Source: Microcella indica
Lineage (GTDB): Bacteria > Actinomycetota > Actinomycetes > Actinomycetales > Microbacteriaceae
NCBI RefSeq assembly: GCF_013414345.1
Contig: NZ_CP058670.1
Location: forward strand, 1-64,000
Reading direction: 5' to 3'
Length of the DNA: 64,000 nucleotides
Shown: in pieces, positions 1 through 64,000 of the stretch
Layout: each line of letters begins with the position of its first letter
Position numbering within the stretch: position 1 is the stretch's first letter
The notes under the pieces: generated by a model
The model's input: the letters and a program-made list of their open reading frames with translations, nothing else
Told to the model about the DNA's origin: nothing
Database searches by the model: none
Translations under genes and position numbers: made by a program

Positions 1-153
1 CCATGATCACGCTGAACGTTGGTCACGACATGCCCGGTCGAACTACAGTAGGCAGACGGTCCGCGACTCGCACGCGCAGCCCACTGCTGCACGCCTCCCG
101 CCGGCCAGCCCCCACCAGAGACCCCTTCACGAGCAGAGATGAGGACATCCGTC
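1..153. promoter_or_regulatory. dnaA upstream region
   Basis: This short stretch lies before the dnaA start and holds no convincing gene. A possible promoter is TTGGTC at 19-24 and TACAGT at 44-49, 19 bases apart, which is a wide spacing. Purine-rich GAGCAGAGATGAGG just before the start could serve as ribosome binding site. The promoter call is weak and rests only on hexamer similarity. Confidence 0.3.
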
Positions 154-1566
154 ATGGCGGACGACACCGAGTCACCACAGGAGCTGTGGAACTCGGTGCG
201 CACCGCGCTCACGACGGATGAGCGCATCACGCCCCAGCTGCACGGCTTCATCAACCTCGTCGAACCGCGCGGCATCATGGCGGGCACGCTCTACCTGGAA
301 GTGCCGAACGAGCTCACGCGCGGCATGCTCGAGCAGCGCATCCGGTTGCCCCTCCTCACCGCCCTCACGACCGTCGCCGGCGACAACGTCTCGAGCTTCG
401 CGATCGTCGTGAACCCCGAGATCCAGAACGAGGGCCTCGAGGCGTCCCTCGAGACGACCGACTCCTCGGCCCCCTACATCGAGCAGTCGACCACCCCGCC
501 GCCGAGCGATTCGGGCGGGCGCCGCGGTGACAGCAGGCTCAACCCCAAGTACAGCTTCGACAACTTCGTCATCGGCGGCTCCAACCGCTTCGCCCACGCC
601 GCGGCCGTCGCCGTGGCCGAAGCGCCCGCGAAGGCCTACAACCCGCTCTTCGTCTACGGGGAGTCCGGGCTCGGCAAGACCCACCTCCTCCACGCGATCG
701 GGCACTACGCCGAGAGCCTCTACCCGGGCATCCGCGTGCGCTACGTCTCGAGCGAGGAGTTCACGAACGACTTCATCAACTCGATCGCGAACAACCGGGC
801 CAGCGTGTTCCAGTCGCGCTACCGCGAGATCGACATCCTCCTCATCGACGACATCCAGTTCCTGCAGGGCAAGGACTCGACGCAGGAGGCGTTCTTCCAC
901 ACGTTCAACACGCTGCACGACCACAACAAGCAGGTCGTCATCACGAGCGACCTTCCGCCCAAGCACCTCACCGGGTTCGAGGACCGCATGCGCAGTCGGT
1001 TCGAGTGGGGTCTCATCACCGACGTGCAGGCGCCCGACCTCGAGACCCGCATCGCAATCCTGCGCAAGAAGGCGCAGAACGACCGCCTCCAGGTTCGCGA
1101 CGACGTGCTCGAGTACATGGCCTCGAAGGTGTCGAGCAACATCCGCGAGCTCGAGGGCACCCTCATCCGCGTCACGGCGTTCGCCAACCTCAACCGCACG
1201 CCCGTCGACCTGCAGCTCGTGCAGACCGTTCTCAAGGATCTGATCACGCTCGACGAGGACAACGTCATCGCACCGGTCGACATCATCAATCACACGGCTG
1301 CCTACTTCAAGCTCACGGTCGACGACCTCTACGGGTCGTCCCGCTCGCAGGCCGTCGCGACCGCGCGTCAGATCGCGATGTATCTGTGCCGCGAGCTCAC
1401 CAACCTCTCCCTCCCGAAGATCGGGCAGCTGTTCGGCAACCGCGACCACACCACGGTCATGTACGCGAACAAGAAGATCAGCGAGCTCATGAAGGAGCGC
1501 CGGTCGATCTACAACCAGGTCACCGAGCTCACGAGCCGCATCAAGCAGAACAACCGCTACAGCTGA
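154..1566 (+). CDS. dnaA: chromosomal replication initiator DnaA
   Basis: DnaA binds DnaA boxes at oriC as an ATP-dependent oligomer and opens the origin. The 470-residue product has the AAA+ domain with Walker A GESGLGKTH near residues 169-177 and Walker B LLIDDIQFL near 229-237. The C-terminal DNA-binding domain carries DLYGSSRS and the signature GNRDHTTVMYA near 428-438. The variable linker (about 105-130) is Pro/Ser/Thr-rich. I chose ATG 154, which gives the family N-terminus MADDTESPQELW; an in-frame ATG at 139 would add five residues. It is followed by an origin-like intergenic region and dnaN, the standard bacterial order. Confidence 0.98.
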   Translation: MADDTESPQELWNSVRTALTTDERITPQLHGFINLVEPRGIMAGTLYLEVPNELTRGMLEQRIRLPLLTALTTVAGDNVSSFAIVVNPEIQNEGLEASLETTDSSAPYIEQSTTPPPSDSGGRRGDSRLNPKYSFDNFVIGGSNRFAHAAAVAVAEAPAKAYNPLFVYGESGLGKTHLLHAIGHYAESLYPGIRVRYVSSEEFTNDFINSIANNRASVFQSRYREIDILLIDDIQFLQGKDSTQEAFFHTFNTLHDHNKQVVITSDLPPKHLTGFEDRMRSRFEWGLITDVQAPDLETRIAILRKKAQNDRLQVRDDVLEYMASKVSSNIRELEGTLIRVTAFANLNRTPVDLQLVQTVLKDLITLDEDNVIAPVDIINHTAAYFKLTVDDLYGSSRSQAVATARQIAMYLCRELTNLSLPKIGQLFGNRDHTTVMYANKKISELMKERRSIYNQVTELTSRIKQNNRYS

Positions 1567-1975
1567 GCGCGAGTCGCACCCACCGCTGCGTGGTGACGTT
1601 CCGTGGCGCCGCCAGGGCACTCGAGCGACTTTTCGCACACTGGGGACAGCCTGTGGATAACTCCGTCGTGAATGGGGAGCGATTGTTGAATGACAGCTCC
1701 AGCCTGTGGGGTCACGCCCTGCGTCACCCGGCCGAGTGCACGGATTCCCGGTCCCGTTCCCACCACTCCTCCACAAGTTACACACATGTGGTTCAGCCAG
1801 CCCCCGCGGACTCCGCAGGGTTATCCACACTGTGCACAGCGGTTAACACTGTTGTTCTTGTTTCTCTCTGATGACATGACGATGGATAACTTTTGCCCGC
1901 CCGCCGAACGACACACCTGCTGTGCCAGTATGGGAGGCCCGGGATTCCGGTGAGGGACGACCGAGAGGCAGCCGC
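1567..1975. other. oriC: chromosomal replication origin oriC (dnaA-dnaN intergenic)
   Basis: This 409-bp gene-free gap lies between dnaA and dnaN. Exact DnaA boxes (TTATCCACA) are at 1821-1829 on the plus strand and 1652-1660 on the minus strand. A one- or two-mismatch box is at 1881-1889 (minus, TTATCCATC), and weaker candidates lie at 1767-1786. The relatively AT-rich stretch at about 1841-1890 is a candidate unwinding element. The dnaN promoter must also lie here. Origin identity follows from position between dnaA and dnaN plus the boxes. Confidence 0.88.
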
Positions 1976-3118
1976 GTGAAGTTCCAGGTCAATCGCGACG
2001 TTCTGAGCGACGCCGTGTCGTTCGCCGTCAAGCTCCTTCCCCAGCGCACCACGCTTCCGATCCTCAGTGGTGTTCTCGTGCGGGCCGAGAACGGCACCGT
2101 CACCCTCTCGTCGTTCGACTACGAGGTCTCGGCGCAGACGACGATCTCCGCCGACGTCACCGAGGAGGGCACGGTTCTGGTGTCGGGCCGGCTGCTCGCC
2201 GACATCGCCTCGCGCCTTCCCGCCGCGCCCGTGGAGTTCGTCACCACCGAGTCCAAGATCGCGGTCACGTGCGGTTCGGCGCGCTTCACGCTCTCGAGCA
2301 TGCCGGTCGAGGAGTACCCGAGCCTGCCCAGCGTCGACGGACCGAGCGGCATGCTGCCCGGAGAGGACTTCTCCGATGCCGTCGGTCAGGTCGCCGTCGC
2401 CGCCTCGCGGGATGACGTCACCCCCGTCATCACCGGAGTCCAGCTGGAGATCGTCGAGAACCGGCTCTCCCTCGTCGCCACCGATCGCTACCGGGTCGCC
2501 GTGCGCGAGATCGACTGGGAGTCGACTGCCGTCGAGGTCGGCGTCACCGCTCTCGTACCCTCGCGCACGCTCTCGGAGATCGGCAAGATCTTCGCCCACA
2601 GCTCGGCCGTGACGGTCACGATCGTCACGGGCGGAGACCGCGAGCTCATCGCCTTCTCCGCCGACAAGAAGACGGTCACCTCGCTCCTCATCAAGGGCAA
2701 CTTCCCGCCCGTCAAGCGACTCTTCCCCGAGACGGTCGAGAACTACGCCGTCATGAACACCGCGGAGCTCGTCGAAGCCACACGCCGCGTCGCCCTCGTG
2801 CTCGAGCGCGACGCCGCGCTGCGGTACTCATTCAGCGATGACGGACTGACCCTGGAGGCCATCGGCTCGGAGAACGCTCAGGCTTCCGAGACCATCGACG
2901 CGCACGTAACGGGCGGCGAGACCACCGTCTCCCTCAAGCCGCAGTTCCTCATCGATGGGCTGGCCGCGGTGCACAGCGAGTTCGTGCGCCTGTCGTTCAC
3001 GAAGACCGACAACCCCAACAAGCCAGGCCCGGTTCTCATCACGAGCCAGTCGTCGAAGGATCAGCCCGGGTCGGACAACTACCGCTACCTCCTGCAGCCG
3101 AACCTGCTTCTGCGCTGA
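1976..3118 (+). CDS. dnaN: DNA polymerase III beta subunit (sliding clamp)
   Basis: The clamp encircles DNA and tethers polymerase III and other clamp-binding proteins. The 380-residue product matches full family length and starts KFQVNRDVLSDAVSFAVKLL, the usual first domain. The triple clamp-domain repeat is seen by similarity across the whole chain. GTG 1976 is chosen over an in-frame ATG at 1922 because family members begin at this point and GAGAGGCA lies just upstream. NucS, encoded at 42.3-43.0 kb, ends in a clamp-binding tail and is a likely partner. Confidence 0.97.
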   Translation: MKFQVNRDVLSDAVSFAVKLLPQRTTLPILSGVLVRAENGTVTLSSFDYEVSAQTTISADVTEEGTVLVSGRLLADIASRLPAAPVEFVTTESKIAVTCGSARFTLSSMPVEEYPSLPSVDGPSGMLPGEDFSDAVGQVAVAASRDDVTPVITGVQLEIVENRLSLVATDRYRVAVREIDWESTAVEVGVTALVPSRTLSEIGKIFAHSSAVTVTIVTGGDRELIAFSADKKTVTSLLIKGNFPPVKRLFPETVENYAVMNTAELVEATRRVALVLERDAALRYSFSDDGLTLEAIGSENAQASETIDAHVTGGETTVSLKPQFLIDGLAAVHSEFVRLSFTKTDNPNKPGPVLITSQSSKDQPGSDNYRYLLQPNLLLR

Positions 3119-3123
3119 GTCGC

Positions 3124-4338
3124 GTGCACGTCACGCACCTCACGCTCGTCGACTTCCGCAACTACGCGCGGGCCGACGTCGAGCTCTCCCCAGGCACGAC
3201 GCTGTTCGTGGGCCGCAACGGGCAGGGCAAGACGAACCTTGTCGAGGCCATCGGCTATCTGAGCACCGTCTCCTCTCACCGGGTGTCGACCGATCAGGCT
3301 CTCGTGCGGGCAGGACAGGAGTCGGCGATCGTGCGCATGCGGGTGCAGCACGAGGAGCGTGCGCTCGTGATCGAGCTGCAGCTCAACCGCGCGGGAGCCA
3401 ACAGGGCCCAGGTGAACCGGGGCGCGATTCGCACGAGAGAGCTGCCGAGGTACTTCGCGAGCGTGCTCTTCGCCCCCGAGGATCTCTCGCTCGTGCGCGG
3501 TGAGCCGTCCGGTCGCCGCGCCTACCTCGACGCGCTCGTCGTGCAGCGCTCGCCGCGCTTCGCGGGTGTCATCTCCGACTACGAGAGAGTCGTGCGGCAG
3601 CGCAACTCCCTCCTGAAATCGGCTCGAGCCTCGCGACTGCCCGCCGATTCGCTCACAACGCTCGATGTGTGGGACGACCGTCTCGTGGAGCTCGGCACCG
3701 AGCTCATGGTCGCGCGGCACGAGTTGGTCGAGCAGCTGCGGCCGCGAATCTCGCAGGCATATCGGGCGGTCGCCGGCGATGAGCACGACACCGGTGTGAG
3801 CATCCAGCGCAGCATCGATGCGGATGCTCCGCTCGAGGCCGCCGCGGCCCTCACCGTCGATGCGGCCGGGGCCGGGGGAAACCCGGCGATCGTGGCCGCC
3901 GCCTTCCGCGACCGTCTCGCGGCTCGGCGTCGCGACGAACTCGACCGCGCCGTGACGCTCGTCGGGCCGCACCGCGACGACCTCGTGCTCGATCTCAACG
4001 GTCTGCCCGCGCGCGGCTACGCGAGTCACGGGGAGAGCTGGTCGTTCGCGCTCGCCCTCAAGCTCGCGTCGGCTGAGGTGCTGCGTGTCGACGCCGTCGC
4101 GGGTGACCCCGTGCTCGTGCTCGACGATGTCTTCGCCGAGCTCGATGAAGGGCGCCGCGAGCGTCTCGCCGACGCGATCGTCGACTACGAGCAAGTGCTC
4201 ATCACCGCCGCCGTCGGCCGCGATGTGCCGGAGCGGCTGCGCGCCACCACGGTCCGCATCGCGGCCGGCGCGATCGTGGAGCCCGACACCGAGGCGGCCC
4301 CGCAGGAGGGCCCGGTATCCGGGGCGCGCCATGAGTGA
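3124..4338 (+). CDS. recF: DNA replication and repair protein RecF
   Basis: RecF is an SMC-like ATPase that helps load RecA at gapped DNA. The 404-residue protein has Walker A GRNGQGKT at residues 30-37, a signature region around SHGESWSFALALKLAS, and Walker B VLVLDDVFAELD near 329-340. The GTG start is five bases after the dnaN stop, so the two are co-transcribed. Its last codons overlap the next gene by eight bases. There is no gnd gene between dnaN and recF, unlike mycobacteria. Confidence 0.97.
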   Translation: MHVTHLTLVDFRNYARADVELSPGTTLFVGRNGQGKTNLVEAIGYLSTVSSHRVSTDQALVRAGQESAIVRMRVQHEERALVIELQLNRAGANRAQVNRGAIRTRELPRYFASVLFAPEDLSLVRGEPSGRRAYLDALVVQRSPRFAGVISDYERVVRQRNSLLKSARASRLPADSLTTLDVWDDRLVELGTELMVARHELVEQLRPRISQAYRAVAGDEHDTGVSIQRSIDADAPLEAAAALTVDAAGAGGNPAIVAAAFRDRLAARRRDELDRAVTLVGPHRDDLVLDLNGLPARGYASHGESWSFALALKLASAEVLRVDAVAGDPVLVLDDVFAELDEGRRERLADAIVDYEQVLITAAVGRDVPERLRATTVRIAAGAIVEPDTEAAPQEGPVSGARHE

Positions 4339-4840
4339 CGACTCCTCGCCTCCTGAATCCGAGGCCAGTGCCGTCTACCGGCGCATGCGGCGCGTCTTCG
4401 GCGACCCGTCGATGCGCTCGTCGGATGCTCGCAAGCGCGCGGCGGGGGCGCGCACGCGCGGTGCGTCGTCACCGTTCGGGGCGGGGCGCGACCCCGCCGG
4501 CCTCGACGACGTCATCGACTCGCTCACGCGCGTGATGGGGTGGACCTCCCCCCTCGCTCGCGGCGAGCTGCTCTCCGCATGGTCGAGCATCGTGGGAGAG
4601 GACGTCGCGGCGCGGTCGCAGCCCGTGGGCATCGAGGAGGGTGTGCTGAGCATCCAGTGCGATTCGACCGCGTGGGCGACCCAACTGCGCATGATGCAGG
4701 GCGATATCCTGACCTCGATCGTGCGCACGTTCCCCGACGCAGGCGTCGCGAGCGTGCGGATTCTGGGGCCGGGCGCGCCCAGCTGGAAGCGCGGCCCACG
4801 GTCAGTGCCCGGTCGTGGCCCACGGGACACGTACGGCTAG
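4331..4840 (+). CDS. DUF721 (DciA-like) protein
   Basis: The 169-residue product belongs to the DUF721/DciA family, whose members are implicated in loading or working with the replicative helicase in bacteria lacking DnaC. The conserved core SLTRVMGWTSPLARGELLSAW is seen at about residues 57-77, then LSIQCDSTAWATQLRMMQ. The N-terminal half is charged and low in complexity. ATG 4331 overlaps the recF stop. Position between recF and gyrB is conserved in Actinobacteria. The helicase role is family knowledge, not shown here. Confidence 0.9.
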   Translation: MSDDSSPPESEASAVYRRMRRVFGDPSMRSSDARKRAAGARTRGASSPFGAGRDPAGLDDVIDSLTRVMGWTSPLARGELLSAWSSIVGEDVAARSQPVGIEEGVLSIQCDSTAWATQLRMMQGDILTSIVRTFPDAGVASVRILGPGAPSWKRGPRSVPGRGPRDTYG

Positions 4841-6996
<2,156 letters not shown>

Positions 6997-7065
6997 CCGC
7001 GCCGCGCGTGATCGACCAGCGCGAACGGGCACCCCCACTCCACCACCACCGAAGGCAGCAGCACC

Positions 7066-9666
7066 ATGGCAGACGACAGCACCGGCACCGGGCCGATCGA
7101 CGCTGAGGCGACCGAACCCATCGACTACGGCCCCGGCGGTCGGGTCAACCAGGTCGACCTGCAGCTCGAGATGCAGCGCTCGTACCTCGACTACGCGATG
7201 AGCGTCATCGTCGGGCGTGCGCTGCCCGACGTGCGCGACGGCCTCAAGCCCGTTCACCGTCGCGTGCTCTACGCCATGTTCGACGGAGGCTACCGGCCCG
7301 ACAAGGCCTTCTCGAAGTGCTCGCGCGTCGTCGGCGACGTCATGGGCCAGTTCCACCCGCACGGCGACTCGGCGATCTACGACGCGCTCGTGCGCCTCGT
7401 CCAGCCGTGGTCGATGCGCTACCCGCTCGCCGCCGGGCAGGGCAACTTCGGCTCGCCGGGCAACGACGGCGCCGCCGCCCCGCGGTACACCGAGACCAAG
7501 ATGGCCCCGCTCGCCATGGAGATGGTGCGGGACATCGAGGAAGACACCGTCGACTTCCAGGACAACTACGACGGCCGCACGCGCGAGCCGAGCATCCTGC
7601 CCTCGCGGTTCCCCAACCTGCTCGTCAACGGGTCCGTCGGCATCGCGGTGGGCATGGCCACCAACATCCCACCCCACAACCTGCGCGAAGTCGCCTCGGC
7701 GGCGCTGTGGCACCTCGAGAACCCGGAGGCCGACCGCGAAGAGCTGCTCGAGGCGATCCTGCAGCGCGTCAAGGGCCCCGACTTCCCGACCGGCGCGCAG
7801 ATCCTCGGAGTCAAGGGCATTCAGGACGCCTACCGCACGGGTCGCGGCTCCATCACGATGCGCGCCGTCGTCACGGTCGAGGAGATCCAGGGGCGCACGT
7901 GCCTCGTCATCACCGAGCTGCCGTACCAGGTCAACCCCGACAACCTCGCGATCAAGGTCGCCGACCTCGTCAAGGAGGGCAAGCTCGCCGGCATCGCCGA
8001 CATCCGCGACGAGTCCTCAGGCCGCACCGGCCAGCGCCTCGTCATCGTTCTCAAGCGCGACGCCGTGGCGAAGGTCGTGCTCAACAACCTCTACAAGCAC
8101 ACTCAGCTGCAGGACAACTTCGGCGCCAACATGCTCGCGATCGTCGACGGTGTGCCGCGCACCCTGCCGATCGACGGGTTCATCCGCCACTGGGTGACCC
8201 ACCAGATCGAGGTCATCGTGCGGCGCACCGCGTTCCGCCTCGCGAAGGCGGAGGCGGACGCCCACATCCTGCGCGGGTACCTCAAAGCACTGGATGCTCT
8301 CGACGAGGTCATCGCTCTCATCCGACGCTCGCAGACCACCGAGGAGGCGCGCGACGGGCTCATGCAGCTCCTCAGCGTCGACGAGCTGCAGGCCACCGCC
8401 ATCCTCAACCTGCAGCTGCGCCGCCTCGCCGCGCTCGAGCGGCAGAAGATCCAGGAGCAGGCGGAGGAGCTCGAGCGGCTCATCGCCGACTACCAGAGCA
8501 TCCTCGCGAGCCCCGAGCGGCAGCGCACGATCGTCGGCGAGGAGCTCACCGAGATCGTCGACAAGTACGGTGATGATCGCCGCACCGAGATCATGTTCGG
8601 GTTCGACGGCGACATGAGCGTGGAAGACCTCATCCCCGTCGAGGAGATGGTCGTGACCGTCACGCGCGGCGGCTACATCAAGCGCACCCGCAGCGACAAC
8701 TACCGACCCCAGCACCGCGGCGGCAAGGGAGTGCGCGGAGCGCAGCTTCGCGCCGACGACGTCGTCGAGCACTTCTTCGTCACGACCACGCACCACTGGC
8801 TGCTGTTCTTCACGACCACGGGGCGCGTCTACCGGCTCAAGACGTACGAGATCCAGGAGGGCAGCCGGGACGCCAAGGGTCAGCACGTCGCCAACCTGCT
8901 CGCCCTGCAGCCGGACGAGCAGATCGCCCAGATCCTCGACATCCGCGACTACTCGGTCGCCCAGCACCTCGTGCTCGCAACGCGCAAGGGGCTCGTCAAG
9001 AAGACAGCGCTCACCGAGTACGACACCAACCGCACGGGCGGCATCATCGCCGTCAACCTGCGCGAGGGCGACGAGCTCGTGTCAGCCATGCTCGCCGACG
9101 AGTCCGACGACATCCTCCTCGTCTCACGACTGGGCATGTCGCTCCGGTTCACCGGCGACGACAGCGCGCTGCGGCCCATGGGGCGCTCCACCTCAGGCGT
9201 CACCGGAATGAAGTTCCGTCCAGGCGACGAACTGCTCGCGGCCGCCGTCGTGGGCGACCGCGGCTACGTCTTCGTCGTCACCGGTGGCGGGTACGCCAAG
9301 CGCACCGCCGTCGACCAGTACCGCATCCAGCAGCGTGGCGGGCTCGGCATCAAGGTCGCCAAGCTCAACGACGACCGCGGAGCCCTCGCCGGCGCACTCA
9401 TCGTCTCCGAAGACGACGAAGTGCTCGTGGTTCTCCAAAACGGCAAGGTGGTACGCTCTGCCGTGGCTGAGGTGCCTGCCAAGGGGCGCGACACCATGGG
9501 AGTCGTGTTCGCTCGGCCGGACGACGACGACCGCATCATCGCCATCGCTCGCAACAGCGAGCGCCATCTCGTGGATCCCGATGCCGACACGGCGACGGAA
9601 GCCGATACTGACAATGCCGCTCCGGCCGCGACCGCGACCGAGGCCGGGAAGGACCACAGCTCGTGA
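7066..9666 (+). CDS. gyrA: DNA gyrase subunit A
   Basis: GyrA carries out DNA breakage and rejoining. The 866-residue protein has the catalytic tyrosine in APRYTETKM and six-bladed C-terminal repeats including the GyrA box-like QRGGLGIK. The quinolone-resistance region reads [15 protein letters not shown], with serine and aspartate at the two resistance positions, the state usually linked to susceptibility. The Asp/Ala/Thr-rich tail is variable. The stop overlaps the GTG start of the next gene. Confidence 0.98.
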
Positions 9667-10070
9667 GTACAGTCGCCGAGAAGCTGCAGCGCAAGTCGCA
9701 GCGCAGCGCCCCCGTCAAGCAGGTGCGCCTCAAGCTCGTCTACATCGACTTCTGGTCGGCGGTGAAGCTCTCCTTCCTCGTCGCCATCTGCCTGTCGATC
9801 GCGCTCCTCATCACGACCCTCATGATCTGGGTCGTGCTCTCCTCGCTCGGCATCATCAACGACGTCGACGCGCTCTTCGCTGAGATCCTCGGGGAAGACG
9901 CTCTGAGTCTCGCCGAGATCCTCTCGCTCGGGCAGGTCATGTTCTTCGCGAGCATCGTCGCCGTCCTGAACGCCGTCGGCGGCACCGTGCTCGGAGCCGT
10001 GAGCGCGCTCATCTACAACCTCAGCGTGAAGCTCACCGGCGGCCTCCTCGTCGGATTCACCAACAACTGA
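9663..10070 (+). CDS. DUF3566 membrane protein
   Basis: The 135-residue product has a basic N-terminus, then two hydrophobic segments at about residues 34-58 and 97-120, and matches the actinobacterial DUF3566 family that sits behind gyrA. Its GTG start overlaps the gyrA stop in a GTGA arrangement, so it is translationally coupled to gyrA. Its function is not known; conservation of position suggests a link to chromosome or envelope biology, which is inference only. Confidence 0.88.
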
Positions 10071-10075
10071 ACGAG

Positions 10076-10112
10076 CCCTCCCCGCATCGCCTCGGCGCGA
10101 ATTGGGGGAGGG
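10076..10112 (+). terminator. possible terminator of the gyrBA operon
   Basis: CCCTCCCC (10076-10083) and GGGGAGGG (10105-10112) can pair across a 21-base loop just after the DUF3566 stop. No T-run follows, which is common in high-GC actinobacteria. TTGGGG (10102-10107) and TACAGT (10126-10131) with 18 bases between them also make a good promoter for the tRNA that follows, so this segment may do both jobs. Confidence 0.45.
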
Positions 10113-10146
10113 TGACCGGGTGCTGTACAGTCGTATCCGGTCTCAC

Positions 10147-10220
10147 GGGGATATAGCTCAGGCGGTTAGAGCGCTTCGCTGATAACGAAGAGGTCCGAGG
10201 TTCAAGTCCTCGTATCCCCA
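10147..10220 (+). tRNA. tRNA-Ile (anticodon GAT)
   Basis: A 74-base cloverleaf can be drawn: acceptor GGGGATA pairs with TATCCCC, the anticodon loop is CTGATAA, and the T arm contains GGTTCAAGTCC. CCA is not encoded. It follows gyrA and precedes tRNA-Ala, the usual actinobacterial order. A promoter with TACAGT at 10126-10131 lies just upstream. Confidence 0.97.
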
Positions 10221-10230
10221 CGCATTTTCT

Positions 10231-10290
10231 GTCACGCCGCCGATCCTGCGGCGTGACGACGCTTCCGCGTCGTGAGCGTGGTCACGACGC
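10231..10290 (+). terminator. tandem hairpins after tRNA-Ile
   Basis: Two hairpins follow the tRNA. The first pairs GTCACGCCGC (10231-10240) with GCGGCGTGAC (10248-10257). The second pairs GCGTCGTGA (10267-10275) with TCACGACGC (10282-10290). A short T-run (ATTTTCT) precedes the first. The first hairpin recurs almost unchanged after tRNA-Ala, so it is either a shared terminator or a repeat element. Confidence 0.6.
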
Positions 10291-10368
10291 TTCGCGCTTC
10301 AGGCCGACGTGGACGCGACTTCCGCATGACAGGACTCGACACACCGGGTTCGCTAAACTGAAGACCTC

Positions 10369-10441
10369 GGGGCCTTAGCTCAATTGGTAGAGCGCCTGCT
10401 TTGCAAGCAGGAGGTCAGGAGTTCGATTCTCCTAGGCTCCA
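10369..10441 (+). tRNA. tRNA-Ala (anticodon TGC)
   Basis: The 73-base gene folds with acceptor GGGGCCT against AGGCTCC, anticodon loop TTTGCAA and T arm GGAGTTCGATTCTCC. CCA is not encoded. A possible -10 hexamer TAAACT is at 10354-10359. Confidence 0.97.
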
Positions 10442-10452
10442 CGGTATTTTCT

Positions 10453-10511
10453 GTCACGCCGCCGCTCCTGCGGCGTGACGCGCTTCCGCGAGGCGCGTGC
10501 GAGCGCCTCGC
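10453..10511 (+). terminator. tandem hairpins after tRNA-Ala
   Basis: GTCACGCCGC (10453-10462) pairs with GCGGCGTGAC (10470-10479), the same stem as after tRNA-Ile. A second stem pairs GCGAGGCGC (10488-10496) with GCGCCTCGC (10503-10511). Its sequence differs from the second stem after tRNA-Ile but its layout is the same. Bases 10512-10638 beyond this hold no gene I can support. Confidence 0.6.
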
Positions 10512-10638
10512 TTCACGGTGCAGCTCACCACGCTGTGGCACAGCGCGCTCAAGCTCGACGCGCGACCGCATGCCTTGCGGTGCGCAGGGGGTGCTCACGG
10601 AGGCGTGCGAGCATGGGGCGCGAGCCCGAGAGGGGCTC

Positions 10639-10680
10639 CCGGACGAGGCATCCCGTACCCGGACAGCGACAAGACGGGTC
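10639..10680 (+). promoter_or_regulatory. guanidine-III (ykkC-III) riboswitch
   Basis: This 42-base leader has the conserved blocks CCGGACGAGG, CCGTACCCGG and GACAAGACGG of the guanidine-III class as I recall it. CCGG at 10639-10642 can pair with CCGG at 10659-10662 and CCCGT at 10652-10656 with ACGGG at 10674-10678, giving the class pseudoknot. The ribosome binding site GAGGAGG (10681-10687) follows at once, seven bases before the ATG of a Gdx-type exporter. Class knowledge: guanidine binding switches expression on. A separate hairpin GAGCCC/GGGCTC (10622-10638) lies just upstream. Confidence 0.9.
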
Positions 10681-10694
10681 GAGGAGGCTGCGTC

Positions 10695-11021
10695 ATGTCG
10701 TGGATCATTCTGGTGGCATCGGGGATGCTCGAAGCCGTGTGGGCGACCGCCCTCGGCGCATCGAAAGGCTTCACGCGTGTCGGGCCTACCGTCGTGTTCG
10801 GCGTCGCCCTCGCCCTCAGCATGGCGGGGCTGGCCTACGCGATGCGCGAGATACCCACGGGCACGGCCTACGCCGTGTGGGTGGGCATCGGGGCCGGTCT
10901 CACGATCCTCTGGGCGATGCCCACGGGAGCGGAGACCGCCTCGGTCGTCAAGATCCTGCTCGTGCTCGGCATCGTCGCGTGCGTCGTCGGGCTCAAACTG
11001 GTGAGCGACGCCGAAGCCTGA
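10695..11021 (+). CDS. gdx: guanidinium exporter, SMR family (Gdx/SugE)
   Basis: The 108-residue protein is a small multidrug resistance transporter with four membrane segments, expected to work as an antiparallel dimer exchanging guanidinium for protons. The essential membrane glutamate is Glu13 in SGMLEAVWA. GFTRVGPTV, IPTGTAYAVWVGIGA and the GLKL ending fit the Gdx/SugE branch more than EmrE. ATG 10695 has the strong site GAGGAGG. The riboswitch directly upstream independently supports guanidinium as substrate. Confidence 0.93.
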   Translation: MSWIILVASGMLEAVWATALGASKGFTRVGPTVVFGVALALSMAGLAYAMREIPTGTAYAVWVGIGAGLTILWAMPTGAETASVVKILLVLGIVACVVGLKLVSDAEA

Positions 11022-11080
11022 GCCCGGGGCCGCGCCGTCCCACGCAGGGCACGGGGAACCCAGCGCTCAGGGAACGCAGA

Positions 11081-11110
11081 AGCGGTGCCGCCCCGAAGGG
11101 CGGCACCGCT
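11081..11110. terminator. bidirectional terminator
   Basis: AGCGGTGCCGCC (11081-11092) pairs perfectly with GGCGGCACCGCT (11099-11110) around a six-base loop. It sits between the convergent gdx and the minus-strand gene that ends at 11127, so it can serve both. Confidence 0.8.
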
Positions 11111-11126
11111 CGTCGTGCAGCAAGAC

Positions 11127-11705
11127 TCAGGACTGGGCGGAGGTCTCCACCGGAAGATCGTCGTCCTCGGCCTCGACCCACAGGTCGTCGTCGGCGCGCA
11201 GCGTCTGCCACGCCGCGTAGGCGATGCCGGCCGCGGCGACGACGCCGAGCCCGATGAGGATGTAGGTGCCGGGGCCGGGCTTGGGCTTGACCTCGATGAG
11301 TCCGACGCGCTGACCGGCCCTGGTCGCGAGCTCGCGCCCGGACGCCGAAGCCGACTTGAGAGCATCCCGAAGCTGCTTGTTGCGCGCGATGTCGAGAACC
11401 GCGATCGCCGACCCGAGGGCCCCGGAGACGGCGGGAAGGACGTCGTCGGTGAACGTGGAGCGGGTCGCACTCGCGGCGGACCGCACCGAGCCGACGCCGG
11501 CGTCGATGCCCGGCTGGACGCGCTTCTCGTAGGCGCTCTTCACACGGGGTGCGACGTCATCGCGGGCGACGTTCGCCGCCTCGCGGCTCGCGGCCCGCAG
11601 AACCTTCGCGGCGTGGTCGAGAACCTCGCGCTGCTCGCTCCAGACATCCGAGGCTGACCCGCGGAGCTTCTTGATCTCGCGACGGCGCTTGCGTGACAGT
11701 CCCAT
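11127..11705 (-). CDS. single-pass membrane protein of unknown function
   Basis: The 192-residue product starts with a basic segment MGLSRKRRREIKKLR. The middle is a long, mostly helical, Ala-rich stretch (about 15-140). One membrane segment, YILIGLGVVAAAGIAYAAW, is near residues 151-170. A short acidic tail follows. ATG 11705 is preceded by GGAGGATGAGG on its strand. I do not recognise a named family; similar proteins of helical repeat plus one C-terminal membrane span occur in Microbacteriaceae. It faces the ppiA gene divergently. Confidence 0.75.
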   Translation of the reverse strand: MGLSRKRRREIKKLRGSASDVWSEQREVLDHAAKVLRAASREAANVARDDVAPRVKSAYEKRVQPGIDAGVGSVRSAASATRSTFTDDVLPAVSGALGSAIAVLDIARNKQLRDALKSASASGRELATRAGQRVGLIEVKPKPGPGTYILIGLGVVAAAGIAYAAWQTLRADDDLWVEAEDDDLPVETSAQS

Positions 11706-11832
11706 AGTCCTCATCCTCCAGCAGGTGGCGATCGGTGACCCGTCCATCCTGGCACTGATGCGGGAGGCTCCCCAACGGCACAGACCGAATGCTCAGGAAT
11801 CACCCCGAGTGGAGCGTGGAACAATAGGTGTC

Positions 11833-12375
11833 ATGACGATCCACACCGCTGTCGCGACCATCCACACCAACCATGGCGACATCGTCGTCAACCTCTACGG
11901 CAACCACGCGCCCAAGACCGTGGACAACTTCGTCGGCCTCGCAACGGGTGCGCGGGAGTGGACCCATCCGCAGACCGGCCAGGCGACGACCGAGCCGCTC
12001 TACAACGGCGTGATCTTCCACCGCATCATCACCGACTTCATGCTGCAGGGCGGCGACCCGCTCGGCCAGGGCATCGGCGGCCCCGGCTACGAGTTCGACG
12101 ACGAGATCCACCCCGAGCTGCAGTTCACCGAGCCCTACCTGCTCGCCATGGCGAACGCCGGCAAGCGCGGCGGCCGCGGCACCAATGGCTCGCAGTTCTT
12201 CATCACGACGGTGCCGACTCCGTGGCTCAACGGCAACCACACCATCTTCGGTGCCGTCGCCGACGACGCCTCGCGCAAGGTCGTCGACGCCATCGAGGCC
12301 GTGCCCACCGGCGCTGGCGACAAGCCCCTCGAGGACGTCGTCATCTCGAGCATCGAGGTGGCGCAGGCCGCGTGA
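11833..12375 (+). CDS. ppiA: cyclophilin-type peptidyl-prolyl cis-trans isomerase
   Basis: Cyclophilins speed proline isomerisation during folding. The 180-residue cytosolic protein has the core GVIFHRIITDFMLQGGDP and the NGSQFFITT motif with the catalytic Arg in FHRI. Start ATG 11833 is seven bases after AACAAT (11820-11825), so the mRNA is probably leaderless. The stop overlaps the GTG start of the rhomboid gene, implying co-translation. Confidence 0.96.
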   Translation: MTIHTAVATIHTNHGDIVVNLYGNHAPKTVDNFVGLATGAREWTHPQTGQATTEPLYNGVIFHRIITDFMLQGGDPLGQGIGGPGYEFDDEIHPELQFTEPYLLAMANAGKRGGRGTNGSQFFITTVPTPWLNGNHTIFGAVADDASRKVVDAIEAVPTGAGDKPLEDVVISSIEVAQAA

Positions 12376-13205
12376 GCGACCCGGGCGCCGCGACCGGCGC
12401 GACGGTCTGCTATCGGCACGCCGAGCGGCGCAGCCTGATCCGCTGCCAGCGCTGCGGTCGACCCATCTGCCCGGAGTGCCAGACGCCGGCTCCCGTCGGC
12501 GTCCACTGCCCCGAGTGCCGTGCCGCCGCGGCCGCGACGGCTCCGGGTCGTCCCTCGCGCCTCGCGCGCGCCTTCCGACGCGGCAGCAGCGTGCCCGTCG
12601 TGACCTACACGATCATCACCGTCACGATCGCCGCGTTCCTGCTGCAGTGGCTCACCCAGGGGCTGCTGACGCAGGCGTTCGCCTACTACCCGCCTCTCAC
12701 CGTGCAGGAGCCGTGGCGAATGCTCACCGTCGCGCTCGTGCACAGCGAGCGCTCGGTCTTCCACATCCTCGTGAACATGTACTCGCTGTTCGTGCTGGGC
12801 TCCCTGCTGGAGCGCCTCATCGGACGATCGCGGTTCCTCGCGGTCTACGGCCTCTCCATCCTCGGCGGGTCGGTGGCCGTGCTGTGGCTCGCGCCCGACT
12901 CGGTCGTGGTCGGCGCCTCCGGCGGCATCTTCGGGCTGCTGGGCGCCTTCTTCGTGATCCAGCGTCGACTGGGCGGGGGGAGCATCCAGCTCGTCGTCCT
13001 CATCGTCATCAACCTGGGGCTCGGCTTCGTCATCCCGGGCGTCTCGTGGCAGGCCCACGTCGGCGGTCTCGTCGTCGGGGCGCTGACGGCGCTCGTGCTG
13101 CTGCGCACCAGACGGGCTGATCAGCAGAGGCGTCAGGCTCTGCTGCTCGCTGGCGTCGGCGCGGTCCTCGTGCTCACCACAGCGGCACGGTTCACCCTCG
13201 TCTGA
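12372..13205 (+). CDS. rhomboid family intramembrane serine protease
   Basis: The 277-residue protein has a Cys-rich N-terminal zinc-binding-like part (CYRHAERR, then RCQRCGRPICPEC and CPEC, residues 13-55), then a rhomboid domain. The catalytic serine is in VVGASGGIFGLLG and the histidine in SWQAHVGGLVVG. Six or more membrane segments are visible. Its GTG start overlaps the ppiA stop. Family knowledge says it cuts membrane proteins inside the bilayer; the substrate is unknown. Confidence 0.95.
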   Translation: MSDPGAATGATVCYRHAERRSLIRCQRCGRPICPECQTPAPVGVHCPECRAAAAATAPGRPSRLARAFRRGSSVPVVTYTIITVTIAAFLLQWLTQGLLTQAFAYYPPLTVQEPWRMLTVALVHSERSVFHILVNMYSLFVLGSLLERLIGRSRFLAVYGLSILGGSVAVLWLAPDSVVVGASGGIFGLLGAFFVIQRRLGGGSIQLVVLIVINLGLGFVIPGVSWQAHVGGLVVGALTALVLLRTRRADQQRRQALLLAGVGAVLVLTTAARFTLV

Positions 13206-13232
13206 CGCGGCCGCTCGCGACGTGAGGGAAAG

Positions 13233-13263
13233 TTATCCACACCTGATTCCACACTGGGGATAA
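13233..13263. other. pair of DnaA boxes in a convergent gap
   Basis: An exact TTATCCACA is at 13233-13241 and a one-mismatch box (TTATCCCCA on the minus strand) is at 13255-13263. They lie in the 112-bp gap between the rhomboid gene and crgA, which converge here. No promoter is needed in this gap, so a DnaA-related use is possible but unproven. Confidence 0.45.
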
Positions 13264-13317
13264 TCACAGACGTGTAGTTCCACCCCCGCTCGGGGGACAG
13301 GGTCGGAGAAGGCCCGA

Positions 13318-13554
13318 TCAGCGCCAGCGTGTCGTCATGAGGAAGCCGATGAACATGATGCCGAAGCCCACCATGATGTTCCACGGGCCGATGCTCGGCA
13401 CCGGCCAGGAGCTCTGGCTCACGTAGTAGACGAGAATCCAGACAAGGCCCACGAGCATGAAGCCGAACATGACCGGCTTGAACCACACCGGGTTCGGGGT
13501 GTCCTTGCTGCTCGGAGTGGGCGTGTTCTCGGAGTCGCTCGTCGTCCTGGCCAT
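13318..13554 (-). CDS. crgA: cell division protein CrgA
   Basis: CrgA is a small actinobacterial divisome membrane protein that interacts with FtsZ/penicillin-binding proteins. The 78-residue product has a polar N-terminus and two membrane segments (about 27-46 and 56-74) with the family ends WFKPVMFGFMLVGLVWI and FMTTRWR-like LMTTRWR. Start ATG 13554 lies six bases after TAGAAT on the minus strand (13561-13566), so it is likely leaderless. It is divergent from the sortase gene. Confidence 0.95.
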   Translation of the reverse strand: MARTTSDSENTPTPSSKDTPNPVWFKPVMFGFMLVGLVWILVYYVSQSSWPVPSIGPWNIMVGFGIMFIGFLMTTRWR

Positions 13555-13607
13555 GGGGCGATTCTAGCCCGACCCGCCACCCCAGCACCTCCGCCTACAA
13601 TGAGCGC

Positions 13608-14384
13608 GTGGCCAGGACCAAGAAGTCGACGACGCCCGTGAGCATCACGGGCGTCCTCGGCGAGCTCCTCATCACCGCCGGAGTGCTCGTCATGCTCTTC
13701 CTCGGCTGGTACGTCTGGCTCAACGACATCGTGACCGGCTCGGAGCAGCAGGGCGCCGCCGTGGACGTGCAGCGCGAGCTGCAGCAGGAGTGGGAGGACG
13801 ACCTCGCCGCGCAGCCCGAGCCCGAGCCCGAGGAGACGACCGAGCCGGGCGCCCCGCTTGACCCGCCCGTCGCCGTCGCGGGTGCTGAGGGGGAGCGCTG
13901 GGGCGCGCTCATCGTGCCGCGCTTCGGCGACGACTACGTGCGGGCCATCGGCGAAGGCGTCGACCCGGCGACCGTGCTCAACAGTCGCACGCTCGGCGTG
14001 GGGCACTACGCCGAGACGCAGATGCCGGGCGAGCTCGGCAACGTGGCCCTCGCCGCCCACCGCAACACCTGGGGCGGCGCCTTCAGCGAGGTGGGCGAGC
14101 TGCAGCTCGGCGACAACCTCTACGTCGAGACGCGCGACGGCTGGTACCAGTACGGCTTCCGCGGGCTCGAGTACGTCTGGCCGAGCGGCGTCGACGTGCT
14201 GCTGCCCGTGCCGCAGGCTCCGCAGGTCGAGCCTGGGGAGCACATCCTGACCCTGACCACGTGCAACCCGCGCTTCTCGACGGCGGAACGCATGATCGCC
14301 TACGCCGTGCTCGAGGACTGGCACCCGCGCTCGGGTGGCGCCCCCGCGGAGATCTCCGGACTCGTCGAAGCGTCGAGCCGATAG
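13608..14384 (+). CDS. srtE: class E sortase
   Basis: Sortases join secreted proteins to the cell wall. The 258-residue protein has an N-terminal membrane anchor (about 18-40), an acidic Pro/Glu linker, and the catalytic domain: His in ALAAHRNT, Cys in TLTTC, Arg in NPRFSTAERM. The TLTTC form and actinobacterial context fit class E, which prefers LAxTG signals, and three LAxTG proteins occur in this window. GTG 13608 follows TACAAT (13596-13601) by six bases, so it is likely leaderless. Confidence 0.94.
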   Translation: MARTKKSTTPVSITGVLGELLITAGVLVMLFLGWYVWLNDIVTGSEQQGAAVDVQRELQQEWEDDLAAQPEPEPEETTEPGAPLDPPVAVAGAEGERWGALIVPRFGDDYVRAIGEGVDPATVLNSRTLGVGHYAETQMPGELGNVALAAHRNTWGGAFSEVGELQLGDNLYVETRDGWYQYGFRGLEYVWPSGVDVLLPVPQAPQVEPGEHILTLTTCNPRFSTAERMIAYAVLEDWHPRSGGAPAEISGLVEASSR

Positions 14385-14400
14385 GCACGAGAGGAACCTC

Positions 14401-14565
14401 ATGTACGCAGCACTCTGGCGGGTACTCCCTGGCCCGCTCGCCGTGCGGGTGCTCATCGTGCTCGTGCTCGTGGCGAGCATCCTCATCGCTCTCGTGACAT
14501 GGGTCTTCCCCTGGATCGCGGAGACCTTCCTTCAGCAGGAGTCCGTCGTGGAGTCGATGTCGTGA
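14401..14565 (+). CDS. small membrane protein
   Basis: The 54-residue product has one strong hydrophobic segment (about residues 14-41) starting MYAALWRVLPGP. The ATG has GAGAGGAA upstream. It sits 16 bases after the sortase stop and its own stop overlaps the start of the amidotransferase gene, so it belongs to that transcript. The family is conserved in position in Microbacteriaceae as far as I recall; no function is known. Confidence 0.75.
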   Translation: MYAALWRVLPGPLAVRVLIVLVLVASILIALVTWVFPWIAETFLQQESVVESMS

Positions 14566-15209
14566 GGGTTCTCGTCATCGACAACTACGACAGCTTCGTC
14601 TACACCCTCGATGGGTATCTGCAGCAGCTCGGTGCGCACACCACGGTCGTGCGCAACGATGTGGTCGACGCCGATCAGGTCGCCGAGCTGATCGGCGGCT
14701 ACGACGCGGTGCTGCTCTCACCCGGACCCGGCAACCCCGCTTCGGCCGGCATCTCGATCCCGGTAGTCCATGCGGCGATCGCCTCGGACATCCCGCTCCT
14801 GGGCGTGTGCCTCGGGCACCAGGCCATCGCCGAAGCCCTGGGCGGGGTCGTGACCCACGCCGAGGAACTCATGCACGGCAAGACGTCGCTCATCGATCAC
14901 GATGACAGCCCCTTCTTCGCGGGTGTGCCGCAGTCGTTCCGCGCGACGCGCTATCACAGCCTCGCGATCGTCGAGGGAACCGTGCCCGAATCGCTCGTCA
15001 TCACGGCGCGCACCCCCGGCGGGGTCATCATGGGTGTGCGACACCGCGCCGCACGCGTGCACGGCGTGCAGTTCCACCCCGAGTCGGTGCTCACCGAGGG
15101 CGGCTATCGGATGCTCGGCAACTGGCTCGCGGAAGCCGGACTCGTGGAGGCCGCCGTGACCGCGCGCGGCCTCACGCCGCTCGTGAGCTCAGCCACTCTC
15201 GGGGACTGA
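14562..15209 (+). CDS. pabA: glutamine amidotransferase, anthranilate/aminodeoxychorismate synthase component II
   Basis: This class I amidotransferase supplies ammonia from glutamine to chorismate-using synthases (tryptophan or folate path). The 215-residue protein shows the N-terminal VRVLVIDNYDSFVYTL, the nucleophile region LLGVCLGHQAIAEALGG, and HPES near the C-terminus, with full family length. GTG 14562 overlaps the preceding stop. No component I gene is nearby, so trpG versus pabA cannot be settled; location next to pknB is the usual place in related genomes. Confidence 0.9.
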   Translation: MRVLVIDNYDSFVYTLDGYLQQLGAHTTVVRNDVVDADQVAELIGGYDAVLLSPGPGNPASAGISIPVVHAAIASDIPLLGVCLGHQAIAEALGGVVTHAEELMHGKTSLIDHDDSPFFAGVPQSFRATRYHSLAIVEGTVPESLVITARTPGGVIMGVRHRAARVHGVQFHPESVLTEGGYRMLGNWLAEAGLVEAAVTARGLTPLVSSATLGD

Positions 15210-15235
15210 GCGGCCTCGCGCTCGCCCCGACGCTC

Positions 15236-16954
15236 CTAGTCGTCTTCGGCGGAGCCGTTGCAGTACCGCAGGGTGACCGCGGAGTTCTGCGGATGATCGC
15301 CGGGCGCGAGCGACTGGCCGGTGACCGTTTGGCCCGTGCAACTGGCATCGCCCTGCACCGTCACGCTCAACTGCAGCGCGCTCATCTGCGACGTCGCCTC
15401 GCCGATCGTCTCGCCGCGCACGTCCGGCACGGTCACGAGGCCGTTCGAGATCACGAGGTTGACGGAGTCGCCCTCCCGCAGCTCTGCTCCGAACTCCGGG
15501 TCGGTGCGGATCACGACGTCGGGCCTCACGTTCGGCGAGTTCTCGCTCGCGACGGTACCGACGACGAGACCGCTCGCCTCCAGCTCGGCCTCCGCTTGCT
15601 CGAGCGTGAGAAGGGTGAGGCTCGGCACGTCGACGAGCGGGGCACCCGAGGAGACGTACACCTCGATGTCCTGGCCAGGGCCCACCGCGATGCCCGCCGG
15701 CGGCTCGGTGCGGAGGATCTGACCCTCAGGGATGTCGGGGGTCGACTCGGTGAACGGCACCGGCTCGAGGCCGAGGTCGATGAGCTCCTGGGCGCCGTCC
15801 TCGTACTGCTGGCCGACGAGCTCGGGCACCTCGATCGCGACCGAGTTCGTGAGCGGCGTCTGCTCGAGGTTGAAGACCCAGTAGAGCACGGCCGCGATGA
15901 TGACGATCATGACGGCGATGCCCGACCAGATCCAGGCGACGGGGGGTCGTGTCTGGCTGCGGCTGCGGCGCTCCTCGTCGTCGACGCTCAGCTGCCGCAT
16001 GGCCGACTCGGTGCTCGCCGTAGCCTGCGGGTTGACGCCGAACAGGGTGGCGCTGAAGTCGGGACCGCTCTCCGGTCGCATGACGGGAGCGCTGCCGCCG
16101 AGAGCGGCCGCCACCTCCGTGCGGAACTCGGCCGCTGACTGGAACCGCGTGAAGCGGTCTTTGGAGAGCGCATGCATGACGACGGCGTCGAGCGCGGGAG
16201 TCACCTGCGGCGCGAGAGTGCTCGGCGCGACGGGCGGCTCGCTCACGTGCTGATAGGCGACGGCGACGGGAGAATCCCCTTGGAAGGGAGGACGCCCCGT
16301 CAGCATCTCGAAGAGCACGACACCGGTCGAGTACAGGTCAGTGCGGGCATCGACGGTCTCGCCGCGCGCCTGCTCGGGCGAGAAGTACTGCGCCGTGCCC
16401 AGGATGCTGCTGGTCTGCGCGACTGTCGCCGCCGAGTCGGAGATCGCGCGAGCGATGCCGAAGTCCATGACCTTCACCTGCCCGGTGGGGGTCACCATGA
16501 TGTTGCCCGGCTTGATGTCACGGTGCACGACGCCGGCGCGGTGCGAGTACTCGAGCGCCGTGAGCACTCCCTCGATGATGCGTGCGGCTTCGGCGACCGG
16601 CAGCGGGCCGTCGGCGATGATGTCCTTCAGCAGGCGGCCCTCGACGTGCTCCATGACGATGAACGGAACGACCGTCTCGCCGGTGCCCGACTCGGTGACG
16701 ACCTCCTCGCCCGCGTCGAAGACGCGCACGATCGTGGGGTGCGCCATGCGCGCGGCGGCCTGAGCCTCCTGGCGGAAGCGCGTGCGGAAGACGGGGTCGC
16801 TCGCGAGGGCGGACTTCAGCAGCTTGACGGCGACGCGTCGACCGAGCTTGGCGTCTGTCGCCACGTGCACGTCGGACATGCCGCCTCGGCCGATGAGGGC
16901 TCCCAGCTCGTAGCGACCCGCGAGAACCCGCGAACCCTGCGCGACATCGTCCAT
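15236..16954 (-). CDS. pknB: PASTA-domain serine/threonine protein kinase PknB
   Basis: PknB is a membrane receptor kinase that controls wall synthesis and division. Of 572 residues, the kinase domain covers about 13-285, with GRGGMSDVH glycine loop, Lys44, HRDIKPGN (Asp146) and DFG (Asp164). A membrane span is at about 340-361. Three extracellular PASTA repeats follow, beginning near VEVPELVG-like IEVPELVG, VDVPSLTL and VTVPDVRG. Mycobacterial PknB has four. The ATG at 16954 has GAGGAT upstream. The last gene of the wall-signalling cluster, it may also have its own promoter at 16993-17021. Confidence 0.96.
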   Translation of the reverse strand: MDDVAQGSRVLAGRYELGALIGRGGMSDVHVATDAKLGRRVAVKLLKSALASDPVFRTRFRQEAQAAARMAHPTIVRVFDAGEEVVTESGTGETVVPFIVMEHVEGRLLKDIIADGPLPVAEAARIIEGVLTALEYSHRAGVVHRDIKPGNIMVTPTGQVKVMDFGIARAISDSAATVAQTSSILGTAQYFSPEQARGETVDARTDLYSTGVVLFEMLTGRPPFQGDSPVAVAYQHVSEPPVAPSTLAPQVTPALDAVVMHALSKDRFTRFQSAAEFRTEVAAALGGSAPVMRPESGPDFSATLFGVNPQATASTESAMRQLSVDDEERRSRSQTRPPVAWIWSGIAVMIVIIAAVLYWVFNLEQTPLTNSVAIEVPELVGQQYEDGAQELIDLGLEPVPFTESTPDIPEGQILRTEPPAGIAVGPGQDIEVYVSSGAPLVDVPSLTLLTLEQAEAELEASGLVVGTVASENSPNVRPDVVIRTDPEFGAELREGDSVNLVISNGLVTVPDVRGETIGEATSQMSALQLSVTVQGDASCTGQTVTGQSLAPGDHPQNSAVTLRYCNGSAEDD

Positions 16955-16992
16955 CGTCACCGTATCCTCACTGCTGCGTCTGACTCGATCAC

Positions 16993-17020
16993 AGTGTAGG
17001 TGGTCGCGGTGCGCGACCAC
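16993..17020 (-). promoter_or_regulatory. hairpin and candidate promoter between pknA and pknB
   Basis: GTGGTCGCG (17000-17008) pairs perfectly with CGCGACCAC (17012-17020) around a three-base loop. On the minus strand TACACT (16993-16998) is a good -10 hexamer, 39 bases before the pknB start. The hairpin could end the pknA transcript, act as an operator, or both. Confidence 0.5.
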
Positions 17021-17042
17021 CCGGTGATCGGGTGGAGGGCTC

Positions 17043-18710
17043 TCACTCCTCGGCGATGGGAACGGCGAGCTCTGCGGAGCGCTCGGACTGCAGCGAGCCG
17101 CACTGCGCCACGTAGGTCACGCGCAACTGGCCGCTGTCGGCGAGGGTCACGACGAGACTCGTGGTGGAGGCGGGGAGCGGGTTGCCCTGCGCGGGGGTTC
17201 CGCCGACGATCGTGACGTTGTACGCCTCGAGGCTGTAGCCGGCGGGGCAGTCCGAGTACGCGGGCCAGCTGAGAGTGACGTCGCTCCCCGCGGGGTACGG
17301 CCCCTCGCCCGGTGCGATCGCGAGATTGCTCGGTGCGGGAGGGGTCGGGATGTCCGTGTAGAAGTACACGGTGAGGAGCGTGCCCGTCTGCACCTCGCCT
17401 CGGATCGGCGTCGTGCGGTAGGAGAGCCCCTGCTGCTCCCGGCTCGGGGCGATGTTGCCGTCGACCTCCTCGATGCGCAGGTCGAGGCGCGCCGCCTTCT
17501 CCTGCACCTGCGCGCGCGTGAGGTCCACCCACTCCTCCTCGACGATGAGCACGGTCTCGACCGTCGGGGTGGGAGACGGGGTCTCGACCTCGGTCGGCTC
17601 GACGCTCGTCGTCTCGGTCGGCACGGGAGCGGGCTCGTTCGGCTCGGCGAAGACAGCGATGAGCACGCCGACGAGGGCGAGCAGCAGCACGCTCGAGAGG
17701 GCGACGAGGGGCCACGTCCACGGGCTGCGCTGAGTGGGGGCCGGCTGAGTGTCGGTCGTGCTCGCCGCCGCGCCGCCCATGCTCGGCAGCACTCTCGTGG
17801 CGTCCTCCGACCCGACCGCCCCGAGAACCTGCGTCGCCTGGGTGGTCGCGCCGCCCGTGATGGCGGGTACGATCGCGGCCGCTGCGCCGACATCGCCACG
17901 GCGCAGGGCCTGCGCGGCGCGGGCGAAGGCCTGCGCCGATGCGGGGCGATCGGAGGGCTTCTTGGCGATGGACGCGAAGATCAGGTTGCGCACGGGCTCG
18001 GCGACCGTGACCGGCAGCTCGGGAGGGGCCTCGTTGATCTGGGCCATCGCGATCGCGACTTGCGACTCCCCGGTGAACGGCCGGCGACCGGCGAGGGCCT
18101 CGTAGGCCACGATGCCGAGAGAGTAGACGTCGGTGGAGGGGGAGGCGGAGTGCCCGCTCGCCTGCTCGGGCGACAGGTACTGCACGGTGCCCATGACCTG
18201 ACCGGTGGCGGTGAGCGGAACCTGGTCGGCGATGCGGGCGATGCCGAAGTCGGTGATCTTGACCCGTCGGTCGGGGGTGATGAGCAGATTGCCGGGCTTG
18301 ATGTCGCGGTGCACGAGCCCCGCCTGGTGCGCCGCATGCAGAGCCGACGCCGTCTGGGCGATGATGTCGAGCACCTGGTCGGCGGGCAGCACCCGCTCGC
18401 GCTCCAGGATCGTCGACAGGGCCTCGCCGGGCACGAGCTCCATGACGAGGAAGGCGCTGCCCTCCTCCTCGCCGTAGTCGTAGACATTAGCGATGCCCTC
18501 GTGGTTGACGAGCGCGGCGTGGCGGGCCTCGGCGCGGAAGCGCTCGAGGAACCCTGGGTCGCCCATGTACTCGTCCTTGAGGATCTTGAGCGCGACGGTG
18601 CGGCCGATCACGAGGTCGGTCGCCTGCCACACCTCGCCCATGCCGCCGATCGCGATGCGGGAGAGCAACTGGTAGCGCCCACCGAAGGTGAGCCCGCTCG
18701 TAGGCCTCAT
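17043..18710 (-). CDS. pknA: serine/threonine protein kinase PknA
   Basis: The 555-residue protein has a kinase domain (about 12-265: GIAIGGMGEVWQ loop region, Lys42, HRDIKPGN with Asp136, DFG 154-156), a juxtamembrane Ala/Thr-rich linker, one membrane span (about 332-354) and a large extracellular part. That part holds one PASTA-like module (about 392-445) and a final immunoglobulin/FN3-like stretch with two Cys. PknA of other Actinobacteria usually has little or no outer domain, so this sensor part is unusual. The ATG overlaps the pbpA... gene boundary at 18707-18710, showing coupling with pbpA upstream. Confidence 0.93.
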   Translation of the reverse strand: MRPTSGLTFGGRYQLLSRIAIGGMGEVWQATDLVIGRTVALKILKDEYMGDPGFLERFRAEARHAALVNHEGIANVYDYGEEEGSAFLVMELVPGEALSTILERERVLPADQVLDIIAQTASALHAAHQAGLVHRDIKPGNLLITPDRRVKITDFGIARIADQVPLTATGQVMGTVQYLSPEQASGHSASPSTDVYSLGIVAYEALAGRRPFTGESQVAIAMAQINEAPPELPVTVAEPVRNLIFASIAKKPSDRPASAQAFARAAQALRRGDVGAAAAIVPAITGGATTQATQVLGAVGSEDATRVLPSMGGAAASTTDTQPAPTQRSPWTWPLVALSSVLLLALVGVLIAVFAEPNEPAPVPTETTSVEPTEVETPSPTPTVETVLIVEEEWVDLTRAQVQEKAARLDLRIEEVDGNIAPSREQQGLSYRTTPIRGEVQTGTLLTVYFYTDIPTPPAPSNLAIAPGEGPYPAGSDVTLSWPAYSDCPAGYSLEAYNVTIVGGTPAQGNPLPASTTSLVVTLADSGQLRVTYVAQCGSLQSERSAELAVPIAEE

Positions 18711-20161
18711 CTGCTCAGCACCGCCTCAAGAACTCTCTTCGCGATCGGAGCCGCGATCTGGTTGCCGAACGCGGACTGCCCCTGCCCGCCGCCGTCCTCG
18801 ATCACGACAGCGATCGCGACCTGCGGGTTGTCGGCGGGGGCGAAACCGGTGAACCACAGGGTGTAGGGCTCGGTCGCGCCGTTCTCGGCCGTGCCGGTCT
18901 TACCCGCCACGTCGACGCCTTCTATTCTGGCATTAGACGCAGCCCCGTTGGCGACCCCCTCGACCATGAGCGCCGTGAGCTCCGTGGCGGTGGATCGTGC
19001 GATCGGCTGGCTCAGCAGCACGGGCTCGGGGTCCTCGATCGTCGCGAGGTCGGGAGCGACGATGCGCTCCAGCAGCGTCGGCTGCATGAGGTTGCCGCCG
19101 TTCGCGATCGCGGCACTCACCATGGCCACCTGCAGGGGAGTCACGCGCACGTCGTACTGCCCGAACGACGAGAGCATGAGCTGCGCCTCATCCATTCCCG
19201 TGGGGAAGGTGCTCGGGGTCGCCGTGAGCGGAATCTCGTGCGCGGTGCCGAACCCGAACGCGGTCGTGTAGTCGGCGAGCGTCTGCTCGCCCAACTCGCG
19301 GCCGAGCTCCGCGAACGGGATGTTGCAGCTGAGCCGCAGCGCCGTCTCGAGTGTCGCGGTGTCGCCGGAGCCGCACGTGCTGTTGTTCGAGTTCGTCACG
19401 ATCGACGAACTCAGGGGCAGCGTGAGACTGGCAGGGTTCGGGAACTCGTCGTCGGCGTCGAAGGCGCCGCTGTCGAGGGCCGCTGCTGTGACGACGAGCT
19501 TGAAGACCGAGCCTGGCGCGTAGAGGTCGCCGCTGATCGCGCGATTGATGAGCGGGTCACCATCGGCCGCGAGAAGCTCGTCGTAGACCTCGAGCACCTC
19601 GGAGGTGCTGTGCGAGGAGAGCCGGTTCGGGTCGTAGCTCGGCGTCGACACGAGCGCGAGGATGCGCCCGGTCGCCGGCTCGATCGCGACGATCGAACCG
19701 GTCAGATCGCCCATCGCCTCGTACGCGGCCTGCTGCACGACCGGGTCGACGGTGAGCTCGACCGCGGCCCCTCGGGGGCTCTGGCCGGTGACGATCGCGC
19801 TGAGCTGGTCGAGGAACTGCTCGTTGGCCGTGCCGGTGAGGAAGTCGTTGAAGGCGGACTCGACGCCCGTGACGCCCTGGTTGAGCGTGAAGTAGCCCGT
19901 CACGTGGGCGTAGGGGAAAGGCTCGGGGTAGGTGCGCAGGAACTCGTACTCGTCGTCCACCCGCACCGACTCGGCGATCGGCGAGTTGCCGACGAGGATG
20001 GGCCCGCGCTCGGCCGAGTAGCTCGCGTACAGGGTGCGCACGTTGCGGTCATCCGCCTGCAGGTCGTCGACGGCGAACACCTGGATGACGCTCGTCGACA
20101 CGAACAGGGCGAGGAACATCGCGAGGGTCGCGACACTCACTCGGCGCAGCTCCTTGTTCAT
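18707..20161 (-). CDS. pbpA: penicillin-binding protein 2 family transpeptidase PbpA
   Basis: PbpA cross-links peptidoglycan and pairs with the RodA polymerase. The 484-residue protein has an N-terminal membrane anchor (about 9-30) and a transpeptidase domain with Ser218 in GSVFK, the SNN motif in NSNNST and KTG in VAGKTGTAE. ATG 20161 is used; longer readings upstream lie in rodA. Both its ends overlap neighbours in ATGA arrangements (rodA and pknA), so translation is coupled. Confidence 0.95.
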   Translation of the reverse strand: MNKELRRVSVATLAMFLALFVSTSVIQVFAVDDLQADDRNVRTLYASYSAERGPILVGNSPIAESVRVDDEYEFLRTYPEPFPYAHVTGYFTLNQGVTGVESAFNDFLTGTANEQFLDQLSAIVTGQSPRGAAVELTVDPVVQQAAYEAMGDLTGSIVAIEPATGRILALVSTPSYDPNRLSSHSTSEVLEVYDELLAADGDPLINRAISGDLYAPGSVFKLVVTAAALDSGAFDADDEFPNPASLTLPLSSSIVTNSNNSTCGSGDTATLETALRLSCNIPFAELGRELGEQTLADYTTAFGFGTAHEIPLTATPSTFPTGMDEAQLMLSSFGQYDVRVTPLQVAMVSAAIANGGNLMQPTLLERIVAPDLATIEDPEPVLLSQPIARSTATELTALMVEGVANGAASNARIEGVDVAGKTGTAENGATEPYTLWFTGFAPADNPQVAIAVVIEDGGGQGQSAFGNQIAAPIAKRVLEAVLSR

Positions 20162-21588
20162 CAGTCCTCCACCACCAGTCGCGGCTGGTGGCGCACGCTG
20201 TCGCTCAGCCTCAGAAGGAGGGCGATGATGATCCAGTTGGCGACGAGCGAGGAGCCGCCGGCCGCGAGGAACGGGGTCGTGAGGCCGGTGAGGGGGATGA
20301 CGCGCGTGACGCCGCCGATGACGACGAACACCTGCAGGGCGATCACGAAGGAGAGGCCCACAGCGAGCAGGCGTCCGAAGTCGTCGCTGCCGTTGAAGCC
20401 GATGCGGAACCCGCGGGCGACGAGGAGGAGGTAGAGCGCGAGGATGCCGAACAGGCCCACGAGCCCGAGCTCTTCGCCGAGGCTCGCGATGATGTAGTCG
20501 CTCTCGGCGAGCGGCACGATGTCGGGCCGCCCCTGGCCGAGGCCCGTGCCGATGAGCCCGCCGTTGGCGAGCCCGAACATGCCCTGCACGAGCTGATAGC
20601 TGCCGCCGACCGCCTCGTAGACCTCGGGGTTGAACGAGTCGAGCCACGCGTCGAAGCGGCCGCCGACGTAGCCGAGCACCCGGCTGGCGAGGAGGGCACC
20701 GCCCACGAACAGGGTGAGGCCGAGCAGCACCCAGCTCAGGCGGCCGGTCGCGACGTAGATCATGACCAGGAACAGGCCGAAGTAGAGGAGGGAGGTGCCG
20801 AGGTCGCGCTGGAACACGAGCACGCCCATCGCGGCGATCCAGATGATGAGGATCGGGCCCAGATCGCGACCCCGGGGCAACTGGATGCCCAGCACGCGTC
20901 GCCCGACGATCGAGAGCGACTCGCGCGCCGTCACGAGGTACCCCGCGAAGAACACCGCGAGAGCGATCTTGCCGATCTCACCGGGCTGGAAGGAGAACGG
21001 CCCGAGCTGAATCCACAGCCGCGCACCGTTGATCGTCTGGCCGATGCCCGGCAGGAGGGGCAGCAGCAGGAGGCCGATGCCGACGACCATCGCGACGTAG
21101 CGGTAGCGCGCGAGGACGCGGTGATTGCGCACGAGCACGAGCACGCCGATCGCGGCGACCATGGCGATCGCGGTCCACACCATCTGGCGGATGCCCGCGC
21201 TCTCCCAGCCCGCGAAGCCCTCGGCGATATCGAGGCGGTAGATCATGGCGACGCCGAGCCCGTTGAGGGTCATGCTGATCGGGAGGACGAAGGGGTCGGC
21301 ATCGCGTGCGACGATGCGCAGAACGACGTGCACGCCGAGGCCGAGCACGCCGAGCCCCGCGCTGTACAGCAGCACTTGCGGATCGAGCGCGCCGAGGGCG
21401 CCGAGCTGCACGAGGGTGACGGCCGCGCCCGTGATCGCGATCGCGATGAGGACGAGCCAGAACTCGAGGTTGCGCAGCGGCGAGGGCGTTCGCAGTCGAA
21501 TCCTGATGGATTGCGTCGCGGGCGCGAGGGGAGCATCCGCGTCCACCACGGGGCCAGTCAGCGGCATGGTCGGCTCAGTCGAGGACAT
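20161..21588 (-). CDS. rodA: FtsW/RodA/SpoVE family peptidoglycan glycosyltransferase
   Basis: This SEDS protein polymerises lipid II. The product is about 475 residues with a polar N-terminus and ten or more membrane segments. Family signature stretches LWIQLGPFSFQPGEIGKIAL and GLIGTGLGQGRPD are present. ATG 21588 or the adjacent GTG 21591 may be used; both overlap the pstP end. Its stop overlaps the pbpA start, giving a classic SEDS-PBP pair. Confidence 0.95.
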   Translation of the reverse strand: MSSTEPTMPLTGPVVDADAPLAPATQSIRIRLRTPSPLRNLEFWLVLIAIAITGAAVTLVQLGALGALDPQVLLYSAGLGVLGLGVHVVLRIVARDADPFVLPISMTLNGLGVAMIYRLDIAEGFAGWESAGIRQMVWTAIAMVAAIGVLVLVRNHRVLARYRYVAMVVGIGLLLLPLLPGIGQTINGARLWIQLGPFSFQPGEIGKIALAVFFAGYLVTARESLSIVGRRVLGIQLPRGRDLGPILIIWIAAMGVLVFQRDLGTSLLYFGLFLVMIYVATGRLSWVLLGLTLFVGGALLASRVLGYVGGRFDAWLDSFNPEVYEAVGGSYQLVQGMFGLANGGLIGTGLGQGRPDIVPLAESDYIIASLGEELGLVGLFGILALYLLLVARGFRIGFNGSDDFGRLLAVGLSFVIALQVFVVIGGVTRVIPLTGLTTPFLAAGGSSLVANWIIIALLLRLSDSVRHQPRLVVED

Positions 21589-22816
21589 CACTGAGCCTCT
21601 CGACGATGCGGTAGGCGTCGCTCAGGCTGTCGGCGTTGATCGTGGCCTCGACGCTGCGCCGCGTGAAGTCGGGCAGGTCGTCGACCGCGATGGGCGTCTC
21701 CACGACGACGCTCGAGAGGGGGAAGGGCCCGAGATCCTGCTGCACGCCCTGGTAGATCGCCACGTTGCCGTCGGCGGTGCCGACGAAGTACCGCGTCTGA
21801 GTCCACTGGTAGCCGGCGGTGAGGGCGGCGACGATGATGCCGACCACGAGCACGATGCCGACCGACCACGTGATGCGGCGGCGGATGCGCCGCCGCCGGT
21901 CCTCGGCGATGAGCTCGCGCAGGAACTCCTCCGACTCGGGCTCGAAGTGCTCGTCCTCCGGGTCGGTGATCGCGGCGCGAATGGGGTGCAGCAGCATGGC
22001 CGGGATGCGCAGCGAGCGCTTGGCGGCGACCGGCGAGTAGCTCAGCGGCGCGCCGGCGGCTCCGACGAGGCTCGGCTGCGGCACCCCGCTCGGTCGGTCG
22101 GCGTCCACGCCGACGATGACGATCGTGACGTTGTCGGGGGCGCCGTTCTCGAGTGTCGCCTCGATGAGCTGCTGGCCGGCCTCCGCGGCATCCGGCTGAC
22201 GCGAGAGCACGCTCGCGATCTCCGACTCGGGCACGTAACCGGTGAGGCCGTCGGAGCACAGCAGCCAGCGGTCGCCGGGTTGCGTGTCGACGACCATCGT
22301 GTCGATCTCGGGCGTGATGTCGACATCGCCGAGCACGCGCATGAGCACCGAGCGCCGAGGGTGCGTCGCCGCCTCCTCCTCGGTGATGCGCCCGCTGTCG
22401 ACGAGGCGCTGCACGAAGGTGTGGTCCTTCGTGATCTGCGTCAACTCGTGGTCGCGCCATCGGTAGATGCGGCTGTCGCCGATGTGGGCGATCGCGAGCT
22501 GGTCGCCGACGCGCACGAATCCGCTGACGGTCGTACCCATACCGGTCAGCTCGGGGTGCTCGAACACCGTCTCGGCGAGTTCCTTGTTGGCCTCCAGGAG
22601 CGCGGAGGCGAGCGCCTCCTCAGCCTCCTCGGGGCTCTCGAACTCGCGGTCGATGTGGGCGATGGACTGGATCGCGAGCGCGCTCGCGACATCCCCTCCC
22701 GCGTGGCCGCCCATGCCGTCCGCCACGACGAAGAGGTGGGCGCCGGCGTAGCCGGAATCCTGATTGTTGGCGCGGATGCGACCGACGTGGGATCCCGCCC
22801 AGGAGAGCGTCGTCAC
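21575..22816 (-). CDS. pstP: PP2C-type serine/threonine phosphatase PstP
   Basis: PstP removes phosphate from PknA/PknB targets and from the kinases. The 413-residue protein has metal-binding motifs NQDSGYAG, VADGMGGHAGGD and CSDGLTGYV, then a membrane span (about 293-316) and an outer domain of about 95 residues. The start is GTG 22816 (TTLSWAGSHVG), five bases after the fhaB stop; a longer in-frame reading to 23275 runs through fhaB and is rejected. Confidence 0.95.
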   Translation of the reverse strand: MTTLSWAGSHVGRIRANNQDSGYAGAHLFVVADGMGGHAGGDVASALAIQSIAHIDREFESPEEAEEALASALLEANKELAETVFEHPELTGMGTTVSGFVRVGDQLAIAHIGDSRIYRWRDHELTQITKDHTFVQRLVDSGRITEEEAATHPRRSVLMRVLGDVDITPEIDTMVVDTQPGDRWLLCSDGLTGYVPESEIASVLSRQPDAAEAGQQLIEATLENGAPDNVTIVIVGVDADRPSGVPQPSLVGAAGAPLSYSPVAAKRSLRIPAMLLHPIRAAITDPEDEHFEPESEEFLRELIAEDRRRRIRRRITWSVGIVLVVGIIVAALTAGYQWTQTRYFVGTADGNVAIYQGVQQDLGPFPLSSVVVETPIAVDDLPDFTRRSVEATINADSLSDAYRIVERLSDVLD

Positions 22817-22821
22817 GGGGG

Positions 22822-23325
22822 CTACCGCCGCAACTCGAAGGTCGTCGTGCCGACGCTCACGGGCGTGTTGAGCGGTACGGGCGTGGGGACGCTCACGCGG
22901 TTGCCAGCGAGGAAGGTTCCGTTGGTCGAGTCGAGATCCTGCACCATCCACTGGCCGTCCCACAGCATGAGGCGCGCGTGGTGGGTCGAGGTGTAGTCGT
23001 CGCGGACGACGAGGGCGGAGTCGGAGGAGCGGCCGATCGTGAGCTGCTCGCCGGTGAGCTCGATCTCGAGCCCCTCCTTGCTGCCGGAGGTGATGACGAG
23101 GCGCTTCGCGGGCGGGTCGTCGGTCTTCGGCTGGGGCGTCGGCGTGGGAGGCGTCGGTGGGAAGAGGTCGGTCTCGCGAGGCGCGGCCGGCGCCGCGGGG
23201 GGTGCGACCCGACGCACCTTCTGCCCGAACAGGTCGGAGCGGAGCGCGTAGACGATCGCGAACACGAACGCCCACAGGAGGAGCAGGAAGCCGATGCGGA
23301 GTACCAGGAGCGTCAGTTCACTCAT
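22822..23325 (-). CDS. fhaB: FHA domain membrane protein FhaB
   Basis: The 167-residue protein has one N-terminal membrane span (about 4-28), a Pro/Thr-rich linker with TPPTPTP, and a C-terminal FHA domain (about 85-165) with GRSSDSALV and STNGTFL, which binds phosphothreonine. It corresponds to FipA/FhaB of mycobacteria, a target of PknA/PknB linked to division. Its ATG overlaps the fhaA stop. Confidence 0.94.
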   Translation of the reverse strand: MSELTLLVLRIGFLLLLWAFVFAIVYALRSDLFGQKVRRVAPPAAPAAPRETDLFPPTPPTPTPQPKTDDPPAKRLVITSGSKEGLEIELTGEQLTIGRSSDSALVVRDDYTSTHHARLMLWDGQWMVQDLDSTNGTFLAGNRVSVPTPVPLNTPVSVGTTTFELRR

Positions 23326-24029
23326 CGCTGGCCTCCTCGGGGTGGGGTCGGGCCGGCGCCGCGACCGGTCTGCGCCAGCACGCGGAAGACGATCCGCGTG
23401 CGGCCGATCTCGATCACGCTATCGGGAGGCAGCACAGCACGCGACACCGGCGCACCGTTGAGCTGCGTGCCGTTGGTGCTGCCGAGGTCGGTGAGCTGGG
23501 CCCGCTCGCCATCCCAGAGGATCTCGATGTGGGTGCGGCTCGTGCCCGTGTCGGCGATCGTGATGTCGGCCTCGCTGCCGCGGCCGATGACCGTGCGCGA
23601 GTGGGTGAGGCGGTGGCGCTCGCCGTCGATCTCGACGACGGGAGACCACACGACCTTGTTCTTGACCGACTCGGAGTCGACGACGACGACGCCCTCCGCG
23701 AGACCGTTGTCGACGGTGAGCGTGATGCTGATGCCGCCGGGGAAGGTGTAGCTCTGGGCGGTCGCGTGCTGCTGCAGCAGTTGCGTGAGCTCGTCGTTGA
23801 GGGCCTCGCCGAGGGACGCCATGCGCGCGTGGTCGGCGGGGGAGAGGCGAACGGTGAGGATGTTCGGCACGAGAATCCGCTCGCGCGAGACGACCGCCGC
23901 CTTGGTGTCGAGCTCGCGGCGCAGGGCCGCGGCCACCTCGAGCGGTTGAACGCCGCTCTTGAAAGTCTTGGCGAACGCCCCGCCCACGACCCGCTCGAGA
24001 CCGCGCTCGAAGCTGTCGAGAAGCCCCAT
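23322..24029 (-). CDS. fhaA: DUF3662 and FHA domain protein FhaA
   Basis: The 235-residue protein has the DUF3662 domain (GLLDSFERGLERVVGGAFAK to about residue 115) and a C-terminal FHA domain (about 145-225) with IGRGSEADI, TSRTHIEI and STNGTQLNG. Mycobacterial FhaA binds phosphorylated MviN and regulates late wall steps. ATG 24029 is preceded by AAGGAGGCGGCG. It is first in the operon fhaA-fhaB-pstP-rodA-pbpA-pknA-pknB. Confidence 0.95.
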   Translation of the reverse strand: MGLLDSFERGLERVVGGAFAKTFKSGVQPLEVAAALRRELDTKAAVVSRERILVPNILTVRLSPADHARMASLGEALNDELTQLLQQHATAQSYTFPGGISITLTVDNGLAEGVVVVDSESVKNKVVWSPVVEIDGERHRLTHSRTVIGRGSEADITIADTGTSRTHIEILWDGERAQLTDLGSTNGTQLNGAPVSRAVLPPDSVIEIGRTRIVFRVLAQTGRGAGPTPPRGGQR

Positions 24030-24203
24030 CGCCGCCTCCTTCGATGATCGTGGTGGAAGCACCTGCATGGGCGCCGACGACCCTCTGATGGTAGTCGGCG
24101 CAGGTACTAGGGGCCGAACGGGAGGTGGGCGTGCGCTGTGATAATGTCACCTGGTTGACGACACGGTGCTCGGCCGTCCACGAATCGAGCACGATGACGT
24201 TGC

Positions 24204-24290
24204 GCGCGAGTGGCGGAATTGGCAGACGCGCTGGCTTCAGGTGCCAGTGTTCGAAAGGACGTGGGGGTTCAAGTCCCCCCTCGCGCACCA
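24204..24290 (+). tRNA. tRNA-Leu (anticodon CAG)
   Basis: An 87-base class II tRNA: acceptor GCGCGAG pairs with CTCGCGC, D arm GGCGGAATTGGCAGAC, anticodon CAG in GGCTTCAGGTGCC, long variable arm, T arm GGGGGTTCAAGTCCCCC, and an encoded CCA at 24288-24290. A TTGACG -35-like hexamer is at 24155-24160, with no clear -10. Confidence 0.97.
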
Positions 24291-24489
24291 CAGGTGCAGG
24301 ATGGCTCGTCGCACGGGTCGCACGTGACTCTCGGTCGACGGCACGCGCCTCACGGCCCGGCGGCCTCGAGGGTCGACACCTCTTCGCCTGCGGCACACGT
24401 CCCGCGCGGCGCTTCCCCCCACCCCACGTGGCGCACTTCGTCAATCATCTGTCGTAGCGCCACCCTCCCGCGCTCGAGACAGTGGATGC

Positions 24490-24822
24490 GTGCAGGAGAA
24501 CGTGACCGAACTCGAGCAGCGCGTGGCGAGCATGACGCGCGCGCTGCGGACAGGGCTCACCGTCATCGCCACCCTCGCCTGCTCGCTGACCGGGCTCGTC
24601 GCGCTCCTCTCGATTCATCGCGCGGCGCGCGAGGGGAGCGCGGGCGTGGGGTGGGAGACGTGGGTCTCGGCCGCCGCGTTCGTCGCGACCCTCGCGTGGG
24701 GTCTCTCCGGCACAGCGATCATGTCGGCCCTTGCCGGCGACAGCACCACACCATCCCCTCGCCGCCCGCGTGATGCGCGCGTCTCCGCGACCGCGGGAGC
24801 GCGTGCGCGGCGTCCGTCCTGA
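24490..24822 (+). CDS. small two-span membrane protein, unknown function
   Basis: The 110-residue product has a short helical N-terminus (QENVTELEQRVASMTRALR), hydrophobic segments at about 22-43 and 56-80, and a basic Arg-rich tail. GTG 24490 follows GACAGT (24478-24483) by six bases, consistent with a leaderless start; GTG 24502 is an alternative. It is 14 bases before the next membrane protein gene, so they may be co-transcribed. I do not recognise the family. Confidence 0.6.
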   Translation: MQENVTELEQRVASMTRALRTGLTVIATLACSLTGLVALLSIHRAAREGSAGVGWETWVSAAAFVATLAWGLSGTAIMSALAGDSTTPSPRRPRDARVSATAGARARRPS

Positions 24823-24836
24823 AAGAGAGAACAACC

Positions 24837-25535
24837 ATGAACACCCTCCAGAAAGTGGGAGGTGCCGCGGCGTCGACCGCCGCCGGAACCTTCGTCTTCG
24901 GAATCCTCCTCGCCCTCACCCGCCTGAACGACTACGTGTCGACGGATGATCCGGCGGTCGCCGTGCCGCTCCTCGTCGAGAACGAGCAGACGCTCATCCT
25001 CTGGAACATCGTCATCACGATTGTGTTCGGAATCGTGATGGTGCCGCTCACGATCGCCCTCCGAGACCGGGTGACCCACGAGCGAGCGGGCCAGCTTGCG
25101 CGCGTCGCACTCGTCTTCGGTCTGCTGTGGGCGGGGGTCATCATCGCGGCCGGCATGGTCATCGGAGTCGGGCTCTCGACGGTCTCCAGCCTGGCGAGCA
25201 CCGACGCGGAGGGTGCCCAGCAGCTCTGGCGCGCGGTCGACACGGTCGGCAACGGCCTGGGCGGCGGCAACGAGGTCATCGGCGCCGTGTGGGTCATCGC
25301 CGCGAGCCTCGCCGCGTGGGTCGGGCGCGCCCTGCCCCGGTGGATCTGTGCCATCGGCATCCTTGCCGGCATCCCGGGTCTCGTGACCGTCGTGCCGGGC
25401 TTCGCGGATGCCGGTGCCGCCTTCGGGGTAGCCATGATCGTGTGGTTCTCACTCGTCGGAATCGCTCTCTGGTACCTGCGGCCAGCCCACGAGAGGGCCC
25501 CCGCGGCTGCACCTCTCGCGAGCACGTCGGCCTGA
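24837..25535 (+). CDS. multi-span membrane protein (DUF4386-like)
   Basis: The 232-residue protein has about six membrane segments (near 10-28, 52-76, 86-110, 140-160, 165-185, 195-213). GAGAG precedes ATG 24837. The pattern resembles DUF4386-type membrane proteins, but I am not certain. No catalytic motif is seen. It lies directly after another small membrane protein gene. Confidence 0.7.
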   Translation: MNTLQKVGGAAASTAAGTFVFGILLALTRLNDYVSTDDPAVAVPLLVENEQTLILWNIVITIVFGIVMVPLTIALRDRVTHERAGQLARVALVFGLLWAGVIIAAGMVIGVGLSTVSSLASTDAEGAQQLWRAVDTVGNGLGGGNEVIGAVWVIAASLAAWVGRALPRWICAIGILAGIPGLVTVVPGFADAGAAFGVAMIVWFSLVGIALWYLRPAHERAPAAAPLASTSA

Positions 25536-25556
25536 TCTCCTGAGACCGAGTGTCCA

Positions 25557-25585
25557 TTGACACCGGCGGTGGCGCCTCCCACGAT
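25557..25585 (+). promoter_or_regulatory. promoter of the GlxA-type regulator
   Basis: A perfect TTGACA is at 25557-25562, then 17 bases, then CACGAT at 25580-25585. GTG 25592 begins six bases later, which predicts a leaderless transcript and selects that start codon over GTG 25550, which lies upstream of the promoter. Confidence 0.65.
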
Positions 25586-25591
25586 GGTGAC

Positions 25592-26584
25592 GTGCGTCAC
25601 CGCCGGGTCGTCATCGTCGCATTCGACAACGTGCAGGGTCTCGACGTCTTCGGGCCCGCGGATGTGTTCTACTTCGCCAACTGGGTCGCCGCGCAATCCG
25701 GCACATCAGATCCTCCCTACACCGTCGAGATCGCCGCGACTCAGCCCGGGCCCGTCGCCACGGCAGCGGGGCCCGCGCTGTATGCGACGCGAGCGGTCGA
25801 CGACGCCGAACTCGTCGCCGACGTGCTGCTCGTCGCCGGCGGCCTCGAGGTGGAAGCCGCGGCAGAGAACCCGGAGTTCGTCTCCGCGCTCGCCGCCTTG
25901 GCACGTCGCAGCGGCGAGGTCGGGTCCATCTGCACGGGCGCCCTGCTCCTCGCCCGCGCGGGACTGCTCGAGGGTCGGCGTGCGACGACGCACTGGGCGC
26001 TCGCGCACACCCTCGCGACCGCGCATCCTGACGTGGAGGTCGACGCGGACCGCATTTTCCACTACGACGGCGTCTGGACCTCGGCCGGGGTCACGGCCGG
26101 CATCGATCTCGCACTCGAGATCGTGCGAACCCATCACGGCAGCGCCCTCGCCGCCGATGTCGCGCGCTGCCTCGTGGTGTACCTGCGGCGTGCGGGAGGA
26201 CAGCTGCAGTACTCCGTGCATCTCGCGGCGCAATCGTCGCAGCACTCGGAGATGGCCGATCTGCTCGCGTACATCTCTGATCATCTGCAGTCAGACCTCA
26301 CGGTGCGGGCGCTCGCCGAGCGAGCCCGCATGAGCGAGCGGAGTTTTCAGCGTCGCTTCACGACCGAGGTGGGCACGAGCCCCGCTCGGTATGTCGAGAG
26401 CGCCAGGTTGGATGCCGCTCGCCGGCTGCTCGAACTCACCGAGGACGGCATTGCGGCCGTCGCGTATCAGACCGGCTTCCGCAACGCGGAGACTCTCCAT
26501 CGATCGTTCAAGCGCGTGCTCGGTGTGACGCCCACCGAGTACCGCGAACGGTTCTCGCGGCCGACGATGCCGGTCGAGCCCTGA
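25592..26584 (+). CDS. GlxA-type AraC family transcriptional regulator with DJ-1/PfpI domain
   Basis: The 330-residue protein has an N-terminal class I amidotransferase-like (DJ-1/PfpI) domain (about 4-170), with the nucleophile-elbow form GSICTGALLLARAG, and a C-terminal AraC HTH domain (about 225-320) with RMSERSFQRRFTTEVGTSP and YRERF. Such regulators often respond to amine or aldehyde-type metabolites, but no target is evident. GTG 25592 is chosen from the promoter spacing; the longer GTG 25550 would add 14 residues. Confidence 0.93.
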   Translation: MRHRRVVIVAFDNVQGLDVFGPADVFYFANWVAAQSGTSDPPYTVEIAATQPGPVATAAGPALYATRAVDDAELVADVLLVAGGLEVEAAAENPEFVSALAALARRSGEVGSICTGALLLARAGLLEGRRATTHWALAHTLATAHPDVEVDADRIFHYDGVWTSAGVTAGIDLALEIVRTHHGSALAADVARCLVVYLRRAGGQLQYSVHLAAQSSQHSEMADLLAYISDHLQSDLTVRALAERARMSERSFQRRFTTEVGTSPARYVESARLDAARRLLELTEDGIAAVAYQTGFRNAETLHRSFKRVLGVTPTEYRERFSRPTMPVEP

Positions 26585-26636
26585 ACGCTCCTCGAGCCGC
26601 CTCCCCGCTCCTCGCCCGACGCGTAGGCTCGACCGC

Positions 26637-27185
26637 ATGGCAGCGGGCGCAGTGGTGCACACCTTCACGGGGTCGCTCGCCGATGTCGATCGGGGCGTGT
26701 ACGAGGAGCTGAGCATCCGCGTCGCCCGGCACCCCTCCGAGACCGAGGCCTACATGGTCACGCGCGTTCTCGCGTACTGCCTCGAGCACACCGAAGGCAT
26801 CGCCTTCAGCGAGGGGCTCTCCTCGACCGAGGAGCCCGCCGTGATAGTGCGCGATCGCACGGGGCGCCTGACGGCCTGGATCGAGGTGGGGGCTCCGGAT
26901 GCCGCGCGGCTGCATCACGGCAGCAAGCTCGCCGAGCGCACCGCCGTCTATACGCACCGCGACCCCGGCAAGGTCATGGCGCCCTGGGTGGGCAAGAAGA
27001 TCCACGAGGCGTCAGCGATCGTGCTGTACAGCTTCGACCCCGGGTTCATTGACGCCGCGGTTGCGGCGCTCGAGCGGCGCAACACCCTCACGGTGTCGGT
27101 GACGGAGCGGCAGCTGTACCTCGAGCTCAACGGGGTGACGCTGAGCTCGGTCGTGCACGAGCACCCTCTCGACCCGTCCTCGTGA
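26637..27185 (+). CDS. yaeQ: YaeQ family protein
   Basis: The 182-residue protein matches YaeQ across its length: LADVDRGVYEELSIRVARHP, SETEAYMVTRVLAYCLEH, GLSSTEEPAVIV and WIEVGAPDAARLHHGSK. YaeQ has a PD-(D/E)XK nuclease-like fold in known structures; its role is unsettled. ATG 26637 follows TAGGCT (26624-26629) by seven bases, so it is likely leaderless. It stands alone between the regulator and the copper operon. Confidence 0.92.
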   Translation: MAAGAVVHTFTGSLADVDRGVYEELSIRVARHPSETEAYMVTRVLAYCLEHTEGIAFSEGLSSTEEPAVIVRDRTGRLTAWIEVGAPDAARLHHGSKLAERTAVYTHRDPGKVMAPWVGKKIHEASAIVLYSFDPGFIDAAVAALERRNTLTVSVTERQLYLELNGVTLSSVVHEHPLDPSS

Positions 27186-27194
27186 TGCGAGCCC

Positions 27195-27223
27195 TTGAGT
27201 ACCCCTAGGGGGTATGCCACAAT
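27195..27223 (+). promoter_or_regulatory. copZ-copA promoter with CsoR-like operator
   Basis: TTGAGT (27195-27200) and CACAAT (27218-27223) are 17 bases apart. The palindrome TACCCCTAGGGGGTA (27200-27214) fills the spacer. Such TACCCC/GGGGTA palindromes are the known type of CsoR copper-repressor operator. ATG 27231 is seven bases past the -10, so the transcript is likely leaderless. No csoR gene lies in the window. Confidence 0.75.
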
Positions 27224-27230
27224 GGGGCGC

Positions 27231-27629
27231 ATGGACACCAACGGCATGCCCCAGAACTCTCTCAACCTTCTCGGCGACCAGAGCGCCGCCGGCGGATGCT
27301 GCGGTGGCGGAGCCTGCATGTGCGGTCACGGCGACGGCGGTGCTGACGCCGCAGCCACCGAGACTGCGACCTCGGAGGCACGTGTCTCCAGCATCGGCAA
27401 CGGCACGGCCCCCGGCGGTCTCGCCGTCGAATACCTCGTGACCGGCATGACGTGCGGCCACTGCGTCTCGTCCGTCAAGGAGGAGGTCGGTGCGATCGAG
27501 GGCGTCGACGCCGTCGAGATCGTGCTCAAGAAGGACGGCGCCTCGCGCGTGACAGTGCGCTCGAGCGCCTCGATCAGCCCCGAGAAGGTGCGCGCAGCGG
27601 TCGACGAGGCCGGCTACGCACTGCTCTAG
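27231..27629 (+). CDS. copZ: copper chaperone (heavy-metal-associated domain) with Cys/His-rich N-terminus
   Basis: The 132-residue protein ends in an HMA domain (about 65-132) with the copper motif GMTCGHC at 72-78. The first 40 residues hold GGCCGGGACMCGHGDGG, rich in Cys and His, an extra likely metal-binding part not found in plain 70-residue CopZ. It probably hands Cu(I) to the CopA pump that starts three bases after its stop. ATG 27231 is chosen from the promoter; ATG 27222 would add three residues. Confidence 0.93.
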   Translation: MDTNGMPQNSLNLLGDQSAAGGCCGGGACMCGHGDGGADAAATETATSEARVSSIGNGTAPGGLAVEYLVTGMTCGHCVSSVKEEVGAIEGVDAVEIVLKKDGASRVTVRSSASISPEKVRAAVDEAGYALL

Positions 27630-27632
27630 ACC

Positions 27633-29933
27633 ATGAGCACCACGGATGCTCGGCCCGCGGTGGGCGCCGAAACCGAGCCCGCCGGCCTGCAGCTCGACCT
27701 GACGGGCATGACGTGCGCCTCGTGCGCCAACCGCATCGAGCGCAGCCTCAACAAGGTGCCCGGCGTGGAGGCCACGGTCAACTACGCGACCGAGAAGGCG
27801 AGCGTGCGCGCGGCCGCGGGCGCGGCAGAGCAGCTCGACGCCGACGCGCTCATCGCGGCGGTCGAGAAGGCCGGGTACTCGGCGACGCTCGTCGTCCCGC
27901 GCGAGGTGAGCGCAGCATCCGGAGATCACGACGGGAACGGCGCCGCGCTGAGCGCGCCCGACGAGCTCGGCGCGCTGCGGCAGCGGCTCCTCATCTCCAC
28001 GGTGCTCACGGTGCCCGTGCTCGTGCTGTCGATGATCCCGGCGCTGCAGTTCACGAACTGGCAGTGGCTCGTGCTCGCCCTCGCGTCGCCCGTGGCCGTG
28101 TGGGGGGCGTGGCCTTTCCACCGCGTCGCGCTGCACAACGCGCGCCGCTTCATCGCGAGCATGGACACTCTCATCTCGGTGGGCGTGACGGCGGCCTTCC
28201 TCTGGAGCGTGTACGCGCTCTTCTTCGGCGAGGCCGGCATGCCCGGCATGACCATGCAGCTGCAGCTGCTCGGCACGCCCGAGGCGGGAGCCCACGAGAT
28301 CTACCTCGAGGTCGCCGCCGCCGTGACCGTCTTCATCCTGCTCGGGCGCTACCTCGAGGCGCGCGCCAAGCGCTCGTCACGCGAAGCGCTCGACGCCCTG
28401 CTCGATCTCGCCGCGCGCGAGGCGACCGTACTGCGGGACGGCGTCGAAGTGCGCGTGCCCGTCGACGCGCTCCAGGTCGGCGACCGCTTCGTCGTGCGCC
28501 CCGGCGAGACCATCGCGACCGACGGCCTCGTCATCGAGGGCGCCTCGAGCGTCGACCAGTCTCTGCTCACGGGCGAATCGGTGCCCGTCGACGTCACGGT
28601 CGACGACCGCGTCGTGGGCGGCACCCTCGCCGTCGGTGGCCGTCTCGTCGTCGAGGCGACGCGCATCGGCGCCGACACCGAGCTCGCGCGCCTCGCGCGC
28701 CTCGTCGAAGAAGCGCAGACCGGCAAGGCCGACGTGCAGCGGCTCGCCGACCGAGTCTCGGGCATCTTTGTGCCCATCGTCTTCCTGCTCGCGCTCGTGA
28801 CGCTCCTGGCGTGGATCGTCGTCGCCGACTCGGTCGAGATCGGCTTCACGGCGGCGGTCGCGACGCTCATCATCGCGTGCCCGTGCGCCCTCGGACTCGC
28901 GACCCCGACCGCGCTACTCGTCGGCACGGGGCGCGGCTCGCAGCTGGGCATCCTCATTCGGGGCCCGCAGGTGCTCGAACGCACGCGCCGCATCGACACG
29001 ATCGTGCTCGACAAGACCGGCACCGTCACGACCGGGCACATGGCGGTGCGCTCGGTCACGGCTGCGGGCGGCATCGATCGCGATCGGATGCTCGTGCTCG
29101 CAGCCTCTGCCGAAGACGGGTCGGAGCATCCCCTCGCCCGGGCGGTCGTCGACCACGCACGGTCGTCAGGGCTCGAGCTGCTGCCGGCCGAGGGCTTCGA
29201 GTCGCACGCGGGCGCCGGCGTCACGGCCGTCGTCGACGGGCACGCGCTCGCGATCGGCCGGGCGTCGTGGCTGCGCGAGCAGTGGGCTGTGCCCGTCGAC
29301 GATTCACTCGTGACGGATGCTGAGTCTCAGGGTGCGACGCCGATCGTCGTCGCGGTCGACGGAGCCGTGGCCGGGGTCATCGTTCTCGGCGACACGCTCA
29401 AGCCGACCTCGGTGCTCGCACTCTCGCGCCTGGGGGCGCTCGGGCTCACGCCCGTGCTGCTCACGGGCGACAACGCGGGAGCCGCCGCGGCGGTCGCGGC
29501 CGAGCTCGGCATCGACGACGTGCGCGCGGGCGTGACGCCCGCCGGCAAGCTCGACGTCATTCGACAGCTGCAGGCCGACGGTCACGTCGTGGCGATGGTC
29601 GGCGACGGCGTCAACGACGCTGCCGCGCTCGCCGCCTCCGATCTGGGCATCGCCATGGGCGGCGGCACCGATGCGGCCATGGCGGCCTCCGACCTCACCG
29701 TCGTGAGCGGCGACCTGCTCGTCGTCGTCGACGCCATCCGGCTCGCACGGCGCACCCTGCGCACGATCATCGGCAACCTGTTCTGGGCCTTCGGCTACAA
29801 CGTCGCGGCGATTCCGATCGCCATGCTCGGGCTGCTCAACCCGTTGCTCGCCGGGCTCGCGATGGCGTTCTCGAGCGTGTTCGTCGTGACGAACTCGCTG
29901 CGGTTGCGCGGGTTCCGCCCCCAGCTGCGGTGA
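27633..29933 (+). CDS. copA: copper-exporting P1B-type ATPase
   Basis: CopA pumps Cu(I) out of the cytoplasm. The 766-residue protein has one N-terminal HMA domain with GMTCASC at 25-31, the transmembrane CPC motif in [13 protein letters not shown] near residue 414, the phosphorylated Asp in DKTGT near 460, the SEHPLARA motif and [10 protein letters not shown]. Eight membrane segments are expected. It forms an operon with copZ under the CsoR-like operator. Confidence 0.97.
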
Positions 29934-29946
29934 GCCCCTCGCCGGC

Positions 29947-30348
29947 CTAGGCCCTGAGCCTCGACTGCACCGCGGCGACGGCCGCTGCACGGGTGCCGGG
30001 GTTCGCGAACGCCGCGAAGGCCGGGTTCTCGGGAACGGCGGTGTGGCGGCTGCCCCAGGCGACGAGCTCGGCCAAGACGGGTATCAGGTCGATGGCGGGA
30101 GGCAGGGGACGGTAGATCACTCGCCTGCCGTCATCCGGGTCGGCCCTCTTCTCGACGAGCCCGCTGTCGACGAGCCGGTGGAGCCGGTCGGTGAGGATGT
30201 TCGTCGCGATCGACTCGTCGGCGGCGAACTCTGAGAATCGGGTTCTGCCGCCCAGGAGCATGTCGCGCAGGACCACGAGGGTCCACCGGTCGCCGAGGAT
30301 GTCGAGGGACGCCGCGATCGGGCACCCGGAACGCAGGTCACTGCTCAT
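29947..30348 (-). CDS. HxlR family transcriptional regulator
   Basis: The 133-residue winged-helix protein has the HxlR pattern: CPIAASLDILGDRWTLVVLR, then RTRFSEFA, NILTDRLHRLVDSGLVEKR. One early Cys (position 9) is the usual redox-sensitive site of the family. It lies downstream of the GMC oxidoreductase gene on the same strand and converges with copA. The 125-bp upstream gap (30349-30473) likely holds its promoter; no clear operator was found. Confidence 0.93.
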   Translation of the reverse strand: MSSDLRSGCPIAASLDILGDRWTLVVLRDMLLGGRTRFSEFAADESIATNILTDRLHRLVDSGLVEKRADPDDGRRVIYRPLPPAIDLIPVLAELVAWGSRHTAVPENPAFAAFANPGTRAAAVAAVQSRLRA

Positions 30349-30473
30349 GGGCTGAGGATCCCCCTATCGGGCCGCACTGTCGCACACGTCTGCTGCACGT
30401 GGCAAGCGGCTCACTCGGTACTCTACTTGCGAAGCACAAGGCAATCCCCGCGCGGCAGGCTCGGGGAGACCCT

Positions 30474-32306
30474 CTAAGCCTTCCGGCCGACGCGCGGGAT
30501 GCCCAGCGGCACGGGGAGGCGCAACTCGGCGGGAGCGCCGGGCGGCACCACGGGCGACCGCGGAGCGACCGGCGGAACGGGGTGGTACTGCTCGCCGAGC
30601 GCGGGACGAGCATCCCGTTCGCCGCGATTCGGCCACAGGGCGAAGGCGCGCTCCGCCTGCGCGGTGATCGTGAGCGAGGGGTTCACGCCGAGGTTCGCCG
30701 AGATCGCCGAGCCGTCGACGACGTGCAGGCCCTCGTGCCCGAAGACGCGGTGGTACGCGTCGACGACTCCCGACTCGGGGGAGTCGCCGATGGCGCAGCC
30801 GCCCAGGAAGTGCGCCGTCATGGGCACGTCGACGACCTCGCTGATGCCCGACTGCGGGAACCCGTTCATGTGCTTCGCCATGAGTGCGTAGGTCTCGTTC
30901 GCCTGCAGAATGTAGGTGGGGTTCGGCTCGCCGTGCCCCTGCTGCGACCTCAGGCGGAAGCGCCCGAAGGCGCCGCGGCTCGCGCGCACCGTGAGCGAGT
31001 TGTCCCGGGTCTGCATGACGAGGCCGACGATCGAGCGGCGCGACCAGCTGCCGAGCCCGAACGCCATCGAGGCGACGCGGCCGGGGTGGCGCAGCAGCTG
31101 GCCGATCCAGAGGAGCCAGCGCGGGGTGCGGCGGCCGCCGGGAACGGCGAGCGTCGCGAGCAGGGCGAGCGCGTTCGAGCCGTGGCCGTACCGGCAGGGC
31201 TCCACGTGCGTGTGCTCGTCGGGGTGGATCGACGACGTGATCGCGACGCCCCGCGTGTAGTCGACGCCGCGGCTGCGGCGCAGGGCCGTGGATGCTCCGC
31301 CGAGGGCCTCCGAATTGGTGCGGGTGAGCGTGCCCAACCGGTCGGAGATGCCCGGCAGATGGTCTTCCGCCTTCATGCGGTGCAGCAGCTGCTGCGTGCC
31401 CCAGGCTCCCGCCGCGACGACCACCTGGTCGGCCGTCCACCGCCGCTCGCTGCGCCGCCCGGCGCCGGTTGCACGCGTGGTCACGAGGTACCCACCCGCC
31501 CCAGCTGTGCCAGATCTGGCGCGAATCGGCGCTGGGGCGTGGGGCACGCGCCCCTGTGCGCCAGATTTGTCCCGTTCGGGGTGGGGGCGGCGGGGGGTTA
31601 CTCGGGTCACCGTGGTGCGTTCGTGCACCTGTGCGCCAGCCGCCTCGGCCAGGTGCAGGTAGTTCTTGACGAGCGTGTTCTTCGCGTTGTGGCGGCAGCC
31701 CGTCATGCACTCGCCGCACTCGCGGCAGCCGGCGCGGGCCGGGCCGGCACCGCCGAAGTACGGGTCGGGCGACTCGACACCAGCGCCCTCGCCGAAGAAC
31801 ACGCCCACGGGCGTGCGGCGGAAGGTGTCGGAGACGCCGAGGTCGGCGGCGACCTTCTGCATGACCTCGTCGGCGGGCGTGATCGTGGGGTTGGTCGTGA
31901 CCCCGAGCATCCGCGAGGCCTGGTCGTAGTAGGGGTCGAGCTCGGCTCGCCAGTCGGCGATGTGAGCCCACTGCCGGTCGCGGTAGAACGCGTCGCTCGA
32001 CGGTCGGTAGAGCGTGTTGGCGTAGACGAGCGAGCCACCGCCGACGCCCGCGCCCGCGAGGATCATGACGTCGTCGAGCAGGTGGATGCGCTGGATGCCG
32101 AGCAGGCCGAGCGCGGGAGCCCAGAAGTACTTGCGCAGACTCCACGAGGTGCGCGCGAACTCGTCATCGGCGAACCGGCGACCGGCCTCGAGCACGGCGA
32201 CCGAGTATCCCTTCTCGACGAGGCGCAGCGCGGCGACGGCGCCGCCGAACCCCGAGCCGATGACGAGCACATCGACGTGCCGCTCGTGCTCGGGCGCGGT
32301 CGTCAC
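30474..32306 (-). CDS. GMC-type FAD oxidoreductase (cholesterol oxidase-like)
   Basis: The 610-residue protein has the FAD-binding VLVIGSGFGGAVAALRL at the N-terminus, CMTGCRHNAKNTLVKNYL, and the C-terminal GMC segment ISANLGVNPSLTITAQAERA. This layout matches the cholesterol-oxidase branch, but the substrate is unknown. GTG 32306 starts two bases after the aldehyde dehydrogenase stop, so oxidation of an alcohol and then an aldehyde by the pair is plausible. About 31 residues of low complexity (roughly 239-270) are an in-frame palindromic insertion, described separately. Confidence 0.9.
   Translation of the reverse strand: MTTAPEHERHVDVLVIGSGFGGAVAALRLVEKGYSVAVLEAGRRFADDEFARTSWSLRKYFWAPALGLLGIQRIHLLDDVMILAGAGVGGGSLVYANTLYRPSSDAFYRDRQWAHIADWRAELDPYYDQASRMLGVTTNPTITPADEVMQKVAADLGVSDTFRRTPVGVFFGEGAGVESPDPYFGGAGPARAGCRECGECMTGCRHNAKNTLVKNYLHLAEAAGAQVHERTTVTRVTPRRPHPERDKSGAQGRVPHAPAPIRARSGTAGAGGYLVTTRATGAGRRSERRWTADQVVVAAGAWGTQQLLHRMKAEDHLPGISDRLGTLTRTNSEALGGASTALRRSRGVDYTRGVAITSSIHPDEHTHVEPCRYGHGSNALALLATLAVPGGRRTPRWLLWIGQLLRHPGRVASMAFGLGSWSRRSIVGLVMQTRDNSLTVRASRGAFGRFRLRSQQGHGEPNPTYILQANETYALMAKHMNGFPQSGISEVVDVPMTAHFLGGCAIGDSPESGVVDAYHRVFGHEGLHVVDGSAISANLGVNPSLTITAQAERAFALWPNRGERDARPALGEQYHPVPPVAPRSPVVPPGAPAELRLPVPLGIPRVGRKA
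31497..31590 (-). repeat. palindromic in-frame insertion element in the GMC gene
   Basis: The segment has nested inverted repeats. CAGATCTGGCGC (31511-31522) pairs with GCGCCAGATTTG (31558-31569), one mismatch. Inside, GGGGCGTG (31534-31541) pairs with CACGCGCCCC (31545-31554). GCCAGATCTGGC (31509-31520) is itself a perfect palindrome, and GC-rich arms flank both sides. It codes for an Arg/Pro/Ala-rich stretch that interrupts the otherwise continuous VTRVTPR...GGYLVTTR sequence expected in this family. Confidence 0.6.
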
Positions 32307-32308
32307 CC

Positions 32309-34009
32309 TCAGCCCTTGCGGTAGCTGTCGAGCGCGGCGGCACCGATCGGGGCGGCGATCGCCCACGAGTCGATGCCCGCGAAACGCGTGAGGCGGCGGG
32401 CGGTCACGTGCGCGGTGCGGTTGCCGACGTACCAGAGGGGGGTGGGATGCGCGCGCCACGGCCCCTCCGCGACGGTGCGCTCCACGTGGTCGGGGTCGAG
32501 CAGCAGGGCGTTGTGCACGATGCCGAGGCCGCTGCCGACCTCGGCGAGGGTGTGGCCGGGGAAGGCGCCCCACGTGCCTCCGGGCATCCCGAAGACGGTG
32601 CCGCCCCACGCGTTGATGCCGATCGTTCCGTAGCGCAGCTGCGCGACGAGGTCGTCGAAGGCGACACCCAGGGCGTCCCGCGTGGTCGGATGAAGATGGA
32701 TGCTCGCGCTCAGGGTGCCCGCGAGGCGCTCGTTGGCGAACTCGATCGCCGCAGCCAGGTACGGTTCGGGCTCGCGCGTGCCGGGCAGCCGCACGACGCC
32801 GAGCACGGGCCCGAACGCCTCCTGCGTGAACAGGTGCTCGTCCGCGTCCAGCGGGTCGAGGTGATCGACGAGGGTGCGGGGCACGTTCGGGTCGCCGCCG
32901 AGCACATTGGCGTGCGGGTGCACGGTGACGACGGCGAGCTGCCGGCTCGAAGCCCCCGGGTAGTAGGCGGGCCGCGTCGGTGCGATCGCCAGGTGGTGGC
33001 GCAGCCGGTCGACGAAGGCATCGGCCTTGCCCCAGGCTTCCGGGATCACGACGATCTGGGTCGCCACGCAGTTGAACCCCGAATTGTGCAGGCGCTGCGT
33101 CGCGATGTCGCGGGCGACGGCGTCGACGTTGTCGTCGCTCCAGGTCTCCTCGGGCACGATGATCGCCGGGCCCACGCCGCCGAGCTCGCTCGTGACGGGT
33201 TTGGAGAGCCGGGGCTCGCCCGCCGCGCGGCGACGGGCGGCATCCTCACCGTCACCCCACACGATCGCATCGTGGGTGTGGCGGCTGCCCGTGAGGTGGA
33301 CGCGATCCACGCGATCGTCTGTGACGAGAGCCTCGCCGAGGTCGCGGTCGCCCGAGACGACCGCCACGACACCGAGGTCGATGAGCGGCGCGAACGCGGC
33401 CTCGAGCGCCGGCCGCAACGGGTCGGTGATCGGGTTGAGCTTGACGAGGACGGCCGAGTTCTCCTGGTAGAGCGCGCTCAGCACGTCGAGGGCGGGGATC
33501 GCGGTGATATTGCCGGCCCCGAGGACGAGCGTCAGTCGCGGCTGGGGGTCGCGTCGACGCAGCTCGCGCGCGATGCCGGCGCGCACCTCGTCGAGCGAGA
33601 CGCCGGGTCGCAGCCACACACGCGCCTCGTAGTCCTGCAGGACGGCATCCTTCGCCACGTAGGGGAAGACGCGCAGAGTCGTGCGGCCTCCAGGAGCCCG
33701 GCCGATCTCGACCTCGGACACGGGGGAGCGCCCCGCGTCGAGCAGCTTGAGGGTCTTCTCCATCGCGCTCGTCGCCGTGATGAGCGAGTAGGGGCCCGTC
33801 GACCACTCCTCACCCGCGGCCGGAGAATCGGGGTCGATGCCCTTGATCTCGCAGGCCGTGCGCACCCAGTCGGCTGCGGCGGCGAGAGTGGCGGCCCGCA
33901 CGCTGCGCAGGAGGTCGCGCTTGCTCGCGAGGGGCAGCTCGACCCACCGTTGCGCTCCCGCGCGCAGGGCATCCACACGGGGTGAGTGATCGGCGTTCGA
34001 CGGGGGCAC
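32309..34009 (-). CDS. aldehyde dehydrogenase family protein
   Basis: The 566-residue protein has the ALDH fold: cofactor region LVLGAGNITAIPALDVL, catalytic Glu region VTSELGGVGPAIIV, and the nucleophile in SGFNCVATQIVV. It is longer than typical ALDHs (about 480-500). GTG 34009 is preceded by AAGGAGTCTGT. It is first of a two-gene unit with the GMC oxidoreductase. The substrate is unknown. Confidence 0.92.
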   Translation of the reverse strand: MPPSNADHSPRVDALRAGAQRWVELPLASKRDLLRSVRAATLAAAADWVRTACEIKGIDPDSPAAGEEWSTGPYSLITATSAMEKTLKLLDAGRSPVSEVEIGRAPGGRTTLRVFPYVAKDAVLQDYEARVWLRPGVSLDEVRAGIARELRRRDPQPRLTLVLGAGNITAIPALDVLSALYQENSAVLVKLNPITDPLRPALEAAFAPLIDLGVVAVVSGDRDLGEALVTDDRVDRVHLTGSRHTHDAIVWGDGEDAARRRAAGEPRLSKPVTSELGGVGPAIIVPEETWSDDNVDAVARDIATQRLHNSGFNCVATQIVVIPEAWGKADAFVDRLRHHLAIAPTRPAYYPGASSRQLAVVTVHPHANVLGGDPNVPRTLVDHLDPLDADEHLFTQEAFGPVLGVVRLPGTREPEPYLAAAIEFANERLAGTLSASIHLHPTTRDALGVAFDDLVAQLRYGTIGINAWGGTVFGMPGGTWGAFPGHTLAEVGSGLGIVHNALLLDPDHVERTVAEGPWRAHPTPLWYVGNRTAHVTARRLTRFAGIDSWAIAAPIGAAALDSYRKG

Positions 34010-34106
34010 ACAGACTCCTTCGAGGGCGCGTTCGTCGGTGAAGGCGGGGCGCGTCGAGCCTAACCGCTCGGCGCGGTTCGAGGGTCAGGGCTGGGGATGC
34101 TCGGCG

Positions 34107-35438
34107 CTAGTCAACCGGAGCCGACGACGCGACGGGAGCACGCACGACGATCGCCGCGATGAGAATGCCGAGCGGCAGGAGCGCGGAGACGAGAGCGGTC
34201 TCGATGTAGCTGCCCGTGGCCCCGAAGCCGAGCGCGAAGACGAGAGGGCCGAGCGCCGTCGAGGCGAGACCGATCGAGGTCGCGACCCCGCGGATCGTTC
34301 CGATGCGACGACGACCGTAGTAGCGCACGAAGGCCGCGGCCTCGATGCCCCGCAGCCCGCCGCCGGCGGCGCCGAGCATGAGCCCGTAGAGGATGCCGAG
34401 CACACCGCTCTCCACGAAGGGAAGGAAGAGGAGCGTGCCCGCCATCATCGCCATCGAGAACACGACCCCCCAGCGCGGGTCGATGCGGTCGGCGAGAGAG
34501 CCGACGGCGAGCGTCGCGAGTAGGGCCGTGATGGTCTGGTACGCGAAGTTTGCGGCCGCTTCGACGGTCGAGAAGCCCTGCTGCCCGAGGATGGAGATCT
34601 GGTGGAACGCGAGTGCCGTGGTGAGCATCCCGGTGCAGAAGATCGCGCCTGTGAGCACCCAGAACATGCCGGTGCGCAGGGCCGGCCGAAGATCCCAGCC
34701 CTCGGCGGGGGCCTCGGTGGGCCGCTCGGAGCCCTTCCGCCCCGGGGCGTCGCGGGGGAGCAGCAGCGAGATCGGCAGCACGATCGCGAGCACCGCGAGC
34801 GATTCGATGCGCCACGTCGTCGCGACATCGCTCGCGGCGACGAGCCGCTCGACGCCGAGGGGCGCGAGCGAGATGCCGGCAGAGCCGATCGCGCTCGTGA
34901 TGCCGAGCGCGAGGCCAGACCGGTGGGTGACTGTGCGGGCGACGATCGTGACCGCCGTGAGGGAGAGAGCCCCCTGGCCCGCCATGCGCAACCCTGCGTA
35001 GGCGCCCGTGAGGCCGAAGATGTCGGTGACGAAGCTCGCCGCGGCGAGGAGGAGCGCGAAGACCACGCCGACGATCATCATGACCGAGCGGGCGCCCCAG
35101 CGGTCGAGGGCGCGGCCGATGAACGGCAGCGCCACCGCGCCGGCCAGAGTGCCGATGAGGTACGCCGTACTGATCTCGGTGCGGGTGATGTCGAGCGTTG
35201 TGATGAGCGGGTCGACGAGCGGGCTGAGGCCCGCGGTCTGGCCGGGAGCTGTGAGCCCGGAGACGATCCCGGCCCCGACAACGACTCCCCACCACCACAG
35301 TCGACCGCGCGGCCGACGTCGGGTGACCGGCACGGGCTCGGTCGAGGGGTTCAGCGGCAGCGGGATCTCTGTCGTGCTGGGCGGACTGCCGATGAGGGTC
35401 TCCTGATGCGAGGTGGGTGCGTCGGGACGGACGATCAT
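34107..35438 (-). CDS. major facilitator superfamily transporter
   Basis: The 443-residue protein has twelve or so membrane segments after a 50-residue polar N-terminus, with the MFS loop motif form GRALDRWGARSV and SLADRIDPRWG in the second half. ATG 35438 is chosen; a 13-residue longer reading exists. It is divergent from the type III polyketide gene set and may export a product, which is inference from position only. Confidence 0.88.
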   Translation of the reverse strand: MIVRPDAPTSHQETLIGSPPSTTEIPLPLNPSTEPVPVTRRRPRGRLWWWGVVVGAGIVSGLTAPGQTAGLSPLVDPLITTLDITRTEISTAYLIGTLAGAVALPFIGRALDRWGARSVMMIVGVVFALLLAAASFVTDIFGLTGAYAGLRMAGQGALSLTAVTIVARTVTHRSGLALGITSAIGSAGISLAPLGVERLVAASDVATTWRIESLAVLAIVLPISLLLPRDAPGRKGSERPTEAPAEGWDLRPALRTGMFWVLTGAIFCTGMLTTALAFHQISILGQQGFSTVEAAANFAYQTITALLATLAVGSLADRIDPRWGVVFSMAMMAGTLLFLPFVESGVLGILYGLMLGAAGGGLRGIEAAAFVRYYGRRRIGTIRGVATSIGLASTALGPLVFALGFGATGSYIETALVSALLPLGILIAAIVVRAPVASSAPVD

Positions 35439-35499
35439 CGAGCCTACGGTGTGCTGAATACGTGGCCGAATCCTCACCCTGCCCTGCTAGCGTGCGCGA

Positions 35500-36564
35500 A
35501 TGGCGCGCATCCTCTCCGTGGCCCCAGCGCTGCCGGATCACGAGCACGCCCAGGAGGAGATCACGGCGGCGCTCGCCGCGGGGATGACCGAGGACGACCG
35601 CACGCGCTCGGTCATGGAGCGCATCCATGCCTCGAGCGGCATCCGCACCCGGCACCTCGCTCTGCCGCTCGACGAGTACCGGGGCCTGGGCGGCTTCACC
35701 GAGACCAACGAGCTCTTCGTCGAGCACGCCCTGCCGCTCGCGCAGCGCGCTGTGCGGGTCGCCCTCGAGGAGGCGGGTGTGGGCGTCGACGACGTCGACC
35801 ACCTGTTCTTCACGACCGTGACGGGGCTCGGCGCCCCCTCCCTCGACGCGCTCCTGGCGACGAGCATGGGCTTTCGCTCCGACCTGCGGCGGGTGCCGAG
35901 CTTCGGGCTCGGCTGCGTGGCGGGAGCCGCGGGCATCGCGCGCGTCGCCGACTACCTGGCCGGCCACACCGAGGGAGTCGCCCTGCTCGTGAGCGTCGAG
36001 CTGTGCTCGCTCACCCTGCAGTGGGACGACCACTCGATGGCGAACGTCGTCGGCACCGGCATCTTCGGCGACGGCGCGGCGGCCGTCGTCATGGTCGGCG
36101 ACGAGCATGCCCTCGCGACCGGGCGCAGCACCGCGCTGCCGCGCGTCGTCGGCAGCCGCAGCGCCCTCTACCCCGACAGCGCCGAGATGATCGGCTGGCA
36201 GATCGGCAGCGCGGGCTTTCGCCTCATGCTCGCGGCGGGCGTGCCCGCGCTCATCGGCGGCCACTTCGCGGCCGGCGTCGACGAACTGCTCGCCGAGCGG
36301 GGCTGGCAGCGCGACGACATCGACGTGTGGATCGCCCACCCGGGCGGGCCCCGCGTGCTCGAGTCGTTCGCAGACTCCCTCGAGCTCGCGCCCGCGGCGC
36401 TCGACATCAGCTGGGGTGTCATGGAGCGCACGGGCAACATGTCGTCGGCGGCCGTACTGCACGTGCTCGCGGCCGTCGGAGAGCGGCCCGCCGGAGACCG
36501 CGCCCTTCTCTTCGCCCTGGGCCCCGGGGTCACCGCCGAGCTCGTGCTGCTGGAGTGGTCGTGA
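35500..36564 (+). CDS. srsA: type III polyketide synthase (alkylresorcinol/alkylpyrone synthase-like)
   Basis: The 354-residue chalcone-synthase-fold enzyme has the catalytic Cys in FGLGCVAGAAG, His in WIAHPGGP and Asn in RTGNMSSA. It would extend a fatty acyl starter with malonyl-CoA and cyclise it. Together with the next two genes it matches the order and types of the Streptomyces srsABC set, which makes methylated phenolic lipids. ATG 35500 is six bases after TAGCGT (35488-35493), so it is likely leaderless. The stop overlaps srsB. Confidence 0.9.
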   Translation: MARILSVAPALPDHEHAQEEITAALAAGMTEDDRTRSVMERIHASSGIRTRHLALPLDEYRGLGGFTETNELFVEHALPLAQRAVRVALEEAGVGVDDVDHLFFTTVTGLGAPSLDALLATSMGFRSDLRRVPSFGLGCVAGAAGIARVADYLAGHTEGVALLVSVELCSLTLQWDDHSMANVVGTGIFGDGAAAVVMVGDEHALATGRSTALPRVVGSRSALYPDSAEMIGWQIGSAGFRLMLAAGVPALIGGHFAAGVDELLAERGWQRDDIDVWIAHPGGPRVLESFADSLELAPAALDISWGVMERTGNMSSAAVLHVLAAVGERPAGDRALLFALGPGVTAELVLLEWS

Positions 36565-37091
36565 GCGTCGTCCTGTACGTCGGCCTGGTGCTTCTCACCG
36601 GCATCGAGCGCCTCGTCGAGCTCGTCATCTCGAAGCGCCATGCGGCCCTCGCCTTCTCGCGCGGCGGCGTCGAGCACGGTCTCGGACACTTTCCCGCCAT
36701 GGTCGTGCTGCACACGGGGCTCCTCCTCGCGTGCATCGCCGAAGTCGTGCTCCTCGACCGCCCGTTCCTCGGCGCGGTCGGCTGGCCCATGCTCGTCATC
36801 GCCCTGCTGTGCCAAGCCGGCCGCTACTGGGTCATCTGGGCGCTCGGCGAGCAGTGGAACACGCGCGTCATCGTCGTGCCCGGCGCGACCCGCGTGACGC
36901 GCGGGCCGTACCGCTGGCCGTGGCTGCGACACCCCAACTACTGGATCGTCGCGATCGAGGGCATCGCGCTGCCTCTCGTGCACTCCGCGTGGATCACGGC
37001 GCTCGTCTTCACGGTGCTCAACGCGATCCTGCTCCTGGGCTTCCGCATCCCCACCGAGAACCGCGCGCTCGCCGCTCTGCGCGAGAGCTGA
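36561..37091 (+). CDS. srsB: isoprenylcysteine carboxyl methyltransferase-like membrane methyltransferase
   Basis: The 176-residue membrane protein has about four hydrophobic segments and the ICMT pattern RVTRGPYRWPWLRHPNYWIV with a late E in TENRAL. In srs and bps systems this enzyme O-methylates the alkylresorcinol or alkylpyrone made by the polyketide synthase. GTG 36561 overlaps the srsA stop, and srsC starts right after its stop. Confidence 0.9.
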   Translation: MSVVLYVGLVLLTGIERLVELVISKRHAALAFSRGGVEHGLGHFPAMVVLHTGLLLACIAEVVLLDRPFLGAVGWPMLVIALLCQAGRYWVIWALGEQWNTRVIVVPGATRVTRGPYRWPWLRHPNYWIVAIEGIALPLVHSAWITALVFTVLNAILLLGFRIPTENRALAALRES

Positions 37092-38123
37092 ATGCACGCC
37101 GACCTCGCGATCGTCGGCGGCGGGCCGGTGGGCCTCGCGCTCGCGCTCGAGGTGCACGCGCGCGGCCTCACGCCGGTCGTGCTCGAGCCGCGGGAGGGTC
37201 CGATCGACAAGGCCTGCGGCGAGGGGCTCATGCCGGGAGCGCTCGCGGCCCTCGGCACGCTCGGCGTCGACCCGGTGGGGCACCCGATCGCGGGCATCCG
37301 GTATCGGGATGCGCGCCGGGAGGTCGCCCACCGCTTCGCGGGCGCCCCCGGTCGCGGAGTGCGCCGGCTCGTGCTGCACGCGGCACTGCGCGAGCGCGTC
37401 GAGGCGGCGGGCATCGAGGTGCGTGCCGAGAAGGCGGAGGAGATCGCGCAGGACGACGCGGGAGTGACGGTGAACGGGATGCGCGCCCGCTGGCTCGCGG
37501 GGGCCGACGGCCTGCACTCCCGCGTGCGCGAGCTCGCCGGCCTGCAGTCGCGTGCGCCTCGGGGGCGTTCGCGTGCACCGCGCTTCGGGCTGCGGCGCCA
37601 CTACTCGATCGCCCCGTGGAGCGACCTCGTCGAGGTCACCTACCTCGACGACGCCGAGCTGTACGTGACGCCCGTCGACGAGCGCACCGTGGGCGTCGCG
37701 GTGCTGGGCGGGAAGCCCGCCGACCTCGACGCGACGATCGCGCGGGCGCCGGAGCTGCGCGCGCGACTGGACGGGGCCGCCCCGGCGAGCGAGCTGCGCG
37801 GGGCGGGAGCGCTGCGGCAGCGCAGCACGGCGCGCACGGCGGGGCGCATCGCGCTCGTGGGCGACGCCTCGGGCTACGTCGACGCGCTCACCGGGGAGGG
37901 CCTGCGCGTCGGCTTCGCGCAGGCGAGCGTGCTCGCCGACCGGCTCGCCGCCGACGACCTGCCCGGCTACGAGCGGGCGTGGGCGCGCGCGACGCGCGAC
38001 TTCCGCGTGCTCACCGCGGGCCTGCTCGCGGCGGCGACGTCACCGGCGCGCGGCCTGATCGTGCCGACGGCCGCGCGCCTGCCCAGCGTCTTCGGCGCGG
38101 TCGTGGAGCGTCTCGCGCGCTGA
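37092..38123 (+). CDS. srsC: FAD-dependent monooxygenase / reductase-like flavoprotein
   Basis: The 343-residue protein has the Rossmann motif LAIVGGGPVGLALALEV, an acidic strand end VVLEPREG, and the second FAD motif ALVGDASGYVDALTGEGL. The DKACGEGLMPGAL segment is typical of the group that includes phenolic-lipid hydroxylases and geranylgeranyl reductase relatives. As third gene after the polyketide synthase and methyltransferase, it likely hydroxylates the ring to a quinol/quinone. ATG directly follows the srsB stop. Confidence 0.87.
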   Translation: MHADLAIVGGGPVGLALALEVHARGLTPVVLEPREGPIDKACGEGLMPGALAALGTLGVDPVGHPIAGIRYRDARREVAHRFAGAPGRGVRRLVLHAALRERVEAAGIEVRAEKAEEIAQDDAGVTVNGMRARWLAGADGLHSRVRELAGLQSRAPRGRSRAPRFGLRRHYSIAPWSDLVEVTYLDDAELYVTPVDERTVGVAVLGGKPADLDATIARAPELRARLDGAAPASELRGAGALRQRSTARTAGRIALVGDASGYVDALTGEGLRVGFAQASVLADRLAADDLPGYERAWARATRDFRVLTAGLLAAATSPARGLIVPTAARLPSVFGAVVERLAR

Positions 38124-38165
38124 GCGGCCTGGGCTTTCCGTTGCCCGAGCGCTCTGGCCCGGGGG

Positions 38166-38819
38166 TCAGAGGCCGAGCAGGGCGCGCAGCTCCTCCACGT
38201 CGTGGGCGATCGCGCGGGCGTGCTGGTGCTCCTCGTCGTCGCCGTAGCCCCACGTCACGGCGATCGTCGGGATGCCGTGCACCGCGGCCCCCTCGATGTC
38301 GTGGATGCGATCGCCGATCATGACGGGGCGGCTGAGGTCGGCATCCATGGCCCGCAGTCGCACGAGCGCCTCGGCCACGACGTCGGCCTTCGCGCTGCGC
38401 ACCTCGTCCTCGGAGGCGCCCGTGATGATGTCGAAATGCTCGGCGATCGTGAAGTGCTCGAGCATGAGCGTCGCGGGAGTCTCCGGCTTCGAGGTCGCGA
38501 GACTGAGCGGGATGCCCGCCTCGGCGATGTCGCGCACGAGCAGCCCCATGCCGAGGTAGAGGGTCGAGTCGTAGGCGCCGCGGTCGAGGTAGCGCTCGCG
38601 GTACACCTCGAGGGCACGCTCGCGCTGCTCGAGGGTCAGGCCGGCGCGGTCGCGGAACGAGTCGAGCAACGGTGGGCCGACGTACCGGAGGAGCTCCTCG
38701 GGCGGGGGCACGGGCATCCCGAGCTGGGTGAAGGTCCACGCGAGCGTGTCGGTGATGCCGGGGGCGGAGTCGGTGACCGTGCCGTCGAGATCGAGCAGGA
38801 TCGCCGAGTAGTGGGGCAT
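38166..38819 (-). CDS. HAD superfamily hydrolase (phosphoglycolate phosphatase-like)
   Basis: The 217-residue protein has HAD motif I LLDLDGTVTDSAP, motif II region LSLATSKPE, and motif III/IV VMIGDRIHDIEGA. The cap is helical, as in Gph-type phosphatases. ATG 38819 lies six bases after TAGGCT on the minus strand (38826-38831), so it is likely leaderless. The natural phosphoester is unknown. Confidence 0.92.
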   Translation of the reverse strand: MPHYSAILLDLDGTVTDSAPGITDTLAWTFTQLGMPVPPPEELLRYVGPPLLDSFRDRAGLTLEQRERALEVYRERYLDRGAYDSTLYLGMGLLVRDIAEAGIPLSLATSKPETPATLMLEHFTIAEHFDIITGASEDEVRSAKADVVAEALVRLRAMDADLSRPVMIGDRIHDIEGAAVHGIPTIAVTWGYGDDEEHQHARAIAHDVEELRALLGL

Positions 38820-39007
38820 CCCGCCAGCCTAGAGCGCCCGAGCCGAGGCCCCCGCGTTCGGGGGTGCCCCGCATTGGGGTCGCGAATTCAGTTCATATTC
38901 TCGATACCGTCGGGGAACGCGCGCACGTCGCAGTACGCCGTCCACGGGGGAGGGCACGGCGTGGCGCGGTGGCCGCACGAGCGGCTGCAGCAAGGGGGAA
39001 CAGCACC
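38820..39007 (+). promoter_or_regulatory. promoter and long leader of the FN3 wall protein
   Basis: TTGGGG (38874-38879) and TATTCT (38896-38901), 16 bases apart, make a plausible promoter. That gives a leader of about 100 bases before AAGGGGGAA and ATG 39008. CCCC and GGGG arms (38867-38879) overlap the -35. The HAD gene promoter is on the other strand at 38826-38831. Confidence 0.45.
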
Positions 39008-42000
39008 ATGCGCACCACCACGTCGACCCACGGGGGGCGCCGACGTCGGCAGCACCTCGGGCTCCTCACGTCCACCGGCCTCATCGCGGCGCTCGTCGCC
39101 TTCCCTGCCACGGGCGCGAGCGCGGCACCGTCCGTCTCGAACAGCGGCTCGCCCGCCTCCTACACAGAGCAGGAGCCTCCCGTGCCGGTGGCGGAGAACG
39201 TCACCATCACGGGCGGAACCGCCTATGCGGGGGAGTACCTCGACTTCACCGTCGACAGCGGAACCTCGTACGAGTCGCTCTCACTCATGACGACCGGTAG
39301 CGCATCGACGGCGAACGGCGTCATCTCGATCGTCGGCACCGCGGTGTACCTCGGCAACGGCTCCACCGCCGACCCGGTCGGCTCCGTCGACCCTGTGCGC
39401 AACGGGCAGAACGGCCAGCCTCTGCGTGTCAACTTCACGAGCGAGTTCACCAACCCCAGCTTCGAGACCTCGACCCTCACGGGCTGGACGACCATGAACC
39501 AGCGCATCGACCTCGGCGTGACCTCCATCGCCGGGCGCGTGCCGACCGACACCTCGACCTACCCCGGCAACACGCCGAACCAGGACAACAACGTTCCGGA
39601 CACTCTCGGCTCCTACAACGCCTACATTCAGAGCTCGCAGGCCAGCCAGGGCGGCTACGCTCTGCGCCTCGAATCGTCGGGCATCTGGACGAGGCAGGGG
39701 TGCGACGTCGTCCACGGCCCCGCCGTGTACAGCGACCCCTTCGAGTCGGGCGCAGGCGACTCGATCTACTTCGACTGGCGGGCCTTCGCCGGTGACGACG
39801 ATTATCACGTCTTCGGCTACATCGTGGATCAGAACGGCACGCAGATCGAGGTGCTCGACGCGACCGGAGGCGGCAACACCGCGTGGACGACGAAGGAGAC
39901 GGTGATTCCGAATTCGGGCACGTACCTCTTCGTCTTCGTCTCCGGAACCTACGACGCCACGTGCGGTCAGGCCGCAGGAGCCTCGCTCTACATCGACAAC
40001 GTTCGCGTCTTCGGCACCAAGGTCAACGACACCGTCGTGCAGGACATCGCGCGCAAGCTGCAGTACGAGAACCAGTCGGACAACCCCCCGACGAGCCGTA
40101 CCATCACGATCGCGGCGAAGAGCAACTCGACGGGAATCGGCACCGGCCAGGTCTCGGTCGACATCACGCCCGTGGACGACGCTCCGACCTTCGTCGACCC
40201 GGCGCCGTCGACCTTCACGAACGCCGAGGGCCCCGAGACTCGCACGCCGCTCACCGGCACCCTGCTCGCGACCGACCCCGAGGACGACCCCCGCACCTAC
40301 TCGCTCACGGGCGGCACCGCCGAGGTCGTGACGATCGGTGAGCAGGAGTACACCGAGTACGTCACCGGCGAGTACGGAACACTGCGCCTCGACTCCGCCA
40401 GCGGCGCCTACCTGTTCGAGGCGCACGACGACGCCATCGATGCGCGCCTCATCGACGACGAGGAGGTCTTCGCAGCGAGCGTCGACGCGCTCGGTCTCAC
40501 GGACGCCGGTCAGATCACGCTGCGCGTCTCGGTGCCCGACACGGCACCCGGCTCCCCGACGCTCCTCGCCGCCTCGCCGCGTCCGGAGTCGGCGGCGCTC
40601 AGCTGGACGGCGCCTGAGTGGCTCGGAGGCTCGGAGATCAGCGGCTACCGCATCGAGGGCGCTGCGAACGGAGGGGCCTGGCAGACGCTCGTCGCCGACA
40701 CCGGCAGCGCGAGCACCGAGCACACGGTCAGCGGCCTTACCAACGGCGTGCCCATGTCCTTCCGGGTCTCGGCGATCAACGCGACCGGCACCGGTGCGCC
40801 GTCGAGCACTGCCGAGGCCACCCCCGTCGATGTACCGGGCGCGGCGAGCGACGTCGCGGCCTCACCGGACGATCGATCTCTCACGGTCACCTGGTCGACC
40901 CCGGCCGACACGGGAGGCCTGCCGATCCTCGGCTACCGCGTGCAGATCTCGACCGACGGCGAGGAGTGGACGACCGCTGTCGACGACACCGAATCGACCG
41001 CCACGACCTTCGCGATCGGGGAGCTCGAGAACGGCACTCCCTACACCGTGCGCGTCATCGCGCTCAACGCCGAGGGAGCCGGTCCCGCGTCGACGGTGGC
41101 CACGGCGACCCCGCGCACCGTGCCGGATGCTCCCCTCGACCTGGCCGCGGCGCCGGACGACGAGGCGGTCGACCTCAGCTGGACGGCACCGCTCGAGGAC
41201 GGCGGCAACCCGGTCAGCGGGTACCGCATCGAGTCGACGACGGACGGCGAGACCTGGAGCGTCGTGGTCGCCGACACCGGCTCCACCGACACGACGCTCC
41301 GTGTGGCAGGTCTCACGAACGGCGAGTCCCTCACGTTCCGCGTCTCGGCACTCAACGAGGCGGGTGACGGTGCCCCGAGCGGCACGGCGACCGCGACGCC
41401 GCGCACCGTGCCGGACGCACCCGGTATCGACGGGGTCGACCCGGGCAACCGCAGCCTCATCCTCACGGTCGCGGCACCTGCCTTCGACGGCGGAGCGCCG
41501 ATCACCGGGTACGAGTTCTCGATCGACGACGGCGTCATGTGGTCGAGCGCAACGATGGATGACACCGGCCTGCGGGTGCAGGCCTGGGGCCTGACGAACG
41601 ACGTCGAGCACAGCATCCTCATCCGTGCCGTCAATGAGGCGGGTCCCGGCGCGGCGAGCGATCCTGCGACGGGAACCCCCGAGGTTCGGCCTGTGTACGA
41701 CGGCGGCGGGCTCGTGCCCGAGATCCCGACGACGCCGCCCGGCACCGGCACACTGCTCGTCGACGGCGTGCCGCAGGAGGTCGTGATCACCGTCGACGGC
41801 GACACCACGACGATGACGGGCGAGGGGTTCACGATGACGCTCACCGCGTACGACGCCGACGGCGGCAGCTTCCCCGTGGATGCCCAGGGCAGGCTCATCG
41901 TGACCGAGGACGGCTCGGTGCGGGTCTCCGGAAGCGGATTCCTGCCCGGCAGCACCGTCGACGTGTGGCTGTTCTCGACACCGCACCTGCTCGGCGAGCT

Positions 42001-42274
42001 CCTCGTCGACTCGGGCGGCCGCTTCTCGGCGACCCTTCCGCTGCCCGGCGGCATCGCGGTCGGAGAGCACACGATCCAGCTCAACGGCGTCGCCGCGGGC
42101 GGCGAGGTGCGCAGCCTCACGACCGGCATCGTCGTCATGGCGACCCCGGCGGCCGCACTCGCCTCCACGGGCGCGGCAGCATCGGAGTCGGCGGCGCTGG
42201 GCATGGTCGCCCTGCTGCTGCTCGGCACGATGCTCGTCGCGGTCGGGCGCCGCCGTACCGCCGTGCGAGCGTGA
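39008..42274 (+). CDS. LAxTG cell-wall protein with fibronectin type III repeats
   Basis: The 1088-residue secreted protein has a twin-basic signal peptide (cleavage near ATGASA|A, residue 39), an N-terminal region with a jelly-roll-like segment (about 140-310), a VCBS/cadherin-like stretch (about 355-510), then four FN3 modules (about 513-900). The end is a sorting signal: LASTG, hydrophobic segment, GRRRTAVRA. The LAxTG form fits the class E sortase in this window. ATG 39008 has AAGGGGGAA upstream. It likely acts in adhesion or polymer binding; the ligand is unknown. Confidence 0.88.
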   Translation: MRTTTSTHGGRRRRQHLGLLTSTGLIAALVAFPATGASAAPSVSNSGSPASYTEQEPPVPVAENVTITGGTAYAGEYLDFTVDSGTSYESLSLMTTGSASTANGVISIVGTAVYLGNGSTADPVGSVDPVRNGQNGQPLRVNFTSEFTNPSFETSTLTGWTTMNQRIDLGVTSIAGRVPTDTSTYPGNTPNQDNNVPDTLGSYNAYIQSSQASQGGYALRLESSGIWTRQGCDVVHGPAVYSDPFESGAGDSIYFDWRAFAGDDDYHVFGYIVDQNGTQIEVLDATGGGNTAWTTKETVIPNSGTYLFVFVSGTYDATCGQAAGASLYIDNVRVFGTKVNDTVVQDIARKLQYENQSDNPPTSRTITIAAKSNSTGIGTGQVSVDITPVDDAPTFVDPAPSTFTNAEGPETRTPLTGTLLATDPEDDPRTYSLTGGTAEVVTIGEQEYTEYVTGEYGTLRLDSASGAYLFEAHDDAIDARLIDDEEVFAASVDALGLTDAGQITLRVSVPDTAPGSPTLLAASPRPESAALSWTAPEWLGGSEISGYRIEGAANGGAWQTLVADTGSASTEHTVSGLTNGVPMSFRVSAINATGTGAPSSTAEATPVDVPGAASDVAASPDDRSLTVTWSTPADTGGLPILGYRVQISTDGEEWTTAVDDTESTATTFAIGELENGTPYTVRVIALNAEGAGPASTVATATPRTVPDAPLDLAAAPDDEAVDLSWTAPLEDGGNPVSGYRIESTTDGETWSVVVADTGSTDTTLRVAGLTNGESLTFRVSALNEAGDGAPSGTATATPRTVPDAPGIDGVDPGNRSLILTVAAPAFDGGAPITGYEFSIDDGVMWSSATMDDTGLRVQAWGLTNDVEHSILIRAVNEAGPGAASDPATGTPEVRPVYDGGGLVPEIPTTPPGTGTLLVDGVPQEVVITVDGDTTTMTGEGFTMTLTAYDADGGSFPVDAQGRLIVTEDGSVRVSGSGFLPGSTVDVWLFSTPHLLGELLVDSGGRFSATLPLPGGIAVGEHTIQLNGVAAGGEVRSLTTGIVVMATPAAALASTGAAASESAALGMVALLLLGTMLVAVGRRRTAVRA

Positions 42275-42300
42275 TCACTCGCTCGGATTGACCTCGTTTC

Positions 42301-42340
42301 GACGGAGTGCCTCGGCTCAGAAGAGCCGGGGCACTCCGTC
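42301..42340. terminator. bidirectional terminator
   Basis: An 18-base stem, GACGGAGTGCCTCGGCTC (42301-42318), pairs with 42323-42340 with one mismatch and a four-base loop. It lies between the convergent FN3 protein gene and nucS, and overlaps the last codons of nucS. Confidence 0.8.
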
Positions 42341-43012
42341 GTCGAGGCCGCGCATCGCGTCGTAGTCGAGCAGCAGGCAGCGGATGCCGCGGTCCTCGGC
42401 GAGCGTGCGCGCCTGCGGCGTGATCTCCTGAGCCGCGAACACTCCCGTGACGGGAGCGAGCAACGGGTCGCGGTTCATGAGCTCGAGGTAGCGCGTCAGC
42501 TGCTCGACGCCGTCGATGCCGCCGCGGCGCTTGATCTCGACGGCGACGGATGCTCCGCTCGCGTCGCGCGCGAGGATGTCGACCGGGCCGATGGCCGTCA
42601 TGTACTCGCGGCGCACGAGAGCGTGGCCCTCGCCGAGCAGCTCGATGTGCTCGGCGAGGAGCTTCTGCAGGTGCGCCTCCACGCCGTCCTTCTGCAGGCC
42701 CGGATCGAGCCCGAGGTCGTGCGCCGTGTCGTGCAGAACCTCGTGGATGCTCACGACCAGCAGGTCGGCGGTCTTGACGTGCGTGACGCGCCACAGCTCG
42801 ACCACGCCGGCCTCGGCCTGGTCGTCGTCTGGCTGCTCGATCGCGAGCGTGCACGGCGGGCTCATCCAGTTGAGGGGCTTGTAGCTGCCGCCGTCGGCGT
42901 GCACGAGCAGGCTGCCGTCGTTCTTGAGCATCAGCAGGCGCGTCGCGAGAGGCAGGTGCGCGCTCAGTCGGCCCGCGTAGTCGACGGAGCAGCGGGCGAT
43001 GACGAGACGCAT
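42317..43012 (-). CDS. nucS: endonuclease NucS (EndoMS), non-canonical mismatch repair
   Basis: NucS cuts mismatched DNA and replaces MutS/MutL in Actinobacteria. The 231-residue protein has the nuclease core [12 protein letters not shown] and [20 protein letters not shown]. It ends DDGVPRLF, the clamp-binding tail that ties it to DnaN. ATG 43012 is six bases after TAGGCT on the minus strand (43019-43024), so it is likely leaderless. Confidence 0.96.
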
Positions 43013-43021
43013 CCGTTCAGC

Positions 43022-43852
43022 CTACGGTTGTCGGGCCCAGAGGCCCGGGCGGCGCTCCTCGATGACGGAGCCCCCACCGTCGACGACGATGAGCTGCCCC
43101 GTCACGTAGCTCGCGCCCGGGGAGGCGAGCCACGCGATCGCGCTCGAGACCTCCTCGGCGGTGCCGCTACGGCCGAGCGGCACGAGCTCGCCCTCCTCGG
43201 CCTCCTGCGGCAGCTGCGAGCCCGTCGCGATCCACCCGGGAGCGACGGCGTTGACCGTGATGCCGCGGCGCGCCTCGTCGACCGCGAGCGCCCGGGTGAA
43301 GCCGAGCACCCCGGCCTTGGCGGTCGCATAGCCGAGGTCGTCGCGCGCGGCCTGCACGGCACCCGTCGTCGAGGCGACCGACACGATGCGGCCCCAGCCG
43401 GCGTCGCGCATGCCCGCGACGACCGCACGCGTGACGAGGAAGACGCTCGTGAGATTGACGTCGACCGCGCTGCGCCACTCCTCCACACTCATGCCGATGT
43501 CGCCCCGCGGCATCTCCTCGCCGGTCGCCACCATGCCGGCGTTGTTGACGAGGATGCTCGGCGCGCCCACCGCCTCGACGACGGCTCGCACGGCCGCGAT
43601 CGCGGCGGCCTCGGTCTCGAGCCGCGCGACGACGCCGACCGCGTTGAGGCCCTCGTCGTGCAGCTCGGCGACCCGGGCCTCGATGCGCTCGGTCGTCGCC
43701 GTCATGGCGACGCGGGCACCCCGCTGCGCGAGCGCGCGGGCGGTGGCGAAGCCGATGCCGCTGGGTGATCCGCACCCCGTGACGAGCGCCGTGCGGCCGC
43801 TCAGATCGAGGTCGAGCGGCAGGGCGGAGTGCGAGCGGGGCGAACCTGTCAT
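43022..43852 (-). CDS. short-chain dehydrogenase/reductase
   Basis: The 276-residue SDR has the cofactor motif TGCGSPSGIGFATA, NNAG in LVNNAGMVA, the catalytic Ser region VSVASTTGA and YATAK. The extended TG(x)7GIG form is a little unusual. ATG 43852 lies six bases after TAGCCT on the minus strand (43859-43864), so it is likely leaderless. The substrate is unknown; FabG-like sequence. Confidence 0.92.
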   Translation of the reverse strand: MTGSPRSHSALPLDLDLSGRTALVTGCGSPSGIGFATARALAQRGARVAMTATTERIEARVAELHDEGLNAVGVVARLETEAAAIAAVRAVVEAVGAPSILVNNAGMVATGEEMPRGDIGMSVEEWRSAVDVNLTSVFLVTRAVVAGMRDAGWGRIVSVASTTGAVQAARDDLGYATAKAGVLGFTRALAVDEARRGITVNAVAPGWIATGSQLPQEAEEGELVPLGRSGTAEEVSSAIAWLASPGASYVTGQLIVVDGGGSVIEERRPGLWARQP

Positions 43853-43861
43853 GGGCTGAGG

Positions 43862-45121
43862 CTAGTGCGGGGCATCCCGAACCGGTGTCGCATGCCGGGA
43901 TGCGCCGCGCTCGCGCGCGGCCGGCGTCGCGACGAAGGCGACCGCGATGAGCACGAGCACCACCCAGAAGGCGTTCAGCAGGCCGAACTGCTTGCCCAGG
44001 AAGCCGAGGAGGGGCGGCCCGACGAGGAACGCGAAGTAGCCGACCGTCGCGACCGCGGCCACGCGCGCCGCCGCCTTCGACGGCTCGTCGGCCGCCGCCG
44101 ACATGCCCACGGGGAAGCCGAGCGACGCCCCCAGGCCCCACGCGAAGATGCCGATGCCCGCCGCCACCGGGTGGTCGACGAGGATGAGCAGCGCGAGGCC
44201 GACCATGGCGAGGAGCGCGCTCGCGCGCAGCACCGGCACACGGCCGAAGCGGTCGAGCACCCACACGCCCGCGATGCGACCGGTCGTCATCGCTGTCGCG
44301 AAGACGCCGAAGGCCAGGGCGCCCGTCGCCTCGTCCGCACCGCGGCCGTCGACCATCGCGAGGGCGAGCCAGTCGTTCGCGCTGCCCTCCGCGAACGCCA
44401 TGCCGAGCACGATCGCGCCGATGATGAGCGTGCGCGGCTCGCGCCAGATCGCCATGCGCTCCGCGAAGGTCGAGCGCTCGGGGCCTGGTCCGTCATCGTC
44501 GAGCCCCGGCAGTGCGCGATGGCGGGGAAGATGCCGGACGGCGAGAATGCTCGCGATGAGACCGAGCGCGGCCATGCCGAGCAGGTGGGCGTCGAGGCCC
44601 ACACCGATCGCCGCGAGCCCGGCGGCCGCGGCGGCGCCGACGATCGTGCCGAGGCTCCACGAGGCGTGGAACCAGGGCATGATGCTGCGACCCTGCGCCT
44701 GCTCGACGCCCGCGCCCTCGACGTTCATCGCGACGTCGATGATGCCCGTCGTCGCCCCGAACAGCACGAGCGCCACGAGGACGAGCGGGTAGGAGCCGAA
44801 AGCCGCGGAGCCGATGCCGAGCAGGGCGATCGACCCCATGCTCACGACGAGGCCGACCAGGAGCGTCGCGCGCGTGCCGATGCGGGCGATCACGTGGGAG
44901 GAGCCGAGGAGGCCCGCGATCGACCCGACCGCCATGCCCGCGATGAGCACCCCGAACTCGTCGGTGCGCACCTGCAGCGCATCCCGGATCGCCGGCGTGC
45001 GCGCGAACCAGCTCGCCATGGCGAGACCGTTGATCGCGAAGACCACGAAGACCGCGAGACGCCAGGCGGCGAGGCTCGGGCGGCCCGGGCGCGCTGTGCG
45101 GGAGGAAGGGGTGGCGCTCAC
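43862..45121 (-). CDS. major facilitator superfamily transporter
   Basis: The 419-residue protein has about twelve membrane segments. The start FVVFAINGLAMASWFARTP and ARIGTRATLLVGLVVSM fit the YbjJ-like MFS group. GTG 45121 follows AAAGGTCGCA and gives a normal N-terminus; a longer in-frame ATG reading to 45214 is unlikely. The stop is nine bases above the SDR start region on the same strand. The substrate is unknown. Confidence 0.9.
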   Translation of the reverse strand: MSATPSSRTARPGRPSLAAWRLAVFVVFAINGLAMASWFARTPAIRDALQVRTDEFGVLIAGMAVGSIAGLLGSSHVIARIGTRATLLVGLVVSMGSIALLGIGSAAFGSYPLVLVALVLFGATTGIIDVAMNVEGAGVEQAQGRSIMPWFHASWSLGTIVGAAAAAGLAAIGVGLDAHLLGMAALGLIASILAVRHLPRHRALPGLDDDGPGPERSTFAERMAIWREPRTLIIGAIVLGMAFAEGSANDWLALAMVDGRGADEATGALAFGVFATAMTTGRIAGVWVLDRFGRVPVLRASALLAMVGLALLILVDHPVAAGIGIFAWGLGASLGFPVGMSAAADEPSKAAARVAAVATVGYFAFLVGPPLLGFLGKQFGLLNAFWVVLVLIAVAFVATPAARERGASRHATPVRDAPH

Positions 45122-45313
45122 TGCGACCTTTCGTGGGAGGGACTGCGGTGGTGAGGTGCGCAGGTCGAGAGATGACGCTACCAGCGGTGCCTTACCGCGC
45201 TCGGCGCGGAACACCTCACACCTGCACTGTCAAGGGGGTGCCGCGATTCGACGCTCGGTGGAAACGTGACAGTGGTCCGCACGAACGCTCCACGACACGA
45301 AGAGAGGTTCACC

Positions 45314-45487
45314 ATGGGAATCGACGACAAGGCGCAGAACAAGGGCGAAGAACTCGGCGGCAAGGCCAAGGAAGCCGCGGGCAAGCTCACCGACGACGAG
45401 CAGCTCGAAGCGGAAGGCAAGGCCGACCAGGCGAAGGCCAACCTCAAGCAGGCCGGTGAAGAGGCCAAGGACGCCTTCAAGAACTAG
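45314..45487 (+). CDS. CsbD-like stress protein
   Basis: The 57-residue, very hydrophilic and helical product (GIDDKAQNKGEELGGKAKEA, then GKADQAKANLKQA) matches the CsbD family, often induced by general stress; its molecular role is unknown. ATG 45314 has GAGAGG upstream. Its stop TAG shares the palindrome CTAG with the stop of the MATE gene on the other strand. Confidence 0.92.
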   Translation: MGIDDKAQNKGEELGGKAKEAAGKLTDDEQLEAEGKADQAKANLKQAGEEAKDAFKN

Positions 45488-46788
45488 GTCGTGAGTCCCG
45501 TCACGATCCATCCTGTGCCGCGCGCCCTCATTCCCAGAGTGAGGGCGCGGGCGCCCAGGTACACGAGCGTGAACGCCCCCAGAAGCAGCTCGAGCGAGGT
45601 CACGAGCGGGAGCACCGCCGCATAGGCCGCCAGGTTGAGCACGCCCGTGAGGGCGAGATACCGCCCGTCACCGGCGCCGATGAGCACGCCGTCGAGCACG
45701 AACACCACTCCGGCGAGCGGCAGGCCGAGCGCGAGGATCGCGACGGCGAGCGGCAGGGCATCCCGCACCGCGGCATCGGAGGTCATCGCGACCTGCAGGA
45801 GGGGGATGCTCGCGAGGAGCACCCCCGTGAGCGCGAGGCCGACGACGAGCCCCCAGCCGACGAGCCGCCGGGTGATCGCGTGGACGCGCGGCACGTCGGC
45901 AGCGCCGAGACCGCGCCCGATGAGCGCCTGACCCGCGATCGCGAGGGCGTCGAGCGCGAGCGCGAGGAGCGCGTAGAGCGCGAACCAGACGTGGGTCGCC
46001 GCGAGCTCGACCGTGCCGAGCGAGGTGGCGACGACGACGGTGGCGACGAGGGCGATGCGCAGGCTCAGGGTGCGCACGAGCAGCCACGAGCCGGCCCGCG
46101 CAGCAGCGAGCAGGCCGACGCGACTCGGGCGCAGGGGCGCCGTCGCGGCCCGGGCGCGGCGCACCACCGCCGCGACGAGCACGATCGCCATGCCCCACTG
46201 CGCGATGACGGTGCCGATCGCCGAGCCGACGATGCCCAGACCGAGCCCGTAGATGAGCACGGCGTTGAGGGCGATGTTCGCGCCGAAACCCACTGCGGCC
46301 ACGAAGAGGGGAATGCGCACCTCCTGCAGTCCGCGCAGCGCCCCTGTCGCGGCGAGCACGAGGAGCATGCCCGGGATGCCCCACCACGCGACAGCGAGGT
46401 ACTGCCCGCCCGACGTCGCGACCGCGGGCTCCGCGCCGAAGAGCCCGACGAGCCAGGGGCTCAGCGGCAGCATGACCAGCAGCAGCGCCACCCCGAGCCC
46501 GAGCGCGAGCCACAGGCCGTCCACGCCGGCCGCGTGCGCGCCGCGCTCGTCTCCCGCACCGATCCTCCGCGCCACGATGGGCGTCGTCGCGTAGGCGAGG
46601 AAGATGAGCAGGCCGATCGCGGTCTGCAGGATCGTGCTCGCGAGCCCGAGACCCGCAAGCGGCTCGGCACCGAGGTGGCCGACCATCGCCGTATCGGTCA
46701 GCACGAAGAGGGGCTCGGCCACGAGCGCACCGAGCGAGGGGAGCGCGAGCCGCACGATGTCGCGGTCGAGAGCTCGGGAGGCGCGCAC
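45484..46788 (-). CDS. MATE family efflux transporter
   Basis: The 434-residue protein has twelve membrane segments and a MATE/DinF-type sequence (LALPSLGALVAEPLFVLTDT, GLASTILQT and two-fold repeat). It likely exports cationic compounds with H+ or Na+. GTG 46788 is six bases after TAGCGT on the minus strand (46795-46800), so it is likely leaderless. It is divergent from the M13 peptidase gene. Confidence 0.93.
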   Translation of the reverse strand: MRASRALDRDIVRLALPSLGALVAEPLFVLTDTAMVGHLGAEPLAGLGLASTILQTAIGLLIFLAYATTPIVARRIGAGDERGAHAAGVDGLWLALGLGVALLLVMLPLSPWLVGLFGAEPAVATSGGQYLAVAWWGIPGMLLVLAATGALRGLQEVRIPLFVAAVGFGANIALNAVLIYGLGLGIVGSAIGTVIAQWGMAIVLVAAVVRRARAATAPLRPSRVGLLAAARAGSWLLVRTLSLRIALVATVVVATSLGTVELAATHVWFALYALLALALDALAIAGQALIGRGLGAADVPRVHAITRRLVGWGLVVGLALTGVLLASIPLLQVAMTSDAAVRDALPLAVAILALGLPLAGVVFVLDGVLIGAGDGRYLALTGVLNLAAYAAVLPLVTSLELLLGAFTLVYLGARALTLGMRARGTGWIVTGLTT

Positions 46789-46856
46789 GCCCTCACGCTA
46801 CCGCCGGCGATATTCGTCATGGTCTGCCAAGGCGAGCGCGACTACGCTCAATCCTC

Positions 46857-48818
46857 GTGACTGACGCCTCCGCCAGCGGCATCGACCGCGCAGAACTCGA
46901 CCCAGACATCCGACCGCAGGACGACCTGTTCCGTCACGTGAACGGGCTGTGGCAGGCGCGCACGCCCATTCCCGCCGACAAGGCCCGCTACGGCTCGTTC
47001 ATGATCCTCGCGGAGGAGGCGGAGAAGGCGGTGCGCACGATCATCGAGGAGGCGCAGCTCGCCGAGCCCGGCACTCCCGAACGCAAGGTCGGCGATCTGT
47101 TCTCGAGCTTCATGGACGAGGAGCGCATCGAGGCGCTCGGCGCCGCCCCGCTGGAGCCTCTGCTCGCGCAGGTCGAAGCGGTGGCCGATCTCGAGGGCCT
47201 TCTCGCGACGACGGGGAGCCTCGAGCGGCAGGGTGCCCGAGGCTTCGTCCAGCTGTTCGTCGACACCGATCCGGGAGACCCCGAGCGCTACATCGTGCTC
47301 GTCGAGCAGGGCGGGCTGGGGCTGCCTGACGAGTCCTACTACCGCGTCGACGCGCACGAGGCGACGCGCACCGCCTACCTCGCCCACATCGAGAGGATGC
47401 TCGCGCTCGCGGGCCTCGACGACCCGGCCGCCCGTGCCGAGCGCGTCATGTCGCTCGAGACCGCGCTCGCCGGCCACCACTGGGACAACGTGCGCAACCG
47501 CGACGCTCAGGCGACCTACAACCTGCGCACGTGGGCCGAGTGGGCCGGTGCGGCCGAGGGAGTCGCCCTCGACGCGTGGCGCGAGGGTTACGGGATTCCG
47601 GCGACGGCGCTCGCCGAGGTCGTCGTGCGCCAGCCCGACTACACCCCCGGCCTCGCGGCCGAGCTGACCGGGCGCCCGCTCGAGCAGTGGCAGGACTGGC
47701 TGCGCTGGTCGATCGTGCGGTCCTTCGCCCCCTACCTCTCGGCGGCGTTCGTCGAGGCGAACTTCGACTTCTACGGCCGCACCCTCACGGGAGCGCAGGA
47801 GCAGCGGGCGCGCTGGAAGCGCGGCGTCGGCCTCGTCGAAGGAGCGATGGGCGAGGCGGTCGGCGCCGCCTATGTCGAGCGGCACTTCCGCCCCGAGGCG
47901 AAGCAGGAGATGGACGCCCTCGTGGCGACGCTCGTGGAGGCCTATCGGCAGAGCATCACGACTCTCGAGTGGATGACCCCGGCCACGCGCGAGAAGGCTC
48001 TCGAGAAGCTCGAGCGCTTCACCCCCAAGATCGGCTACCCCGTGCGCTGGCGCGACTACGGCTCGTTGGAGATCTCACCAGACGATCTGCTCGCGAACGT
48101 GCGTGCGGCGGGCGAGTTCGAGTTCCAGCGCGAGCTCGGCAAGGTGGGCAAGCCCATCGACCGTGACGAATGGTTCATGACCCCGCAGACCGTCAACGCG
48201 TACTACAACCCCGGCATGAACGAGATCGTCTTCCCCGCTGCCATCCTGCAGTACCCCTTCTTCGACGCCGAGCGGGATGCTGCGGCCAACTTCGGCGCGA
48301 TCGGCGCGGTCATCGGGCACGAGATCGGGCACGGCTTCGACGACCAGGGCTCGCGCTACGACGGCGACGGCCGGCTGCTCGACTGGTGGACGGAGGAGGA
48401 TCGCGCCGCCTTCGAGAAGAGAACCGCCTCCCTCATCGGTCAGTACGACGCGCTCGAGCCGCGGGAGACCCCCGGCCACCACGTGAACGGCGCCCTCACC
48501 ATCGGTGAGAACATCGGCGACCTCGGCGGTCTCGGCATCGCATGGAAGGCCTACCTGCTGTGGCTCGACGGCGCGGTGCCCCCGGTGATCGATGGCCTCA
48601 CGGCAGCTCAGCGATTCTTCCTCTCCTGGGCCCAGGCGTGGCAGATCGCCATCCGGCCGGAGGAGGCACTGCGCCTGCTCTCCATCGACCCGCACTCTCC
48701 GAACGAGTTCCGCTGCAACCAGATCGTGCGCAACATCGACGCCTTCTACGATGCGTTCGACGTCACCCCCGCGGATGCTCTGTGGCTCGCCCCCGAGGAG
48801 CGCGTGACCATTTGGTAG
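46857..48818 (+). CDS. M13 family zinc metallopeptidase (neprilysin/PepO-like)
   Basis: The 653-residue enzyme has the zinc motif HEIGHGFDDQGS near residue 488, the third-ligand motif GENIGDLGG near 550, and substrate-binding NAYYNPGMNEIVFPAAILQ. No signal peptide is seen, so it is probably cytosolic. GTG 46857 is eight bases after TACGCT, a possible near-leaderless start. It likely trims short peptides. Confidence 0.95.
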   Translation: MTDASASGIDRAELDPDIRPQDDLFRHVNGLWQARTPIPADKARYGSFMILAEEAEKAVRTIIEEAQLAEPGTPERKVGDLFSSFMDEERIEALGAAPLEPLLAQVEAVADLEGLLATTGSLERQGARGFVQLFVDTDPGDPERYIVLVEQGGLGLPDESYYRVDAHEATRTAYLAHIERMLALAGLDDPAARAERVMSLETALAGHHWDNVRNRDAQATYNLRTWAEWAGAAEGVALDAWREGYGIPATALAEVVVRQPDYTPGLAAELTGRPLEQWQDWLRWSIVRSFAPYLSAAFVEANFDFYGRTLTGAQEQRARWKRGVGLVEGAMGEAVGAAYVERHFRPEAKQEMDALVATLVEAYRQSITTLEWMTPATREKALEKLERFTPKIGYPVRWRDYGSLEISPDDLLANVRAAGEFEFQRELGKVGKPIDRDEWFMTPQTVNAYYNPGMNEIVFPAAILQYPFFDAERDAAANFGAIGAVIGHEIGHGFDDQGSRYDGDGRLLDWWTEEDRAAFEKRTASLIGQYDALEPRETPGHHVNGALTIGENIGDLGGLGIAWKAYLLWLDGAVPPVIDGLTAAQRFFLSWAQAWQIAIRPEEALRLLSIDPHSPNEFRCNQIVRNIDAFYDAFDVTPADALWLAPEERVTIW

Positions 48819-49720
48819 ATCTGCCCCTGACGCGCACGCCGGGAGCCCACGCGGGCTCCCCTCCGGCGGCGCGCCACCGGGCGGATCAGAGGGAGCCGGG
48901 GTTTCGAGCGTCGTACCGTGCCCTCGGGGCCGTCGCTCTCGAAGGTGCGAGGGTCTCGGTTGCCGTGAGCGATCTCGCGACAGGCGGGAGCGTCTTCGCC
49001 GTCGACGAGCGCATCGTCCTCCCCACCGCCTCCGTCGGCAAGATCCTGCTGCTCATCGAGGTGAGCGCGCGTCTCACGGAGCGCTCGGTCTCGGACTTCG
49101 CGATCATCGACCGCGTCGACGGCGACGCGGTGGCAGACAGCGGACTCTGGCGGCATCTGCAGGCGCCAGCCTTCCCGCTCGGCGATCTGGCGGCGCTCGT
49201 GGGGGCGACGAGCGACAATCTCGCGACGAACGCGCTGCTGCGCCAGATCGGCCTGCCGGCGGTGCGCGCGCGCTCGGAGAAGCTCGGGCTCGCCCGCACG
49301 GCGCTGCTCGATCGGGTGCGCGACGAACGCGGCCCCGACCACGCTCCGCAGCTCTCCGTGGGCTCGACCGCCGAACTCGCGTGGCTTTTCCACGCTCTCG
49401 CCCACGGCCACATCGTCGACGAGGAGACGAGTCAACGGGTGCTCGGGTGGCTCTCGCTCAATGCCGACCTCTCCCTCGTCGCGGGGTCGTTCGGGCGAGA
49501 CCCGCTGGCGCACCGAGGCGTCGAGCACAACACCTGGATGGTCAACAAGACCGGCACGGACGCAGGCGTGCGCTCGGAGGCGGGTGTTCTGCGGGGCCCG
49601 CGCGCCGGGGTCTCCTACGCGGTGTCCGTGCACTTCGAGGACACCGACCTGGGTCGGCGACTGCGCGTGATCGACGCCCTGCGCACCTTCGGGCTCGACC
49701 TGCTCGAGTACGTGCACTGA
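48812..49720 (+). CDS. class A beta-lactamase-fold serine hydrolase
   Basis: The protein has SVGK (SxxK nucleophile, about residue 74), SDN in TSDNLATN, and KTG in VNKTGTDAG, all in class A beta-lactamase order. No export signal is seen, which argues against a secreted resistance enzyme. The start is uncertain: TTG 48812 overlaps the M13 stop and keeps the full fold, while GTG 48965 would remove the first beta strand. A hairpin at 48841-48860 lies in the N-terminal coding part. Function beyond the fold is unknown. Confidence 0.8.
   Translation: MVDLPLTRTPGAHAGSPPAARHRADQREPGFRASYRALGAVALEGARVSVAVSDLATGGSVFAVDERIVLPTASVGKILLLIEVSARLTERSVSDFAIIDRVDGDAVADSGLWRHLQAPAFPLGDLAALVGATSDNLATNALLRQIGLPAVRARSEKLGLARTALLDRVRDERGPDHAPQLSVGSTAELAWLFHALAHGHIVDEETSQRVLGWLSLNADLSLVAGSFGRDPLAHRGVEHNTWMVNKTGTDAGVRSEAGVLRGPRAGVSYAVSVHFEDTDLGRRLRVIDALRTFGLDLLEYVH
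48841..48860 (+). terminator. hairpin after the M13 peptidase gene
   Basis: GGGAGCCC (48841-48848) pairs perfectly with GGGCTCCC (48853-48860) around four bases, 22 bases after the M13 stop. It may end that transcript. If so, the hydrolase downstream needs its own promoter and a start after 48860. Confidence 0.5.
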
Positions 49721-50012
49721 GGTTTCATCATGCCTCTCCCCAGTCCTGGGGTAGACAAGTCTGTTCAGGCTGTCCCCCAAAGGGCGGACCGAGTAGTCTC
49801 CTATCGGCCTCGAACTGCGCCCACCCGACGTTGACGCAGGGTCGAGACACAACCCGAATATCTCAACCCGAACACCCGAACCCGACCGCTCCGGTCGGTG
49901 CCGATGATCTCCCCGGATCTCGGTGCCGTCGACTCGAGCAGCCGGAACCCGAAGCACCCTGCGCCGCGCACCCCCGCGGCGTGAGGCTCCAACCCCCCAG
50001 GAGCGCACCACC
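49721..50012 (+). promoter_or_regulatory. upstream region and leader of the first LAxTG surface protein
   Basis: This 292-bp gap has no gene. CCCCAG (49738-49743) and CTGGGG (49746-49751) form a palindrome that could be an operator. Near the end, GCTCC (49986-49990) can pair with the ribosome binding site GGAGC (50000-50004). The motif CACAACCCGAATATC (about 49848-49862) resembles CACAACTGAATATC before the paralogous gene at 53.4 kb, so the leader is partly conserved. Confidence 0.5.
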
Positions 50013-51290
50013 ATGTCTCGTAAAGCAACCCGCCGTGCCGAACGTGCCACCTCGCTGCGTCGGCGCATCCTCGCCGGAGCCACCGCGGTCATCGTCGGCC
50101 TCGGACTCGCCGTAGGCGGCGTCACGCCCGCGATGGCCACGCCGCCGTCCTCATCGCTGCCGACGATCGCCGGAGTCACCTTCACCCAGGAGAACGGGCT
50201 CACGTGCGACAAGGCCGGTTATCAGAAGCCTGGGGCGATGAACGCGAGCAGCGGCACGTTCACCGCACCGTGGGGCTCTGCGACGTGGACCCAGAACGGA
50301 GCCTTCAACTGGACTCTCACGCCCGGCTATGACGTTGATTTCTGCGTGAAGGGGTCGACGATCGTCGCGGGCATCGACTCGAGCGCATATGACGGTTCCT
50401 CGTTCGACTTCAAGTCGCAGACGGGGCACGGCACCTCTCACGTCGGGTACCGCATTGTCTCGACACCGGAACCGACGATGATCGTCGACTGCGTCGAGAT
50501 CAGCTACGAGACGCAGCGGCCGCTGAACGGCGCGGACCACATCAACGTCGACGTCGTGTACAACGGGGTCGAGGGTCAGATCAACCTCGAGATCAACGAC
50601 AACAAGCTCGCGAACGGCGACCCGGACAGCACTTCCGGATTCCACGCATACCTCAAGTTCGCGGCCGCTTTCGGCATCGACGACGTGAAGATTCCCATCT
50701 CGCAGGAGGAGCTCGACTCGGGTGTTCTGCGATTCGAGTACGGGCAGTACTTCACCGGCACCTGGACGATCGAGTGGGTGCAGTTCAACAGCACGTACTT
50801 CAACCAGGATCGCGACGAGCTCGAGTTCGTCACGTGCGGCGACCTGCCCACGGACGAGCTCGTCGTGCCGACGGCCTCCATGCAGCAGCTGACGTGCGAC
50901 ACCGATGGCTCCTACACGCTCGGCGATGTCGAGGGCGTCGTCTGGTTCGTCTCGATCGACGGTGGCGAGTACGCCGAGACGCCGCACGGCACGTACCCCG
51001 TGACGAGCGCCCAGACCGTCGATGTGCGCGCTGAGACCTCCAGCGACGACTACGGCTTCGCGGCGGAGACGCAGACCGAGTGGACGTTCGGATTCCTGGA
51101 ACCCACCGACTGCCCGGCGCCGCCCGAGTGCATCCCCGACGAGTACATCTCGTACACGTACGACGCCAGCACCAACTCGGGCGTCGTCACCGTCACCCAG
51201 CCCGCCGGTGACGACTACACCGACCAGCTGTGCGCGCCGCTCTACGTGACCGCAGCCGCGTGGGCCTTCAACAGCCCCACGTCCCTGTGA
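50013..51290 (+). CDS. secreted surface protein, N-terminal part (cut by in-frame TGA)
   Basis: The 425-residue product has a signal peptide (cleavage near AMA|T, residue 42) and a first domain (about 48-150) that closely matches the start of the protein at 53466: GLTCDKAGYQKP, DVDFCVKGSTIVAGID, GYRIVSTPEPT. Further beta-rich, Cys-containing domains follow. It has no wall anchor. The reading frame continues without shift past TGA 51288-51290 into the next entry, which has the anchor. Family context (LWTQTLVD-like) suggests the TGA replaces TGG (Trp). It is either a nonsense mutant, a readthrough site or a sequencing error. Confidence 0.8.
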   Translation: MSRKATRRAERATSLRRRILAGATAVIVGLGLAVGGVTPAMATPPSSSLPTIAGVTFTQENGLTCDKAGYQKPGAMNASSGTFTAPWGSATWTQNGAFNWTLTPGYDVDFCVKGSTIVAGIDSSAYDGSSFDFKSQTGHGTSHVGYRIVSTPEPTMIVDCVEISYETQRPLNGADHINVDVVYNGVEGQINLEINDNKLANGDPDSTSGFHAYLKFAAAFGIDDVKIPISQEELDSGVLRFEYGQYFTGTWTIEWVQFNSTYFNQDRDELEFVTCGDLPTDELVVPTASMQQLTCDTDGSYTLGDVEGVVWFVSIDGGEYAETPHGTYPVTSAQTVDVRAETSSDDYGFAAETQTEWTFGFLEPTDCPAPPECIPDEYISYTYDASTNSGVVTVTQPAGDDYTDQLCAPLYVTAAAWAFNSPTSL

Positions 51291-51302
51291 ACGCAGACTC
51301 TC

Positions 51303-53291
51303 GTGGACTCCGAGGAGATCAACGACGGTGTCGCGATCACGGAGGTCGGCGAGTACGAGTACGGCATTCCGGTCGACTGCGGCCAGGGCGACATCTACGC
51401 TTCGCGCACCGCCTTCCCGAACCCCTCCCCGCTGCTCAACGGGCCCAACCAGCCCGCATGGCCCGAGGGCGTGACGCCGTGGGACTTCGAAGAGCGCTTC
51501 TTGCACAACATGGGGTTCGACGGCCCGAACCCGACCTACACCTACACCGATCCCGGGTGCAACGCGGAAACCCCGATCGCGCCGACCGTGAGCTACATCG
51601 TCGAGTGCGGAACATACGGCTCGATCTCTCTGCCTGACGACAACCCCTACGTCTCGTACACCGTCCGCAATGCGGACGGCGACATCGTCGACGTCGAGGC
51701 TGCTCGCGAGGGCGAGTTCACCGTCACCGCGCACGCCTCCTTCCCCTACATCCTGAAGGACTACCCCGAGGGCGGCTGGACCTACGACCTCGGCGAGTAC
51801 GTCGAGTGCCCCGTGACCCCCACGGCCACGCCGACCCCTGAGACCTGCCTCGACGGCAACGGCACGATCGTCTTCGGAGACGTCGACGGCATCGCCAGCT
51901 ACTCCGTGGAGGGCATCGAGGGCACCTTCGCTCCCGGCGCGACTCTCACGGGCCTCTCGGCCGACACCTACACCGTGACCGCTGTGGCCGAGGACGGCCT
52001 CGAGCTCGCCACCGGCTCCTCACCGTTCGACGTCGAGGTCACGTCCTCGACCGAGAACTGCGGCGTCGCGACTGCCTCAGTGGACACCACCGACCCGTCG
52101 TGCTTCAGCGGTGAGACGCTGGATGAGTCCGGATTCTCATTCTCCGACGGTGTCACCTGGTCGGTCATCGACGACGGGGCGACAAGCGGCGCCTTCGAGG
52201 TACTGTTCACGGCTCCCGAGGGCAGCCTGTTCAGCAACGGGACGCGGACCCTCATGGCCACCGGGGATCTTGCTCCGGCGCTCGGCGAGGACGAGTGCGT
52301 CCTGCCCGTGACGAATGCGTTCCTGGCCTTCACCGACGCCACGTGCCTCGAGTCGCAGGCACTCGACGTCGACGGCTTCCTGTTCGACTCCGAGCTCGCC
52401 TCGATCGACGAGACGACGGTGGAGGAGAACGGTGACTACACGGTCGTCTTCACGGCGGTCGGAGCCAACACGACGTTCGACCAGAGCCCCGACGTCGATG
52501 CGGAGGGCCGCGAGGTCTCGACGGACGGCAAGACGCTGACCTTCACGGGCACTCTCGAGGGTCCCAACGAGGAGCTGTGCGAGCAGCTGCCCGTCGTCGA
52601 CCCGTTCGAGTACGTCGACACGTGCCTCACGGCGACCTACGCGCTCTATTTCGTCGAGGGCCTCACCTACTGGGTGACGGTCAATGACGACGAGCCCTTC
52701 GAGGTCGCCTTCGGCGAGAACGAGGTGTCGAAGACGTTCGCCGCGAACCCGGGCGACTACGTCCTCGCGACGCCGGTCGCTAACCCCGGCTATGTGCTCG
52801 CCCCCGACCAGCCGGCACCGCTCGAGCGCACGTTCAACACCTACCCGGACGGCTGCCAGCTGCCCGAGCTCGCCAACTGGCCGGCAAGCGCGACGGCGAC
52901 CGACGAGGTCTGCACGCCCTTCGGCGTGACGAGCGGATCGATCACCGTGCAGTTCTCGACCGGTCCGGAGGAGAACCCGAACCCGGTGCGTTACTACCTC
53001 GCCTACGGCACGGACGCTGAGCAGGAACTCACCGCGGAGACCACCACGCTGCCCGACGGTGACTACGTCGTGACAGCCGTGCTCACCGATCCGGAGGACA
53101 GCCTCAACGATTCCGGCAGCGACCCCGTGAGCTTCCCCCTCACGATCGGGGCCGCTGACGAGAGCGACTGCGACCTGCCGACGCTCGCGATCACCGGGGC
53201 GAGCAACGCCGTGACCGGAGTCGGTATCGGCGCGGTCATCATCATCCTCGCGGGGCTCGGCTTCGTGCTTCGACGCCAGCTCGTGGAATAG
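51303..53291 (+). CDS. surface protein, C-terminal part with LAxTG anchor (continues the frame of the preceding gene)
   Basis: The 662-residue reading starts at GTG 51303 with no ribosome binding site and no signal peptide, so alone it could not reach the wall. It holds repeated beta-rich domains of about 100 residues, a final NWPAS...ENPNP domain shared with the downstream paralog, and the sorting signal LAITG, hydrophobic segment, RRQLVE. With the preceding entry it forms one 1093-codon frame (50013-53291). I treat the two as halves of one gene. Confidence 0.75.
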   Translation: MDSEEINDGVAITEVGEYEYGIPVDCGQGDIYASRTAFPNPSPLLNGPNQPAWPEGVTPWDFEERFLHNMGFDGPNPTYTYTDPGCNAETPIAPTVSYIVECGTYGSISLPDDNPYVSYTVRNADGDIVDVEAAREGEFTVTAHASFPYILKDYPEGGWTYDLGEYVECPVTPTATPTPETCLDGNGTIVFGDVDGIASYSVEGIEGTFAPGATLTGLSADTYTVTAVAEDGLELATGSSPFDVEVTSSTENCGVATASVDTTDPSCFSGETLDESGFSFSDGVTWSVIDDGATSGAFEVLFTAPEGSLFSNGTRTLMATGDLAPALGEDECVLPVTNAFLAFTDATCLESQALDVDGFLFDSELASIDETTVEENGDYTVVFTAVGANTTFDQSPDVDAEGREVSTDGKTLTFTGTLEGPNEELCEQLPVVDPFEYVDTCLTATYALYFVEGLTYWVTVNDDEPFEVAFGENEVSKTFAANPGDYVLATPVANPGYVLAPDQPAPLERTFNTYPDGCQLPELANWPASATATDEVCTPFGVTSGSITVQFSTGPEENPNPVRYYLAYGTDAEQELTAETTTLPDGDYVVTAVLTDPEDSLNDSGSDPVSFPLTIGAADESDCDLPTLAITGASNAVTGVGIGAVIIILAGLGFVLRRQLVE

Positions 53292-53465
53292 CCCCGCGAC
53301 CACAGCGCAGCCCGGCGTGCCGGACCGACCCGAAAACGGTCTGTCGCGCCGGGTTGCATCACCCCCACAACTGAATATCCCAGCAGTACCCGCTACAACC
53401 CACCCGAACCTCACACGCCGTACCCGACGCGCGAGGCTCCTCCTCACCCTTCAGGAGCAAAGATC
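53292..53465 (+). promoter_or_regulatory. leader of the second LAxTG surface protein
   Basis: CCCGGCG and CGCCGGG arms (about 53311-53353) may form a terminator for the upstream gene. CACAACTGAATATC (about 53376-53389) recalls the other leader. GCTCC (53436-53440) can pair with GGAGC (53454-53458) of the ribosome binding site before ATG 53466, as in the paralog. Confidence 0.5.
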
Positions 53466-55256
53466 ATGAGAACTCGACAGCGTATCCTCGCGGCTGCGAC
53501 GGCCACAGTCGTCGCACTCGGCATGAGTCTCGGCGGCGCTGGCGCCGCCTTCGCCGACCACAATGGCGGTGGAGCCACGGTCGATGACCTGCCTACCGTG
53601 ACCGGTGTCACCCTCACCGACGACAACGGCCTGACGTGCGACGGCGCGGGTTACACCAAGCCCGACGCGATGAACGCGCCCTCGGGCACCTACTCCGCCG
53701 ATTGGGGATCGGTGTCCTGGAACGGCGCGAGCTTCACGTGGACACTCAACGCCCAGTACGACGTGGACTTCTGCGTCAAGGGCTCGACCCTGGTCGCGGG
53801 CGTCGATACGTCGGCGTTCGCCGGTACGACCTACGACTTCTCGGCGCAGACGGGGCACGACATCTCACACACGGGCTTCCGCATCGTGTCGACTCCGCAG
53901 CCGACGCCGGTCACCCCGAGCGCGACGGCGACGCAGTACAGCTGCGTCGATGAGGCCGTGGCGGGCGGATACATCACGGTCGACCTCACCGTGCCGGGAG
54001 TCACTTACTCGATCGAGGACGAGTCGGGCAACCCCGTGGCGTTCGACGGGACCACCGGTCGTACCGCCGCTCTACCCGCTGGCGACTACACCGTCGCCGG
54101 CGTCGATGCGGACTCCGGTGATCTGTACACCGCGACGCCACTCAACCAGAACGCGACGATCAACGAGTTCACCGAGGACTGCACTGACCTGCCGACGTTC
54201 CCCAACTGGCCGGCATCGGTGACCGTGACCGATGAGGCGTGCGTCGACTACACGGTGACCGACGGCGCGATCAACGTCGTGTTCCCGGAGGGCTCGGAGG
54301 AGAACCCGAACCCGATCCGGTACTTCATCGACTACGAGGGTGAGGACGAGCAGGAGCTCACCCAGGAGTCGACGGTGGTGCCGGCGGGCAGTTATGTCGT
54401 CACTGCTGTGGTCACCGACCTCAATGACAGCGTCAACGACAGCGGTACGAGCGCGGAGTTCCCGGTCACGGTCGAGGGCGTCGACGCGGCGGCGTGCACT
54501 GATCTGCCCTCCTACCCGAATTGGCCGGCATCGGTGACGGTGACGGATGAGCAGTGCGTGCAGTTCTCCGTGACCGACGGCGCGATCAACGTCGTGTTCC
54601 CGGAGGGCTCGGAGGAGAACCCGAACCCGATCCGGTACTTCATCGACTACGAGGGTGAGGACGAGCAGGAGCTCACCCAGGAGTCGACGGTGGTGCCGGC
54701 GGGCAGTTATGTCGTCACTGCTGTGGTCACCGACCTCAATGACAGCGTCAACGACAGCGGTACGAGCGCGGAGTTCCCGGTCACGGTCGAGGGCGTCGAC
54801 GCTGAGGAGTGCGACTTCGACTTCCCGACCTTCCCGAACTGGCCCGCCTCGGTCTCCACCACGGACGAGGTCTGCGGACCCTTCGACGTCGTGAGCGGCT
54901 CGATCACGGTCACGTTCCCGGCCGGGTCGGTCGAGAACCCCACGCCGGTGCGCTACTTCATCGACTACGAGGGTGAGAACGAGCAGGAGCTCACTGAGGA
55001 GACAACTCAGGTTCCCGCTGGCAGCTATGTCGTGACCGCCGTCGTGACGGACCCGAACGACAGCGTCAACGACAGTGGCACGAGCGACGTCTTCGCGGTC
55101 GCCGTAGCCGGTCAGGACGCCGACGAGTGCGGTGAGCTCGAGACGCTGGCCTACACGGGAGCGAGCGACCTCACGGGTGCCTTCGGGCTCGCGGCACTGC
55201 TCATCACCCTCACCGGCATGGGCATGGTCGTCGCACGCCGTCGCGTGGAGGCCTAG
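53466..55256 (+). CDS. LAxTG surface protein with tandem NWPAS repeats
   Basis: The 596-residue protein has a signal peptide (cleavage near AFA|D, residue 30), a first domain shared with the 50013 protein (GLTCDGAGYTKP, DVDFCVKGSTLVAG), a short SdrD-like domain (about 150-238), then three repeats of 105 residues. Each has NWPAS, ENPNP or ENPTP, RYFIDYEGE and NDSGTS. Repeats one and two are nearly identical. It ends with LAYTG, a hydrophobic segment and RRRVEA. ATG 53466 follows AGGAG. It is probably anchored by the class E sortase; its ligand is unknown. Confidence 0.88.
   Translation: MRTRQRILAAATATVVALGMSLGGAGAAFADHNGGGATVDDLPTVTGVTLTDDNGLTCDGAGYTKPDAMNAPSGTYSADWGSVSWNGASFTWTLNAQYDVDFCVKGSTLVAGVDTSAFAGTTYDFSAQTGHDISHTGFRIVSTPQPTPVTPSATATQYSCVDEAVAGGYITVDLTVPGVTYSIEDESGNPVAFDGTTGRTAALPAGDYTVAGVDADSGDLYTATPLNQNATINEFTEDCTDLPTFPNWPASVTVTDEACVDYTVTDGAINVVFPEGSEENPNPIRYFIDYEGEDEQELTQESTVVPAGSYVVTAVVTDLNDSVNDSGTSAEFPVTVEGVDAAACTDLPSYPNWPASVTVTDEQCVQFSVTDGAINVVFPEGSEENPNPIRYFIDYEGEDEQELTQESTVVPAGSYVVTAVVTDLNDSVNDSGTSAEFPVTVEGVDAEECDFDFPTFPNWPASVSTTDEVCGPFDVVSGSITVTFPAGSVENPTPVRYFIDYEGENEQELTEETTQVPAGSYVVTAVVTDPNDSVNDSGTSDVFAVAVAGQDADECGELETLAYTGASDLTGAFGLAALLITLTGMGMVVARRRVEA
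54181..55125 (+). repeat. three 315-bp tandem repeats in the surface protein gene
   Basis: Units begin near 54181, 54496 and 54811, with an offset of 315 bp (105 codons). Bases 54255-54487 and 54570-54802 are identical over 233 bp, including synonymous positions, so units one and two were copied or homogenised recently. Unit three is clearly diverged. A further single related unit closes the upstream paralog. Confidence 0.92.
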
Positions 55257-55282
55257 GAACAACGCCTAGCAGTCACTGACGC

Positions 55283-55334
55283 ACAGCACCACGAACCGGG
55301 TGTCGCCCTCCAGGCGGCACCCGGTTCGTGCTGT
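55283..55334 (+). terminator. strong terminator after the second surface protein
   Basis: ACAGCAC plus ACGAACCGGGTG (55283-55302) pairs with CACCCGGTTCGT plus GCTGT (55318-55334), a stem of about 17 pairs with one bulge. It follows the surface protein stop by 26 bases. Confidence 0.8.
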
Positions 55335-55346
55335 CACGCTAGAGGC

Positions 55347-55754
55347 ATGATCAGCACCGGACTCGCGAGGAGACTGCGCGACGCTGGGCTCTCCTGGACG
55401 CCCCGGTCGGGCGACCGATTCCACATCGACCGGCACGAGCTCGACGCCGACGTCTTCACGGTGAGCGAGCTCACGATCGAGGCGCACGACTACCCCTCCG
55501 GCACCGTGCTCGGCTTCAACGGCACGACCGAGTGGGCGCTCGACTCCGTCGACCTCGGCGACACCCTGTGGCTCCCCCACGAGGATCAGTTGCGCGACCT
55601 GCTGCGAACGGCCTTCCGCTCGCTCGAGGTCGTCGACGATGGCTACCGCGTGACGATCCAGCTCGATGGCGAGCTCACCGAGTTCGAGAGCGTCTCAGCG
55701 CCCGAGGCCTACGGCCTCGCCCTGCTCGCCCTGCTCGAGGGACTCCGCCCCTGA
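55347..55754 (+). CDS. conserved hypothetical protein
   Basis: The 135-residue soluble protein (TGLARRLRDAGLSWTPRSGD, then VFTVSELTIEAHDYPSGTVL) is of a type found in many Actinobacteria with no known role; similar proteins are sometimes labelled pilus assembly protein without evidence. CACGCT (55335-55340) six bases before the ATG may be a -10 for a leaderless start. Its last 60 bases overlap the end of hemA on the other strand. Confidence 0.75.
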   Translation: MISTGLARRLRDAGLSWTPRSGDRFHIDRHELDADVFTVSELTIEAHDYPSGTVLGFNGTTEWALDSVDLGDTLWLPHEDQLRDLLRTAFRSLEVVDDGYRVTIQLDGELTEFESVSAPEAYGLALLALLEGLRP

Positions 55755-56987
55755 GGGCCGCGGCGCGCTTCGGGAGCGCTCCGCGCCCACCTCGAGACCG
55801 AACAGCGTCTCGACCGCGTCGGCCACCGCCTCTGCCCGCCCGGCGGCCGCGTGGCGTCGCGCCATGATCGACGGGGTGTGGAGGAACACGCTCGTGAGGT
55901 GACGCAGGGCCTCCTCGACCCTCCCGTCGTCACCGCGCGCTCGTGCGCGGGCGATCTCGCCGTCGACGAGCTCGAGAACGTGCTGGCGCAGCGCCACGAC
56001 GGCGGGCTGGACGGCAGCGTCGGACACGAACGAGTGAGCGGCGGCATCGACGACGCCCCGGGCATCCTCTTCGGCGGACCAGTGGACGAGCGGCGCGTGC
56101 ACGCGGATCGTCTCAAGGTCGAGAAGCGTCACCCCCTCGAGCTCGCCGACTGCCGCATCGACGTTGCGGGGCAGGCCCAGATCGACGATGAAGCACCGGG
56201 CGTCCGCAGGTACGTCCTCCACCCCGATCGACAGGCGCGCCGTGCAGGTCACGACGACATCAGCCCAGATGAGGGAAGCGCCCAGGTCGTTGGTGGGATC
56301 GCTGGCCGTGCGGGCCGCGAAGACCTGCGCGCGGCCGCTCGGCGAGTACACGCGGATGCGATCGGCGCCGCGTTCGCGCAGTGCGGCGACCGTCGTCGCC
56401 GCGTACTGGCCGGTGCCGACGAGCAGCACGTTCACGCCGCCCCAGTCGGAGAGGCGGCTGCCCACGAGGTCGAGCGCGAGCCGGGCGAGAGACCGACCGG
56501 TGCGGCTCGCATCGCCCTTGGCCCGCGCCGCTCGTGCGGTGCGCGTCGCCTCCTGGAAGGCCCGGTCGAGCGTGGGAGTGGTGGTGCCCGCCTCGCGCGC
56601 GAGCTGCGCCGAGCGCTTCACCTGACCGGCGATCTCCTCCTCGCCGACGGCGACCGACTCGAGACCGGCGGCAACCGAGAACAAGTGGTGCACGGCGCCG
56701 GCGCCGTCGAGAAGCTCGGCGTTCTGCGCTACCGCGGCCTCCTCCACACCGGCGAGCGATTCGAGTGCACCGAGCACCGAGCGCTGCGCGAGCTCGCGCG
56801 CGAGAAGATCGGGCGCGTCCACATCCAGGTAGACCTCGAGCCGATTGCACGTCGCGATCGACACCGCGCCGCGAATCGCGGGGTGCGCATCGTGCACCGA
56901 CCGAGAGAGTTCGGCGGCGTCGACCGCGAGTCGTTCGAGGAGCTCGAACGACGTGTTGCGGTGGTGAGCGGTGATGCAGAGGAGCAC
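55695..56987 (-). CDS. hemA: glutamyl-tRNA reductase
   Basis: HemA reduces glutamyl-tRNA to glutamate-1-semialdehyde, the first step of the C5 heme pathway. The 430-residue protein starts LLCITAHHRNTSFELLERL and has the catalytic Cys47 in SIATCNRLEVYLD, plus the NADPH region VLLVGTGQYAATTVAAL. GTG 56987 is preceded by TAGGAT (56996-57001, minus), which could be a -10 or a weak ribosome site; ATG 57029 is a longer option. Divergent from hemE; hemL and the rest are on the plus strand. Confidence 0.95.
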   Translation of the reverse strand: MLLCITAHHRNTSFELLERLAVDAAELSRSVHDAHPAIRGAVSIATCNRLEVYLDVDAPDLLARELAQRSVLGALESLAGVEEAAVAQNAELLDGAGAVHHLFSVAAGLESVAVGEEEIAGQVKRSAQLAREAGTTTPTLDRAFQEATRTARAARAKGDASRTGRSLARLALDLVGSRLSDWGGVNVLLVGTGQYAATTVAALRERGADRIRVYSPSGRAQVFAARTASDPTNDLGASLIWADVVVTCTARLSIGVEDVPADARCFIVDLGLPRNVDAAVGELEGVTLLDLETIRVHAPLVHWSAEEDARGVVDAAAHSFVSDAAVQPAVVALRQHVLELVDGEIARARARGDDGRVEEALRHLTSVFLHTPSIMARRHAAAGRAEAVADAVETLFGLEVGAERSRSAPRPSGAESLEQGEQGEAVGLGR

Positions 56988-57027
56988 GAGGACCCATCCT
57001 ACGGCGCGTGAGCCGACGAACCCTGAC

Positions 57028-57045
57028 ATTCCCCCAGGGGGTATT
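57028..57045. promoter_or_regulatory. CsoR-like palindrome between hemA and hemE
   Basis: CCCCCAGGGGG (57031-57041) extends to ATTCCCCCAGGGGGTATT. Thirteen of fourteen bases match the copZ operator core (CCCCTAGGGGGTAT at 27202-27215). It lies in the divergent hemA-hemE control region. A metal- or redox-responsive repressor is plausible; binding is inference. Confidence 0.5.
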
Positions 57046-57100
57046 GCCGAGGGTGCCTCAGAACAGCGAGTTCACACTCCAGGCCGCCTATCCTGGTCGG

Positions 57101-58171
57101 GTGCCTCTGCGCCCCACCCACCCCCTCGTCGACGGTCGCACGACCGATTCCGCCCTCGTACGCGCCTACCGCGGCGACCGACCGGAGCAAACCCCCGTGT
57201 GGTTCATGCGGCAGGCCGGGCGATCCCTGCCCGAGTACCGTGAGCTGCGCGCGCGCGGCGACATGCTGCAGGCGTGCCTGACGCCCGAGCTCGCGAGCGA
57301 GATCACCCTGCAGCCCGTGCGGCGCCACGGCGTCGACGCCGGCATCTTCTTCAGCGACATCGTCGTGCCCGTGCTGCTTGCCGGAGTCGAGGTGAGCATC
57401 GTCGCGGGGCGGGGGCCGGTGCTCGAGCATCCTGTGCGATCGGCCGCCGATGTGCTCGCGCTGCGCCCCCTCGACCCCGCCGCGCTCGACCCCGTGCGCG
57501 AGGCCGTCGCCCTCACCGTCGAGCAGCTCGGCGCCACGCCGCTCATCGGCTTCGCCGGCGCCCCCTTCACGCTCGCCTCGTACCTCATCGAGGGCGGACC
57601 CTCGAAGGACCAGATCAGGGCGCGTGCGCTCATGCACAGCGACCCGCACACGTGGGCGACGCTGCTCAACTGGTGCGCCGACGTCACGGGCATGTTCCTG
57701 CGTGCGCAGGTCGAGGCGGGCGCGAGCGCCGCGCAGCTCTTCGACTCCTGGGTCGGGTCGCTCTCGCGCGCCGACTACCAGCGCCGCGTCGCGCCGCACT
57801 CGAAGCGCGCCCTCGACCACCTGCGCGGGCTCGACGTGCCCCGCGTGCACTTCGGTCTCGGCACCGATCGCATCCTGCCGCAGATAGCCGCCCTCGGCGT
57901 CGACGCGATCGGCATCGACTGGCGGTTGCCGCTCGATGAGGCGAGCGCGGCGTTCGACCACGCGATGCCCCTGCAGGGCAACATCGACCCCGCCCTGCTC
58001 ACCGCTCCGTGGAGCGTGCTCGCCGCGCACGCCGACGACGTGCTCGAGCGAGGCCGCCGCGCGCCCGCCCACGTGCTCAACCTCGGGCACGGCGTGCCCC
58101 CGGAGACCGACCCAGACACGCTCACGCGCCTCGTCGCCCACGTGCACGGCGACCGACCCGAGCATGACTGA
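57101..58171 (+). CDS. hemE: uroporphyrinogen decarboxylase
   Basis: HemE removes four carboxyl groups to make coproporphyrinogen III. The 356-residue protein has the signature PVWFMRQAGRSLPEYR, the second signature region IGFAGAPFTLASYLIEGG and C-terminal NLGHGVPPETDP. GTG 57101 follows TATCCT (57089-57094) by six bases, giving a likely leaderless start and normal length; longer in-frame readings to 57008 run over the operator. It overlaps the next gene by eight bases. Confidence 0.96.
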   Translation: MPLRPTHPLVDGRTTDSALVRAYRGDRPEQTPVWFMRQAGRSLPEYRELRARGDMLQACLTPELASEITLQPVRRHGVDAGIFFSDIVVPVLLAGVEVSIVAGRGPVLEHPVRSAADVLALRPLDPAALDPVREAVALTVEQLGATPLIGFAGAPFTLASYLIEGGPSKDQIRARALMHSDPHTWATLLNWCADVTGMFLRAQVEAGASAAQLFDSWVGSLSRADYQRRVAPHSKRALDHLRGLDVPRVHFGLGTDRILPQIAALGVDAIGIDWRLPLDEASAAFDHAMPLQGNIDPALLTAPWSVLAAHADDVLERGRRAPAHVLNLGHGVPPETDPDTLTRLVAHVHGDRPEHD

Positions 58172-59474
58172 CCCGAGCCCCAGCGAGCGCGCTCCCGTCG
58201 CGGGGGCGCCGCCCGCCGCGATCGTCGTCGGCGCGGGTGTCGCGGGCCTCGTCGCCGCTCGCGAGCTCGTGCTGCAGGGCTTCACCGTGCGCGTTCTCGA
58301 GGCCGACGCGGTCGCCGGAGGCCAGGTGCGAGCCCACGAGGTCGCCGGCATCCGCCTCGATTCCGGCGCCGAATCGTTCGCGACGCGCGGTGGCATCGTG
58401 CGCGACTATCTCGCGAGACTCGACCTCGAGCACCGCATCGTGAGCCCGGACGACCGGGGGGCGTGGCTGCACAGCGCTGAAGACCGCGCGGCGCGGCTGC
58501 CCGCTGTGAGCCTCCTCGGCATCCCGTCCGCCCCGCTCGCGGCGGACGTCGTGAGCATCGTCGGGCGGCGCGATGCCTGGCGCGGGATGCTCGACACGGT
58601 GCTACCCGGGCCCGTCGGCGCGAAGTCCGCCACCGTCGGCGAGCTCGTGCGCCGCCGCATGGGTGACGGCATCCTCGAGAAGCTCGTCGCGCCCGTCGTC
58701 GAGGGCATCCACTCGCGGCACCCCGACGACCTCCCGCTCGGCGCCGTGCCCGGGCTCGCGCACCACCTCCTGCGAGAGAACTCGCTCGGCCGCGCCGTCG
58801 CCCGGCTGCGCATCGACGCCCCCGCGGGCAGTCTCGTCGCGGGCCTCGAGGGCGGCATGAGCGTGCTCGTGGAGGCGCTGCTCGCCGAACTCGACCGCTT
58901 CGGCGTGCCCGTGCACTACGGCACGCGAGTCGCCGAGGTGCACGACGATCGCGTCGTGCTCGCCACAGACGACCCGGATCACGACGGCGAGCAGCTCGAG
59001 GGGCGGGTCGTCGTCGCAGCACCCGGCCTCGTCGGCGCCGGTACGCGCACCGCGACCCACCTCGTGACGCTCGTCGTCGACGCTGATGCTCTCGGCGGCA
59101 GAGATGCTCTCGCCGAGGCGCCCCGCGGCACCGGCGTGCTCGTCGCCCGAGGCTCGAGCGTGCGCGCCCGAGCCCTCACGCACCTCACCGCGAAGTGGGA
59201 GTGGGTGCGCACAGCCGCCCACGGCCGTGAGGTGCTGCGCCTGAGCTACGAGCACGATGCGACCGTCGACCAGGCCCGCGAGGACGCGGGCAGACTGCTC
59301 GGCTTCGCTCTGCCCGCTGCGAGCATCGTCGGCTCGACGGTGACCACGTGGCACCGGGCCGGCCGCATCGAGGCGAGCGGGAGCATCCCGATCGTCGGTG
59401 AGCAGGTCGCCGGAACCGGGCTCGCCGCCATCATCGACCACACCCAGCGCACCATGAAGGAGCTGCAGCCGTGA
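58164..59474 (+). CDS. cgoX: coproporphyrinogen III oxidase (HemY/CgoX type)
   Basis: This FAD enzyme oxidises coproporphyrinogen III to coproporphyrin III in the Gram-positive route. The 436-residue protein has AIVVGAGVAGLVAARELVL, a conserved GGQVR turn and the C-terminal GTGLAAIIDH segment of the HemG/HemY family. Gene order (hemE-cgoX-hemQ-cpfC) supports the coproporphyrin role over a protoporphyrinogen oxidase. ATG 58164 overlaps hemE. Confidence 0.93.
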   Translation: MTDPSPSERAPVAGAPPAAIVVGAGVAGLVAARELVLQGFTVRVLEADAVAGGQVRAHEVAGIRLDSGAESFATRGGIVRDYLARLDLEHRIVSPDDRGAWLHSAEDRAARLPAVSLLGIPSAPLAADVVSIVGRRDAWRGMLDTVLPGPVGAKSATVGELVRRRMGDGILEKLVAPVVEGIHSRHPDDLPLGAVPGLAHHLLRENSLGRAVARLRIDAPAGSLVAGLEGGMSVLVEALLAELDRFGVPVHYGTRVAEVHDDRVVLATDDPDHDGEQLEGRVVVAAPGLVGAGTRTATHLVTLVVDADALGGRDALAEAPRGTGVLVARGSSVRARALTHLTAKWEWVRTAAHGREVLRLSYEHDATVDQAREDAGRLLGFALPAASIVGSTVTTWHRAGRIEASGSIPIVGEQVAGTGLAAIIDHTQRTMKELQP

Positions 59475-60136
59475 GCGACACCCTCGCCTACACCCTCTAC
59501 GTCGTCCTGCGACGGGATGCCGCCCGCCCCGCGAGCGGCGGCGGCGTCGCGCACGCCGTGGCCGCCGTCACCGAACGAGGAGTGACGGTGCGCGGCGTCT
59601 ACGACGTGAGCGGCCTGCGCGCCGACGCCGACATCATGCTGTGGCTGCACGGCGCCGACCCCGAGGCGCTGCAGTCGGCGGTGCGGACCCTGCGCCGCGC
59701 CGAGCTGCTGAGCGGGCTTCTGCCGACGTGGAACGCCATGGGGGTGCACGTGCAGGCCGAGTTCAGCCGCAGCCACGCGCCCGCCTTCATGCTCGGCAAG
59801 GAGCCCAAGACCTGGCTGTGCGTGTACCCGTTCGTGCGGTCGTACGAGTGGTACCTGCTGCCCGACGAGGAGCGGCGCGACATGCTCGCCGAGCACGGCC
59901 GCAAAGGCAGCGCCTTCACCGGCGTGCTCGCCAACACGGTCGCGAGCTTCGCCCTCGGCGACTACGAGTGGCTGCTCGGTCTCGAGAGCGACGAGCTGCT
60001 CGACCTCGTCGACATGATGCGCGACCTCCGTTACACGGAGGCTCGCCGGCACGTGCGTGAAGAAGTGCCGTTCTACACCGGCCGCAGGCTCGACGATGCC
60101 GAGCTCGACGCCCAGATCCTGGAGGTTCTGCGATGA
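59471..60136 (+). CDS. hemQ: coproheme decarboxylase (HemQ/ChdC)
   Basis: HemQ converts coproheme to heme b with peroxide, the last step of the Gram-positive route. The 221-residue chlorite-dismutase-fold protein has TWNAMGVHVQAEFSRSHAPA, the YPFVRSYEWYLLPDEER segment with the catalytic Tyr region, and MLAEHGRKG. GTG 59471 overlaps the cgoX stop and its own stop overlaps cpfC. Confidence 0.95.
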   Translation: MSDTLAYTLYVVLRRDAARPASGGGVAHAVAAVTERGVTVRGVYDVSGLRADADIMLWLHGADPEALQSAVRTLRRAELLSGLLPTWNAMGVHVQAEFSRSHAPAFMLGKEPKTWLCVYPFVRSYEWYLLPDEERRDMLAEHGRKGSAFTGVLANTVASFALGDYEWLLGLESDELLDLVDMMRDLRYTEARRHVREEVPFYTGRRLDDAELDAQILEVLR

Positions 60137-61413
60137 CGCTGAGTTCATCGAACATCTCGAACAACGGTCTCGGACCGGACGGCAAGGCCGTGGTGGTCGA
60201 CCTGGCCGACGGCCACTACGAGGGCGAGCAGTTCGCGCGCGCCGCGACCGACACGGCGCAGGCCTTCGCCGTGCCCGGGCGCGTCGAGGCGCCCGTCGCC
60301 TACGACGCCGTGATCCTCGCCGGCTTCGGCGGCCCCGAGGGTCAGGACGACGTCATCCCGTTCCTGCGCAACGTCACGCGCGGGCGCGGCATCCCCGACG
60401 AGCGCCTCGAGGAGGTCGCGCACCACTACCGCCACTTCGGCGGGGTGAGCCCCATCAACGAGCAGAACCGCCAGCTGCAGGCGGCGCTGCAGGCCGAGGC
60501 TGATCGTCGGGGCCTGGGGATGCCGATCTACTGGGGCAATCGCAACTGGGATCCCTATCTGCCCCAGGCCCTGCAGCAGGCCTTCGACGACGGCCACCGC
60601 ACGATCCTCGGCCTCGCGACGAGCGCCTACAGCAGCTTCTCCAGCTGCCGCCAGTACCGCGAGGACTTCGCGAAGGCCCTCGACGCGACGGGCCTGTGGG
60701 GCCAGGTGCGCATCGACAAGGTGGCCCAGTTCTTCGATGCGCCCGGCTTCGTCGCCCCGTTCGTGACGGGCGTCGCGGATGCTCTGCGCGAGCTGCTCGC
60801 GGCCGGCACCGACCTCGCCGCGACGCGTGTGCTGTTCGCGACCCACAGCATCCCGACCACCGATGCCGAGCGCAGCGGCCCTCGAGATGTCGACTGGGGC
60901 GAGGGTGGCGCCTACGCGGCTCAGCACCTCGCCGTGAGCGAGGTCATCATGCAGCGGGCGCTCGCGACGCTCCGAGACGAGGGCGCCGACGTGCCTGAGG
61001 TCGAGTGGCAGCTCGTCTACCAGAGCCGGTCCGGCCCTCCCACGCAGCCCTGGCTCGAGCCCGACATCAACGACGCGATCGGCGAGCACGCTGCCGCGGG
61101 CGCGACGACGATCGTCATGGTGCCGGTCGGCTTCGTGAGCGACCACATGGAGGTCATGTGGGACCTCGACACGGAGGCGATGGAGACCTGCGAGGAGCAC
61201 GGGGTGGCGGGCGTGCGCGTGCCGACTCCCGGCGTCGACCCCGTCTATGTGAGCGGGCTCGTCGACCTCATCGAGGAGCGCCTGCGGGGCACGCCGACCG
61301 TCGAGCGCGTTCGGGAGACGACCCTCGGGCCCTGGTACGACGTGTGCCGGCCGGGCTGCTGCGAGAACGTGCGCGCGGGCTACAAGCCCGCCATCTCGGG
61401 GTTGCAGCCGTGA
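60133..61413 (+). CDS. cpfC: coproporphyrin ferrochelatase (CpfC/HemH)
   Basis: The enzyme inserts Fe(II) into coproporphyrin III. The 426-residue protein has HYRHFGGVSPINEQ, the LATSAYSSFSSCRQYRED region and FATHSIP with the metal-site His. The C-terminal CRPGCC plus the internal Cys in SSCRQ look like the four ligands of the [2Fe-2S] cluster found in actinobacterial ferrochelatases. About 50 extra N-terminal residues precede the core. ATG overlaps the hemQ stop. Confidence 0.95.
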   Translation: MTLSSSNISNNGLGPDGKAVVVDLADGHYEGEQFARAATDTAQAFAVPGRVEAPVAYDAVILAGFGGPEGQDDVIPFLRNVTRGRGIPDERLEEVAHHYRHFGGVSPINEQNRQLQAALQAEADRRGLGMPIYWGNRNWDPYLPQALQQAFDDGHRTILGLATSAYSSFSSCRQYREDFAKALDATGLWGQVRIDKVAQFFDAPGFVAPFVTGVADALRELLAAGTDLAATRVLFATHSIPTTDAERSGPRDVDWGEGGAYAAQHLAVSEVIMQRALATLRDEGADVPEVEWQLVYQSRSGPPTQPWLEPDINDAIGEHAAAGATTIVMVPVGFVSDHMEVMWDLDTEAMETCEEHGVAGVRVPTPGVDPVYVSGLVDLIEERLRGTPTVERVRETTLGPWYDVCRPGCCENVRAGYKPAISGLQP

Positions 61414-62386
61414 CGGCCGCCCCACCGCCGACACCCGACGTGGCGCCGATAAGGCTCGGCACTCGGGGCAGCGCCCTCGCCCTCGCGCAGTCGCAGCGCG
61501 TCGCCGACTCGATCGCGGCCCGTACGGGCCTCGAGGTCGAGCTCGTGACGATCACGACGCACGGCGACACCTCGCCAGAGCCGCTCGCGAGCATGGGCGG
61601 CGCTGGCGTGTTCGTCACCGCCGTGCGCGAGGCGCTCCTGGCGGGGGAGTGCGACGTCGTCGTGCACTCGCTCAAGGATCTGCCGACCACCCCGCATGGC
61701 GAGCTCGTCATCGGTGCGATGCCGAAGCGCGCGGATGCGCGGGACGCCGCGGTCGTCGGGGGCGGGGTTCCGCTCGCCGAGCTGGCGCCGGGCGCGCGAG
61801 TGGGCACGGGCTCACCGCGACGCCGCGCGCAACTGCGCCGCCGGTTCCCCGAGCTCGAGGTCGTCGAGCTGCGGGGCAACGTGGACACCCGGCTCGCGCG
61901 CGTCCTCGGCGACCGGGAGGGCGTGGCGGCCGACCTCGAGGCGGTCATCCTCGCCGCCGCGGGGCTCGAGCGTCTGGGCCGCGACGATGCCATCACCGAG
62001 CACCTGGGGATCGATGGCTGGCCGACCGCCCCGGGGCAGGGAGCCCTGGCGGTCGAGGTGCGTCGCGGCACGCGCGGCCCCCTCACCTCCGCCCTGCAGA
62101 GCCTCGACCACGGCCCCACGCGCACGGCCGTGGACGCCGAGCGGGCCGTGCTGCGCCTGCTCGAGGCGGGCTGCTCGGCGCCTCTCGGCGCCCACGCCTT
62201 CCTCGATGACGGCATGCTCTTCCTCGCCGCACGCGTGTACTCGCCCGAGACGGGCGAGCAGGTCTCGAGCGCGCATGCGCTGTACGTCGCCGACACGCGC
62301 ACTCCCGGGGAGGACGCCGCTGCGCTCGTCGTCGATGAGCTGCTGCGGCAGGGTGCGGCCGACCTCGCGCCTCTCGGCGGTGCGCG

Positions 62387-62390
<4 letters not shown>
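61410..62390 (+). CDS. hemC: hydroxymethylbilane synthase (porphobilinogen deaminase)
   Basis: HemC joins four porphobilinogens. The 326-residue protein has IRLGTRGSALALAQSQRVAD, VHSLKDLPT, RRRAQL and the cofactor-binding Cys in LLEAGCSAPLGAHA. The GTG start overlaps cpfC and the stop overlaps hemB, leaving no room for the usual hemD between them. Confidence 0.96.
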
Positions 62391-63369
<979 letters not shown>

Positions 63370-63373
<4 letters not shown>

Positions 63374-64000
63374 CCCGCTTCGTCTCCGGGCGCACCTCGG
63401 CCACGAACGCCGAGGCCTTCGAGCGCGCCCTCGCCGTCTCGCCGGGGGGTGTCAACTCGCCCGTGCGCGCGTTCGGCTTGGTGGGCGGCACCCCGCGCTT
63501 CCTCGCGAGCGGCCGCGGCCCGTACGTGACCGACATCGAGGGCACTCAGTACGTCGACCTCGTGGGGCAGTGGGGCCCGGCGCTGCTGGGCCACGCGCAT
63601 CCCGATGTCATCGCGGCCGCCCATGCTGCCGTCGATCACGGCCTCGGGTTCGGGGCCGTCTCGACGGGAGAGGTCGACCTCGCCGAGCTCGTGCTCGATC
63701 GCCTCACCCTGACCGCCGCGGACGGCACCGAGCGCCGCGGTATCGAGAAGCTGCGCCTCACCTCGACGGGCACCGAAGCGACCATGACCGCGATCCGCCT
63801 GGCGCGCGGGGCGACCGGTCGGCCGCTGCTCGTGAAGTTCGCCGGCCACTACCACGGGCACTCCGATTCGCTGCTGTCGGAGGCGGGGTCGGGCATCGCG
63901 ACGCTCGGCATTCCCGGGTCGGCGGGCATCACCCCCGAGACGGCCGCGCAGACGATCGTGATCCCCTACAACGACGAGGCGGCGCTCGCCGAGGTCTTCG
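63370..64000 (+). CDS. hemL: glutamate-1-semialdehyde 2,1-aminomutase (partial, runs off window)
   Basis: About 210 codons are present before the window ends. The start [20 protein letters not shown], then [13 protein letters not shown] and [17 protein letters not shown] identify a PLP-dependent semialdehyde aminotransferase of the C5 pathway, which makes ALA from the HemA product. The PLP lysine lies outside the window. ATG 63370 overlaps the hemB stop. Confidence 0.95.

Follow-up and report, generated by a model that had tools for sequence, protein, structure and literature searches.

The results indicate that the window (the whole 64,000 nt stretch of Microcella indica DNA that was analyzed) contains a guanidine-III (ykkC-III) riboswitch that switches on the translation of a transcript carrying gdx as its single gene, and that the product of this transcript would be a dual-topology guanidinium/proton antiporter of the SMR type; we assign this reading a probability of roughly 0.94. 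The pair belongs to a known and ordinary combination, a guanidinium-sensing ON switch in front of a guanidinium exporter. A generic "multidrug" gene can thereby be annotated as a guanidinium exporter. In addition, the comparison contributes a model of the OFF state, in which a strand of the aptamer would pair across the start codon.

A search with cmscan yielded a match to the Rfam model RF01763 at positions 10619–10682 on the forward strand, covering the full length of the model (positions 1–67), with a score of 54.1 bits compared to a gathering score (GA) of 36 bits and an E-value of 2e-8 in the 64 kb. A preceding sequence-only reading had proposed this element and had named the lack of a covariance-model match as the refuting outcome; because the match to RF01763 is clear, this refutation fails. 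No second RF01763 match was found in the window or in the whole genome (2.59 Mb in a single contig), and therefore the match is not a chance occurrence. It includes the optional upstream hairpin of the model (GAGCCC/GGGCUC, 10622–10638, forward strand, from the cmscan alignment and the sequence), which lies outside the interval delimited in the sequence-only reading. The remainder, from 10639 to 10678 on the forward strand (CCGGACGAGGCATCCCGTACCCGGACAGCGACAAGACGGG), is an H-type pseudoknot with the core elements ACGA, GUAC and GACAAGAC. Within it, the three strings quoted in that reading, CCGGACGAGG (10639–10648), CCGTACCCGG (10653–10662) and GACAAGACGG (10668–10677), follow each other in the order given there, and the proposed pairings do form two interlocked helices: P1 joins 10639–10642 to 10659–10662 (CCGG/CCGG), and P2 joins 10652–10656 to 10674–10678 (CCCGU/ACGGG). 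In comparison with the crystal structure of the T. fusca aptamer, the ligand contacts C6, G7 and G17 as well as the core nucleotides A5, A8, A19, C20 and G29–G34 all agree with the consensus (nucleotide roles from PMC5696562). Two features count against the main reading, namely, the shortness of P2 (5 bp) and the outermost pairs of the model, which are unformed in the cmscan alignment. A match to the snoRNA TB9Cs1H2 was weak (20 bits, cut-off 35) and was discarded as a chance match.

Both helices covary across 127 distinct relatives. The P2 pair 16–37 is A-U in 63 relatives, C-G in 60 and G-U in 4, and is never broken; at 15–38, about 118 of the 127 have a standard pair (C-G, A-U, U-A or U-G). 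In P1, the pair 1–24 is C-G, G-C, U-A or G-U in all 127. A two-sided change in P2 separates Microcella alkalica (CAGU/ACUG) from the window and M. pacifica (CCGU/ACGG), which we read as compensatory change within the genus itself. Taken together, the score, the two interlocked covarying helices and the nucleotides of the pocket and core all point to membership in the guanidine-III class, and a response to guanidinium is predicted.

Riboswitches of this class are guanidine ON switches that free the Shine-Dalgarno (SD) motif and shield the transcript against RNase E (PMC12186494, PMC5696562). By analogy with the literature, the ligand, the ON direction and the antiport would be the same for the pair in the window. 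As long as no guanidinium is bound, GACAAGACGG, the 3' strand of the aptamer, would be available for pairing with the region around the start codon (GCGUC-AUG-UCG); the resulting OFF hairpin would close over the ribosome-binding site and the AUG, with the conserved GACAAGAC strand spanning the start codon (GUC-AUG-UC). Guanidinium, bound between G7 and G17 (5NWQ numbering), would stabilize the P1/P2 pseudoknot, which would capture the GACAAGAC strand and free the start site with its AUG. The product, a homodimeric dual-topology SMR antiporter, would then move guanidinium out of the cell in exchange for two protons.

The predicted OFF-state hairpin (10666–10701, forward strand; GCGACA-A-GACGGGUC..GGCU-GCGUC-A-UGUCGU) is thermodynamically plausible. 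In the RNAfold minimum free energy (MFE) structure, the start codon is bridged by the pairing of GCGACAAGACG with CGUCAUGUCGU, with −18.0 kcal/mol for the hairpin alone, and pair probabilities of 0.80–0.99 were obtained in four contexts. The hairpin is also present in the MFE fold of a longer stretch, which as a whole is no more stable than its shuffled versions (z −0.66). Directly before the start codon, 46 of the 67 linked SMR genes have the trinucleotide GUC, compared to 9 of the 116 long frames of the window that follow an SD motif (Fisher p 4e-18, calculated with relatedness ignored). The OFF pairing had a probability above 0.5 in 0.6% of the spacer-shuffled controls and in 28 of 64 relatives; that no more than 28 of the relatives reach this value counts against the model. 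Also against it, no covariation was detected between the aptamer motif GAC[G/U]G and the base at −4, next to the GUC; either state of the motif is combined with C, A or U at that base. When the aptamer was locked in the energy model, the AUG was freed (0.61–0.99), and the SD motif paired elsewhere (13–25% unpaired), so that SD release was not cleanly reproduced in silico. We infer the OFF hairpin, with its predicted exact pairing, from the supporting observations.

It is rather unlikely that mRNA decay or transcription, and not the initiation of translation, is the main level at which the switch acts. Such an action would fit the protection from RNase E reported for the class (PMC12186494) and the only partial occlusion of the SD motif in the predicted free state, whereas the aptamer ends at the SD motif, the pairing with the start codon is conserved, and a scan for promoters and terminators found no terminator-like hairpin near the element. 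The scan yielded no promoter either, which counts against the main reading.

Translational control of this kind would act on the gene immediately 3' of the riboswitch; the genome has no other SMR gene. The aptamer is followed at once by the SD motif AGGAGG (10682–10687, forward strand, 7 nt before the ATG) and then by a frame of 108 residues (10695–11021, forward strand; ATG at 10695, stop codon at 11019–11021), in agreement with the claim in the sequence-only reading that the riboswitch lies directly before the exporter gene. The protein matches PF00893 (Multi_Drug_Res) with 65.3 bits (cut-off 23.7). Among the NCBIfam models, SugE (NF008512) scored 88.3 bits, compared to at most 45 bits for the Qac/EmrE models and 29 bits for MdtJ, representing the polyamine SMRs; among the solved structures, Gdx-Clo (6WK5) scored 61 bits and EmrE 36 bits. 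Thus, the SugE/Gdx scores are about twice the EmrE/Qac scores. However, counting against the main reading, 88.3 bits falls short of the NF008512 equivalog cut-off of 126 bits, and therefore we claim only the wider Gdx subtype, not the narrow SugE equivalog. The residues E13, W16, S42, Y59 and W62, which are the site residues of Gdx-Clo (PMC9574504), are all present and are invariant in 45 single-gene rows; the protein has the central Glu, the Trp/Ser/Trp hydrogen-bond stack, the switch Tyr and the GXG fulcrum. These five residues are common to Qac proteins and hence do not discriminate between subtypes; the assignment to the Gdx subtype therefore rests on the profile scores and the riboswitch. 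The Arg/Lys charge bias of the protein is 0, as would be expected for a dual-topology homodimer.

The linkage of riboswitch and transporter was traced through relatives. In a sample of 200 genomes of the same family, RF01763 was present in 101 and an SMR gene in 142. For 68 riboswitch loci of the family that were read, an SMR gene is located directly downstream in 60 (46 as single genes and 14 as pairs), and another gene in 8. In the 80 closest homologues from named genomes (64–93% identity, the best being that of Microcella pacifica with 93%), the motif was found at most 60 nt upstream in 77 cases. M. pacifica also shares with the window the location of the locus beside tRNA-Ile and tRNA-Ala. 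Two genus mates (G137 and G190) have neither the riboswitch nor a window-type gdx; their SMRs are divergent, with no match to the window protein at E 1e-3. Thus, the riboswitch and the transporter come and go together. In G137 (L224 1967–3137, compared to 10147–11714 of the window), the same tRNA pair is followed directly by the convergent gene, with no SMR gene between them; in this genus, the riboswitch-gdx cassette is therefore an accessory element of the site.

Given these data, a promiscuous drug pump of the Qac/EmrE type that came under a guanidine switch by chance is a highly improbable identity for the transporter. Pfam and many Qac models do match (29–45 bits), and the subtypes cannot be told apart by their shared catalytic residues, but the SugE and Gdx-Clo scores stand well above those of Qac and EmrE, the guanidine riboswitch is common to nearly all of the nearest homologues, and the two genus mates that lack it have only divergent SMRs. 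The identification of a Gdx-type transporter in the sequence-only reading was thus borne out by the profile scores, the best solved relative and the site residues, and its choice of guanidinium over generic drugs as the substrate is supported. Hydrophobic derivatives of guanidinium are further substrates of Gdx proteins (PMC9574504), and Cs+ is transported weakly (PMC13064478). Because the cargo of these proteins is wider, the SugE score is below the cut-off and the site residues are not discriminating, guanidinium is proposed here as the most likely substrate of the 108-aa protein. It is also highly improbable that, instead of guanidinium itself, a derivative such as methylguanidine, agmatine or another compound is the physiological ligand of the aptamer: through a side opening in their structure, guanidine-III aptamers do accept methyl-, amino- and ethylguanidine as well as agmatine, with weaker binding of the larger compounds (PMC5696562), whereas in the window all the pocket and core nucleotides named above are consensus, with no variant at a ligand contact.

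The guanidinium-sensing switch and exporter in the window have close counterparts among characterized systems. The T. fusca guanidine-III aptamer (5NWQ, RF01763), which is also actinobacterial, forms the same H-type pseudoknot with the conserved core CCGGACGAGG..CGUACCCGG..GACAAGACG and likewise has the ribosome-binding site and the frame of an emrE/sugE-type gene directly behind it. The differences are that P2 comprises 5 bp in the window and 7 bp in T. fusca, that the window has C-G for G-C at 14–39, and that it carries one extra base before G29, as does the Rfam consensus. At position 11, in the triplex, the window has a C in place of the U of T. fusca; the T. fusca sequence used here agrees with the positions named in PMC5696562. 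The window protein can be aligned with Gdx-Clo/SugE (SMR-Gdx, 6WK5) over 104 residues without gaps; E13, W16, S42, Y59, W62, the G-I-G in TM3 and the organization as a charge-balanced single gene are common to both. The turn between TM3 and TM4 differs, with WAMPTGAETASVVK in the window protein, which belongs to an actinobacterial sub-branch, and CGIIFFKEPLTALR in Gdx-Clo, and the SugE profile score of the window protein lies below the equivalog cut-off. The paired riboswitch-linked SMRs of the family (e.g., L048 and L049) share the riboswitch and the binding-site residues with the window, but in place of one balanced gene they comprise two neighboring genes whose charge biases are opposite and whose products are predicted to form heterodimers.

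Such adjacent SMR genes, mostly with opposite Arg/Lys bias, were observed at 14 riboswitch loci of the family (L047–L051, L058–L063, L066, L068 and L071), and heterodimeric Gdx is the predicted product. Two riboswitch-linked gdx frames from one and the same genus contain an internal stop codon, L015 (G109) at the codon of W62 and L032 (G074) near residue 96, reflecting either decay or sequencing errors.

The 8 of the 68 family loci without an SMR gene lead to a protein of about 85 residues, NF047864 ("CBU_0592 family membrane protein"). These observations concern the relatives, and the pair in the window itself is conventional. CBU_0592-linked loci are L225–L243, and also L046, L052–L056, L065 and L067. 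In the literature library that was searched, no paper names CBU_0592. With a clade profile (A1) of the CBU_0592-type proteins, 20 genomes of 10 genera were retrieved among 400, and a guanidine-III-like RNA is present directly upstream of 19 of the 20 clade genes, the 20th gene being truncated. In 13 of the 19 RNAs, GACGACG replaces GACAAGACG, that is, A32–A33 (5NWQ numbering) are missing (GAC--GAC for GACAAGAC), and most of the shortened-core RNAs that were checked score below the Rfam cut-off. P1 is kept through a C-G to U-A exchange (CUGG/CCAG) in L230, L231, L233 and L242. In the 200-genome sample, none of the 11 CBU_0592-clade genomes has a riboswitch-linked SMR, compared to 93 of the 189 others (Fisher p 0.001, a comparison that takes all other RF01763 genomes as SMR-linked and ignores relatedness), and 6 of the 11 are without any SMR. 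These observations suggest either that the proteins of the clade may be a functional stand-in for Gdx or that the RNAs may be a variant riboswitch. Outside the family, no adjacency of CBU_0592 and riboswitch was seen among the matches listed for a 296-genome sample of the phylum. On balance, it seems somewhat probable that the guanidine-III regulon of the family has a second kind of target, in which the CBU_0592-type proteins may be a non-SMR guanidinium exporter or channel, or else the shortened RNAs may be a variant riboswitch with another ligand. If so, this would be relevant to the way in which bacteria that lack Gdx deal with guanidine.

In the neighborhood of the locus, a near-identical hairpin (TCTGTCACGCCGCCG.TCCTGCGGCGTGAC) lies behind each of the two tRNA genes, at 10226–10262 and 10447–10484 of the window, and may be a tRNA terminator that lacks a run of T. 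The convergent neighbor on the other side (11127–11714, reverse strand) encodes 195 aa with the hydrophobic stretch YILIGLGVVAAAGIAYAAW; it matches no Pfam or NCBIfam family and is kept in the genus mate G137 (L224).
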